From positions 40,860-104,859 of the forward strand of contig MU129074.1 in NCBI GenBank assembly GCA_014904985.1: a stretch of DNA of 64,000 bases, read 5' to 3'. The notes beneath the pieces are model-generated. The model was not told the origin of the DNA. It saw nothing but the letters and a program-made list of their open reading frames with translations, and searched no databases. This DNA is from Hydnum rufescens UP504. Taxonomy: Eukaryota; Basidiomycota; Agaricomycetes; Cantharellales; Hydnaceae. Made by a program: the position numbers and the translations under genes. Position 1 is the stretch's first letter. Each line of letters opens with the position of its first letter. Positions 1 to 64,000 of this stretch are shown here, piece after piece.

Positions 1-1593
1 AGCGCCGTTTCAAATGGACCCCAAACACCCTGGCTGAGTGTGCCCAAAAATCAAATCAGCCACAAATGTTCATTTCGCTATCAACGTGTCTTTCTGATCT
101 AATATTATGCCTCTGCCAAGACGTTCCTATACACATCAAGATCGTTACGAACATCGACTCTCACTTATAGGTAACTTTTTTTGGATGTGGTGACCCCAGA
201 CACACTGGAGTTAATTTTCTTTACCCCTTTCTGTGGGCTTTCAGAGAGTGAGCATGTTTTTCTTCCAGCCTCACAATATGTGCTTTTCACATAATTTCAT
301 CCGGCAATTCCCTTTTAGGGAATGGTTGAAAAAGTTGATCACAAATTCCCTTTACAGAGTTGAGCCAAATAGAGCAGGTACTTTAGCATGCACAGCCTCT
401 CCATACTCGTAGTAGGGTCTCATGAACCAAAGAAGCTATCCGAAATCATCGGGAAGCCTCAGGGATGTGAACAGGCAAAAGTAGAAAACTCTTGGCAGGA
501 ACAGGTGTGACAAACGTGCACTTTTTGCTGACTGTGTGAAACGGCTCCCGAGGAAGAGAGGGAAACCTCGTTCCGTCACTGGCGGGGAGACTAGTGATGC
601 AGCCCCCACTCGATAGACAAAAATGAGACATGACCCCCGGTTATTATGCCGACGCACGCGACGTCTCACAAAAAATATCGGGTGGACTGGTCGTGAGTGG
701 ATTCGATTAGTTTCTCGGCGCCACCGTGTGCGTGTCAATGTATCAATGTGTACGGGAAATCGAAGAGTAGTGGCAGACTTCGCGGGATAAAGATAAAGCT
801 CCATTGCCAGGTTTGGTCGTGCGTACAGGGTTATGTTACTGAGGGAAAGCCGCTGCGAATGTTGACGAATCCTTATTGCTTTGTCAGACGGCCCGGTGTC
901 CGCTGCGCCAAAAGTGGGATCCAGTGGCAATCGCAAGATGGGGGAGGTCTGAGGAGATGAAGAGTGCGCGATGACCGTGAACGAAGGAGCAACTTGTAGT
1001 ATTGAGGCATGTGGAAATAATCGATAATAATCGATCGCGAGGCATAGCAAGTCGGCTTCTCGGCCTCGTATCGGATAACCCCATTCGCGATGAGGCTATG
1101 TATGCCAAGTAATTGGAATGGAAATTGCCCCCTACAGTTGTCTCGCCCTTCAGGGGTTGTGGGTTTCTGGACAGGGACTCGGTAGACTTGGAGAGGGTGG
1201 TCCTGCGTATCGAGTTTTCACTAGGATCACTGGGGCGTAGTTATTTTGCTGTGCCACAATGAATGGCAATCTCCTACGCGTTCAATCGTGGGCTCTGCCG
1301 TAATCGCAGTCCGCCGAGAACCTTCATGAGCACCGTGTCCACCACCGCCGAACGTCTGGCAAGCGACCTGCGGGTTAGCCAGAGCCGGGCAGACAACGCC
1401 CTTCAGGTATGGTGACACTCTGAATCTGATCTGAATAGAAATAAACCCCTGGCTTGGCCTTGGCGTTAGAGATCAGGGGGGGACTACGCTCGGGCAATAG
1501 AATATGTCAGTAAATCTATAATCCAAGTCTGTCCCACCTCTCACCCTGCCTGGCTCCCACTGTCCCAGATTACTTCGGGGGCAGAGGTGAGTG
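1..1593. other. Upstream intergenic DNA, no gene recognised
   Basis: No open frame here carries a motif or a plausible exon chain. The longest frame (minus strand, about 436-1050) has no recognisable domain. The last 200 bp before the first gene are pyrimidine-rich, as is common for fungal promoters, but I see no defined element. Confidence 0.5.
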
Positions 1594-3776
1594 ATGGATG
1601 CTTCTTACATTCCCAAGCCTCGAAAGAGGCCATCCTCTGCGGGAAGTCTCGTAAGCCGTCTTGGCTTTGGATTCACCCCTCGCGTCGAGCCCGTTCGGGA
1701 GGGTGATACGTTCCAACCCAATCCTGAACAGCAACAGCGACAACCCCTTCGTCCTTTCCGTTCATCGTCCTTTTCTATCTCTCCCCACCGTGTAAAACAA
1801 TTGACACCTCTTTCCTCCAATTTCGATCGCCAGGCGTCAGAGCTAATCCTCAATGCCGTCGGCCGCAATAATATCGATGTACCAACATCTGCTAAACGTG
1901 TTGTCGACCCTCCACCATCTGCATCACCACCATCAAAGAGATCTTCCTTTGGAAGCATGTTGAATTTTACCAGTCTTTCGCTTTCTAGGGAAAAGTCGAA
2001 TCTACCAGCGCTCGATGAAAAGGAGACAACCAAAGAGAAAGACGCCCCAACCCGCCGACCTCGCTCCTCGTCTACAGGCCCCAGAGACGAAGATACAAAT
2101 CGATCCTCTCGATCACGCGCACGATCTAGTTCCCCTTTCCTTCGCCGACTTTCTGCTCGCGATCCTTCCCCCGCTGTCGAAGCTCTTAGACTCTCTCAGT
2201 CCGATGCCGAGCTGTCCGAGTCTGATGAGACAAATCCTCCCAAGCCCCGCTCAGACCGCCGCTTCAACATCATTCCTCGCCGGTCTGCATTCTCCAAGCG
2301 TGGAGCCGACGATGAATCCTCGTCCGGGGATAGCTCCGACTCTGATGATGATTCCTTGACGAACGCGAATATACACCCAGACACTGACCAAATCGCAAAT
2401 GACTCGGCCTCTGCTTACTGGTTTGACCAATTGACGGAACGAAACACGGAACAAAACGTACTACTTACTCGCGATGCGGATGGACAACCTCTCTACATGA
2501 CACAGGAGGAGACAGAAACTGACGACATGACCCCCGATCCTCTTGGAGAAGGCGTCAATGTCGTTAGACCCGAGGAACCTCTCTTTCCTCCCTCATCCCC
2601 CGCTCCTGGTCGGGGCCGTGGCATCCGGCCCAACACTACGAGCTCCACCTCTGCTTCCGCTAGTCCTGCGCGTAATGCGAGGAAGAAAAAGTCCCTCCAT
2701 CGTTCAGATCGCTTAGAATTGCACACTTCTCGCCCAACATTCCAGCGTGATCGCTGCACTGTTGTCTTGACTCATGGTGATCCCGAAGGCTACTTGGCCA
2801 ACACTATTGACAGTAAACGTCGCGAGCCGAAGCGATACGTCGTTGCGAGCGACCTCAGTGTTGAAAGCGGATATGCCATAGAGTGGGGCATTGGGACAGT
2901 CCTCAGAGACGGTGACACAATGTGCATTTTGCCCTCGAGATGTTATCTGCACTCCTCACTCCCTTTCCCTGATTCAGGATCTTGGTGTCTGTTCAAGAAA
3001 CAGACAGTAAACGTAATTGCGTGCTCTGGGCTCTTGGCCATTATGAAATGCTCATTCCCAATCTTCCTTCTTTGGTACAGTTGACCCAGAACCAAATGCC
3101 CCTGCGCCTGATAGGGTATCTAAACTGAAGAATCAGCAAGAGGTGCCCTGCGTTCGATTTCACAACATCCACCTTCTGACATCCCCCTTATAGCGTTCAG
3201 CTCTTGCGTTCCTCCTTGTGCGGCAAGTAATCTCGTTGCTCCAACGCACGAAACTCCAATGCACCGTCATCTGTCAAGCCATCCACGCAAAGAATAGTAG
3301 GAGAATGTTGGTGGATTTGATTGATTACACCGAACCAACAATGGTGATCGTGGGAAGCCGTGGTCTTGGCCAACTAAAGGGGTGCGTGCATGTGATAACC
3401 TCCTGTGGATCTATCGAGACTGATACTATACAGCAGGATCTTGTTGGGCTCCACGTCGCATTATCTTATTCAAGTTTGTTATTTCATTTGTAGTCAAGGG
3501 GTGTTCTAATTTTTTCTTGTTCGGATCGTACAGAAATCTTCCGTTCCAGTTATGGTGGCTCGTCGCAGACTCAAACGGCCTGCAAAGCACACCGCCCATC
3601 TGGCTTCCTCAATCAAGAACAATGAAAAACATCGTAAACTTTCCGAAGCTATCATCGACAAGACGGGCCCGGGTAGGTTGGATCATGATGTCGAGAGCAT
3701 GCGCGAAGAGATTGAGAGGGAGGAGACTGAGGAAGTTGCAATGAAGCGAAGAGGCATGAAGGGGGGCCGTGGATAA
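1594..3776 (+). CDS. Universal stress protein (Usp) domain protein with long disordered N-terminus
   Basis: The protein has a long Ser/Pro/Arg-rich N-terminal half (about residues 1-390, with acidic Ser/Asp stretches) followed by a Usp alpha/beta fold. The Usp part starts at the strand reading KRYVVASDLSVESGYAIEWG and contains the ATP-site signature IVGSRGLGQLKG, followed after an intron by ILLGSTSHYLIQKSSVPVMV. The family binds ATP or acts in stress signalling; the substrate here is unknown. I place introns at about 2920-2977, 3016-3080, 3143-3194, 3381-3440 and 3479-3532; with these the frame stays open to a basic C-terminus rich in Lys/Arg and Glu. The start is ATG 1594; a GTG just upstream in the same frame is not a credible fungal start. 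The next gene downstream is on the same strand and independent. Confidence 0.85.
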
Positions 3777-4373
3777 TACCTGCTCAGATTAGTCTACCTC
3801 CCTGTGAGCTGCAGCATCAATTCCGCCGTCGCTCTTGAAATCTCTCACGTTTCTTCTCTAGCTTCGTGGGAGATCGTTTTGGCTGTGAGAGTCTTCGTGC
3901 GCGTTTCCGGCCCGTAAATTTATTGGGTATTGCGTTCGGACCCCTTGGTCCTTCGGTTCATCATATGTGGTGGTAACAGTTTCTCCACGCTTTGTCTACA
4001 AAACGTTGCGACGTTGCGGGAGTGGGGTCCAGTGCCTCCTGGCGGACCCACGAGGATTAGAACGCTATTGTAGCATCGTTTCATACAATGTATATATCAA
4101 CACTGATGGGCATAATCCTCTTTTCCTCTTCCCTATCTCGTTATAGCCTGAATATTATGTTCCACACTCACGTGTTTAGGCAGGCATGTCAGTTTATTGT
4201 CACTTGTTTGTTCCGAGGTCTCGTTTGCTTCCTTGTTTAGGCAGACTTAAACGAGAGTCCCGCAAAGACTCTATTTGCAGACCACACTGTTCTGAACATT
4301 CAGGATCTATTCCCACTGCATTTATAGGTTAAACTTGCAAGCTGCGGGATCGATACATTAGCTGTACCCATTC
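3777..4373. other. Intergenic: 3' region of the Usp gene and promoter of the dynamin-like gene
   Basis: No coding signal. This stretch holds the Usp gene's 3' UTR and the upstream region of the dynamin-like gene. Confidence 0.5.
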
Positions 4374-7300
4374 ATGTCCGAAAGCGATCATGGTGGACTC
4401 GCATCGACCGAGTATGCCCGCCGAACGAAGGCACTCATTAAGGTTATTGGTGAAATCCGCGCCCTGGGGTGTGTAAATAGTTGTATTTACTCTTGCTCTT
4501 GCCTAAAATGTTGACCATGGTGCGCGGAACTAGGGGACAGGTTCGCTCATTGTTAACTTAAAGTGGCTGTCATGATGTGATCTACTGATAGACGTGGTTG
4601 GCCTGTAGAGTGAATTGGATCTCCCCAGGATCGCGGTCGTCGGAAATCAAAGTAGCGGAAAGAGCTCCCTCATAGAATCAATTTCTGGGGTAGGAGTTTT
4701 CACAAAAAATTTTTTTTTCGTTCTTGCAATGCTGAAAATGAAATGGGCGCCTTGCAGATTACTGTTCCTAGGGCATCGGGGACCTGTACTCGGTCAGTGA
4801 TTTCGTCGGTGGCCATGGTCGAACCCTTACAAGCGTAACTACAGATGCCCCATGGAGTGTCGTCTCCAACAATCTGAAAAGCCTTGGGAATCCCAAGTGT
4901 TTTTGCGCATTGAGACTGATTCAAGTGGTCGCCGCTTGAATCAAATTAAGGAGGCCAAGTTTGGCCCAGTATTGCATGACAAGGATGCACTTGAATTGAT
5001 GCTTCGTCGTGCACAACTCGCAATTCTTAATCCAAGTGTCGAATCCAGTAAATTCGTGCGCCTTGGCGAAAAGGAGGCTCTATCCGCTGCCGATGGTATT
5101 CCGCCTCTGGGCTCCAAGGAGCAACTTGCTTTTTCTTCCAATGTAGTTTGCATTGATGTCTCGGGTCCTGATGTTGCTGATCTGTCTTTCATTGACCTTC
5201 CTGGTGCACCCTCTCTCTTTCTCCTATTCAATCGCTGCCCACATGTTCATAGATAAACATAGGTATCATTTCTAATGTCGCGGAGGCTAAAGATGAGTGG
5301 AATATCACTGCTGTGAAAGATCTCATCACTCGGAATATCCAAGGGAATTGCTTGATTCTCCTTACAATTGTGCGTATGTCCCTATTCCGCTCCCACTACG
5401 TCCGGATGCCTATTTTCGCTCTCATAGACAATGAGAGGTACTGCTTTGGTTTCGAACAATGGTGCTATCCCATTAAATACTCTCGTTTGCAGATGATTTG
5501 GACAATCAGAGCGCGTTCAAGCTGGCTAAAGACACTGACCCCCAGGGTCTTCGCACCATAGGAATGTCCCTCCCTCTTCCTTGCTGCCTGTTTTGATTTT
5601 TTCTTGTCCTTACTGGCCACCTACTCTTTGCAGGCGTTCTCACAAAGCCGGATACTCTACAGCCGGGAGAGGAAAAAGGCTGGCTGGACGTTTTGGAGGG
5701 TGGTCGATACCCTCTCGCCCTCGGATACTACATCACCAAGCAGCGAGCGCCAAACGAACTGGCACTGAAGATGTCTTCGGTGGAGGCGCGTAAGCGGGAG
5801 GCAACGTTTTTCGCGGGTACCCAGCCCTGGAATCAGTGCGGATTGGCCCTGAAGGAGCGCATGGGAACGGGAAGTTTGACTTTGAATTTGAGTAAACTTT
5901 TAAGTGGCTTGATTGACCGGACGTAAGTTGTACTTTTCTCGCTTTCTGTGTCTGATTGCGCTAATTCCTCTTTTTTTTTTTTCCGTGGCGATATGTATGT
6001 AGCCTTCCCAGAATTCGCACCGATGTGAGCGAGCAAAGAACTGCTGCTCGTCAGGCTCTCGCGTCCCTTCCACCCCGCCTCACCCAATCTCCATCAGTGG
6101 AACTCCTCAAGCTCGTAAACGAGTTTTGTAGGGAGCTCAATCTATTTGTTCAAGGCGGACCCGGCTACGAGGGTCTTATTCAAAAATGCACGCCTGCATA
6201 CCAGCAATTCCGGATAGACATACGAGAAACGGCTCCCGTTTTCATCGCTGAGCCGCACAAGTCTGCTAGCCTTGCCAGACAAGAAAAAACGCCTGCTACG
6301 CAGAACCTTCTGTCTTTCAATCTTCCCCCGAAAGAGCCTGCTACAGCTTCGGCTTCGGATACGGCACAGGGGGCGACACAGGGGGCCGCGCCTAGTAGCA
6401 AACAGCCCCTCACCTTCGCGGCATTGGCAAGTATGCAACTGGGAAAACCCTCTCCCTTTGGATTTACAAACAGCATGAACGGTACTGCTGTCAGCCCATT
6501 TTCTACCCCCAACCCGGTTCCCGCAGGGAATCCGTCTAGTACGAACTCTGCATCCCCCACGAGGCCGGTCTCTGCTCAGCCAAGTCCCTCTACGCCGAAG
6601 CGGCGCAGGACTGAAGCGCTTTCCGATTGTGATAGCGAGGACGAGGGAGGGTACCAAAAAATAGCGACGGGGTCAAATAGGAAGCGACGCCGATGCGAAC
6701 CCATGTATTTGGAAGAACTGCAGTCGCGCATTGATAGGTTTGTCCCCCCCTCTCTCTCTCCTTGGTATATTATATGCCTCACAGCGTGCATGGCTGACAT
6801 GATGTGAGCCACAGCTCGATAACGAGGGAACTTCCGTTCAACGTCCCGTTCCCGGCAAAAGTTTCTTTGATGCTGGGGTGCTTCCGGGATTGGGAGACTC
6901 TTTCTTTCGAGTGTTTCGAGGCTGTATGCTCTGTCGTTGAGAACAAGGTAATCGAGTTAATTAATCGATACTTTGATCGATTCTCCCATTCTGCGTTGAA
7001 GGAGCATGTCAAGTGTGTCTAGATTTCTTTACTGTTTTGTGCGGTTCAAAACTCTTGACTGATTGATTTGGTAGGACCATATTTCAAGACCAAGTACAAT
7101 TGTGCAAGCAGCACGTCAAGGGGCAACTCGCGTGGCTGATCAAACTCGAGATGTCGCCACCATTTACCCAAAATGAGCACTATTTTGCGTCATACCGTGA
7201 TAAGTATCTTACTAAATATAAGAGCCAGCGCCCAGTAAGCATCTATCTCCGCCATATTCCCGTCTGATCACTGTTGGGTTCTATGCTCAAGTCTCGATCT

Positions 7301-7792
7301 CACTCATAGGGGGCGAATGTGGTGCCAGGCAATGCAGTAAACCAGGAGGCTGCAATTTCGTTATTACGATCATGGGGATATAACATTGAGAAAGCTCAAG
7401 ACCTTGCCAGGTTGGCCGATCCTGACCCATTCGAACGCGAGTTGATTGTCGCGGCCGAGGTACGAGCGTACTTCCAAGTCGCTTACAAGGTAAGCGTAAA
7501 TCGCACCTTCCAGCCATTTGGGATCATTCTGAATCCACAGTCTCTGTTTTTGGGCATGCAGCGCGTTATCGATAATATTCCGAGAGCAATAGACTTGGAT
7601 TTCATCCGTGCACTGGGCGACCAAGTTCAAAATGCGTTGATCGATAAGCTGCAGATTGGTCTGGAGGAAGGGAGGGATCGGGCTGCTTCATATGTCGCCG
7701 ACGATCCCCGCGTATCTCTGGGAAGAGATGAGCTGGAGGGGAAGACCGCGAGGTTGGAACAGATTAGCGCTAAACTTCTCAGTTGGGTGTAG
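4374..7792 (+). CDS. Dynamin-superfamily GTPase (Mx-like) with GED
   Basis: A large self-assembling GTPase expected to act on membranes. The G1 P-loop GNQSSGKSS lies near residues 43-51. The switch region TVPRASGTCTRCPMEC follows after two introns, then G3 in DLPG, and G4 in TKPD of VLTKPDTLQPGEEKGW. The middle/stalk region follows, and the GTPase effector domain ends the protein (from about 7330, including LGRDELEGKTARLEQISAKL). I place introns at about 4472-4608, 4691-4756, 4796-4846, 5211-5262, 5369-5427 and more downstream. An unusual insert of roughly 150 residues, rich in Ser/Pro/Thr/Ala and ending with two basic clusters (KRRRTE and RKRRR) around an acidic stretch, sits just before the conserved stalk motif ITRELPFNVPF. 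The ATG at 4374 gives an N-terminus that reaches the P-loop without a stop. The family assignment is firm; the subtype (Mx-like rather than Vps1/Dnm1) is likely. Confidence 0.88.
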
Positions 7793-7885
7793 GTAGTCAC
7801 GAGATCACGAGATGGGAGTAGCCGTGACAAACAGAAATAAACACATAAACACGGGACGCCGTTGTTCAATCTCACCAATTTTCTA

Positions 7886-10800
7886 ATGTCCACTTCGCCA
7901 GAGTCTCGGGCCCCCCGACTTAGACCACCGCCGTTTACGCCCCGACCGCGTTCGCAGACCAGTTCTTACCCGGATTCTCTGCGCTATCCGTCCACACGTT
8001 CAACAACACCGTCATTAACAAGCTCCATTTCCTCTAAATCCACTCGTTCTACCACACCTTCTTTGCAACCGCCCGGAACCCCCAAGTATAAGGCAACTAT
8101 TTCTGCAGAATCGCGTATTGGGACAAAAGGGCCGAAGAATCTTCACGTCCGCCATACCTCACGGCCGCCGTCTCCTCGCAAACGCGTGGATGCAACCCCA
8201 TCACCCACCCCGTTTATCCACCCTGTAGATCCAGAGGCGGGTCTTCTCGATTGGAAAAGTTTGGAACCAGATCTCTCTGCTGAGATTGATGAGCGAGACT
8301 TGGCGGGGATATCCAGTTCGACACCAGAAGATAAAGTCCTGGTGTCCGTTCGAGTGAAGCCTCCTTCCGGCGAAGGGAGGGACAATCAGGCATGGAATAT
8401 GTGCGCCAAAATTTCTTGTATGCGGATAGTTGCCTTGCAGCAGCTCTGATGATGATATTTCAAGCTCTCCGGATGAGAATCTTATTACACTGGATCCTCG
8501 GCATGCGCGCTCTACTGGGAAGGCCACAGAACATCGTTTCGACGCGGTGTTAACTGGTAGTGATAATCGTCTAGTCTACCAACGGACAGCCCGCAGCCAT
8601 GTCATTGCTGCGATGGTCAGTTGACAATCTTTCGTCCTAGATTCGGAAGCATTGTTAAGATATTTTCTGTGGGTCTGTAGGAAGGTTACAACAGCTTGGT
8701 ATTTGCATATGGGCAAACTGCATCTGGAAAGACGTTCACGCTCATGGGGGACGAGAACGAGCCGGGTATAATTCCTCGTGCCCTGAAGGATGTATTTGGC
8801 TACATCAGAAAGGTACTTGGATATTGTTGTGATTTGGTACGCTTTCACCATTTATGGGTCCCTCATTTAGAATCCTACGCGAGAGTTCCTGCTTCGTGCG
8901 TCGTATTTGGAGATTTATAATGAGACTGTATACGATCTACTTTCTCCTTCGTCTTCTGGCTCCCTTGGTCCTACCATTACGGATGCCGGTGTCGTCAATC
9001 TTCGCGAAGAAGTTGTCACAAGTTTGAAGGGCATCAAGGATGTTCTAGAGAGGGGTGACAGTAGCCGGCGGACTGCTTCCACAGATTGGAATGAACGGAG
9101 CTCTCGGAGCCATAGCGTTTTCCGACTGGTTTGATTCGTCCTTACTGCGTGTGCGACGGCCAAGACTGCGACTAACGCCCTTCCCCCTCGAAGGTCATTG
9201 AATCCCGGGAAGTTGGAATAGACGGTCGTTCCGAGTCTCCTTCTCAGGGGGTACCTCAAACCCCTGGTGGAACCCGGTTGCAAACTCGTGGAGGACGTTC
9301 GGTGCAGTCCTCGGTTCTCGTGAGTACCTATGAGTTTTACCACTGTTCGTTAATGTTCACATAACTGCTGTCGCAGAGTTTAATCGATTTGGCTGGGTCT
9401 GAGAAGGCCACAAGTGACAAGGAGCGAACTCGAGAGGGGAAGTATATCAATACAAGGTAAGCATAAATCCTCATTCGATCTGTATTTTTGTTGCTAACTG
9501 GATCCGGCTTCACTCTAGCTTACTTACACTGGGGACTGTCATTGGCACCCTCGCAGAAAATGCCGCGAAGGGAAAATCGTAAGCCCACGCGTTCCATTTA
9601 GCACTGTTACCCCGAAGGCTTAGCATTATTCGCGTGGCACTTAAGCGACCACGTACCGTATCGGAACTCAAAGCTCACACGGATGCTGCAGCCATCTCTG
9701 GCTGGTAACGCCAGGGTATCAGTTATTTGTACCCTTAATGGGTCCACGTCGGCTATCGGAGAAACAACATCAACACTCGGCTTTGCAACACGCATCAAGA
9801 AAGTCCAGGTTAGTAGATGGACCTTAATTCTTGTGTCGACGGGTTACCCATCGCTATCCTTCCAGTTGCATGCCGTTAAGAAAGAAATAATTGATACCGA
9901 TGCCCTCCTGGAGCGTTATCGGAAAGAAATTGAAGAACTCAAAGCACGTCTTGAGGAGAGAGAGCGCGATGCTCCGGCCCGCAACAGGAGATTGAGCGCA
10001 AGACAGGTAGGCTTCTATTGATGCAATGGATGGTGGCCCTAAACGAGACTGATTCCCTTATCCTCAGCAAATTGACGAGAGCCGGGCACTCAATGATATG
10101 AGTGGTAGGATCAAACAGCTTACGAAGCTTATCTTGACCAGTGAGACTGTGAATGAGTCCAAAGGCGATCAGGTATGCTGTGCACAAATTCAATAATTTT
10201 GGCAGTGTACATTGTTGATTCTGGCTTCTCCGGCAGTCACGTCCTTCCAGTCCGAGCAAGCTTGACTTCTCGCAATCACCTTATGAGGTAAGCTTAAATT
10301 AAGCCCTATGGCAGGTTTTGGTCTCAGAGAGTCCCCCAGCTCCAAAAGGAACTTCTACTTTCCAAAGAAGAGATCGAACGACAGGCAACCCTTATCCTGT
10401 CGCTGGAGGCTAGCCTTGAGCAACGTGCGGTCGTCCCTCTTGACGCACCCGAATTCGAAAAAGACGCGAAGATCATCGAACTGTGGGTTATTCCTTTATA
10501 TTATGATGTGTGGAGGAAGAACGTCTGGCCTGACGAGGACAATAGGCAGAAGCAGGTCAAAGAATACGAGTTCGTCACAAAACGGTACGAAGAGAACTTG
10601 GGCGAACCTCTTCGTGCTGTCAAAGAGGACGTGGAAAAAGAATGGGCGGGCAAACTGGAGGCTCTTGAAGAGAAGCTACGGGCGAGTGACTCGTATGTTC
10701 TGGAATGTGAACGCGGGTTGGAAAAAGAACGACAAGTATGCTTTTTACGTTTTGATCTCAAGGGCAAGAATATTGACGTCAACTTCTTTTCAGATCCGAT

Positions 10801-11177
10801 TGAAACTTGAAGAAGAGAAGCGGGCATTAGTTGCATTCGTTTCTGACTTGGACTCTGCACTTCCCTCTCTCCGTGGACTCGTGCCTCCATTGACCATGGG
10901 CACCTCCCACTCGTATACTGGCACAATGGCTTCCTCTCCATTCCGACCGACTCTTTCTGCCCTCACAGAATCCAACCCGAATTCTCCCACGCCCTCCCCA
11001 GTGAAAACAAAGTCTCCAAGAAAAAAATCGTCTGTATCAATTCCCCATGGGAACCCCACGATGAATGATTCCACACGAGCGGCGACGCTCTTTGACCAAA
11101 CGCCAGAAGATGATTTAATAGATGGCGATGCTAGTTTCACCGTCCACGACAAGGAAAACCACGCGATTACGATTTAA
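7886..11177 (+). CDS. Kinesin motor protein, kinesin-7 (CENP-E/Kip2)-like
   Basis: A microtubule motor. A Ser/Pro/Thr-rich N-terminal extension (about 160 residues) precedes the motor core. The core shows the P-loop [15 protein letters not shown], switch [12 protein letters not shown], switch II DLAGSEK and the microtubule-binding motif [15 protein letters not shown]. The motor ends near [11 protein letters not shown] at about 9809 and is followed by Glu/Lys-rich coiled-coil segments to about 10850. The C-terminus is Ser/Pro-rich and ends in an acidic stretch. A short extra loop of about 30 residues lies between switch I and switch II. Introns interrupt the motor repeatedly (for example about 9129-9194, 9320-9376 and 9457-9520). 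An N-terminal low-complexity extension plus an internal motor is the layout seen in fungal Kip2-type kinesins, so cytoplasmic microtubule transport or plus-end tracking is the likely role; a CENP-E-type role is the alternative. Confidence 0.85.
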
Positions 11178-11759
11178 TATTGTTTTGCGACCCTGCTGGT
11201 CACCATTTATTAGGCTTTTTTTGCCTTGCTCTTCATCTACGCAACATATATATTTCTGATGGATTTGCATATCTTCGATGGCCCGTGATGCTTAGCAGGC
11301 CTCGCATTGTAGTTTGTACCAGAATCGAAGGATGACACGTTCTCCTAGCCTGCAGTGTGCTACCCAAGCATCTAGCGACCAATTAGGGCCCCAGAATCCG
11401 TCCTGTATCCCAAACTTTTTCGCTAGAATATTTTGAGCGGGCCGAGCGAGGTTGTGAAGGTATCTGCCGTGGCCACGTGTTCTGAATTGAGGACGCGACT
11501 AAGTGAGTACTAGGTTTTCAAACCTCATCCTACTTCTCCAAACTCGGTGGATCTGGACAAACTAGACGGGCTTCACGCTCCCTCGCAAGTTCCCCTATGT
11601 GGAGAAATAATTGAATTAATTGAATTGGCGGCACTTCCCGCCCGAGTTCTAGAGCGCTGTGCACCATTCTTCAAACACATTCTTTCACCTGGACTTGATC
11701 ACCTCCACATCATTCGTATGACTATCGAGAGCTTTAGACCGGATGACGAACACATAGAA
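11178..11759. other. Intergenic, possible upstream extension of the OPT gene
   Basis: The frame holding the OPT N-terminus is open upstream to about 11547, with other ATGs at 11547 and 11718, so the transporter start could lie earlier than the one I chose. Nothing else is recognisable here. Confidence 0.4.
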
Positions 11760-14700
11760 ATGGCAAGCAACTCCTGGGGAACACAAGCTGATGAGGAAGA
11801 TGAAAACAATATTTACACATATGAAGAAGACCAAGAGGATGCGCGGACTATTCTCTTGCGAGAAGCCGGCACCAAGAGACCACGGCTCAAAGTTCTGGAG
11901 GATGATCCATTAGACGACTCTCCGGCCTCCATGGTGCATCGGGTGGGAATTTGTGCCTCTATAGCTCGACGGTGAAAACGCGAACTAAGTGTCCATTAGA
12001 GTGTTCCTGAAACCGATGATCCAACACTTCCGACGCTCACATTTCGCGTCGTCCTCCTGGGAAGTCTGATGTGCGTGCTGAATTCCGCGATCTCTCAACT
12101 CTTTTACTTCAAGTCCAATGCTCCAAGGTTCGAAAGTCCATATTGTTACATAGCACGTTCCTTATTTTTTGGAACCAGTTTTTCTGCGTATTTTGTTATA
12201 CTTGTCACCCATCCTGCGGGGAAATGGCTCGCGAAAATTCTTCCAGACCGCATAATAAACGTGCATAAATGGACATTCTCTCTCAACCCTGGTGCATGGT
12301 CAATCAAGGAGCATTTACTTGGTTTTTAGCCATATCCTCGCTCCTCTCAAATCCCCCTACTCATTTTTTTTCTTGCCTTGCAGTTGTCGTATTTGCTGTA
12401 AATAACGCCGTCCATCATTGCCTCGCATTTTTCATTTATATTTCCTTTTCGTTCAGCAATCAGGAGGTTCTGCATATGCCGCGGACATCAGTAAGTATCA
12501 TCTTTGGTTTATGAACATTCTTTCGCATTTAAGGTTTCCTCGTCTCAGTCACCATCCAGCGACTATATTACAAGCAAAACATAGGAGTCCTATCAGGAAT
12601 CACACTTCTCCTTACGACCCAACTTAGTTCAGTCCCCTCTTGCGGTTACCATCGGGTGATGATACTGACTAGCAGGTTGGTGCAGTCGGCTTTGGACTTA
12701 GTGGTTTCCTTCAGCCTATCCTTGTTCGGCCTCTATCGATGGTTTTCCCTCGTAATCTTGTCTATGTTACCCTCTTTTCTTCACTGAATCTCAAAGGGAA
12801 GGAGACACGCGATAGATTGAAAATCTTCAAAATTGCTTTCGTTGCTTGTTTTATCTATCAGGTATCCAATGTTACCTCCGTTCATGTGATCCTGACCGCA
12901 GCTTGAATCCACCAAAGACATTCCCTACAGTCCTGTTCCCGACTCTTAACTCGCTGGCTCTTCTATGTGCGCCCGTGCCTATTTTTAGAGTTTTTTGAAT
13001 CTTTCTCATATCGTATCGTAAGGCCTCATCAATAATGACAATTTTGTGCTTCGCACTCTCGGCTCCGGTTTTCAGGGTTTCGGTATACTAAATTTCTCGT
13101 TCGATTGGAATAGCATAGGGTCTGTGGTATGTTATATCTATTTTTTTTCCCGCCAGTCATCTTTCAGGATCCATTTGACTCCCCCACCTTGGATCGTTAT
13201 TGTTCGTTCATGTAGGGCCCCTTCTTCACACCTTGGTGGGCCCAGCTCAACTTCTTTGCGGGACTGATCGGGATGATGTTTGTTATCACTCCAATCGCCT
13301 ATTTCTCCAACATATGGAATGCAAAGAGCTTCCCGAGTCCGATTTCAACAGGGCTGTTCAAGTAAGTTTGTCCCACTATGAGGAGGAAATCGGTTGACGC
13401 CAAGAATACGCTCAATGTCATCGTGTAGTTCGTCATATCAACGGTATTGTCTTTTGATTTATTACGTGGACTGTAATATGTTTGAGCTCGTCCGTACCCC
13501 TATAGCTTTGATGTGCTGTCCATCTTGAACGATGATTTTACCCTCAATGAAGAGGCTTGGCAACTCGCTCAACCCCTTCTCCTTACTGTGCGTACCCACG
13601 TTTCTAGTTGGCTCCGAATATCTATACTCTATTACTATTAGCCTTCCTTTGCATATGCGTATGCATTGGGTTTTGCTGCACTGACGAGTGCCGTTGTCCA
13701 CGTCCTCCTATGGCATTTTGAAGACATTAAAAATGCCATTTCCACCGCATCTAAAGGTGATTATGATGACAATATACATAACCAGTAGGTCTCCATGTTG
13801 TCTTTCACTATCGCGGTCCCACTTATGTGCGCAGACTTATGCGCGTCTATCCCACGGTGCCAGCTTGGTGGTATTTCTCCCTCTTCGGTGTCACCCTATT
13901 AGCCGCAGTCATCTTGATAGAAACTGCCCCGCTTCAACTCCCAGCCTGGGCGCTTTTACTGGCCATATTCGTTGCCATGGCATTTCTAGTACCAGTAGGC
14001 ATCATCCGTGCGGTCAGCGAAACGCAAATTGGTGCGGAAATTTGCTGCCTCCTCTCCACTTCCTTATGTTGAGGTACCCTGTATTGTGGGTCTCAGGGCT
14101 GAATATAATCACGGAACTTGTCGCCGGGTTCTTAATTCCTGGAAAGCCCATTGCTAATGTTGTACGTCGCCTGAATATTCCGAGCAATGTTTCACTTTGA
14201 ACCCTTCGTTGTTTCCCCTCTAGGTCTTCAAATGCTATGGATGTAGGCATTCCTTTCGCCCAGTTGCTATTCCCTGGATATTGATATTTCCTTGCCAGAT
14301 ATGGCGATGTCACAAGCCTTAGATCTCACTGCCGACCTTAAGTATGATCGCAACCCTACATAGTTTATGTTCTGATTAATCTGAGAGACACTCACAGATT
14401 GAGTGTTTATATGAAAGTTCCTCCGAGACACGTTGAGTCATTCGATCCCTCCATGTCTTTCCCCATATTTATCTACTCCATAGATGTTTATTACTCAGTG
14501 CGCTTCCATTTTGTGAAATCCTTATATACAACTAACATGGATAATGGCAGGATATCAGGAGCGGCTTTGGTATGCTCCTTGGACACCCTATTAACCCGTA
14601 CAAGTATAACGAGCTTTTCTGACTGGCTAGGGCTGTGTTGTGAACTACTTCACCCTTAATTCGGGTATGCCTTTTCACTGACTTGACGTCCCAAGCTTTC

Positions 14701-15595
14701 TAACCAGCGTTTTTAGTGATATCGGCTAAGCAGGATTTTTTGGACGGAACTGTAGAGGACCCGTAGGTGCCGTAATATCCGTCAGGTGGATTCTGCCCTC
14801 ACTGCTATCCACTTTTGACCCGAAGGACCGGCCAGTGGACGGGTCGCTCACCGTCCACCTTTTATTCGGCCTCCGTCATATGGGGTCTTGTTGGACCGTA
14901 AGTATCTGTGGCTTCACGTCATCGTAATATTGACAGCATAGCTATCATCATATGACAGTGCCCGATTTTTTGTAGGGAAGTACAGTATTCTGTACTTAGG
15001 TTTTTTGGCTGGTGCCGTCCTCCCAGTTATTCCTTGGCTTTTGCACAAGCGCTGCCCGAAACTTGGGCTTGATAAGGTGCGTCAATCAGATCGTGAATTA
15101 CGGTCTACTTGCGATGACCTTGATATGCCTAGATTTCAATCCCAATCATAGTGTATGCCGCCGCGCTACCTCCGGTAAAGTGCCATCCGTATACATCTTG
15201 AAACCCTCCGCCTCTGATATTCCCATCAGCTAATTCCCACTAATATTATCATCACGGGCTTTGCAACTGCCTATTTTTCCCAAGTATATCTTAGGCGACA
15301 TCAGTGTGTTCTCTCTCACATTCGTTCGACTCGTAGTCATAACTCATTCTTTCGTGCATCCGACTTCTAGTGGCGCCTTCTTCGAAAAGTATAATTATGT
15401 TCTCAGCGCTGCTCTGGATGCTGGGTAGGTGCCTCTCATTAGTGGCATTTATTTTCCTTCTCACCATCGAACAGGACGAGTGTCAATGCTCTAGTGATAT
15501 ATATTGCTCTGACTATTGTGCTGGGTGGATGGGAGGCACCGCACTGGTGGTTGAACTCTGCGCAGGATGTAGAACATTGCAAGCCAGGGTCATAA
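11760..15595 (+). CDS. OPT-family oligopeptide transporter
   Basis: A proton-coupled plasma-membrane importer of small peptides or peptide conjugates, made of many membrane helices. The N-terminus is acidic and cytosolic. Then come OPT hallmarks in order: VPETDDPTLPTLTFRVVLLG (about 12006), FSLNPGAWSIKEHLL (12280), SGGSAYAAD, YYKQNIGVLSGITLLL (12566), a GPFFTPWWAQLNFFAG motif (13216), IANVVFKCYG (14150-14240), SASVIWGLVGP (14865), LPVIPWLLHKRCPKLGLDK (15020-15075) and YNYVLSAALDAG (15390). It ends at CKPGS and a TAA. The gene has a dozen or more short introns, which I did not resolve individually, so a small lesion could be hidden. The start is taken as ATG 11760; 11718 or 11547 in the same frame are alternatives. 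Family identity is secure, substrate unknown. Confidence 0.8.
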
Positions 15596-15716
15596 TATAG
15601 TAATGTGCTTAGATTAGTCGAGGATGGTAGCTTCCTCGAATATTTCTTCAGACGAGTGTGATATTATTTGAGTACTCTCCGGATATCCTCATTACGTTGA
15701 ACGGTTGGATGGGCCA

Positions 15717-16664
15717 TCAGTCATGTTTGCCCTCCATATGGGCATTGGTATCCAATGACTCCCACTTTCTCCTCCACGAGTTATAAGCGGACTCGAATCC
15801 TCCATCGGTGTATATCGTCCATCCATCTCGTAGTCGCCAATAACGAGCGGGTGTCGAGTCGAGCAGTGCACGCCGCATACTTTCCGCGCGAGAAAAGCGT
15901 CGAAGAGGCTCTGTGAGCAGATAGTGCAAGATTGCAAACAGGGCACCGACAAAGAATCCGGCGACGACCTGTTCTACACTGTGGTACATTAGAAGGACTC
16001 TACAATTACATGAACATAAGACTATCAGATTTACGTCGGCTAGGTACTGAAGATTTTAACGTACCTCGAATAACAGACAGCCACCGCCCAGGCCCAGAGA
16101 AATAAAAACAAGGCAAAACGTTGGATACGGTCGACTATGACAAGCTTAGACCCGTAGGATGTGAACGAGTGCCGAAGATTCAGGTGCAGGAACATAAACG
16201 TTGCGAAATAGCCCATGGTTTGAGAATGCAGTGACGGAAAACCATAGCCATCTCCCAGGGCTTCAGAAAGGCCGCACATGAGAGACAGGTGATCCTACAC
16301 CCGAATGAGACGGGAACCTACGGCGTGGTCGCTCTTGCTTGACTGCATGTTTCAGGACAAAGTTGATAACATGATTAACCAGTTGGCCGCAAAACATGTT
16401 TATTAACGTCAGCTCCCGTGTCGTAATGATCATCCCTACGTATGCAGGCTAGAAAATTGCTTAGCCGTTGGGGTATCTGACGCTAATACCCAAGTACACA
16501 AACCATTATAAGAACAGGGGAAAGCGTGACGAACGCTGCAGCTTTCGCTAAGAGAGATCCTCGAGTATCTATGTAAAAGTTTTTTAAAAAGTGGAAATAA
16601 GGACGGCGGTATTGCACCTACATAAGACATTTGTGAGGTCCAATGCTATCAAGTCAGAGTCCAT
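15717..16664 (-). CDS. CAX4: Dolichyldiphosphatase (PAP2 superfamily), CAX4-like
   Basis: An ER membrane phosphatase that removes a phosphate from dolichyl diphosphate on the luminal side, recycling the carrier for N-glycosylation. On the minus strand the exons read: MDSDLIALDLTNVL (from 16664), FVTLSPVLIM, then AYVGMIITTRELTLINMFCG, then NFVLKHAVKQERP. This last motif is PAP2 signature 1 (KxxxxxxRP). Then come signature 2, GDGYGFPSLHSQ (PSxH), and signature 3, split by an intron between CYSRY and YHSVEQVVAG. Several hydrophobic helices flank the signatures. The C-terminus after the last signature is hydrophilic and ends at GKHD. Length is close to the usual 240-260 residues. It is tail-to-tail with the OPT gene and shares a short promoter interval with MON2, which diverges from it. 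Confidence 0.85.
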
Positions 16665-16721
16665 GAAATTTTCGCATAAACAAGTGGGTGCGCACGCCCT
16701 GGAAGCTGCCGAGTTCAAACC

Positions 16722-19700
16722 ATGTCTGTCCTTGCCTTTCTGGTGACAGAACTCCAGGCACGGTGTCTTCCCCTGTAATATATCAAAATCCTCACGCTCC
16801 CCTGCGCAGACCCTTTCCAGTGAAACGCGGCGCAAGTATCCAGAAATTAGAGATGTTTGTGGTTCCCCTCCACGTCTATCCTCGTAAACAATTCCAATAT
16901 GTCTGTCCTTCTAGGCTGCGGAGAAATCTCTTTCCATACTGCGGGCGGCGCCAGAACAGGCTACTGCAGGTTTAGCCAATGGTTTGTTTATCTGCCTTAT
17001 TGTCCTTGGCCAAAAGCCTGAAAATTGGTGCAGATGGTCCGCAAGCAGAAGAATTGCTTCGTCCTGTCTTCATGGGGTGTGCTACTCGAAACCCAAAAGT
17101 GGTAACAATTGCACTCAGTTCCCTTCAGCGACTCGTCGCGATGAAAGCTGTGCCCATGTCGACCGTGCCTCATGTGGTTGCGACACTAGCTGACTGCATA
17201 TCTCAAGGAGTGGACGTGCAATTACGAATCCTACAGACACTTTTGTCCCTTCTCACCAACTTCACTGGGGTTCATGGGCCACTTTTAGGCGATGTACGGA
17301 AATCAATACACCTTTTGGTGCGGGATCGGTTGAATTCAGTTTCATGTAGGCGCTGCTTCTCTGCTTCAAGCTACAAGATTCGCGGATAGGTGCGGTATCG
17401 AGCACTGCAATGGCCACTCTCCGTCAGCTTGTCATGTTCGTATTCGACAAAGTTGTCGAGGCCGATCGAGTGGCCCTTCGCGATCATCCAATTGAACATG
17501 ATTCCGAAGAAACAACCCTTCCCGATGGATCTGTAGTGGACTTGCACCCATCGGCTCGAGATGCCTACTCGGTGTTTGAGGACCTTTGTTTGCTTGCCAA
17601 CGCGGAACGACCACAGTTTCTCAAGTTGGAAGCGCTACCAAAAACCTTCTCTTTGGAGCTGATCGAAAGTGTATTGACTAATTATCATGCGTTATTCCGT
17701 GAGGTAAAACCCCCCAATACCCATCCTTTAACAGACAGTGACCTATTGTGATATTCCTAGCGGCGGGAGCTGCTTTTATTATGCCGACATCACCTTTCTC
17801 CCATGCTTCTAAAATCTCTATCTGACAAACATTTATTTCCGCTGACTTTGAGAGCAACACGTGTGGTTTTCCTCCTATTGAAACAATTTCTTCGAGAGCT
17901 GGAGACCGAATCCGAGGTCTTCTTGACACTCTTGACCAAGATCATATCTGGAGAAATCGATGGCAATGAGACACCTCGACCTCATTGGATGAGGGTATTA
18001 GCTATGGAAATCACTCGTGGGTACGTGGCCTGGACTGCTATTGTGCAGCCATGTCTCAATTCCCTGTCTCTGCACAGATTATGCAGCGATGCAGATCTCG
18101 TTCGAGAGATTTGGGACCGATTTGACGCTAAGAAAAATGGTTCTCATGTCTTTTCATCTTTGATCACTGCCCTCAAACGTCTTGCTACTGAGAAGCCTGC
18201 TCTTTTGGGGGTTGAATCACAGATGTTTGGCCTCGGTATTCCCTCACAATCGTCTCTGGATCTGAGTGCCACAGGTTACGGGCTCGACGTGGGCATGGTG
18301 GCAGGGATGGTGGCGAGTGCAGCCAGTATGGTTGCCTCAATCGGTTCTGAAACAGGCCTAAGTGTGCCTGGCTCTTCGATGAAACTGCAGTGGTAAGTTG
18401 AAACTATGTGGCCATCGCCGTTTCCTCAGCTTATAGACTCGTCCAGTATTGATCAGCTCGACAAAGCTGATTCTCCAGCCATCCCCGAAACGTACATATT
18501 TCTTCTAGCGCTTCAAAGTTTGGTTTCGTTATCAGAAGGCTTTGCGTCCATCTCCATCCCTCTTTACACTACCATAGTCGTTCAGCGACCTCGTGCTGCC
18601 GGGGATGCCGTCATCCGTGCTCCACCAGCCTTAGACATTACCTCATTGCCATCTGAAGAATCCAGCACCAAACAACTGGTGTCCATTCATGGGATGATGG
18701 AGTGTGCCTGGCCTGCGATGCTCGCTGCATTATCTTTTTTCATCGCAACTAGTCTCTCCAACGATCTATTTGTCGATGTGGTGACTAGCATACAGAGTAT
18801 GGCCAATGTAGCCGGGGTCGTTGGACTGTCCACTCCCCGTGACGCGTTCCTTACTTCCCTCTCCAAGTTCGCTATCCCATCTGGTGTCGTGTCGAGCTTA
18901 AACTCATGGGTCGATACGCCTCGCCCAGGAGGGGTTTTGTCTGTTGAAAATCTGGGATTATCGGCCCTCGCCGGGAGCCCGCAGCAAGCACCGACATTAT
19001 CCGACCGAAATATTGTCTGTCTTAAAGTCCTCGTATCTAGTGCACTGTTCCTTGCCGGGAGCCTCGGGCCAAGTTGGTTCGATGTTCTGGAGACGCTTCA
19101 AAATGCAGAGTACGTGCTGTTCACCAAAGGCCCGGCGAGAAAGGGCTCGACTGGCCCGAATAATTTGGGACCAGGGTCGAAGGCGCGGACCCCTTCGGGT
19201 TCACTCACCCCTAGCTCAACATCTCCAGCCTTAGGAAGTCGCCCTCCATTAATGGCAGATCTCGATCTCGAAAGTGTCCAGGCTATCATGTCGCGCATTT
19301 TTGATGCTTCAAAGAATTTGGAAGACGAGGCCTTTGGATCATTCATCTCTGCTCTGTGCAAACTGAGCGCGGAGATGGTTGGGATGCAGTCGATAGATCG
19401 TGGAATTATTGTCGAAGAATCGGGAGAGGATGCCGTATCCCCCTTACCCCCCACACCGGCAACGCCTCGCGTTGGCTATGCTCATCGACGGAGGGCCAGT
19501 GGGATACAATTGTCTAGATCTGTCGTCAGTCCATTCTCTGCACTATTTTTCTGCATGATGCGTCTAACTTGGGAATACCCAGCGTGGTGGAGACTATGGC
19601 ATCACAAAACTTGGCTGGATATCACAGCTCAATATCCATCGTTTAATTTATCGCGATCCCAGCCTTGCGTGGAATACTGTGACCGGCCACCTTCTCTCCA

Positions 19701-22700
19701 TTATTCGGAATTCCCGGGCCCCGGGCCCCATTCGGCTTCAAGCAGCTGAAGTAATGGATGAAATTCTCGTCGTAGTCCCTCGCAATGTCACTGCTGCTGG
19801 CGAGCTCCAAACACAGGTCCAGCGTCGTGTTCTCGATGTGCTCGCAAAGCAGATTATCGGAGAGACGTCATCAAGTTCTTCAGTGCTGATTGATATCCGC
19901 CGCTGCGGTTTAGAAACCTTGCATCAAATCCTCCAATTCTCGGGGCACACCCTGGTGGTTGGATGGGAGACAATTTTCGAAATGCTATCTAGTGTTTGCG
20001 CTGCAGTCCCTAACGATGGCCCTCCTCTGTCGGAATTGACCGATGGTCGTGTCTTATCTCCTCGACCTCGTCCACCACCCCTTTGGCCTCCATCCGCGAA
20101 GGCTAATTTAAGCTTAATACGCGTAGCCTTCCAATCTCTCACTCTTGTGTGTGACTCCGTTGATGTTCTAACTTCTGAGCATCTTCGACTATGTATCAGT
20201 ACACTCGGGTTATTCGGTCGACAAAGCGAGACCAACATCGCACTCACTGCAGCGGAAAGCCTTCTCTGGGGAGTTTCCGACTCGATCCAATCCAAGCGCA
20301 AAGATATCGAGAGGGAACCAGAATACAGCGCATTGTGGATGTTTCTCCTCCTGGAGCTGCTCGGGCTATGTTCAGATTTGAGACCTGAAGTGCGGAATGG
20401 CGCGATGCAGACCCTTTTCCGATCACTACAGCTCTACGGCGCCACATTGAGTCCGGATACTTGGACGAAGTGTCTAGATCTCGTTGTGTTCCCACTACTC
20501 GAGTCTATGTCTCCCTCTACCTCCCAAATCAGCCCCCCCTCTCCAACTTCATACGCGTCTTCCAGTGTCCAATCTCCAGCTCAGAGCTGGGACGAAACTA
20601 AATGCCTCGCCTTCCAATTGGTGGCCTCGGTCTTCGGCGATTTCCTCGTCTCGCAAATCATGCGACTCCCTACCTTCAGCAAAATTTGGGATAAATTTGT
20701 GCATCACATCAGACAGGCTGCCTTACGTGATCATCGCAGCGTTAGTACAGCGGCTCTGAAATGCCTTGATGTGAGCCTTGGTGCTTCGAAGAACACGGCC
20801 GACGATTTAATTCCTGTAGCTACCATCGCGTGGGAGAGTGCGTGGCACGGTGTCGATGAGATTGGGGAGGCCGTTGGGACAAGAATATCGCAGCCATCGG
20901 CTGGACTCCTCCACACTATTCAGCCTTCGCCATTTACTCAAGAAAGTCTCGAAGCTTTTGCTGCTGTCATCCGAACCACGTATTCCTTGAGTGGTTCTAC
21001 GTGGGATTTGGATCGTATCCGCCGTCTGTTGGCGATCTTAAAGGGGGTCCTAACATATTCCAGATCCCCAGAGTATCGTCCTGATATTGACACTCTGACA
21101 CCTGTTCAAGTACGTACTTGAATTTCGCGTGAATGGGATGACTCACGTTTCACGCGTAGGCAATTGTTGTCCATGTAATTGAAGATATCAAACTTGACGT
21201 GAAACATTCACCATCCTTGGTACTATGCGATCTATCAGAATTTGCCACTCTTGCCTTCGTCGCCGCTTTCGATGTTGAGGGCTCTCCTCCGATGTCTTCT
21301 CCCGGCACCCCGGATGCCCAGAAACGCACCCCACAAAAGCGAGTCACGTACATTGCTCTATGTAAATATAGCTTGTCAAGACTGGTTGATCTTTTTCTCC
21401 GGTTCAAAAATCAATTGGATCTGTATAATGATGGGACGCTGGAACAGGTTCTCTCGGTGAGTCTGAGGTTCTTCATCCGTGAACCAAATTATTCACGAAA
21501 TTCTGTTTCCATGTAGGCGTATTCCATTCCCATCAAACTTAAGTACGATTGTCCCCCTCCATCCAAATTTGGATCAGATCCTCCTTTGTGGAAAACAGCA
21601 ACCATAAGTTTTTTAAAAATTGTGAGGGAGTTAGCACAGAGTCTTGAAAGCTTCGGTCTAGGTTAGTCGCGCATCATTTAGGCAATCCCAAACTCACTTC
21701 CCCTCTATAGCCATATCCGGTGATCGAGTGGAGGGCATTTGGCGTCAAGCCCTGGATGTCTTCCGTGGTGGCCTACTGGCGGACTGGTAACCCACATCTT
21801 GAGTCTCTATTATCTATACCTGACCATATATAAGCTCCGCAGCGGAACACTTCCCCTTGGAAGTCCAGGACGCAGAGGAAAAGTTTGATCTTGCACTAAT
21901 AGCAACGTTGGAGATCGATGTTGTTCCACATCTAGGCGATTCTCGGGTTCCTGATGCTGTCATTGCAAGTTGCTTTTTATCACCTTACGTAGTACCATCT
22001 GACGGTGCCGGGTAGATACGATTGGCAACTACCTTGAAGAACGCCAGCAGGCTACGCCAGGTGGAGGACAGAACTCCAATCATTCTGGATGAACGGCCGA
22101 CAAACACCAAAGGGTCCAAGGTCTCGGAAACCCCAAATCAAGGTACCGATAAGCACCCCAACGTTCCGCTGGGGACAACGGCCCCCTCTGTTCTTCTTCC
22201 TCGAGAGCGGTTCGCCTACTGGACCTTCGATCTCTTGTTCTTAATTTGTGCTGCATCCACTCAAGGTATGGTCCTTGCCAGTGTTGTATCGATTGTTCTG
22301 TGACAAGTGAAATGGTTTCCTAGATCAAGCGTCGGCTCGTCAGCGCGTAGCAGCCTTGTGCCTTCCGAGCCTGTTGGCCAGATGTCACTCGGTACTTGCT
22401 ACGTACGTTGTCGACGAAGCCCTTCGCGGAGGAGTGCCCTTCCCTAGGTACGTCCATGCCCCAAGTCATCCAAGGTTTTGGTAAATTTTGCTATAGGGTA
22501 CAAGAAGAAGAACTGTTATACGTCCTCCGTAAATTCCAAGAACTTCAACTTTGGGCCGGCAGCCTCTGGGCCGCTTTCTCAGGCGACCCTTCAACATATT
22601 GCACCTCCCTCCCTCGTAAGCTCTTAAAGCTGCCCAGCGTTTCCAATGAAAAGTACTGAGCCCATCTGCGTTCCTAGCCATTGACTCTACTTTGCCTCCA

Positions 22701-23057
22701 GAACGTCTTATATCTGACGCAACAAAACGATCGACAAAAGCCCATCTCTTCCATTTCTATACCTTACTGTATGAGATCGCCACTGCCCCGCGGTCACCTC
22801 CGTCTGCATGGATTGTCCCTTCCTCTGCTGTTACGAATCAACCTCGGGACAAAAAGACAACTCTTAAGAAAGAGAATAGAAACAAGCAAGACAGGGTCTC
22901 TCGTGATCGGTCTTCTGGGGGGTCAAATACGTTTCCAGTGGGGATCGTGGGGGCAGAGTATGAGAAAGAACTGGTTCCTGCCGTCGAAGTGGATTCACGG
23001 CAACTTGCAAAAGAGCTTTTACGGCAGATTGGGAAAGAGATGGGGGTTGAGACGTGA
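16722..23057 (+). CDS. MON2: MON2: Golgi/endosome trafficking scaffold related to Arf-GEFs
   Basis: A large helical-repeat protein related to the non-catalytic parts of BIG/Sec7 Arf-GEFs. It works at the trans-Golgi/endosome with the Dopey protein and flippase partners. The N-terminus (MSVLAFLVTELQ, then SSETRRKYPEIRDAAEKS) is the DCB domain; HUS-like helices follow. ANDGPQAEELLRPVFMGC and the repeats after 17090 match the family's DCB. The central block (ERNIVCLKVLV-like region at about 19010-19110) and the C-terminal Mon2 domain, ending ELVPAVEVDSRQLAKELLRQ, are in order. No Sec7 catalytic domain is present, as expected. Many introns of 45-70 nt. The first intron appears to use a GC donor (CAG followed by GCACGG, near 16758) and ends before ACCCTTTCC; no GT donor preserves the frame there. 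The reading frame looks intact across 6.3 kb. Confidence 0.85.
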
Positions 23058-23128
23058 TTCTACATTGCGGATGACTATCCTACATTGTGTTAAATTAAAT
23101 CATGGTAGAGAAAACAATAGAGTAATTA

Positions 23129-25009
23129 TTAAGCATTCTGGAGAATAGAGCATATATCTCTATGCGATCCTTCCTTCCAATCCTTCTTCTGGTGATCGGC
23201 GGAACAGTATCTGGAGCACAGGATGAGCCATGGACTCAAATATCCCTGGAGATCGTTACTTACGTGACAGCATGGCATCCCGAACAGCGTTTGTATGTTT
23301 CTTCGGCCTCGAGGGATTTCGTGTCGCACTTGGCCCACCAGCAAAAACGGTTCTCGTGGTACCCCGTCTTGTCCCTGTCACCCCTTTCAGCCTCCTCGTG
23401 CAAACCCAATGTAGTTCCCAAGGCGCGCCACGACAATACAGATTGCCAAAGAGCGGCCGATTCTTTCGTGATATCGTCCTCTGTCTTCTGCTTCTTCTTA
23501 TTCGTAACGCCTGGTAAATTCAGGCCCTCCGAAAATGCAGTTTTCGAAATGAGCGAGTCAAAGTCATTGAGAGTTGGGATAAACAAAAGTGTAAAATGTT
23601 TGCGGAGGGTAGAGATCTCGTCAGGTGTGGCACGCACGCGGCATGTTACATCGTGGCATTGTGCTATGTGGATTGTCATCTTGAACACCCGGAACCAAGC
23701 CGCTAGGATGAAAGTTAACGGCTTTACCAAACGACGACTGAAAACATTTACGTACAAGCATACGAATCTGGCCTAGCAGCACAAAGAAGAAGTGATTCGG
23801 TTGCAACAGGCAGAAAGTCACAATGAGTAACAAGTTCAACCAGGGCACTCGCAGGATTCGTGGCCGCATTTACGATGTTGCTAAGGGAAGAATTAAACAA
23901 TGCAGTCTTGTGGCAGAGTTGGGCTAAAATTCATACTTTATGATAGGCGCTGCTGCGTTGGCAACAGCCCATTTACGATCGGCGTCTTCGACTGAACGAA
24001 GTTGATTCCTCAGTCTGATCGTAAAGCCGCAATCAGTATCCTATATGGCAGAAGCACTCGAGATTGCTCTCTCACGTGAATGCAACATCAGCCTCCAGCC
24101 TCATTTCGTGGTACTTTGGGGCACTTGGGTGTGCAATGTTGACGAAGGCATCCGCCGCTACAAGCTCCACGGCAACTTGGGTCGGATCGACGGTGATGGC
24201 AGGGTTGGTAAGGATTTGGCGAATTTTTTGTAGAATTTGCTCCGGATTACATGTATGTAGGAAGTTCTCGAGGGCATAGTCCGGCGCGGAGGGATTGACC
24301 AGTAGGCCACGTAGGAGAACGCAAGTGATGCGACGGCATGAAATGGCCTCTGATCTTAACCAGCATAAGGCCACGATACCCAGAGTTTCTCTCGTGTAAA
24401 CTTCACTACAATAGGCAGGCAAAGCGTGAATAGATATAGGCAAGTACGTGAGAAAGTGCGAAAGACATAAACATCCTCACGTCTTCATATCAGGAATTCG
24501 ATACAAATGATGCAATCCCAAGGAAACCACGGACAGGGTACTATCCGTAGTAAGTAACTCTTGATCTCTCCATAGCACTGCTTCGATGCGCGGATAGGCT
24601 TGTCGGAGCGTGGCGAAAACACGGGAATCCTCCTCAGACAGCCCTGAGCCCGCTTCGGCCTGAAGCTTTTTGAGCGATACCAAACTGTTGATTAATCCTG
24701 TTAACGGGATGACCCAGTATGGTGCATCCAAAGGCTAATTCCTCAACGTATAAATGAGACCTCGTCATAGTGAATCACCCATTCGCTCACCTCTGAGGCA
24801 GACTGCTCCCACCCATCAACGAAAACTTCGATTAGAAGATCAATGATTCTAGCAGCCCGCAGTTCAGGCCACAGTTTAGTGTCCTGAGCAGCGAGAGCAA
24901 TGGAGCTGAGGTGGAGGGTGTTGCGACCTTCTGCTGTGAAAGCTCGTTGAACAGCCTCACTGGGGTCATCCAACGTGGTCTGGATAGAGGCTTTGTTCGC
25001 GCTTTCCAT
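23129..25009 (-). CDS. MYND-type zinc-finger protein
   Basis: A minus-strand multi-exon gene. The N-terminus starts MESANKASIQTTLDDPSEA (ATG at 25009), followed by Leu-rich helical stretches of armadillo-like character (24740-24900, 24480-24730, 24075-24440). It ends in a MYND finger, a zinc-binding protein-interaction module. The visible finger residues are CWWAKC, CSGC, then across an intron YCSADHQKKDWKEGSHRDIC. In the canonical finger the residue before QKKDW is Cys; here it is His, which may still bind zinc. I could not fix every splice site between 23760 and 24060. The 5' end lies inside the segmental duplication: the first 25 or so codons and the promoter recur at 29560-29634 without the rest of the gene. 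Confidence 0.65.
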
Positions 25010-25428
25010 GAGTATTATCGGAGCGCACACTGTTCAGAATCCGATTTAAATGACAACGCAGGATCTTCCGTGGCATCTTCCGTGACATCCTTTGTGACAG
25101 TAATATCGTGCCGATTGCAAATGCCTTGCAGTTTTTAAATTTTACCCTGGTGGCCCTCTGACAACAGTTAAGATTTCGAAATTTTCCGGGATGGCTGGCC
25201 CTTGCCTGACACCTGAACTCTCAGATAAATTTTGATGACTTCAATTTACAATAAATGTCTGGGCGCTTCTCGAGCGTCTATCTCTGTGGCTGTATCAGGA
25301 GAACTGACACATGCTCTCGAGGCCCCAGAGTGGCCTGTGTGCCCTAGTAAGAACCGATGCACGTTGCAGATGCATACACAATGTCCCAGGTTAACTAGTG
25401 AAATAAATCCAATTATTGACGCACCCCC

Positions 25429-25680
25429 ATGAAAGTGAATTCCGGAGGAGGAGAGCCGTTGATGTTCAAGCAGATATTGATCGACGACGAGGACGAGCCG
25501 AACAGTAGCGTCCCTTTATACTACTTACAAGGGGTGAAAAAATGTACGAGAAGGTAAAGGGAAAGAGAATATGCCTGAGTACTGAGGGCGCTGGGGAAGC
25601 AAAGGTATACATTTCCGGTGGGAAAAACGTGAAGCTATGGAGTAGGTTGGCGAGCCTACCGCGGATAGCGGTGTCGCTTT
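25429..25680 (+). pseudogene. Broken counterpart of the 85-codon ORF in copy 2
   Basis: Begins with the same codons as the open 85-codon frame at 30063 (MKVNSG, then GEPLMFKQILIDD). It carries indels after GAGGACGAG that break the frame. No domain is recognised. It may be chance ORF remnants rather than a gene. Confidence 0.25.
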
Positions 25681-26230
25681 AGAGGTTGCGCTTCTCCCAT
25701 TGGGTATCTCGGAAGATGCCGTAATGGGCGCCTCCGTGTTACTGTATTTACAACATTAACTGAACCATCCAGCGCATGTATTGGTTTCCCAGATTCAGAA
25801 GCAAGGGGCAGATGCAAATCTTGGGCCGTGACTGGGCCCTTGACCCAGCCTCAAAAAAATTTTTGGCAGCATTGTTGGGAAACCAGCAGCATCTAGATAC
25901 CGGAGTTGGAGAATGTGGCAGCAAACTATGTGATATCATTTATATGTACCATTAGATGATCGAGAAGTTATTTTTTTGGCTGCTCAGATACAGCTATCTT
26001 TAAAAACAACTCTATGCGATGTGGGGGAAATAAATGAGCAATTCGACACGAAAGACTTGCTTCGCAAGTCCTCGGACACAGGACCCAGGTGCAAATAACC
26101 CAGGCGGATCCGCAGATGATCTAAAAGAAAAACCCACCAATCACTTCATTTTCTTAGGATCCATAATGATATATTCAACCGGAACGAGACATGACCTACA
26201 TTCTGATGCGAGCGAGTGTCATAATGCGGT

Positions 26231-28077
26231 TTAATGGGTGGCTAAAGCTTCGGCCCTAGCTGCCTTGCGCTTCTTCCGCTCCTCCCGGTCACGCTCTTGT
26301 TCGCTGATCGTCGGAACTGGGATGTCGGACTCCGGGACAGGGAGTTCCAGCTGGACTCTAGTAAGGGTCTTTTCATACGCGCGGATTTCGTCCAACGCCT
26401 CGCCTGCGGTAGGCCTAGAGTTGGGTTGATCTGCCATCATCGCTGCGAATATGGCGACGAGTCCCGGCACATCATCTTTTAGACTCTAAACAGGGAAAAG
26501 ACATGGTCTATGAGTCAGTCTTCCGATTGTTAGGCAGAAAAAGATACCTACGCACATGAAAATGATCATGGAACATCTTGCCCATCTGAAAGACATCCGT
26601 TTTGAAAGGGTCATACGGCTCACCGGAAAGCATTTCAGGTGCGACATCTCGGCCGTAGTCTTCTGGATCCTCTAAACCCAGTCGCTTGAGGGGCATGCCG
26701 GTAACCACTCTGTCTTCAGATCTTGAGTCCTCACGAAAACGGACGGAAAGCTCGAAATCGATCAAGTAATATCGCACGGGGAAAACTGTATGGGATAGAT
26801 AAAGTGCCAATAAGCAGGGACCAAATGCTTTGCACGAAAATAACGTACGACTTCGAAACGGCTGGTCTGCGTGGATTGGACGGAAACCCCCGCTGAAGTT
26901 GATGAGAATATTTTCGGCACCTATGTCCTAAAAATCCGGCAAATTAATACGCAAACGCCTCAAAGGCGTTACTACTGGCCTCACTCGATGTGCGATGAGA
27001 AGGCGATGTAAAAAGTGAAGGCCCTGAAATTTCGTCCATAAGCTGGTTGAAAATAGAGGAAGATTCAGGCACAGACCTCAAGGAGTTGGATGATAGCATC
27101 AAAAACCTCACTGATCGCGTGATACCACGGAAAGTTGAACCCTTCACACATTGCCGGGAATACACCGAACGTCATATCTTCCAGTATCAATTGCTGCAAC
27201 ATCGGGAGACAATGATTTTCGCCTCGGAAAGCCAATGAACCGGCGGCCACTCTCTGCTGGACATCCAACTCCTCAAGCCCCTGTTCGCCCTTGGATATGA
27301 GTCGAATGAGGACGTCTCGACCATCTGCGGTCCTAGCAAAACAATGAATGGGTTTCTGGGATTTATGGAATTTGTAGCAACGGCCTCTGTGGAGTGAATG
27401 ATCCTCACCGCTTGGAGACGATACGAAAGCGGATCATCATCCCGATAGATGAAGGTGCCGTCAGGCGCCCTCATCGTGTCGTCTGGGGCGTGAGTCTGAC
27501 CAAAAGTGTAAGGAGTTGGCGGCACAGCGCGAAACAATCTAAGCCCTTGAGTTGCGAACCAGACCTCTAACGGGTCCCACACTTGGCGAGGCGGATTGAT
27601 CTGAATCCTACGCCACTCTAAAAGGGTACGAGGCAGTAAAGAATCAAGTGAAGATGACATCTCTGACTGGGGAGCAAGGCCATCAGCGTTGGCCGTGGAT
27701 CTTGCGCAGTACTTTGGTCCAGATAGTGGAGGCTTCGAGGCAGGTAACTCTACATTCTCGGATGATTCATTACAGCTTCCCATAAGCCAGCCTCCCATAA
27801 CGAGAGCCAGTCCCGGAGGAATCAGGAGCTGGATGTCGACGGGGAAAAATGAGATAGATTAATGGGGACGGCATCTCAACGAGACAACATCACGTACCTG
27901 CTTGAGAAACCACACACCACGGTCGAAGCTCAAAATAAGAGAAAAAAGCAGCAAGAACGTTCCAAGAGGAAGAGGCGCGCTTAGCACTACATCAAATAAC
28001 GAATTAACCAGTAACGAATGACGACTCCATGTACATTTGAACCTAGTCTGACCTTTGAAGAGCCCCGTGGCCGACAT
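26231..28077 (-). CDS. Membrane-anchored protein-kinase-like protein
   Basis: Reads on the minus strand from MSATGLFKGQTRFKCTWS (ATG at 28077). A hydrophobic segment (PLPLGTFLLLFSLILSF) follows, and after an intron a second one (LLIPPGLALVMGGWLMG), so one or two membrane helices lie at the N-terminus. A Ser-rich linker precedes a kinase fold: TPYTFGQTHAPDDTMRAPDG, ADGRDVLIRLISKGEQG, a catalytic-loop region in the exon at 26870-26940 (DIGAENILINFSGG type), YYLIDFELSVRF (DFE instead of DFG), then APEMLSGEPYDPFKTDVFQMG. It ends with a charged Arg/Glu-rich tail and TAA at 26231. The DFE variant and odd N-lobe suggest a divergent kinase or pseudokinase. The frame looks intact through several short introns. 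Confidence 0.65.
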
Positions 28078-28377
28078 AGGAATATAGGGGGTGTTATAGA
28101 AATTGGAATCAGATGGTGCTGTAATTTATGTCGTAGGCCAGAGCGCTGCCTGAACAAGACGATTCAGCTTGGGTGGTCCGGAAGAAGCCGCATGCCAGCT
28201 ACTCTTGGACCTTAGATGGATACAGAGATCAGATCAACTCATGGCGAAGAACCCATCCGGCATAACATGGCCGGGCAGCCAAGTCATGCGATCTGCACGG
28301 GGTTTTGATTCCTCGGCGCCTCACCAGGGTACAAATACTGAAATTGTCTCAAGGTCAGATACTCAATCCCGTTCGTC

Positions 28378-28670
28378 ATGTCGTCGAATAATCCGGCCAA
28401 AGATAGGATATATGCTTTCGACCATGAAGATGGATCTGTGTACATTGGAATTTTGCCAAGCTACAGGCAAACTTCACTAGTCTGATAAAACACTGCCTTC
28501 GTGGAGAAGATGAATATTTACAATAGTGCTGTATACCGTCAGATTAATGGAGTGACGCATTACCGTCTAACCTTTAACGATGGGAAGCGCCTACTGATTC
28601 CGGCCTCCCTTGCAACCTTGAAGTGAGTCTTTGTATACTATGCCACTCTTGCACCGATGTTGATAGTATG
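28378..28670 (+). other. Short plus-strand ORF, copy 1 version
   Basis: Starts MSSNNPAKDRIYAFDHEDGS and stops after about 35 codons. The copy 2 equivalent stays open for 56 codons thanks to a one-base difference. A further frame, MNIYNSAVYRQINGVTHYRL, opens at 28510 across a possible intron. No family recognised. Confidence 0.25.
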
Positions 28671-29126
28671 ATCTGACTCGGATATGCAGAGTTGATGGTA
28701 CACCCTTGACGCAATCTCCACCGGGTGCGACTCAGTGATGGCCTACTCTATCACATCCATGGTTTGGTCCTTCAAATGTACTGCCTTCTCAAGGCCACAT
28801 AATCATGTATTTGACCCTGTGTGCAAATGAAGATTCAATGATGTAGTTCAGAGAATATAGGGAGGTTCATACCAAACCATCCAAATCAGTAAACATTACA
28901 TAAGCAGATGATGTAATGCGGAGTACACCACAAAACTGTAGATTTAGAAAATACTACCCCTTTGCAGCTTTGAGGGAGCCATCATTGATTAATCGTCTAT
29001 ATATGCTGATCCTTACAGTCCATCGGTCAAATGTTAGAGCGTTGCATTTGTTATTCAAGTGTCCGAGGCTGAAGGCTGGAAAATCGCGCATTTCCGAAAA
29101 TGTCGGGGACATTACAACCGGCAATT
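28669..29126. other. Spacer between duplication copies, nothing recognised
   Basis: No motif-bearing frame and no repeat structure seen. Confidence 0.4.
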
Positions 29127-29577
29127 ATGGTCTTGAGAGTTGGTTTTGTGAGGGAATATTTCTCTTCCCCGCTTCTTCAGGTACTTGGAGCCTATTTATC
29201 CCTTTCTTCTCCAGTAATGGTCCTCTAGTTCACAGATAAAGATCAAGGACAAACTTTTGAGTTGGTCGAATGCCCAAGTCGGTTATTCTCACGGCAGGCT
29301 TTGGCAACGAATCCAATATCTGAGTCTCTCCCCAACCCGTAGGTGGGACCGGGCAAGTGATAACCAGATTCAACAACAATGAAATTGATGTTGCCATCGC
29401 ACTCACCGATCCTCTCCTTGCTGGTATCGCCAAGGGCTCTACATCTTATAAACTCGTTGGAAGCTATGTGACGAGCCCTCTGAGATGGGCTGTCATTACG
29501 AGAAAGAATAGTCGTTATTTCTCTATCGATGATCTGAGGGGCACTACTCTGGGGATTTCTGTGAAAGCTCGTTGAAC
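29127..29577 (+). pseudogene. Truncated periplasmic-binding-protein-like gene (NMT1/THI5 or Ca3427-like)
   Basis: MVLRVGFVREYFSSPLLQ begins a substrate-binding-protein type II fold as found in fungal cytosolic relatives. After introns at about 29181-29232 and 29282-29341 it continues with DKDQGQTFELVECPS, then NNEIDVAIALTDPLLAGIAK and SIDDLRGTTLGIS. The protein then ends at once in VKAR and TGA, because the sequence switches at about 29558 into the left end of duplication copy 2. Only the first lobe of the usual two-lobe domain is present, so it is broken by the duplication breakpoint. I did not find the missing C-terminal half elsewhere in the window. Confidence 0.7.
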
Positions 29578-30062
29578 AGCCTCACTGGGGTCATCCAACG
29601 TGGTCTGGATAGAGGCTTTGTTCGCGCTTTCCATGAGTATTATCGGAGTGTACACTGTTCACAATCCGATTTAAATGACAAACGCAGGATCTTCCGTGGC
29701 ATCTTCCGTGACATCTTCCGTGACATCTTTTGTGACACTAATATCGTGCCGATTGCAAATACCTTGCAGACGCCGGGTTTTACCCCGGCAGACCTCTGAC
29801 AACAGTTAAGATTTCGAAAATTTCCAGGATGCCTGGCCCTTGACACCTGAACTCTCAGATAAATTTTGATGACTTCAATTTACAATAAATGTCTGGGCGC
29901 TTCTCGAGCGTCTATCTCTGTGGCAGCATCAGGAGAACTGACACATGCTCTGGAGGCCCCAGAGTGGCCTGTGTGCCTTAGTAAGAACCGATGCACGTTG
30001 TAGATGCATACACAGTGTCCCAGGTTAACCAGTGAAATAAATCCAATTATTGACGCACCCCC

Positions 30063-30320
30063 ATGAAAGTGAATTCCGGAAGAGGAGAGCCGTTGATGTT
30101 CAAGCAGATATTGATCGATGACGAGGACGAGCTTATTGAGCGAACAGTAGTGTATGCTTTATGCTACTTACAAGGGGCGAAAAAACGTACGAGAAGGTAC
30201 ATAAAGGGAAAGAAAATCTGCCTGAATACAGTACTGGGGGCGCCAGGGAAGAAGGCATGCATTTCCGGTGGGAAAAACGTAAGAAGTGATGGAGTAGATT
30301 GGCGAGTCTACCGCGCATAG
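30063..30320 (+). CDS. Small hypothetical ORF (85 codons)
   Basis: An uninterrupted, very basic small ORF: MKVNSGRGEPLMFKQILIDD, later KKRTRRYIKGKK. It is open here and broken in copy 1. No homology recognised. It could be a chance ORF. Confidence 0.2.
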   Translation: MKVNSGRGEPLMFKQILIDDEDELIERTVVYALCYLQGAKKRTRRYIKGKKICLNTVLGAPGKKACISGGKNVRSDGVDWRVYRA

Positions 30321-30939
30321 CGGTGTCGCTTTAGGGGTTGTGCTTCCCTCGTTGGGTATCTCGGCAGGTGCTGTAATGGGCGCTTCGCGCAACGTGTTAC
30401 TGTACTTACATTAACTGGACCATCCAGAGTATGTATTGGCCTCCCAGGTGATGCAGAAGCAAGGGGACTCCAGATACAAATATTGGGCCGTGACTGGGCC
30501 CTTGACCCAACCTCAAAAAAATTTTTTGGAGCATTGTTGGGAAACCACCAGCGTCTAGATACTAGGGTTGGAGAATGAGGCAGCAAACTATGTGGTATCA
30601 TTCATATATACCATTAGATGATTGAGAAGTTGTTTTTTTGGCTGCTCAGATAGAGCTATCTTCAAAAACAACTCTAGGCGGTGTGGGGGCAATAAATGAG
30701 TTGACCTCATCTGGGTGACCTCCACCTCCGAACTCTTTTATTTTATTTTTTTAATTGGACAGGGACCATTTATGGAGTGGGAGAGTGGAAGAGTCTCCAG
30801 GAGAGAAATGTCAATAGCGTGGGACCTATACGAGCAATTCGACGCGAAAGACTTAAGTCCGCAGACACGGGTCCCAGGTGCAAATAACCCTGGCGGATCC
30901 GGAAAGTAGCAGATGATCCAAAAAAAAACCTACCCATCG

Positions 30940-32750
30940 CTTCAATTTTGTTGGAATCCACAATAAGATAGGGAGTTCTAGCTGGACTCTGGTAAGGGGT
31001 CTTTTCATACGCGCGGATTTCGTCCAACGCTTCGCCCGCGGTAGGCCTAGAGTTGGGTCGATCTGCCATCATCGCTGCAAATATGGCGACGAGTTCCGGC
31101 ACATCGTCTTTTAGGGCCTAAAGAGGGAAAGGTCATGGTCCATGAGTCAGTCTTCCGATTGTTAGGCAGAGAAAGATGGCTCCGCACATGAAAATGATCA
31201 TGGAACATCTTGCCCATCTGAAAGACATCCGTTTTGAAAGGGTCATACGCTTCGCCGGAAAGCACTTCAGGTGCGATATCTCGGCCGTAGTCCTCTGGAT
31301 CCTCTAGGCCCAGTCGCTTGAGGAGCATGCCGGCAACCACTCTGTCTTTGAATCTTGAATCCTCATGAAAACGGACGGAAAGGTCGAAATCGATCAAGTT
31401 CTATTGCACAAGGAAAACTTTATGCATGCGATAGATAAAGCGCCAATAAGCAGGGACCAAATGCTTTGCACGAAAATAACGTATGACTTCGAAACGGCTG
31501 GTTTGCATCGATTGGACGGAAACCCCGCCGAAGTTGAGGAGAATATTTTCGGCACCTATGTCCTAAAAATCCTGCATATGAATACCCAAACGCCTCAACG
31601 GCGTTCCTACTGGTCCCACTCGATGTGCGATGAGAAGGCGATGTAAAAAGTGAAGGCCTTGAAATTTCGTCCATAAGCTGGTTGAAAATAGAGGAGAATT
31701 AAGACACAAACCTCAAGGAGTTGGATAACAGCATCAAAAACCTCACTGATCGGATGATACCACGGAAAGTTGAAGCCTTCACACAATTGCCGGGAATACG
31801 CCGAACGTCATATCTTCCAGTGAGAATTGCTGCAGCATCGGGAGACAGCGATTTTCCCCTTGGAAAGCCAATGAACCAGTGGCCACTCTCTGCTGGATAT
31901 CCGACTCCCCAAGCCCTTACTCGCCCTTGGATATGAGTCGAATGAGGACGTTTCGACCATCCGCGGTCCTAGCAAAACAATGGATGGGTTTCTGGAATTT
32001 ATAGAATTTGTAGCACGGCTTCTGTGGATTGAATGATCCTCACCGCTTGGAGACGATATGAAAGCGGATCATTGTTCCGATAGATGAAGGTGCCGTCAGG
32101 CGCCCTCATCGTGTCGTCTGGGGCGTGGGTCTGGCCAAAAGTGTAAGGAGTTGGCGGCACAGCACGAAACAATCTCAAGTCCTTGAGTTGCAAACCAGAC
32201 CTCTAACGGGTCCCACAGTGCGAGGAGAATTGATCTGAATCCTACGCCACTCTAAAAGGGTACGAGGCAGTAAAGAATTAAGTGAAGATGGCATCTCTGA
32301 CTGGGGGGCAAGGCCGTCAACGTTGAGCATCGATCTTGCAGAGTACTTTAGTCCAGATAGTGGAGGCTTCGAGGCAGGTGACTCTACATTCGCGGATCGG
32401 ATGATTCATTACAGCTCCCCATAAGCCAGTCTCCCATAACGAGAACTAGTCCCGGAGGAATCAGAGGCTGGATGTCGACGGGGGAAAATGAGATATATTG
32501 ATGAGGACACGACAATCCCAAGGAAACAACATCACGTACCTGCTTGAGAAATCACACCACGGTCGAAGCTCAAAATAAGAGAAAAAAGTAGGAAGAACGT
32601 TCCAAGAGGAAGAGGCGCGCTTAGCACTACATCAAATCGCCAACTAACCAGCAAGGAATAACGACTCCATGTGCATTTGAGCGTAGTCTGACCTTTAAAG
32701 AGCCCGGTGGCCGATATAGGAATACATATAGGAATACAGTGGGTGTTATA
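30940..32750 (-). pseudogene. Decayed copy of the kinase-like gene
   Basis: Matches the gene at 26231-28077 exon by exon. It retains DFDLSVRFHEDSR and APEVLSGEAYDPFKTDVFQM. Lesions: a two-base shortening near 32215 (CCCACAGTGCGAGG against CCCACACTTGGCGAGG in copy 1), which shifts the frame in the N-terminal half; an extra G near 30995; and loss of the charged C-terminal tail. Interpretation as a pseudogene is strong unless unusual splicing rescues it. Confidence 0.7.
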
Positions 32751-33018
32751 GAAATTGGATCCAGACAGTTGCCGTAATTCATGTCGCAAGCCAGAGCGCT
32801 GCCTGAACGAGATGATCCTCGATTCGGTCTTGGGTGGTCCGGAAGAAGCCGCACGCCAGCTACTGTGCTTGGGCCTTAGATGGATACAGATAAGATCAGC
32901 TCATGGCGAAGAACCCATGCGGCACAACATGGCCGGGCAGCCAAGTCGTGTGGTCTGCACGGAGCCAGGGCACAAATACTGAAATTGTCTCTGGGCCAGA
33001 TACCTAATCCCCTTCGTC

Positions 33019-33189
33019 ATGTCGTCGAATAATCCGGCCAAAGATCGGATATATGCCTTCGAACATGAAAATGGATCCGTTTTACATCGGAATTTTGCCA
33101 AGCTACAGGCAAACCTCACTAGTATGATGAAACACTGTCTTTGTGGAGAAGATGAATATTTACAACAGTGCTATATACTGTTGAATTAA
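33019..33189 (+). CDS. Short hypothetical ORF (56 codons)
   Basis: MSSNNPAKDRIYAFEHENGS to CYILLN. Open here; the copy 1 equivalent is one base shorter and frameshifted. No family recognised. Confidence 0.25.
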   Translation: MSSNNPAKDRIYAFEHENGSVLHRNFAKLQANLTSMMKHCLCGEDEYLQQCYILLN

Positions 33190-33307
33190 TGGAGTGACAC
33201 ATCACCGTCTAACATTTAATGATGGGAAGCGCCTCCTGATGCCCGCCTCCATTGCAACCTTGAAGTGAGTCTTTGTATACTATGGCACTCTTGCACCGGT
33301 GTTGATG

Positions 33308-34164
33308 ACGACAGTGCCCAATTACAGTACCAACCACTAGGGGTCCCGAGACAACGGATGAACTCGCTTTTTGGTCTTGACGAAGTCTCGTACCGTTTGA
33401 AGATTCTCGATATCTCCGCCAACAGAACCTTGTGAATCGTGTAGAATGAGTCACTGGTTATCATCAGAGGCGAGTTCTTGGTTAATATCGTGTTGAGCGG
33501 CATGGTCATCAGAGGTTCTCTACCGCACGCATTGCAAGAGATTTGGGGAACCGCAGGTCACACGGTGAGGTTGATGCCGAATACTGCATTGATCGGAGAA
33601 GGCATTCCCGGTCCTGACTGCGAATGCTCTCTAGATCGTTGAGGTTCAGTAACGTGAAGCGCCATGCGTGTCTCACTTCGCCGACGAGCGTCCTGAACCT
33701 AATGACGCTGGTTGGGGGCTGGCGGGGATATGGACGACGAACGTGGCATACCTGGAATCCCCTAGCTGAGTGTCGGTGGGGGGTTGAGCGGGGAGGAGCC
33801 CCGGATTGCATTGGTGATGCCATGGTTGAACTATTGCAGTCTCACTCGAAGTTTTACTACCTGGGTAAGTGGAATCCACAGTATAAGGGGTTGCTTCACG
33901 ATCTGGAGTAGGAGCGGTGTGTTGGCGACAGAGGAACGTGAAGAGTGGCATTACTGGCTAACAAATGAAGCCCAGCGAGAGTTCACATCCAGCTGAGGTC
34001 ACGTTCTCATTCATCTGAATGGAAGCTACAGAAAGCTCCAGACTGCTCGAATGAGTGGGACGCACCATCTTCAGCTGATTGATTCGCGCTTCAGAGTGGA
34101 AGGCGAGGTCGACCACGTCGCTCTCCCATAGCCACTGTCTAGTATACCGTTCCATCCTAGTCAC
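33308..34164 (-). other. Unassigned minus-strand open frames, possible gene fragment
   Basis: Several minus-strand frames abut: MTRMERYTRQWLWESDVV from 34164, a frame with RHAWRFTLLNLNDLESI near 33650, and SDSFYTIHKVLLAEISRI near 33460. They could be exons of one hypothetical gene running into the right edge of duplication copy 2, but I recognise no domain and could not build a confident splice chain. Confidence 0.25.
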
Positions 34165-34477
34165 TCAGGAAAAATAAGGTTGTTATCCAGTGTGATCTGG
34201 AACGTGGGGCCTAGGAGGATCAGATCTAGGGCCTACCGAATTTCACATAGAGAACAGGGTCCAGATGACAATATCTTCCTTTCTTAGAATCTTAGGAGCC
34301 TCTGGTGCTAGATCGGGCATGGCGCCACGGAGAAGTTCGTGCTTCTCGGGCAGAAGCTAGTCAAGTTGACATAACAGGAAAGCTCCTGTTGCCTGGCTTT
34401 TGGTAATATTAATTTGTAGCATGTTGAGAAGGGATTTACACACCTGCATACACCGACATCTCTCTGGTCCTTCTGCG

Positions 34478-37400
34478 ATGTGGAAATCTATTCGAAAACT
34501 TTTTAAAGCCACCAACGAAAACAGCAGCGCTAGGCGTTTCAGGGTCCTCATACTTGGACCAGCGAATGCAGGAAAGACCACTCTCCTCGAGCGACTAACG
34601 GACAGCCCTGCCGGTGCGGCCATAGTGACCCGCAACGGAAAACGTGTAATTACTGTAGATGTTCGTACTTAGTCGAGATGCTGGTCTAATTTATCCCTTT
34701 ATCCCAGGTCAAGGAGGTCCCCAGAGGATACGATCAAGTAAGCGCCATGCTGGCGGATGTGCGCTGAGGTTGCTTCATGATTTTATACCATATAGCGAGG
34801 GATCCACAATGTCGACGATGAAATCACTTACGCATCAAACCCGACATTCGTTTTCCATGACTCTGGTGGTTTCGAGGCGGGAGGGGTCAAGGAGGTCGAG
34901 GCCGTCTGGAAATTTATTCAAAAGCGCTCGTTAGCTTCGCCTTCTCAGCAGTTGCATGCGATTTGGTGCGTTCACCCATGCACTTCACACGTCATCATAC
35001 TTCAACACATCAATTGCTACAGGCTCTGTATTCCAACTGATAATGACAGGCCCTTTGGATTCCTGCACTCAGGCTTTTTCACCAAATCTACAGCAAAAGG
35101 TATGTCCCATCACTAGCGGCCTTCGACACTGTGTTACGCACTGGTCCATGTATCCGTTCAGTGCCTGTTGTTGGAATTTTCACTAAGTTGGATGGAAGAA
35201 GGACGAAAGTGGAGATTGAGGTTCTAGGCCCTGCTCCCAGCCCATCCGATTTCCATGACCAGGCCCAGGTGGTGGATCAGAAAGTGGCTGAATTTGTCAA
35301 TGGACTCGAGACACGATTTCGGAAGGAACAGTACCCACCGGCTGGTTTCATTGGGGTGGGAGGTATGTGTGCTCTATCCAAGCAGCAATTTTTGGCACTC
35401 AAATCTATGGCCTAAAGACATGGATGAAGTTAGTGAACAGAGCATAGCATCATGCAATGAACTTCTTGAAGTCACTATGGATGCTCTTCCCCATGAGACC
35501 CAGAGATCATTGCTTGGGCTCACAGTTTGGAAGAGAAACCGCCGGATTCATACTGCATATGTTTTAAAGCAGTGAGTCTGGATGTCCACCAAGTTGATAG
35601 TGACTTACAATTGTGTTTATCTCCCAGTGTCCTTCATGCTGGAGCTGAAGGTTGTGTCTCAAGCCATATTGATAAGATGATGCTACAATTTGACTATGTT
35701 CAGGGAACATTATGGTGAAAACTCCACAGCCTGTGCAAGATGAAGAATCAGAGTTATGCACAGACAAGGGCTTCAGGATTCTTATGGTGAGTGAATGTGC
35801 TGCCTGCACAGAATTTAAGGTACTGATTGTATCATGCCCTGTAACTGTGACAACTGGTTCTGACAATATGGTACAATATTTTTTCATTGGATGGTGTTGA
35901 CATAGGAGGTATGGCTCCAGGTGCTCACATTTGGTGCACAATCCTTGGCTTACATGTCTCTTTGTGGCACTCTGATGTAGTTGGTCAGTTTGGATCTCTG
36001 ACAATTTCAACACATGGTGACTGGCTGATGCAATTTTGCTGCCATTGGGACACAGTATGTGAGTCCAGACCTCCCATGATTCCATGCATGGTCATTCCCT
36101 GATACCACTTCTGGTGGAATCCACAACACAGGGAGTGAGTTTATGTCTCTTTGTTGACATGAGGTCACTGAGTATATGTTTTTCTGGCATGGATAACATA
36201 GCATGTGAGGATGGATCACCTTACTTTAGATCCACATGTCACCTGCTGATATATCCTATGGTGACATCACGAATGTAGGAGGTAAGACTGCAGTTTGATA
36301 TGTGGTTACTGGCTGATAGAACATTTGGTGGCATGGACATAGGATGTGGGTCAGCTTCCCCCACCATTCAATGTGTTATGGCTGACTCATACATCTTTTC
36401 CATGGCATAAACAACATAGCTTGTATGTCCAGATGTCTTGGAATTTGATGAATGGTCACTGACTAATAAAGCTTTTGTTGATATTCACACTGTAGTATGT
36501 AAGTGTGGATTCAATTTGAGGTCCATGGTTGATACATCATTATGTGGGATGAATAAAATAGGAGGTGAGTTCATAATTCCTGGCTTTCATTGATTATTGG
36601 CTAATGCATCATTTGGTGACATGGATAATGTAGTATGTAAGTGGGAATTTCTTATAACTTAGCACATGGTCACTGGTTGATCCATCATCCAATGGCATGG
36701 ACAATGTAGAGAGTAAGCCTGGATCTCTTACAATTAGATGTGTTCAGGCAGGCTGATATCTCTTTCTGTCATGGACAATGTAGGGAGTAAGTCTGGATCT
36801 CTCACAATATAATGTATGGTCCCTCATTGATACATCATGTGGTTTGACACCACAGCTTGTAAGTTTGGATGTTTTCCAATTTGTTGATGCATGGTCATGG
36901 ACTAATACATTGTTGGATAACACTGATAATATAGGATGTAAGTATGGATCTCCCTCTTCATCCACTATCACTGGCTGACACATCACTGGATGACATAAAT
37001 CATCAAGAATGTGGGCTGCCTTGTGCAACTTTGTGCCTGATAATTGGTTGATCCATTTCTTGGTGGCACTGACAACATAGAATGTAGATATGAATTTGTC
37101 ACTGGTCAAATTATTATTGTTGGCTAATATATCTTTTGGTGATCTTGACAATGCAGGCTGTAGGTTTGGTTCTCTTCCAATGCAATGTAGAGATGCAGAC
37201 TGATATTTCTTGGTTTGACTTGAACAATGTAGGAAGTAAGGCTGGATCTCACAATTTGATGCATGCTCACTGTCTGATACATGGTGTGTTGGACCCAATG
37301 ACAATGTAGCATGTAAGTTCAGATATCTTCTAATTGAACATGGGATCACTGGCCAATATATTCTTTGGTGACATTAATAATGCAGCATGTAAGTTTTTGA

Positions 37401-40400
37401 ACTATGCCACTTTGATGCACAATCACTGGCTGATACATTCTCAATAAACTTGACAATATAGCAGGTGAGCCTGGCTCTCTTTTAACCCAGTGTGTGGTGA
37501 CTTGGTGATCTCTGAATGGTATTAACAATGTAGCTGGTGGGCCCATAAGTTCTCACAATTTGATACAGGATTGCTGGCTGATTCAGTACCTGGTTGCTTT
37601 GACAATGTAGGAAGTGTGTGACATCCCCCACTGGATATATTGGTATTGGCTGATGCACTGCCTGATGGTATCACAAAATGTAGAATGTATGTTGAGATCT
37701 CTTACAGTTGAATGTGAAGCCACTGACTGATACATTGTTTGATGCCATGGACAACATAAGGCAGTAAGATTGCATTTACCACCATTCATTGAGTGGTCCT
37801 CAGTTAATATATCTGGGTGGCCTTGACACCATAGTATGTAAGTCCAGATCTCATACTGATTGATGCATGGTTTCTGCCTGATTCAATTTTTGGTGCCTTC
37901 TGCAAACAAGATGGTAGGCAGGAATACTTGAATTCCATACATCACTGCTGCCTGATTTATCTTCTTGTTGATAACATAGAGGGTAAGATGGGATCTCTGA
38001 AAGTTGATGCAGGGTGCTTCACTGATAGATTGGTTGGTCCACTTGATCACTGTAGGATGTAAGTGCATATCACCCATATGAAGAATGGCTATAAGTTGAT
38101 ACATCTTTTGGTGGCATTGACCACATAGGCTGTAAGTCTGGATGTCATGGAATTCAGTGTATTGTCCCTTGCTGATTCATCTTTTGGTGGCATTGACAAC
38201 ATAGACTGTAAGTCTAGATGTCATAGAATCCAATGGATTGCCACTAGCTGATTCATCTTTTGGTGGCATTGATGACATAGACTGTAAGTCTGGATGTCAT
38301 AGAAGTCAACAGATTGTAACTTGTTGATTCATCTTTTGGTGGCATTGACAACATAGTGGGTAAGTCTGGATGTCTTAGAATTCAATGGATTGTCAATTGC
38401 TGATTCATATTTGGATGGCATTGACAACATAGCGTGTAATGGATGTCTCAGAACTCAATGGATTGTCACTTACTAATTCATCTTTGGTGGCTTCGACAAC
38501 ATAGTGGGTAAGTTTGGATGTGTTAGAATTCAATGGATTGTTCCTTGCTGATTCATTTTTTGGTGGTATTGAAAACCATAGCATGTAAGTCTGGATGTTA
38601 TAGAATTCAGTGGTTTGTCACTTGCTGATTCATCTCTTGGGGGGGCATTGACAAGATAGTGGGTAAGTCTGAATGTCTTAGAATTTGATGCATTGTCCCT
38701 TGATGATTCATCTTGTGGTGGCATTGACAACATAGGCTGTAAGTCTAGATTTCTCAGAATTCAAAGGATTGTCAGTTGCTGATTCATCTTTTGGTGGTGT
38801 TGGGGATAGACTGTGAGTCTGGATGTCATATAATTAAATGGATTGTCACTTAGTGATTCATCTTTTGGTGGCATTGACAACATAGGCTGTAAGTATGGAT
38901 GCCATAGAATTCAATGGATTGTCCCTGGCTGATTCCTCTTTTGGTGGTATTGACAACATAGCATGTAAGTCTGGATGTCATAGAATTCAATGCATTGTCC
39001 ATTGCTGATTCATCCTTTGGTGGCATTGACAACATAGTGGGTAAGTTGTGATGTTATAGAATTCAATGTATTGTGCCTTGCTGATTCATCTTGTGGTGGC
39101 ATTGGTACCACAGGGTGTAAGTATGGATGCCTTGGAACTCAATAGACTGTGACTTGCTGATTCTTCTTTTGGTGGCATTGACAACATAGCGTGTAAGTCT
39201 GGGTGTTTCAGAATTCAATGGATTGTCACTCATTGATTCATCTTTTGGTGGCCTTGACAACATAGTGGGTCAGTCTGGATGTCTTAGGATTCAATGGATT
39301 GTCCCTTGCTCATTCATCTTTTTGGTGACATTTAAAACATAGCATGTAAGTCTGGATGTCATAGAATTCAATGGATTGTCACTTGCTGATTCCTCTTTTG
39401 GTGGCATTGACAACATAGAGGGTCAGTCTTGGTGTCTTAATATTCAATGGATTGTCCCTTGCTGATTCATCTTGTGGTGGCATTGACAACATAGGCTGTG
39501 AGTCTGGATGTCTCAGAATTAAATGGGTTGTCAGTTGCTGATTCATCTTTTGGTGGCACTGAAAACATAGTGGGTAAGTCTGGATGTCATAGAATTCAAT
39601 GGATTGTGACTTAGTGATATATCTTTTGGTGGCATTGACAACATAGGCTGTAAGTCTAGATGCCATAGAATCCAATGGATTGTCCCTTGCTGATCCATCT
39701 TTTGGTGGCATTGACAACATAGCATGTAAGTCTGGATGTCATAGAATTTAATGCATTGTCCCTTGCTGATTCATCCTTTGGTGGCATTGACAACATAGTG
39801 GGTAAGTAGTGATGTTATAGAATTGGATGGATTCTCACTTGCTGATTTGTCTTTTGGTGGGATTGGCACCACAGGGTGTAAGTATGGATGTCTCAGAGTT
39901 CAATGGATTCCCACTTGCTGATTCATCTTTTGGTGGCATTCACAATGCAGGATGTAAGTTTGGATGGCATAGAATTGAATAGATTACCTCTTGCTGATTC
40001 ATCTTTTGATGGCATTGACAACATAGATTGTGAGTCTCATATCTTATAATTGAATAGATTGTCCCTTGCTGATTCATCTTTTGGTACCATTGACAACATA
40101 GACTGTGAGTCTGTATGTCTTCAAAATTGAATAGATTGTCCCTTGTTGATTCATCTTTTCATGGTACTGACCACATAGGTGGTAAATCCAGGTCTCTTAG
40201 AATTTGATGCATCAGGTTCACCAATTCATCCTTTGATTGCATTGACAATGTAGCAAGTGAGTCTGAATGTCTTCAAATTCAATGCATCACCCCTTGCTAA
40301 TTTCCTTGTTTAATGGTATTGATAATCCAGCCTGTGAGCCCAGATGTCCTAGAATTTAATGCACCATCACTTTCTGATGTGCCATTTGGTGGTTTTGACC

Positions 40401-41186
40401 CATAGGAGGTCAGTACACACCTACCACCCTTTGATTTATGATGTCCAGACAATCTCTTATTTCACCACATCCACAACATAGGATGTCAGTCCCTCTCTTG
40501 CTATTCAGTGTATAGTTCTGGCTCATACACATTTTGTTGACCTTTACAATGTAGCTGGTAAGTTCATAGACCTATGCAATGGTATAGTATGCTATTTTTG
40601 GCTGCACTCCTTATAATTGGATTTATTACAGGATAATGTAAGTCACATGGAATGTGCCAAAGCCAAATGATTCTGTGTAATTGCAGTCTCATCATTTCTC
40701 CCCTTCTATCTGGTAAATGTTGTCCAGCATCACCTCCATCCTTGTTCCTATCTCACCTAAGTTTGATTAGGTGCTCAAACATTCAGGGGGTCAAGGCCTG
40801 TGTGCCTTTCCTCAAACTCTTGGTCAGTTTATGTTTTCATTGATTTCCCACTTCCAGGATGTCTAAACAGTCATTAAAGCATCACCTACCTATTCTGTCA
40901 CACCCTAATCTTCAATATCTGGTGTTTGTTTGTTGTCAGGGTTGTGACTAATATAACTGCAAAGGAAATTGCTGATTTGGTTTTTTTTAACCTAGTGGTA
41001 ATCCTTTGGATTCGGAGTGGGAGGAATGCTAATTCACCTGATGCACTTGAAATGGAGCATACCATTAACCTGGTCCAGGCTCAAATTAAGAGTGACTTGG
41101 TGGATTATGAAGATTTTCAAGGACTAGACTCATATGCTACTGCAGAGAGACTAACAAGGATCATTGATGACTACACACCAATGTAG
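34478..41186 (+). CDS. GTPase-domain protein with a chain of about 64 three-nucleotide microexons
   Basis: The N-terminal part is a small G domain: P-loop LILGPANAGKTTLLERL, G3 in FHDSGGFEAGG, G4 in FTKLDGRR. Ordinary exons: 34478-34645, 34708-34737, 34796-34965, 35023-35099, 35162-35362, 35418-35571, 35628-35650 and 35704-35819. They total 741 nt and end in phase 0 at ACTEFK. The chain of 64 units follows (35906-40637; see the block entries), then exons 40687-40712, 40762-40822 and 40965-41186. The last, EIADLVFFNLVVILWIRSGR to DDYTPM, ends at TAG. The 26+61 nt of the first two downstream exons restore phase 0, so the whole model stays in frame: 247 + 65 + 29 + 73 codons, about 414 residues. 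The 35651-35703 intron (GTTGTG donor) and the last acceptor are the weakest choices. A possible 65th microexon (GAT, 40858) also fits. Role of the G protein unknown. Confidence 0.6.
35906..37010 (+). repeat. Microexon chain, units 1-16 (old, diverged units)
   Basis: Each unit is AG, three bases, GT. Triplet positions: 35906 GAG, 35981 TTG, 36056 TAT, 36132 GGA, 36202 CAT, 36279 GAG, 36343 GAT, 36420 CTT, 36496 TAT, 36562 GAG, 36634 TAT, 36710 AGA, 36784 GGA, 36856 CTT, 36935 GAT, 37008 AAT. Introns are 61-76 nt. Donors are mostly GTAAG or GTGAG types; acceptors are TAG or CAG, but AAG at unit 16. Intron bodies differ strongly between units, yet the three-base spacing never changes. A CTGAT or CTAAT branch-like motif usually lies about 25-45 nt before the acceptor. 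Confidence 0.75.
37081..38058 (+). repeat. Microexon chain, units 17-30 (old, diverged units)
   Basis: Triplets: 37081 AAT, 37157 GCT, 37233 GAA, 37310 CAT, 37386 CAT, 37462 CAG, 37534 CTG, 37611 GAA, 37684 AAT, 37761 GCA, 37835 TAT, 37911 ATG, 37980 AGG, 38056 GAT. Acceptors at 37761 and 37911 are AAG; the others are TAG or CAG. All donors start GT. No triplet is a stop in phase 0. In the phase where codons are split one base to two bases, units 28 and 29 would form TGA, so that phase is closed. Confidence 0.75.
38129..39877 (+). repeat. Microexon chain, units 31-54 (recently amplified, 76-bp period)
   Basis: Near-identical units of mostly 76 bp (73-nt intron plus 3). Shared 3' end of the intron: GGTGGCATTGACAACATAG. 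Triplets: 38129 GCT, 38205 ACT, 38281 ACT, 38357 TGG, 38433 CGT, 38505 TGG, 38582 CAT, 38660 TGG, 38736 GCT, 38810 ACT, 38886 GCT, 38962 CAT, 39038 TGG, 39114 GGT, 39190 CGT, 39266 TGG, 39343 CAT, 39419 AGG, 39495 GCT, 39571 TGG, 39647 GCT, 39723 CAT, 39799 TGG, 39875 GGT. The triplets differ while the introns are almost the same. The order shows a ten-unit higher-order repeat. One donor is weak (GTAATG after 38433). Confidence 0.8.
39951..40637 (+). repeat. Microexon chain, units 55-64 (diverging toward the 3' end)
   Basis: Triplets: 39951 GAT, 40027 ATT, 40102 ACT, 40179 GTG, 40254 CAA, 40331 CCT, 40406 GAG, 40482 GAT, 40555 CTG. The final unit is six bases, 40632 GATAAT, followed by GTAAGT. 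Similarity to the amplified units fades along this block. After it come longer, ordinary-looking exons (40687 on) in the same phase. Confidence 0.75.
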
Positions 41187-41403
41187 GCATTGTGTGCAGA
41201 ATACATGTATCAAGACAAGTGATATCCTCCAATGTCATTGGTTGTGAACCCTTATCTCTTATGGGCTGATATACTCAGAAGTGAAGGTTGGTCTCAATGG
41301 ATCAGGTGTAATGGCCATGCACTGCAGTGTAGGTCACAATGTTTGCACCTAGCAGGGCCCATATATATATCTAAACCAGAGGACTTCTTCAAGTCCCACT
41401 ATA
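41187..41403. other. Intergenic: 3' flank of the GTPase gene up to the retrotransposon
   Basis: CpG-poor DNA with no recognisable gene. The sequence resumes at 54821 beyond the retrotransposon. Confidence 0.4.
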
Positions 41404-41408
41404 GGAAG

Positions 41409-41883
41409 TGTTAGTAGCGTGAAATTCTCATGACGGCAGGGCCGTCCGTCATCATATCTATCACGCCGGTTCTGTACTCTTTCATCATTGAACCCCTCTC
41501 TTCCCTTTTCTTTTCTTCTTTTTCCCTTCCGCCACCAAAACCGGTGGAAAGCTTCTCCCACAGGGAGTTTGGTGCTGCCCCGGGTTTAGCTAGATTCCTT
41601 GCTTACGTAATAGCATAGATTCGTTGTACTAGCTTACCCGGCAAGCCCCGAAAAGATATCTTTTTACTTTCCTGCAACTTGTGCCTTTGCGCGGTGCTGG
41701 AACAGCACCCTGTGCAACAGGCCAACTTCTTCTGTAATGAGACCCACTACGGACTCTCTAGAAATACCGTCTAAGGCTAGTACTATGTCCTTATACGTGC
41801 TTGCGAGCCCCCAACCGGGACCCGAACCCCTGCCTGGGAGTTCCCTACTGTCAACCCTTAATTCGGATACGACCGAATTAACA
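41409..41883 (+). repeat. 5' LTR of the chromovirus
   Basis: 475 bp, TG...CA ends. Differs from the 3' LTR at about 12 positions, all transitions, 11 of them at CpG-derived sites. This points to cytosine methylation and deamination after insertion. A polypurine tract (GGAATGGGGGGCA, 54328-54340) lies just before the 3' LTR. Confidence 0.95.
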
Positions 41884-44467
41884 CTGGTGGAGTGTGTAAG
41901 AACGACTCCTACATGGTCACATTCCATTACACCGACTGTCTTCCGACATGCCTATGGGCCGTCCGAAGATGGTAACCCTAGCCCCCTATCAAATTGGGTG
42001 GATACCTCAAGAGGGGTGGACATTCCCCCCAAAATTCACGATGACATGAATCGCCTAGAAGTCTCGGGGTCAGACCGCCGTACCTCGAAAAAGTCTTTCG
42101 TTGGACCCGAGCCGTCCCTGAGCTCCTGTTCGACTGCTTCCAGCCTCACGAGAATGGCCTGGAAGCCCGCACGCAAGATTACGTCCTTACGTCTAGACCC
42201 CCAAACGACTAACGACCGAAATCTACTTAAGGGATCAAAACGGGGTACCCACCTTCTTCAAGCTGCTGTGCCTATGCCTGCCCCATGCAGTACCCCCCAA
42301 GAGCCTCGAAGGGGTCCGGTAGTACCTGTCTCCTCCTCGACGGAAGGCGTACAACAGCAAGTCCATGAAGCTGTAGCCAGTTCCGTTAACATAGATCAAG
42401 AGGCTCTACGACGTGCTAGTTTACACTCGTCAGTCGTCGACTCCTTACGATGGGAACAAGGGCCCAATGCCTCAGCAGATGTTAGGCTCATTAACAGCTT
42501 TTTACATCATTTACTCTATGAACTGGACGTGGAGTCGGAAGGGTTTACAAGTACTATCATACGGATCTCACACAATGGGCACCCCACGGTATATAAACCC
42601 GACGTTGAATTCCGGCTCACGCTACTCCAATGTGGCCAAGTGGTACAGGATGCAGTCGCGGAGATCACTAGACACTATATCTTACCCATCCAGGACCCAT
42701 ACAAGTTCGACCCCGGAGGGTACTGGCCATACACATGGAGGCTGGAGTCGCCTCTGAAGAAAAGGTGACCCAGCTTGCTGCGTTGGCTCTTCGAAGACTA
42801 TGAACGGGCATAAAGGTAATTGCCCAAATCCAGAGTACCGAAGGGGACGAGTTGGTCGCCTACACGACCAATTCCAAGGCCCAAGAGATAGCGACTGGGC
42901 TAGTAGAAACGACCTCTCGCGCTGCCTCTCCATTGGGGGTTTACTTGAAAGCCCCGGAGGGACTCACCTGGCATAATGTGGAGGCCCCGACCCCTAGCAT
43001 GGTAATAAGCCATGACGGAGGTCCCCTGTTACATTCTCGACTCGAAACCAGATGCCCGCGGCCATCGGTGGATCCCCTGAGATCCTTTATGCACACCACC
43101 CAGTCGATAACCCCAAGGGTCTTTACACAAGGACCCAAATTCTCCAACGACGATCCCATGGGACAACCTCCAGGGGCTGACGTACCGGACCAGACGCCAG
43201 GCTGGCAGAACAGGCCCGTGCCGCCTGACAGAGAGAACCCCCCTAGGAACCCTCCAAGTGGAGGTCCCCCTGATGGCAGCGATCCAGGTGATGACAATGG
43301 AATCCCTGGGGAAAACCCGTTTAATCGGGGATGGCCTTGTTGAGACCCCCCGCGGGGATATCCCCATCACGGCGTGCCAGGTGGCAGAGGTCCTGGGAGA
43401 GGACCACCAGACAGAGGATCGTTCCCCCCCAGAATCACTGGACCGACCGACGCCCCCTATGGTTCCAACGCTTACTACGAGCCCAAATTCAAGTTGGAGT
43501 TTCGCCCCAGTGACTTGCCAGAATATGACAGGTCCGACAATGCCTTCGTTGCCTGGACCGAGGACCTCGACCGATATGCTGCCGGAAGCCAATGGATGCG
43601 TGAACAATTGGCCTACACCGTGTCCATGCAATTCACTAAACATGCCGATGTGTGGTGGCGAAGTTTGCCCAACTCCACAAAGATCCAGGCTAGTCAGAAT
43701 TGGGACACCCTAAAATTCACTATCCGAACTAGACTACTAGGGAATCGTTGGTACAATAAACAGGTCACAATCTATGACGAGATGCGGTTTCGTAACCAGG
43801 GCCATGAAAGGGAGACCCCGGTGGACTGGTTAACCTGTAAGGTACGGGCCCGATGAGTACTGCATCCCCCTCCCGATGCCAATGATCCCGCCTTTGACTC
43901 CCTGGAAGTGGGAACGATCATGGAGCATGCCCCGCCTTCCTGGCAGGCCTACGTCGATGTGGACCTGTGCCACAATACGGATGACTTGTTCACTAGAGTT
44001 AAGGATCAGGAGGGTGCCCTCCTTGCCCAAGCAGAACTCACAAACACGTCCCGGTCGGATGAAATAGCTAACAAAGTACTCCGCCGAGTCCATGAAGATT
44101 TACGAAGAAGCCGATATCAGTCCCCTGCTCTCACCGTCGGCACGAGCTCATCCACACCCACGTATGCCTACGAACTCAGCAATGTCAAGTCGAAACGAAA
44201 ACCTATCCGACCCTGTCGTCATTGTGGCAACGAATGGCATTACGACAACGACTGCGGATCATACAAAAAGGACCCCAAAAGAGCTCGGCCAGCAACCAAC
44301 ACCAAACGAGATACTGCTTACTGTAAGGCTTACTTAGCCATGACCTCCGGATCTGAAGAAGTCTACCAATCAGCTATGGTGGCAGCTCACGAGGCCCTTA
44401 GTAGTGACGAGGAGGGCCAAGAAGCCCCTACTATGTTCGTAGTACCCGAAGAATCCTCCCTCAACGG
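41884..44467 (+). pseudogene. gag of the chromovirus (interrupted)
   Basis: A first open frame runs from inside the LTR (ATG 41737 or 41785) to 42768, and a second frame from 42852 onward. The two are offset, so a frameshift lies near 42700-42800. The second frame is continuous to about 44467 except for TGA at 43341-43343 and 43854-43856. It contains the capsid-like segment LEFRPSDLPEYDRSDNAF and WWRSLPNSTKI, and a CCHC zinc knuckle CRHCGNEWHYDNDC that binds nucleic acid. The frame is cut at the nested insertion after EESSLNG. Confidence 0.8.
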
Positions 44468-44760
44468 TGTAAGCAGGAGAAAATGGGGAGATCTCTGCCA
44501 CAGTCCGCGATGTTGAATCGAGAACGAAGAATGGGGGCCACCAATATAATCCGAATGTTCAGGTCCGAGTGTAGGAGGGTCTTTAGGATAGAAGATAATC
44601 CGCTGTCAGCAGTAGTTGCCCAAGCAGATGAATAAAGGGGAAATTATGCCACAAATCCCACACTCCAAGGTCCTAGTCTTGTGGCCTTAGACAAAGTGTA
44701 GTAGTAGCAATGTCCTCAGATGGAATTCGCCCAGGAATCCAGCAGCAATACTTCAGTGCT
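44468..44760 (-). repeat. LTR-terminal fragment of a second Gypsy family
   Basis: Begins TGTAAGCAGG and resembles, with many transitions, the first 300 bp of the solo LTR at 61686. It lies directly against the C-terminal end of the integrase fragment on the minus strand, which suggests a deletion joined LTR and integrase. Confidence 0.6.
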
Positions 44761-46104
44761 TCCACACTATCGGCCTTCGCAACACGACTCCATCGGGCTG
44801 TTGGATGACATAGGCTCCAGACAGCCTTCGTTGTACGATAATGAAAGGTCCGAACCACTTTGCTGTCCCTTTTGACCCATGTTGATTGTCCAGTGCTTCA
44901 TTATAAACGATAACCCACTCTCCCGGATAGTATTCACCAATGGCCATTCGCACTGCATGTTTCCTATTGAAGGCATCGGCGGCCTTTAAGCAAGACTTCT
45001 CATTGGCCTGGACTGCGTCATCAAGCAACTCATCATGCTTGCTTATTTGCAGGATCCGCAACGCAAGAAGTTCCTCTGAGGACTTCACAGAGGGCCAGTC
45101 AAGAGAATGAAAGGTTTTGTCTTTCACATCGTAAGGCATTAACGGATGTTGACCATAAAGCAAGTAATAGGGCATATATCTGGTATTTCGCTTGACAGTA
45201 ACCCAATCGGCCCATACTGCATAGCCTACATAGTCGGGCCAATCGTAGATACGAATTCCATGTATTTTCCAAATCACATTAATCCAAACCGTGTGTCCGC
45301 GTTCTGATTTTCCATTCGCTTGTGGATTATAGGGTGAAATCCGTACAACTGGCACCTTATATTTGTCCATGAGCAATTGGATGGCACCCTTAAACTCAGA
45401 TCCATTGTCTATCGTCAGTTGAAAAATGCAGCCGTAACGGCACATTACTTCGAAGAGGAAGTTGGCGATCTTTTCGGAAGACAGAAGTCGCAGCTTCATG
45501 GCTTCGAGGAACCTGGTAAGATTGTCCACCAAGTCTACTATATACTTGAAGCCGTGTTTCCCTTTAGGCATGTTCACCGAGTCCATGTCAAACCGTCTAA
45601 GCAAGGTTCGAGTGTACTGCGGTTGAATTGGAATCTTATTCCTATAGGTCGATCGTATCTGACACTCGTGGCAAGTCTGGCAATACTGCGCGACAAAATT
45701 GTACATATTTGGCCACCAATACGAGTCTCTGATCTTTCGATATGTCGGATCCCATCCTCGATGTCCAGACTCATCATGTGCATCTCGACAGATCCTTAAT
45801 CGTATTTCCTCGTTTAAGACTACTTGCTGAGGTGGCTTATCTCCATTTCGTCTCCATAGCATGTTTTCGAAGATGAAGAATTGCCTGGCCCAATTGGCTA
45901 TCTGGGACCGTTGCTTTCGATCCTCCGGGAGCTTCAGAGTCATCAGGTACGCTAGAATTTCGTCCCAATAATTCAGGGAGTCGTGTTCATAGGTTTTATG
46001 CTCATGGTGCAACTTGTCTGCTGCCGCCTTCTCATCAACCGTTGTGACTTCGCCTTCATATGCTTGGAAGAACATCAAAGTTTCTTCTTCGCTGATGACC
46101 AAAG
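44753..46104 (-). CDS. Integrase fragment of a second Ty3/Gypsy element
   Basis: A 449-codon open frame on the minus strand. It holds the HHCC zinc domain (HDESGHRGWDPTYRKI, CQTCHEC), a DDE core (FDMDSVNMPKG, LTIDNGSEFKG, PQANGKSERGH) and a GPF motif (KWFGPFIIVQRRLSGAYV). RT and RNase H, normally fused upstream, are absent: the frame starts at the edge of the large palindrome. The C-terminus is cut off at the LTR fragment. Unlike its host element it has no premature stop. Confidence 0.85.
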
Positions 46105-46106
46105 GT

Positions 46107-48518
46107 TAGGGTATTGCATGGGGTCTTGAAACCCGCGGGTTTTGACCCTGCGGGGGAGATCCCTGTGGGGCGGGAGGAACAATGTGGACCCATGGCTAAA
46201 ACCCGCCAAGAACCTGCCAACCCCGGCAATATGTACCAAGGGTTTGAATCAGTCCATGCCATAGATTGATAGTTGGTATGGTGCAGTTGTATTACACCAG
46301 AACTGCTAAGTTACTAGCTAATATTTTACCTCTGGTGCAGTAACTTACTGTTACCATAACTATGTCATTATTTATCACTATTTACTATTATATATACATT
46401 GTATAGCAGTAGGGGCTCAGGGAGCTCAGGATGTGGTTGGTTGTTCAGGGGGGGGAGGTTCTAGTACGGGTTTTCATTGTTGAGGGTTTGGTTGGTTGTT
46501 CATTCGGGACTTGAGCGGTCTCTGTCTCATGATCTGGGATCAAAGATATATACATCAGATTGAAAAATGAAACATACATTCTAGTACCACACACCCGCCC
46601 CAGCGGGTGTGTGGTACCTCGTTTTATTTTGACGGCGGGGTCTGTACGGGCTTGTGCCCGGTTTTTCGTATGGGGGTCTCGCAGGTGCAGGGGGTTCGGC
46701 GGGTGGTGTCAGTCGGATGATCTAGAATAAGTCAAAAGTGACGCAAAAAGGGCAGCTTGCGCTGCCCTTTTTGCGCCACTTACATATAGAGAATTAATTT
46801 TAAAAAAAAACCTTTTAGTACCACACCCGCTCTAGTGGGTGTGGTACTCGTATTGTGCTGCTCGTGTCAATCGAGGGGTCTGTATGGGCTCGTGTCTGGT
46901 TTTTCGTATGGGGGTTGCATGGGGTTTCATTCGAATCGATTCATGGGGGCGGGAGATGATACCATGGTCTCGTGCGGATTAGGAACATCTAGAGTTTTAA
47001 AAAAAAAATGTTAGTTGCTTAAGTTGTAAAACCGGCACAAAAAGAACCGCTTTCACTCTTTTTGTGCAGGTGTATCTACCGAGGGGGGGGAACTCACCTT
47101 ATATAGTACTGCACACCCGCCGCAGCGGGTGTGTGGTATTCATTTTTGTTTGGGGGGTTTTCATTTACCGGGCGGGTGTTCGTTTTGTGGGGTGCCACAG
47201 TGTGGGCATTGGGTCAGGTGTTTGCTCGGGGCTCGTATGGATGATGGGGAGACCTATCATAAAGTAATATGTTAGTTAAAAATAATAATAATAACGGTGC
47301 AAAAGAGCAGCAAAAGCTGCTCTTTTGCACTGTTATTATTATTATTTTTAACTAACATATTACTTTATGATAGGTCTCCCCATCATCCATACGAGCCCCG
47401 AGCAAACACCTGACCCAATGCCCACACTGTGGCACCCCACAAAACGAACACCCGCCCGGTAAATGAAAACCCCCCAAACAAAAATGAATACCACACACCC
47501 GCTGCGGCGGGTGTGCAGTACTATATAAGGTGAGTTCCCCCCCCTCGGTAGATACACCCGCACAAAAAGAGTGAAAGTGGTTCTTTTTGTGCCGGTTTTA
47601 CAACTTAAGCAACTAACATTTTTTTTTTAAAACTCTAGATGTTCCTAATCCGCGCGAGACCATGGTATCATCTCCCGCCCCCGTGAATCGATTCGAATGA
47701 AACCCCATGCAACCCCCATACGAAAAACCAGACACGAGCCCATACAGACCCCTCGATTGACACGAGCAGCACAATACGAGTACCACACCCACTAGAGCGG
47801 GTGTGGTACTAAAAGGTTTTTTTTTAAATTAATTCTCTATATGTAAGTGGCGCAAAAAGGGCAGCGCAAGCTGCCCTTTTTGCATCACTTTTGACTTATT
47901 CTAGATCATCCGACTGACACCACCCGCCGAACCCCCTGCACCTGCGAGACCCCCATACGAAAAACCGGGCACAAGCCCGTACAGACCCCGCCGTCAAAAT
48001 AAAACGAGGTACCACACACCCGCTGGGGCGGGTGTGTGGTACTAGAATGTATGTTTCATTTTTCAATCTGATGTATATATCTTTGATCCCAGATCATGAG
48101 ACAGAGACCGCTCAAGTCCTGAATGAACAACCAACCAAACCCTCAACAATGAAAACCCGTACTAGAACCTCCCCCCCCTGAACAACCAACCACATCCTGA
48201 GCTCCCTGAGCCCTACTGCTATACAATGTATATATAATAGTAAATAGTGATAAATAATGACATAGTTATGGTAACAGTAAGTTACTGCACCAGAGGTAAA
48301 ATATTAGCTAGTAACTTAGCAGTTCTGGTGTAATACAACTGCACCATACCAACTATCAATCTACAGCATGGACTGATTCAAACCCTTGGTACATATTGCC
48401 GGGGTTGGCGGGTTCTTGGCGGGTTTTAGCCATGGGTCCACATTGTTCCTCCCGCCCCATGGGGATCTCCCCCGCAGGGTCAAAACCCGCGGGTTTCAAG
48501 ACCCCATGCAATACCCTA
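46107..48518. repeat. 2.4-kb near-perfect palindrome (fold-back structure)
   Basis: The left arm from TAGGGTATTGCATGGGG (46107) reappears as its reverse complement ending at 48518. The centre is at about 47313, in GAGCAGCAAAAGCTGCTC. The arms are about 1.2 kb and differ at only scattered bases. Inside each arm, smaller hairpins alternate: one type with CCACAC...GTGTGG stems (near 46603, 46833, 47123) and one with poly-A/poly-T GC-box stems (near 46760, 47053, centre 47313). Confidence 0.92.
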
Positions 48519-50600
48519 GCGAGGGGAAGGTCTACGCTGTACAGGATACTTGCATACCGGGAGGATACGTGTCCAAAATTCCAATATACGGTAATTTTGA
48601 TCACCGAAACGGAACACGACTCATCGAGAAACATGTCCTCTGGCGAGGACAGGACAGTTTCCTGGCCTCCACTGACTGTTTAGTCGACACAGCTAACAAA
48701 GTGTACCTGTCCATTGCCAACCCTTCGCCCACGCCCAAGTACGTACAAAAAGGGGAAGTACTAGGTCTAATGCTTGATCCTGTGGCCTGTCTGGCCAAGG
48801 AAGATAGTCTAATGACCAAAGAGAAGGAGCGATTCTATCGATGGGCTGCGCTGGTATGAGCATTAGTGGAAGGGTCCCTCAACCAAAAAGACCTAAATTG
48901 CCCCAACAATGAAGGAAAAGCGGCCCAGTCAATGGCCCCGACTGAGAGCGAAGAACCCAGCAGTTGGGGTCCCAAGACCACTGAATCCAGTAGTTCAGAC
49001 ACGCTCGACTCCAAAGATCTAGAGAAGCTCGTGGACGTGGATCCATCCTTGCCAGCCGAACAAAGAGCCCAGATCTACAAGGTACTATGAAAAAACGAAT
49101 TGGCTTTCGGGTTTGATGGACGATTGGGAAAGCACCCTACCAGGGTGCATATAGAACTCGAAGTGGGGACAAAACCTATTTCGGCAGCGCCATACATTGC
49201 CTCACCCGCCAAACGTGAACTTATCAACAAACAGCTCGACCTATGGTTGAAACAGGGTGTAATCGAACCATCCAACAGCCCTTGGGGAGCCCCTGTACTT
49301 ATCGTACACAAGAACGGCAAGAATTGACTCTGCATAGACTGGAGGAAATTAAACGCAGCCACCATAGCGGACCAGTTCCCCATTCCCCGGCAGACGGACA
49401 TCCTGCAGGCTCTTTCAGGGGCTCAGTACTTGTCCTCCTTTGACACACTAGCAGGTTTCACCCAGCTAGAATTTGACGAAGTCTCCCAGCCCTATACGGC
49501 TATGAGAACTCACCGGGGCCTTCATCAGTTCACTAGAATGCCCTTTGGCTGGCAAAATGGCCTGCCCATCTTCCAACGAGTTATGCAAGAAATTTTATCC
49601 CCCTACTTATGGGTGTTCACTCTAGTCTACATAGACAACATCGTGGTGTATTCCCACTCACTTGAGGAACACCTTAAACACATTGACGCTGTGCTGGATG
49701 CCATCAAAAGATCAGGAATTACCCTGGCACCTCATAAATGCCATGTAGGATATCGTAGCATACGGCTGTTAGACAAAAGGTATCTCAACTAGGTCTATCC
49801 ACAGATGCTGAAAAGGTACGAGCTGTGGCCGCACTAGCCCCTCCCCGGCACCGAAAGGACCTGGAGACCTTTCTAGGAATGACAGTGTATTTTGCTGCCT
49901 ATATTCCTCGCTTCTCAGAATCTGCGGCACCGCTATTCGCACTACTCAGGAAAGGAGTGCCCTGGTACTGGGGGGCCAAACATGAAGAGGCCTACAGGGT
50001 GTTGAAACTAGCCCTCACATCCACACCAGTACGGGGTCACCCGGTCAAAGGATGGGGATACCATCTGTACACAGATGCTTCCGACGTTGCCCTTGCAGGG
50101 GCACTACAGCAGATCCAGCCTATAACCATACAAGACCTACGGGGTACTAAGACTTACGACTGACTACAGAAGGCCTACAATGACAAGAGTCCTATTCCCA
50201 AACTCACAATTAAACTATCAGACACACACGATGACCGATCCCCAACGAATGACTGGGCCCAGAACTTCGAAGATACCGTTGTATTTGTGGAACGGGTTAT
50301 TGCATATTGGAGTTGCATGTGCAAAGCCGCTGAGACGCATTACTACGCCACCGAACAGGAAGCCCTAGCTGCCAAAGACAGCCTGATCTGGTTCCTACCC
50401 TTCATCGAAGGAGAACATATATTACTAGTAACCGATCACGCAGCACTACAATGGGCAAAAACTTACGAGAATGTGAATCGACGCCTTAGCACGTGGGGGG
50501 CAGTATTTGTGGCCTTTCCAGGTATGGCGATTGTACACCGTCCAGGCCAAGTGCACTCCAATGTGGACCCCCTGTCAAGATTGGAATCAACGGCTGAGGT
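48519..50600 (+). pseudogene. pol of the chromovirus: linker, reverse transcriptase, RNase H
   Basis: Frame resumes at EGKVYAVQDTCIPGG. RT follows, with FGFDGRLGKHPTRVH, LCIDWRKLN (the codon before it is TGA where Arg or Lys is expected), FDTLAGFTQLEF and FTRMPFGWQNG. The catalytic box reads VYIDNIVVYS, so the second Asp of the usual YIDD is Asn. A one-base frameshift lies near 49770. RNase H shows LYTDASDVALAGALQQ, THYYATEQEALA and LLVTDHAALQW. In-frame TGA codons at about 48859, 49090, 49327 and 50163. No protease domain is seen upstream. The element cannot make RT from this copy. Confidence 0.88.
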
Positions 50601-52416
50601 AGTATCCCCCATGGACCAAAATATTCCAGAACTTGTAGCCAACGAGGATAGTCAAGCCAAGAGCTGGAACCGTTACATGCACTCCCCCAGCCTTGGGAAA
50701 GCCGTATTTGTCCAAACGAGAGCCCAGGCAAAGGCCCAACCTGGTGCCACAGGGCCGACAATCCCTGTCCCAAGTAATGCGGGGGAAGTCATGCAAGAGG
50801 ATACAGAACCACAACGCCTTCCAAGAAGAGCACCAGGGCTAAACCTAGCAGTCTCATTGGAGATTATATGTCAATTTCAGGAAGGTTACAAGCACAATCC
50901 TGAGTTTAAGGCTATATGGGCCCGAACAAATCCCACGATGGGGGAGGAAAACGTTCCAGATCCGAACATTGAAATTGAGCAATTTCGACGTTTTGCACGA
51001 GGACATAACGGACTGATACTTTTTAAGAATGCCGATAATCAGTTCAGGCTCTGCATACCACGGAACAAACAATTGGACCTGGTCAAAGAGGCGCATGACT
51101 CCCCCCATGAAGCAGCGCATGGGTGGTGGGGAAAAACTCTGGAAGTGCTACAACGAGGTTACTACTGGAAGTCCATGCGAAAGGATGTTATACGGTATTG
51201 TGACACCTGCGACGTATGTCAAAAAACCAAACACGATAGGTCAGGGTCTAAAGGTTACCTGGCCCCGATTGAAGTCCCCAGCCTGCCATTTGAAGTGATC
51301 AGCATGGACTTCGTGACAGGACTACCTGAATCGAAGGGGCACGACGCTATACTCGTAGTAGTGGACAAACTTACCAAGTATGGAATGTTCATACCAACGA
51401 CCACACAGGTCACGGCTGCCCGAGTAGCGACTTTGCTATACCGAGAAGTATACAAACATTTCGGGTTGCCCAAACGGATAGTGAGCGATCGCGACCCTCG
51501 GTTCATAAGCAACTTTTGGCGGGCACTGGCCAACTATTTTGACACCTGACTGGCTATGTCCACGTCACACCATCCTCAAACAGATGGCCAGACGGAGGTC
51601 ATGAACCAACATCTGGAGACCATGATTCGGTGTTATGTGAGCGCTGATCGTATGGACTGGGTCGACTGGCTAGACGTGTTGGCCTCCGCCTACAACCAGG
51701 CAGTGCACTCGTCCACCCAAGCCGCCCCCGCAGAACTATTATTAGGGTACATTCCCTGGACTCCTCTACGACTATTACAGGAGGAAGCCGAACCCCTGCA
51801 AACGACCAGCCCCCTGGCCGACAGTAGAATAAATGCTCTCAGAGTACGACGAGATCTAGCCAGAGACGCTATAGTGAGGTCGGCCGATACTCAAGCCTAC
51901 CAGTACGACAAAAAACGTCGAGCCGTACTATACAAAATAGGCGACGAAGTACTAATAAACCCCCATACCCTAGAACTAGTGGATGTTAAGGGTACAGGTC
52001 GCAAGTTCATGCAACGTCGCATAGGGCCTTTTGAGATCACGGAAGTGGTCAGCCCCACGGCTTACCGGTTAAGGCTGCCCGATTCCATGCCAATGCATAA
52101 TGTGGTCAATCTAGAGCACCTGACACTGTATAGACGGTCGGAAGACAAGGACTGCCCCCGACTCACAAACCCATGGGACAGACTACGGTCTTCAGAAGAG
52201 TACGAGGTGGATGAAATTATTGACCATCGACACAATAAACAAAAACGTTCGATTGAATACCTAGTCCGTTGGTTAGGCTATGGCCCAGAACACGACTCCT
52301 GGCAATCCAGCCGTGACCTAAGAAACGCCCCGGAGGCCCTACAGGAATACCATAGGAAAAAGGCACCCCCTATACCTAAGGCCACCACTCCCATTGAGAT
52401 CTACTTCTTGGGTTAG
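50601..52416 (+). pseudogene. Integrase with chromodomain (chromovirus)
   Basis: HHCC finger (HDSPHEAAHGWWGKTLEV, CDTCDVCQ), DDE core (MDFVTGLPESKG, IVSDRDPRF, HHPQTDGQTEVMNQHLE), GPF motif (RRIGPFEITEVV) and a C-terminal chromodomain (YEVDEIIDHRH, IEYLVRWLGYGPEHDSWQ). The chromodomain in this lineage targets integration to histone-marked chromatin. One nonsense TGA at 51547-51549 follows YFDT, where Arg is expected before LAMSTSHH. The natural stop is TAG at 52414. Confidence 0.9.
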
Positions 52417-52460
52417 CCGAACAGCACACTCCAAACACGCGCCGACCATACTGCCATATC

Positions 52461-54311
52461 ATGATCTCCCGTACCAACTTCAACGATCCACAGCCAGCCT
52501 GTTACATGGGTAGCCAACATCACGGCTACACGTTCTGGGACACAACGGCTGGAGTCTTCATGCCACCGACGCTGCAGCTTACACGAACGGGACACATGGG
52601 CATACGCGACTTCCTGGGCCGTAGGCCTTCGTACGAGCTAATCTCTGTCTCTCCCCCCAGTAGTCTACTTTTGGCCTTTGTCCCCACCTTCCTCCAACCC
52701 ATATGCGATGTGCAATACGAGAACAAACAGTTCTTTGTACGCAAAGAATGCCTAGACACCCTACGGGCTTCCTGGGAGTACGCTTGGACCCAGGCAGACA
52801 AAAACGAGCACGAGTCAAAGTTCCTGATCCCCAGTCTGGCCAGGGACCTGCGTTATTGCATCAATGCACCTAACTGTCCCAGATTCGAAAACTTGTTCAA
52901 ACCATGGTACTTCAGCGATGCTCTCCACGCCCGATACCTGCAAATCACTCAAGTAATCGCGATCCTCTTAGCCTACTCCAACTACACCAAGGCCCACCAC
53001 CAGTTTGTCGACCCCCACCCTCCCTACGACAAACTCGAAGACATTCCCCCGATCTTGTGGTACCTAAGTGCTCCAGCAGGATTCGTCTGGGACAAACCGA
53101 CAGACGAAATTAAGGCAACCCTGCTGTGGAAACAACTTCACGCCTATCACCTGCATGCCTACGTAGATTCTGCCCGTAGCATCGACTCGATACAGGTGGA
53201 GCCCGAGGCCAGAACGATGCTGCTACAAGATGGGTACTTCGCCACCAACGAGGCTCGCCAAAAAGAACCCCTCCTACTCTGTGACAACTACGAAGGGGAG
53301 GTCCCTGCCTTCCCAGGCATTGAGGATCGCGAATCATATGCATGGCAGGACACATTCCCAGGCCCCCCGCCCCGCCCCGACAACTTCGATGTACTGGACA
53401 ATGTAACAAAGTTACTATATTCAGCACGTTACTACCGACCAGATGGCACATTCATGACCGCCGCGGAACGAAAAGCAACTACGACTACTCCTCAGGGTAC
53501 GGAAGACACCAACATCCCAGCCCAAAGTACATCCGGCCCTACGGAAAATACTACAGGCTCCGCCAGTTCCCCATTCGACATGGATATGGACTCGCCGACC
53601 TGGGAAGATGCTCCCCAAGGAGCAAACACGCCGTCCACGTCACAAGTAAGTCAGCCAGACGCTGGCATTTGGTGGGAAGGATTGCCCAATCCGGCGACCC
53701 AAGCTACCATCACCTACGGAGCAGAACCCAGACCGCGACCTGGCCAGGGTTTCAGACCTGCCCCCCGAGGACGGTCCCACGACCCACGCTTGGGCCCCAA
53801 CTGTATTCCCGGACCCCTAGAAGAGGATAGACACTGGAGGCCACAGAATGACCAGTCTTCCCACTCCAGGCCACCACGACGATCCTCGCCAGACCCTCGA
53901 GCGCACTCCAGAGACTTAGCGCCTGACAACACCGGCGAAAGAAGACGCTCCCCTCCCCGGACCCTTGAGTGCTACCACCCCCTGGCCCCTAGGGAACTTC
54001 CTGATACGTATGCTCCAAACCAGTCCTTAGCTTCAGCGTGACCTCAAATAGTGGGCCGAGCGCTGTACGTCAACGCCACCGATGGGACATGGCTCGAAGC
54101 TCCCATCATCCACCTGGCACCGACTCATCCGGGGCCGGATCGACTCGATCAACGCTTGCGCATGGAACTAGAGCTAGCCCGCGCAGGGTCCAGTGGGTTG
54201 CAACGCCAAACCATACGCTCTGAAACCCAACGTGATCAATACTACAGAACCAATGATAGCGACAAGGATCCCGACCCACGACGCCACAGAGGGTATTCCT
54301 CACGACGCTAG
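52461..54311 (+). CDS. Extra 3' ORF of the chromovirus (unknown function)
   Basis: Lies between integrase and 3' LTR, same strand. Open for 526 codons to TGA at 54039-54041, and the same frame reopens at once for another 87 codons (MGRALYVNATDGTWLEAPI to RRHRGYSSRR). The original product was therefore probably about 617 residues with a single later nonsense change. The N-terminal half is globular and aromatic-rich (YTFWDTTAGVFMPPTLQL; FLQPICDVQYENKQFFVR). The C-terminal part is disordered and Arg/Pro/Ser-rich. No membrane segment, signal peptide or known domain is visible, so I do not call it an envelope. It is better preserved than gag or pol. Confidence 0.7.
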
Positions 54312-54340
54312 ATACTCACACCTGTAGGAATGGGGGGCAT

Positions 54341-54815
54341 TGTTAGTAGCGTGAAATTCTCACGACGGCAGGGCCGTCTGTCATCATATCTATCACGCCG
54401 GTTCTGTACTCTTTCATCATTGAACCCCTCTCTTCCCTTTTCTTTTCTTCTTTTTCCCTTCCGCCACCAAAACCAGTGGAAAGCTTCTCCCACAGGGAGT
54501 TTGGTGCTGCCCCGGGTTTAGCTAGATTCCTTGCTTACGTAATAGCATAGATTCGTTGTACTAGCTTACCCGGCAAGCCCCGAAAAGATATCTTTTTACT
54601 TTCCTGCAACTCATGCCTTTGCGCGGTGCTGGAACAGCACCCTGTGCAACAGGCCAACTTCTTCCGTAATGAGACCCACTATGGACTCTCTAGAAATACC
54701 GTCTAAGGCTAGTACTACATCCTTATATGTGCTTGCGAGCCCCCAACCGGGACCCGAACCCCTGCCTGGGAGTTCCCTACTGTCAACTCTTAATTCGGAT
54801 ACGACCAAATTAACA
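54341..54815 (+). repeat. 3' LTR of the chromovirus
   Basis: 475 bp, same length and ends as the 5' LTR, followed by GGAAG (54816-54820). Confidence 0.95.
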
Positions 54816-54820
54816 GGAAG

Positions 54821-56809
54821 TCACCAAGACACATTTTTTTAGACTTTTTCAATTTCAGGGGGTGTGGAAATTTAATGACTGAGAGCAAGAGGGAAAGCTA
54901 TCCTAAGATCCCTACATTGATGCAGCAGTTTGACTTGGATTTTCTTACAGGATGCATGTTCTCCCTGGATGCCAGTGAGGCCATGTCTGTGATAAAGAGT
55001 TTGAGTTGCTGGGGAACCCCTACTGCACCCTCAAAAAGCACCTCTTAGATGATCCAACCAAAGTCACAAGACTCAACTGCAAATAGGATTTTTTGAACAA
55101 GATCCACTTGCCAAGCTGACCCAGTGGTGGATTGATCTCATCAATGGTGCCCTTTGGAAATAATCCTGCAGTGAGGACATTGGATCTGACCCATTTCACT
55201 CAATTTTTGTCACACATTCAAATCAGTGTACAGCAATGTTGACATACAACATACATTCCAGTTAGTCATGTCCAGCGATATTGCAATAAAAACTTGAGTT
55301 TCCCACCAATACTCAGTCCCATTTCTCATATGTGATACTGTTGTCTGTAGGTGGTGTCTCTAATAACTCTGACAATTCATCTGACAAGCTGTAAGTGGTG
55401 TACTTAGTGTATTCTTATAGGCTTATCAACCACACTACCAATGACCCAAAGTGGCATTCATAGACAGAAGAAAAGACAGCTCTTGCCAGTATTTTCTCTT
55501 CCCTATGTAACTACTCTACTTATACAAGATGCTTATGTAATATTATATGATCTGCCATTTGTTGCATGAGTCAATTGATCATCTTTCCTGTGAGGGACCA
55601 GCACACTGCCATGTCAGGGTGACACAGCTGTCAAAACCTGTGGCTGCTCTTCTTGCCCACTTGTCAACTCAGTCAGCCACAAATGTAGGTCTAGTTAGAT
55701 ATTTATGAGCCTTGCATTTATATAGTCTAACTAGAGGTTTTGATGCTGGGGCCCCTTGGGCTGGCTGGGGTGATTTAAGACCCTGGCACAGGGGCCCCTG
55801 CCTCCCACCTTAGAGGAACTGGAAAATATAGTCATGAGGGGGAGTCAAATAACACTGTGGGCAGAATGCAGACTTGCAGGACAGTGGGCCATATGGGCTT
55901 ATTGGGGATAGTGTGCTCCATTTATAATTATTTCCTGGGTCAGTGGGGTCACAGGTTTCACTTGGTGGTCCTGTGCTTCATTCTTATTAACTTGTTTCTT
56001 TATTGATTTATTTAAAAATCCAATTAACAAAAAACATACCACACCCTGGTGGGTGTGTTACTGTCTATGGAAATCCAAAAAAAAATACTACATAGTAGCA
56101 CCACACACCCACCCTAGCAGGTGGGTGGTACAGGGGGCTGGGCTTGGTGATTCACTGTTGGGTGGGTCATTGTTGGGGAGGGTTGTCATTCTGGGAGCTT
56201 CAATTTGGATCTTAAAATAATAGCATACATTAGTAAAAAAATTTGAAGTCATGCAAAAGGTGCTGCTTGGGGTGCTCCTTTTGTGTCACTGTACATATAG
56301 AAATTGAAAAAAAATACCTTGTAGTACCACACACCCACCAAAGTGGGTGTGTGTGAGAGGATATTGGCAAACACCAACACCTCTCACATTACATAATCAT
56401 ATCACATTACAAATCATCCTTGGTATATTAGGTAGTGATAGAACCTTTTGTATCATCTTTTTGCCTTGGTCAGTCATCTAAGCCTACCCAGTTAGGTACC
56501 ACTTCTGGGGCAGATAATGGTACCTAAGTTGGTCCCATCACTATTCCAGCCAAAATGGCCATTTTTATGATTTCACCTCCTGGCCCAGAATTGGCCAAAA
56601 TGGCCAAAAAATGGCTGAAACTGGGACTTAGAGAATCTCAGACTTGCAGGCTTATCAGGGATAATAGGTTCCATTTATAATTATTTATTTATTATCACTA
56701 TATTATACTTATGCTACCACAGGTCAGCAGGGTTTCATTCAGGAGTCCAGTGTTTTCATTCTTATTATTTATTTATTTATTTAAAATTATACCACACCCA
56801 CTCTGGTGT
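54821..56809. other. CpG-depleted intergenic DNA with scattered hairpins
   Basis: No gene is visible to about 55990; the sequence is CpG-poor. From about 56030 hairpins of the CCACACCC...GGGTGTG type (56040-56065, 56098-56130, 56325-56352) and one AAAAGG...CCTTTT type (56250-56290) appear, related to those in the 46107-48518 palindrome. Confidence 0.5.
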
Positions 56810-58196
56810 TGTTGGAGGGACAAATCCCTACTATGTACAAACCCTATCCAAGGACGATCTTTCAAACAAATGAACCATTTTCTATGTCAATCTGGACGTC
56901 AATTCCCATGCCATCATTCATTTGAGAACAAGCCTGAATCCCATACGCCTAATACCCACGAATCCATGCCATTCCTTTGTTTGCGCACGAGCCAATTTAT
57001 TATGTATCCATGGCACTTCAACAGGCCACCCTAAATTCCACCTTTTTATGCCATACCTCAATGTGGCAATAGCAATTCAACTTGCTTGCTTTGTTTGACC
57101 TTCAATCAGTCTCCACTTCTGATACACACTTCCTGTTGCCTCAAGGGTGACTCTAACAAATTGTGATTATGTAACACAATGGATTACACACCCCGGGCCT
57201 TGATTCCGACTCGCGGACCTGTCACATGACAAATAGGGGCTAATGTGGTGCTCTCAAGGAGTAAATGCGAAATATCTCCCTCAGTTTTGATCAGATCGAC
57301 TAGGCAAGATAGCGCCCAGAAAGCTACGATTCACACCATTCATACGATACCAAACACAAGCCGAACGAATCAAAACTGCCCCTTCCAGGTTGATTTTACT
57401 ATGTGTTTCATATATCCCTTCAGTATTCTTTGATTTTCTCAGTCAGTTTTGATCCAATTCGTTCGGGACAAGCACACATAGAAAGCTGTCGACAGTCCGC
57501 ATCCAATGGTACCAAGGGAAAAACGAGCAGATTAAAACTCGGCTCTCTACAATTTAACTCCCCCATGTCTCATTCCATTATTGCCTCCGCTTTTTTTGAT
57601 TATTAATGGCAATGATTCTCTGCCCCTCTTATATCCGATGAAGGGTACGTCTAGGGAGACCAGTTACACCATTCCTCAAGGGATTTGGTCCAGTAGAAGA
57701 GGAGGAATACCTTGGTTAAGCCATATTCTCCTATTCTCACTTGTTAATTGAATATCTCCTTCAGTTTTGAAGCTTTTGACTTGATTTCTTTTTCCTCATT
57801 TTCGCCTTAATCCCACCTTTCCGCCAGTTACCATAGCATTTTCTGTGATGTATATTAAGTGCAGGAGATGCAAATTTCTATCGTCTTTCCCCCCATCCCC
57901 AGTTGAAAAGCTAGTTGAACTGCTGCTGGTGTCAGGGTAAATTCCAAAACTCAACCCCCACTAATCACACTTTTGATAGGCTCTCAAGAGGAGGACCTAG
58001 AGTGTGATTCCCTGATTTAACAACCCCTTCATTTATTGTCTGGATAGGCTCCATCTATACAGGACAATTCTACCCATCCAAACACCCTTCCTTCCCTCAG
58101 ACCCTAACATTCGGATTGGCCCCGTGATCCCCCTTCTTTGTCCTCATTTCCATTTTGTGGACTGTAGCTGGTTTCTTCCACAGTTTCCCACTTACA
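56810..58196 (+). mobile_element. Solo LTR (about 1.39 kb), forward orientation
   Basis: Starts TGTTGGAGGGAC and ends CCCACTTACA. It is flanked by GTGT on both sides (56806-56809 and 58197-58200). Removing it restores one CCACACCC...GGTGTGTGG hairpin, so it inserted into the loop side of such a hairpin. It is homologous in inverse orientation to 61686-63064. Confidence 0.8.
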
Positions 58197-61080
58197 GTGT
58201 GTGGTACTCCATAGAAATAAAAAAAAAAGACTACTTAGTAGCACCACACACCTACTCTAGCAGGTGCCAAATGCCAATGTGACATGCCAATGCAACCTGC
58301 CAATGCAACATGCCAATGCAACACAACACGCCCACACACCAATGACATGACATGTGGCACTGTGCTGAATGAGGACATGACCATGCCAAACAAGGACACA
58401 ACCATGCCCAATGTGGGCCCCAGAAATCACACACCTGCCCCAGCGAGTGTGTGGTCCTATATAAGGTGAGTCCCTGTTCCCCCCCAGTAGCTACACCCAT
58501 GCAAAAAGAGCAGCCAAAGCTCAGGCTGGTCAGCCACTTTTCTGCATCATACTAGATATAATGAGCATTGCATTTATTATATCTAACTAGAGGTTTACAC
58601 CAGGGGGCCCCCAGGGGCCCCTGCAATACAATCAAGCAGCCCAGGGGCCCCTGGCATTTATTATTTATTTATTTATTTATTATTATTGTTATTATTCCTA
58701 TATACATTGATAGGCTTGCCCAGTGGGGCTCACCATGCACCCAAGAAGAGCAACCACAGGCTGCTCTTCTTGCACACTTGCAGCAAAATGAATAAATATA
58801 TACCTTAAAATGATCACACCCACTGCAGTGGGGGTTACTCTCTTCTCCCCTTGCATTCATTTGTATGTTTGCCTGGGTCCTGGCTCATATACTCATGTGG
58901 GTCTGGTTTGGGCATTCACATGAGGCCTGGTTCCTAGAGTAAAGGATGTGTTAGTTAAAATTCAAAAATGCACAAGAAGAGCAACCTGTGGCTGCTCTTC
59001 TTGTGTGATTGTTGTTATGGGGGGGGGAACCTATATTCTAGTACCACACCTGAACTGGAGCAGGCATGGAGCCTCATGGTGCACCTGCACTGGTCATGTG
59101 GATGGTGGGGTCTGTGCGGGCTCATATCTGCTGGTTTGTGGATTTGCATGGGGTTCCATTGTTGAGGGGTTGCTCGTTTGGGGGCTTGGGCAGTCTGTGT
59201 TGTGCAATATAGAATCAAAAGATATATAAATCAGAAGTGATGCAAAAAGGGCAGCACAAGCTGCCCTTTTTGTGCCACATGGACATAGAAATTAGATTTA
59301 AAAAATACAAAACATACATTCTAGTACCACACACCTGCCACAGCAGGGGTGTGGCACCTTGTATTATGTCGTTCATTTCAATGGTGGTGTCTATATGGAC
59401 TTGTGCCTGGTTTTTCATATGGGGGTCTCATGGGGTATCGTTCAATGTATGGGTGTGGGGGGCGATACCATGGTGCATGGGTCTTGCATGAGGGTTGAGT
59501 AACACCTACAATTTAAAAATATATATGTTTGTACTTAAGTAGTAAGACCAACACAAAAAGAGCAGCTTTCACTGCTCTTTTTGTGCAGCTGTATTCACTG
59601 GGGGGACACTCACCTTATATAGTACCACACACCCACTGAAGTGGGTGTGTGGTTCCTGGAGCCCTCATTTGGCATGGTTGCATCCTTGTTTGGCATGCTA
59701 CCATTAGGCACATTGCTGTATGTTGCATCACCATTTGGCACATTGCGTATGTCATGTTGCATCCTCATTCAGCACATTGCAGTATGTGGCATCATTTGGC
59801 ACATTACCATTTGGTGCATTGCGGCATATTGTGTTGCCATGGCCCCAGTTGTTCCATGGGGTTTCATCATGCCTTGGAGAAGGCCTCAATCTACGGTAAT
59901 AAACAACATGTTAGTATATGATTCAAAGCAGCAGAAAAAGAGCAGCTTTCGCTGCTCTTTTTCCACCATTGTATCTACTCATAGAAATACTCACCTTGTG
60001 ACCACACACCTGCAGTGGCAGGTGTGTGGTCATGTGGTTGCCTTTTCAGGTGGTTGTTGTGGTAGTGGAGATGTGGAGGAAGATGCAAACTCAACACTGG
60101 CAATTGCCAGTACTCAACAAGCACCCAAGTGCTGGTGCCACAAGGAGAATACATATTAATAACAAGCATCTGGACCTGTAATAAATACTATACAATGAAT
60201 ATTTATCCAAAAATGTGAAGAAGGTGATGACAATAAGTCAGGGCTCAACACAGCATGATATGCCTAATTGGAAAGTGGATTGAGCCACTTCTGTGGGTCA
60301 GAATTGGCCCAAATTTAAATATATTAATGGTATATATGCACCCTATGTGGACAATCATTTATATCAGCTGTTCTGGGCATTTTTCAATTTTTCATGCCTG
60401 GAACAGCTGATATAAATGATTGTCCACATAGGGTGCATATATACCATTAATATATCTAAATTTGGGCCAATTCTGACCCACAGAAGTGGCTCAATCCACT
60501 TTCCAATTAGGCATATCATGCTGTGTTGAGCCCTGACTTATTGTCATCACCTTCTTCACATTTTTGGATCAATATTCATTGTATAGTATTTATTACAGGT
60601 CCAGATACTTGTTATTAATATGTATTCTCCTTGTGGCACCAGCACTTGGGTGCTTGTTGAGTACTGGCAATTGCCAGTGTTGGGTTTGCACAACTACACA
60701 GCCACACCCAGCAACACCAGAAAGGCAAGCATGCAACCACACACCCACTGCGGCAGGTGTGTGGTACTATTTAAGGTCAGTTCCCCTCTGCCCCAATAGA
60801 TACTGTGGCGCAAAAAGAGCAGCAAAAGCTGCTCTTTTTGCACTGCATTGAATTTCTTTACTAACACCATTCATTATTATTCTAGGTCCTGGCCTGGTCC
60901 CCAGTGCCAAATGATGAGACCCAACCAGCCAGGGCCCCCATGGCAATGCACCAAATGAAGGCATGAGAGGTGGCAACACAAACCACACACCCACTGCAGC
61001 AGATGTGTGGGGATTTCAAGGTAAGCATCTGTACAACTGCACAAAAGGAGCAGCATATGCTGCTCCTTTTGCATGGCTTT
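58197..61080. repeat. Array of alternating hairpins including a second large palindrome
   Basis: Two hairpin types alternate: A (ACCACACACCC...GGGTGTGTGGT; near 58250, 58440, 59335, 59637, 60016, 60756, 61003) and B (CAAAAAGAGCAGC...GCTGCTCTTTTTG; near 58520, 58765, 58990, 59256, 59570, 59949, 60823, 61056). A and B often lie 53-79 bp apart as a pair. The part 59930-60845 is itself a palindrome centred at about 60386 with single-copy arms of about 300 bp (60085-60375 against 60397-60690). It has no coding capacity. Confidence 0.75.
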
Positions 61081-61680
61081 TCTTTTCTCTTCTTTTCTTT
61101 TTTACTAACATATTATTTATTATTCTAGATTGTCATCTGCAAACCCCCCACCTAATGAAACCTATGAACATAACCCACCAAAACCCCAACTAAATGACAC
61201 CTGCCCATGCAGCCTGGTCAGCCATATAGAGGGGCCTTAAAAGGAGGGACACATTGATGATTTAAGTAGGCCTAAATGGCTGGAATCAAGGTTGATGTCA
61301 AGTGATGATCAAACAATTGAATGTTGATGATGGTAAACCACAATTTGACAATCTTCTGACATCAAGCATTGTCAAGTGCCTCATTTATTGGGACTTGTGA
61401 AAAATGTCTGTTTATAAACCACATATGGGTTAAGCACCTCAGTGAACTACTGAGGCCAACCTCAAAAGGAGTACCAGCAGAGGTTGTTTAGCTGGACTAA
61501 TGAGGCATAATTTTCTGGGATGTCAATTGACAATCCTCAAATTGACCTTACAGGAAAGTGGATGGGACTCAATATCAATACTACATGTATCATACAGTGG
61601 GGAATGCCCAGATCATGGTGTGAATGGGCTTGATGGATTTGGGTGAATGAGATGAATCTAACAAGCCCATGAATGTCCCA

Positions 61681-63068
61681 AACGGTGTAAGCAGGATGGT
61701 TGTTAAACCAATCCAACCACTGTCCATGATGCTGAGCCGGGGACGAAAGAGGGGATCACAGATCTAATCCAGATGTTCAGGTCTGAGTGGGGGAAGGTCT
61801 TTTGAACAGGGAAATTGCAGTGAGCCAACAAAGCCCAAGCAATTAAGTGAGAAAATGTGTGTTTCAGTCAAATTACCACACCCTAAGAATCTCTGCTTGA
61901 GACCTTAGTCAAAGTGTAGTTAGAATTCACTTTTTGTAGTGAGAAATCACCCAGGGACCAGCAGCTGTTCCAGAAGCTTCAAACTGGGGGGGAGAACTAA
62001 TGAATTTGTGTGCTAGCTGCACCTAATATACAATCCAGACTTTGACTCAATAGAAAGTGAAAAAGTCAGACATAAGGGACACACAGAGAAAAAGAAATCA
62101 AGTTAGAATCTTCAAAACTGATGGAGGTATTCCAATTTCAAGATAAAAGGGGAGATTGACACATTACATGCTATTCCTCCTTCAAACCTGGACAAGTTCC
62201 CTTAAGAAAAAGTGGAATAGGTCTCCCTGAGGGTCTTCTCCATCGGACATAAGAGGGCCGGAAGTAATTTGCTATTTTGAATGGTGGAGCAAAGGGGGAG
62301 TCATGGGGAGGGAGTTGTCTTGTGAAAAATGGAGTTCGCGTCCACTCGTTTTTCCCTTGATACCTTTCAATGTGCATTTTTAACAGCTTTCAGGGCGTGG
62401 TACTTGCGAATGAATCCGATAAGAATTGGCTTCGAAAATCAAGAAATACTCCTTTAGAGTATGAATCATGGCAAGATATTGTTACAGGGACCGGATTTTT
62501 GATCCGTTCGTTTCGTGTTTGGTACCTTTCGATAGGTACGATTTGTATCTTTCTGGGCGCGGTAGTTTCGAGTCGATCCGATCAAAAATGATGGAGAAAT
62601 TAGAAGAATACTCCTTCAGAGTAGTGCAGCCCCTATCTGGATCATGTGACAAATCCACGAGTCCAGAATCGGAACTAGGCCCAGTCTGTGTTGTTACATA
62701 ATCACAATTCATCTCCCTTAAGGCAATAGGATGGCTTGGAAGAGCAGGCAAGTCATCCAGTCTTGAAGAAAGATGGCAAGTTGAATTGCCTTGTCCAAAG
62801 AAAATGGACTTGAAGTAGGGCATAAACTGCCCCTTTTTGATGAGGACTGTTGAAGTCTGACAGATAGTCAATAAATTGACTGGTGGACATGGTAAAGGAA
62901 TAAGGCAATATTATGGGTTGGAAAGGGGTAGGAATCCATTTGATTTCTTGAATAAATGAATGGCGATAAAATTAAATGAGTGTGGTGACATATAATTGAT
63001 TCATTCGTAGGGAAAATGGCCTCGGATGAGGATTTCTATGGTGTAGGGATTTATCCCTCCAACAATGG
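61681..63068 (-). mobile_element. Solo LTR (about 1.38 kb), reverse orientation, with target duplication
   Basis: On the plus strand it starts TGTAAGCAGG at 61686 and ends CCCTCCAACA at 63064. The flanks are ACGG (61682-61685) and ATGG (63065-63068), a 4-bp duplication with one CpG-type transition. It splits a copy of the 301-bp tandem repeat. A sub-block of about 70 bp recurs inside it (62394-62462 and 62556-62622). Confidence 0.8.
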
Positions 63069-63680
63069 ACAAGATTTGATGATCCCAGGCAATGTTGAGT
63101 GGGAGCAGGGGAGCAGATGAGGAGCACTGAGGCCAAAAGGTATCAGAATGTCTTCCAAGTGGGGGAGTTGGAAAGCTGTGATTCAGGCGCACAGAATGCA
63201 CCCACACACAGCTGTCCCAACAACCCCCATCCCCCTGGAGGACCACATGGGGGGATTGGGACAAGATTGAGGATAATGAAATGAGAAGTGCTCGGATCAT
63301 GGCATGAATAGGCTTGATGGAACTGGGTGAATGAGATGAATCTAATGAGCCCACGAATGTCCTGAATGAACAATATTTGATGATCCCAGGCAATGTTGAG
63401 TGGGAGCAGGGGAGCAGATGAGGAGCACTGAGGCCAAAAGGTATCAGAATTCCTTGCAAGTGGGGGCATTGGAAAGCTGCAATTCAGGCACACAGAATGC
63501 ATCCACACACAGCTGTCCCAACAACCCCCATCCCCCTGGAGGACCACATGGGGGGATTGGGACAAGATTGAGGATAATGAAATGAGAGGTGCTCAGATCA
63601 TGGCATAAATAGGCTTGACAGAACCAGGTGAATGAGACGGATCTAACAAGCCTACAAATGTCCCAAATGGACAAAAATAG
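63069..63680. repeat. 301-bp tandem repeat
   Basis: Blocks such as GGAGCACTGAGGCCAAAAGG recur at 63121 and 63422, exactly 301 bp apart. Parts recur again near 63600 and, left of the solo LTR, at 61612-61685. About two full units plus partial ones. No gene seen. Confidence 0.8.
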
Positions 63681-64000
63681 AGAGATGGATGAGAATCTTG
63701 GCCAGGTTAGTCCAAGGGAACATGGACATCTTGACAAAGGGCCTGAAAAGGCAAATTAAGCGATCTCTTCACTGCATCCTGGTCTTATACACATTGCCTG
63801 AGATCCCTCATTCCGCTTTTTTCAAAGCATCCCTCCTCTGTAAATTCATGCAATTCCCTGATATTTGGTGAGCGCCGCAAGGAATGAACCGATAGATATC
63901 AGCCAACTGCGTGGCATGTCGAACTTCGAGTGGTACCATCCCGCCATCTCTTCAGATCCAAGTCAACACTCATTCTGGGGCATGTGCAGCAGGGAGGAAG
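63681..64000. other. Window end; CpG content returns, possible next gene
   Basis: From about 63870 CpG dinucleotides reappear. A short frame (63689-63871) has no recognisable motif. The sequence may enter a normal gene beyond the window. Confidence 0.3.

Follow-up and report, generated by a model that had tools for sequence, protein, structure and literature searches.

Predicted chains of single-codon exons in a GTPase gene family of the fungus Hydnum rufescens

Studying the window, by which we mean the whole analysed stretch of 64,000 nucleotides (Hydnum rufescens UP504, contig MU129074.1, positions 40,860 to 104,859 of the forward strand), raises the question whether a gene can carry dozens of consecutive exons of a single codon each. 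The first-pass annotation had claimed 64 successive microexon units at 35906-40637, and a mechanical scan recovers exactly these: a single unbroken chain of 63 AG-NNN-GT units on the forward strand (35906-40557), running from GAG at 35906-35908 to CTG at 40555-40557, and a six-base exon, GATAAT (DN, 40632..40637), which ends the array. The 63 predicted single-codon exons, for which RNA-like support comes from two sister genes, code for ELYGHEDLYEYRGLDNNAEHHQLENAYMRDATTWRWHWATAHWGRWHRAWAHWGDITVQPEDL. The array exons are in phase 0 and the 63 introns separating the units are 61-76 nt long. As described initially, the donors are mostly GTAAGT (31/64) or GTGAGT (8/64), together 39 of 64, and the acceptors are TAG (51/64), CAG (10/64) and rarely AAG (3/64). 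When gap lengths from 0 to 12 were scanned, the three-base gap gave the chain of 63 and every other gap a chain of at most 4. The longest chains found on the reverse strand of the array and in the window to its left and right have 2, 3 and 2 units, respectively, and in 200 dinucleotide shuffles no chain exceeded 3. An Rfam scan of the window gave no match at gathering scores.

The array has a first part (units 1-29, 35906..37982) in which, as noted at first sight, the introns have diverged individually. The homogenised part (38097..40179) is a tandem repeat of a 76-bp unit in 27.4 copies with 80% matches, and its most variable unit positions are codon positions 1 and 2. The closing hexamer is GATAAT in 11 of 13 aligned loci and GAAAAT or GATCAT in the other two, while the database protein P0086 reads DH at this position. 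Introner elements, to which the array had been likened, are near-identical introns inserted across many unrelated genes.

Eight ordinary exons lie 5' of the array on the forward strand. Exon 1 (34478..34645) is an open frame identical in the annotated protein P0001 and comprises the GTPase start MWKSIRKLF... with the P-loop GPANAGKTT; exons 2 (34708..34737), 3 (34796..34965, HDSGG motif), 4 (35023..35099), 5 (35162..35362, TKLD motif), 6 (35418..35571) and 7 (35628..35650) follow from phase and from P0001. Exon 8 (35704..35786) ends with ...GFRILM in phase 0 at an ATG/GTGAGT boundary. All 14 aligned loci share this GTGAGT donor and the junction is in use in P0024, where GFRILM is joined directly to ELYG, so that the exon end first placed at 35819 has to be moved to 35786. 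An intron of 119 nt (35787..35905), inside which P0001 ends with ...ILMVSE, precedes the first single-codon exon. On the 3' side, the acceptor of an exon proposed at 40687 is not conserved in relatives, and the next exon is instead 40787..40822, coding for GVKACVPFLKLL. Both this exon and the following one (40880..40934, AAG acceptor, coding for HHLPILSHPNLQYLVFVC) have counterparts in P0092, P0086, P0095 and P0085. The other frames of the exon at 40787 were rejected, as it is only in the GVKACVPFLKLL frame that most third-base changes among relatives are silent (judged by eye). The final exon (40996..41186) ends with ...IIDDYTPM and a stop. In total, 75 exons with 460 codons are predicted for the gene, whose frame is open through to the stop.

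P-loop GTPases are recognized by the motifs GxxxxGKT, DxxG and TKxD. The window protein has all three (GPANAGKTT, DSGG and TKLD), which bears out the initial designation as a GTPase gene. A Pfam search with 367 of the 460 residues found no NACHT and no ankyrin domain, and its P-loop NTPase matches were weak and all below cut-off. The structure model of P0001 has a mean pLDDT of 81.5, and the best 50 rows of a fold search against the PDB (Foldseek) are mostly G domains with TM-scores of 0.29-0.46 by query length; because these matches are generic, no subfamily is assigned. For the array part of P0092 the prediction gave no confident structure (residues 1-67 below pLDDT 50), and no usable model of the tail.

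The array is not restricted to this locus. At least 40 places in the Hydnum genome match it, and all 24 loci which were read (window included), members of a single GTPase family, carry one. A motif search gave 1283 matches, the first 99 or so being listed. In the units of the chain scan the invariance of AG and GT is given by construction and is not counted as evidence. Units were also searched for with anchors that omit the splice sites and the codon; these anchors derive from the consensus of the chain-scan units, and the search was made within the span of that chain. It yielded 556 units from 16 loci. This test and the comparison of unit pairs were confined to the 16 loci with at least 15 mid-array units; L014, L015, L024, L025 and L026 were left out of the splice-site test, and L029-L032 enter only the chain and stop count over 24 loci. 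Among 525 units of standard length, AG is present in 525 and GT in 517, the eight exceptions being seven GCAAGT and one AT. Of 31 units with changed length, 28 have a three-base exon, two are cut by an anchor and one has two bases. Splice sites and exon length are thus kept in units with varying introns, in agreement with the earlier proposal that selection and not drift holds the three-base spacing.

Only one stop occurs in 1705 triplets of the 24 loci, and none in 610 mid-array triplets, where about 5 are expected. The open frame is weak proof on its own, because the joined triplets shifted by one base are also nearly free of stops (2 in 1367 codons; 276 when shifted by two). Units 1-3 and 9-11 are identical across 19 loci, a count which omits L014 (shifted by one missed unit). 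For units 1-11 together the three codon positions differ in 12, 10 and 5% between the 19 loci, compared to 15.5% in the intron bodies; eight of these units are strictly conserved (2.4%) and units 5, 7 and 8 vary more (27%), a split chosen after the data had been seen. Together with the RNA-like sequences described next, the retained splice sites and three-base length support the view that the triplets behave as exons kept by selection.

Further evidence comes from database proteins that spell out the triplets. The sources of the jgi proteins are unnamed environmental database contigs, all of the threaded ones shorter than 1.1 kb; being shorter than the genomic array which they match, these contigs are most likely RNA. 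In P0092 (jgi), from a contig of 983 nt, 71 of 71 array residues agree with successive triplets of locus L023, which take up 5271 bp of the genome. None of 200 shuffled peptides threads in this way, the best reaching 4 of 71, and no more than 5 are matched in any of the other 20 loci. GCAAGT donors are used by three of the matched units. P0092 continues past the 71 units into counterparts of the downstream exons, which were compared with relatives only, as the available sequence of L023 extends no further than the end of its array. P0024 (936-nt contig) covers units 1-30 of the same locus (12/12 and 18/18, array span 2126 bp). The two proteins thus represent opposite ends of one gene, and together they spell out an unbroken run of 99 single-codon units. 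In P0024 an acceptor 9 nt upstream is used at unit 13, which adds TPQ, and the protein ends in retained intron 30, reading VSPDPY and then a stop as in L023. For P0086 (contig of 1073 nt) the agreement with L028 is complete as well, 23 of 23 triplets in 1652 bp, with shuffles reaching at best 3; the protein's start VALTTQ, compared to VTLTTQ in the L028 intron before the matched unit, indicates one retained intron. Shuffled-peptide controls cover P0092 and P0086. A further protein, P0095, has about 42 array residues (by eye). Among database proteins none was found that splices the array of the window itself, and for this array we infer splicing from the sister genes. A protein search with the array peptide of the window returned no match, yet it is not a valid negative, because P0024 holds several of the peptide's five-residue words.

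Taken together, the window gene is very probably a member of a Hydnum family of GTPases with spliced chains of single-codon exons and a diversified tail. A rather unlikely alternative is that the gene mainly yields a short GTPase terminated within the first array intron and that splicing of the chain is minor or limited to certain stages. Such an end is annotated in the public models P0001, P0002, P0004 and P0005, P0023 (jgi, 1125 nt) ends with ...FKILMVSDTLDSSI and reads as a retained first intron, and P0024 and P0086 retain one intron apiece; P0003 is joined elsewhere. However, both the splice sites of the chain and its exon length have been conserved, and P0092 carries 71 spliced units followed by counterparts of the downstream exons. 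Short proteins without the tail may also exist, judging from the five proteins that enter the first array intron. The public models appear to divide the gene into a truncated GTPase (e.g. P0001) and a separate short protein (e.g. P0084) with the array omitted, and in the C-terminal region P0087 (jgi) equals the unspliced reading frame of the window at 104 of 109 residues.

Every unit being one codon in phase 0, skipping would preserve the frame, and one gene could give rise to many tails if any subset of triplets were included. Such a combinatorial use has been proposed in print for the nank genes of Tuber, at least in the excerpts seen of these papers (PMC3689799, PMC4986451, PMC9815663, PMC10197012), and P0024 has its alternative acceptor. 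For Hydnum we consider it quite improbable, since in P0024, P0092 and P0086 every unit in range is present and in order, that is 30+71+23 = 124 inclusions with zero skips.

The codons themselves vary strikingly. We compared close unit pairs, defined as pairs within a gene whose flanks differ at no more than 2 of 60 bases. In these 1507 pairs, which are not independent and whose 60 flank bases include four splice-site bases required by the scan, the codon positions differ in 58, 69 and 24% and the flanks in 2.6% per site, so that the variability of the first two codon positions exceeds that of the flanking bases more than 20-fold. Two or three codon bases differ in 803 of the 1507 pairs. Silent changes are scarce (6 of 1300), largely because the third base stays T. 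In mid-array triplets C is absent at the third base, of which splicing could be the cause. The flanks are only slightly more alike within a gene (difference 0.173) than between genes (0.209). In the later part of the array, introns of the same gene resemble each other and hypervariability falls on the first two codon bases; in the first block several codons are invariant between genes. Neither these hypervariable triplets nor the family of at least 40 places had been noticed in the first-pass annotation.

Both the excess of changes at the first two codon positions and the many pairs with multiple changes would suit a mutation process directed at the codon and acting beyond selection alone. We regard this as very unlikely, because the lack of a third-base C and of stops in the 610 mid-array triplets is what selection on splicing and protein predicts, and because repeats of fungal NLRs, according to the accessible part of one study (PMC9815663), have a few positively selected variable positions in otherwise similar, exchanged repeats. 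That the array is a repeat within one long intron, AG-NNN-GT being merely part of the repeat unit and the triplets never spliced in, can be practically dismissed: part of it is truly a tandem repeat and P0001 stops before it, but array stretches of 2126, 5271 and 1652 bp have their triplets spelled out in order by contigs of 936, 983 and 1073 nt, the splice sites persist amid varying bases, and among the 31 length-changed units one lost the three-base exon and two could not be judged. A plain minisatellite was likewise rejected for the family, given the retention of splice sites and exon length, the threaded contigs and the scan controls.

Under the preferred reading of a spliced chain, 63 triplets and the hexamer would be joined in order to give a tail of 65 residues. 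Each unit of ~76 bp would consist of a short intron with good GT...AG sites and one codon, and a unit gained or lost would, by its phase, lengthen or shorten the tail by a single residue with the frame always preserved. The units may multiply through unequal exchange within the array, as the internally conserved repeats of fungal NLRs do, and new codons may be retained by selection for amino-acid change. A G-domain switch would in this way carry a binding tail that can be varied cheaply in both length and sequence. Because the codons differ sharply while the surrounding introns stay alike, the product of the chain is likely a recognition tail that changes fast, and its role may be the sensing of varied non-self partners such as other fungi, bacteria, viruses or plant hosts. 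A bolder version, which we consider unlikely, is a hypervariable receptor built on a codon library: the ~73-bp introns would serve as a recombining, self-homogenising scaffold, only the codon would change fast (possibly by targeted mutation), and, all units being in frame, the cell could select the codons that enter the product.

Reportedly, Iotti et al. 2012 is the source for 3-bp mini-exons in the nank genes of Tuber melanosporum. According to what is accessible of four papers, these NACHT-ankyrin NLR genes have codon-sized or 3-bp microexons, numbering tens or dozens in two of the papers (PMC3689799, PMC4986451, PMC9815663, PMC10197012). While the initial interpretation of the triplets as exons gains support from the RNA-like sequences of two sister genes, the accompanying statement that no description of tens of tandem three-base exons was known does not hold. 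Tuber and Hydnum share dozens of such exons (63 predicted in the window, 99 in L023), an expanded family, the ectomycorrhizal habit and the proposed diversification of a sensor region or tail. The Tuber genes are ascomycete NLRs, whereas the Hydnum genes encode basidiomycete GTPases in which the Pfam search found neither NACHT nor ankyrin domains. In the excerpts on Tuber the stated source of diversity is alternative splicing; in Hydnum this comprises one alternative acceptor and retained introns, the threaded sequences include every unit, and the codons vary between units and genes. The novelty of Hydnum with respect to Tuber is the phylum, the gene class and the hypervariability of the codon only. 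Among the matches listed from a search of open-licence literature (titles and starts of abstracts), none had a title dealing with microexons of Hydnum or Cantharellales. If our reading is true, the spliceosome joins about a hundred single-codon exons in succession within a single gene, which takes exon size and intron-defined splicing to an extreme and shows tolerance of GC-AG introns. The codon-exon design of truffle NLRs would then gain a second fungal lineage, with a GTPase of the Basidiomycota, which suggests a recurrent route to variable sensors. It would also show how public gene models miss arrays of single-codon exons.

Other known systems are less similar. The HIC repeats of fungal NLRs are described, in the passages seen, as more than 85% identical over at least 100 amino acids (PMC4986451, PMC9815663). 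Like the Hydnum array, such WD40, ANK and TPR repeats are alike in tandem, differ in copy number and have a few codons that vary strongly, but there the conserved repeat is protein, whereas the Hydnum repeat is nearly all intron, with the variable codon as the one part expected in the protein, and the Pfam search showed no NLR domain. Micro-exon genes of schistosomes also have many short exons, mostly multiples of three; as far as the excerpt goes, these are mostly of 15 bp, number 10 to 20 in each gene, are separated by introns of 0.1-5 kb and encode secreted proteins, the exon range being given as 3-81 bp in the abstract and 6-81 in the text (PMC10526429). The Hydnum array differs with its 63 exons of 3 bp and introns of 61-76 nt. 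The bicycle genes of aphids, implicated as plant gall effectors, form a divergent family with many small exons of a single phase as well, about 17 on average according to the part consulted (PMC9168663); these internal exons are in phase 2, those of the Hydnum array in phase 0.

In the GTPase gene of the window a mechanical scan finds 63 consecutive units, from 35906 to 40557, in which a 3′ splice site and a 5′ splice site enclose exactly three bases, after which a six-base unit (GATAAT, 40632-40637) again lies between splice sites. With gaps from 0 to 12 bases scanned, only the 3-base gap yields this chain, while gaps of 0-2 and 4-12 bases give at most four units; with the 3-base gap, the remainder of the window and 200 dinucleotide shuffles give at most three. 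The chain of tandem 3-nt units claimed in the first-pass annotation is thus real. Joined by phase, the predicted gene comprises 75 exons (63 of 3 nt, one of 6 nt) and 460 codons with a stop at 41186. Across the aligned part its GTPase is identical to the annotated Hydnum rufescens UP504 protein P0001, whose C-terminus (...GFRILMVSE) is a read-through into the first array intron.

The triplets of two sister loci, L023 and L028, are spelled out by three environmental database proteins from short jgi contigs, which we infer to be RNA because the length of each contig falls short of the array DNA that an unspliced sequence would have to include. P0092 (983 nt contig) aligns with L023 over 5271 bp, where each of 71 residues corresponds to one unit and all 71 agree, and continues past the array into counterparts of three ordinary downstream exons, as judged by comparison with relatives. 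Three L023 units missed by the strict scan have GCAAGT donors, and exactly their residues are present in P0092. Threading shuffled peptides gave at most 4 in 200 trials, and threading P0092 through 20 other loci at most 5. In P0024 (936 nt contig) the sequence ...GFRILM is joined to units 1-30 of L023, covering an array stretch of 2126 bp. Unit 13 (after L023 intron 12) is reached through an acceptor lying 9 nt farther upstream, which inserts TPQ, a small alternative splice within the array, and beyond unit 30 VSPDPY is the translation of a retained intron as far as its stop. Because its GTPase part differs from L023 in several residues (for example, 61/71 and 51/56 identical in two ungapped stretches crossing splice junctions), the source of P0024 is, judging from these sequences, likely an allele or near relative of L023. 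P0086 (1073 nt contig) matches L028 in 23 of 23 units across 1652 bp, and P0095 carries another tail of about 42 residues. None of these spliced jgi contigs is from the window gene, whose unspliced 3′ reading frame P0087 equals at 104/109 residues. A protein search with the array region returned no candidates, yet P0024 shares several 5-residue words, and this negative is unreliable.

Searched with the array's first kilobase as query, the 63.2 Mb genome (539 contigs) shows strong matches (E below 1e-150) in at least 40 places including the window, a lower bound as 40 of 136 candidates were scored. Of the other 39 places, 20 were read over about 9.9 kb each and three more over shorter stretches. 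An array is present in all 24 loci, window included, with 30 to 149 units in a looser scan, the counts of several being limited by gaps or stretch ends; the longest unbroken run has 99 units (L023). A 30-base motif from later units has 1283 genome matches at up to 3 mismatches and, read backwards, none. Among 1705 triplets of the 24 loci a single stop codon occurs. Joined triplets shifted by one base contain 2 stops in 1367 codons, and shifted by two bases 276; since the one-base-shifted frame is nearly open too, the absence of stops is supporting evidence only. The sole stop lies in L031+L032; this array of about 149 units, with a large internal duplication and a YYYYYYLP run, is perhaps a decaying or misassembled copy.

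To avoid circular counting, units were located by intron anchors excluding the splice sites and the codon. Among 556 anchored units in 16 loci, 525 are of standard length; all 525 have AG and 517 have GT, the other eight donors being seven GC (context GCAAGT) and one AT. Length changes affect the other 31 units, of which 28 retain a 3-base exon and one shows a 2-base gap; the anchor truncates the remaining two. The intron side of the splice site therefore tolerates indels, which are hardly ever seen within the exon. In unit 18 of close paralogues the acceptor is GAG in 9 of 11 loci compared, versus CAG in the window and AAG in L013, so that this unit may be weakly included.

The early units, whose introns are individually diverged, were compared in 19 loci, excluding L014. 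Among these 19, units 1-3 and 9-11 show no difference; base differences amount to 2.4% in the eight conserved units, 27% in units 5, 7 and 8, and 15.5% in intron bodies. When the 11 units are taken together, codon positions 1, 2 and 3 differ at 12, 10 and 5%, and this block is therefore a mixture of fixed and free codons.

In the later block the codons are hypervariable. In 15 of 16 loci, entropy at codon positions 1 and 2 is higher than in any of the 60 flanking columns, or than in every one of them save one. The exception, L028, has diverged introns, and 23 of its flanking columns reach the entropy of codon position 1. For 1507 within-gene unit pairs whose flanks differ at no more than 2 of 60 bases, the triplets differ in 1300. 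Differences by codon position are 58, 69 and 24%, against 2.6% per flank site, a rate slightly too low (2.7% is the true value) because four required splice bases are counted among the flanks. The 610 mid-array triplets end in T 517 times, in A 60 times and in G 33 times, but never in C. Flanks differ by 0.173 within genes versus 0.209 between genes, a modest sign of homogenisation.

The claim of the first-pass annotation that tandem 3-nt exons lack any prior description is wrong: truffle NACHT-ANK genes are reported to have dozens of 3-bp exons. Compared with these genes, the Hydnum array belongs to another phylum and another protein class. What appears new beside them is that two RNA-like sequences, P0024 (30) and P0092 (71), together cover all of 99 consecutive L023 units codon by codon, with two units in common and no unit skipping seen in either; the two perhaps come from different alleles. 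The reversal of roles within the repeat, whose intron is conserved and whose codon varies, likewise appears new.

Unit number would have arisen by unequal exchange, and selection for amino-acid change may act on the codons. By analogy with truffle NACHT-ANK genes and with fungal NLR sensor repeats, the latter reported to be alike except at a few variable positions that are under positive selection (PMC4986451, PMC9815663), the array tail might have a recognition role. The GTPase itself adds little on role: Pfam gives matches below cut-off only, the 37 sequences related to it that have solved structures are remote, the best at E 7e-7, and the predicted fold is a generic G domain. Close to the N-terminus, the sister GTPases P0009, P0014, P0025 and P0026 (Hydnum paralogues) carry a short acidic PDEEV-like repeat in runs that vary, perhaps a second variable region.

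The array gene lies close to transposon-like DNA. Three long ORFs, at 44753-46102 on the minus strand and at 50287-51549 and 51556-52416 on the plus strand, resemble by eye pieces of retroelement integrase and Ty3/gypsy polyprotein. A 301-bp tandem repeat in two copies (91% matches) is found at 63064-63674.
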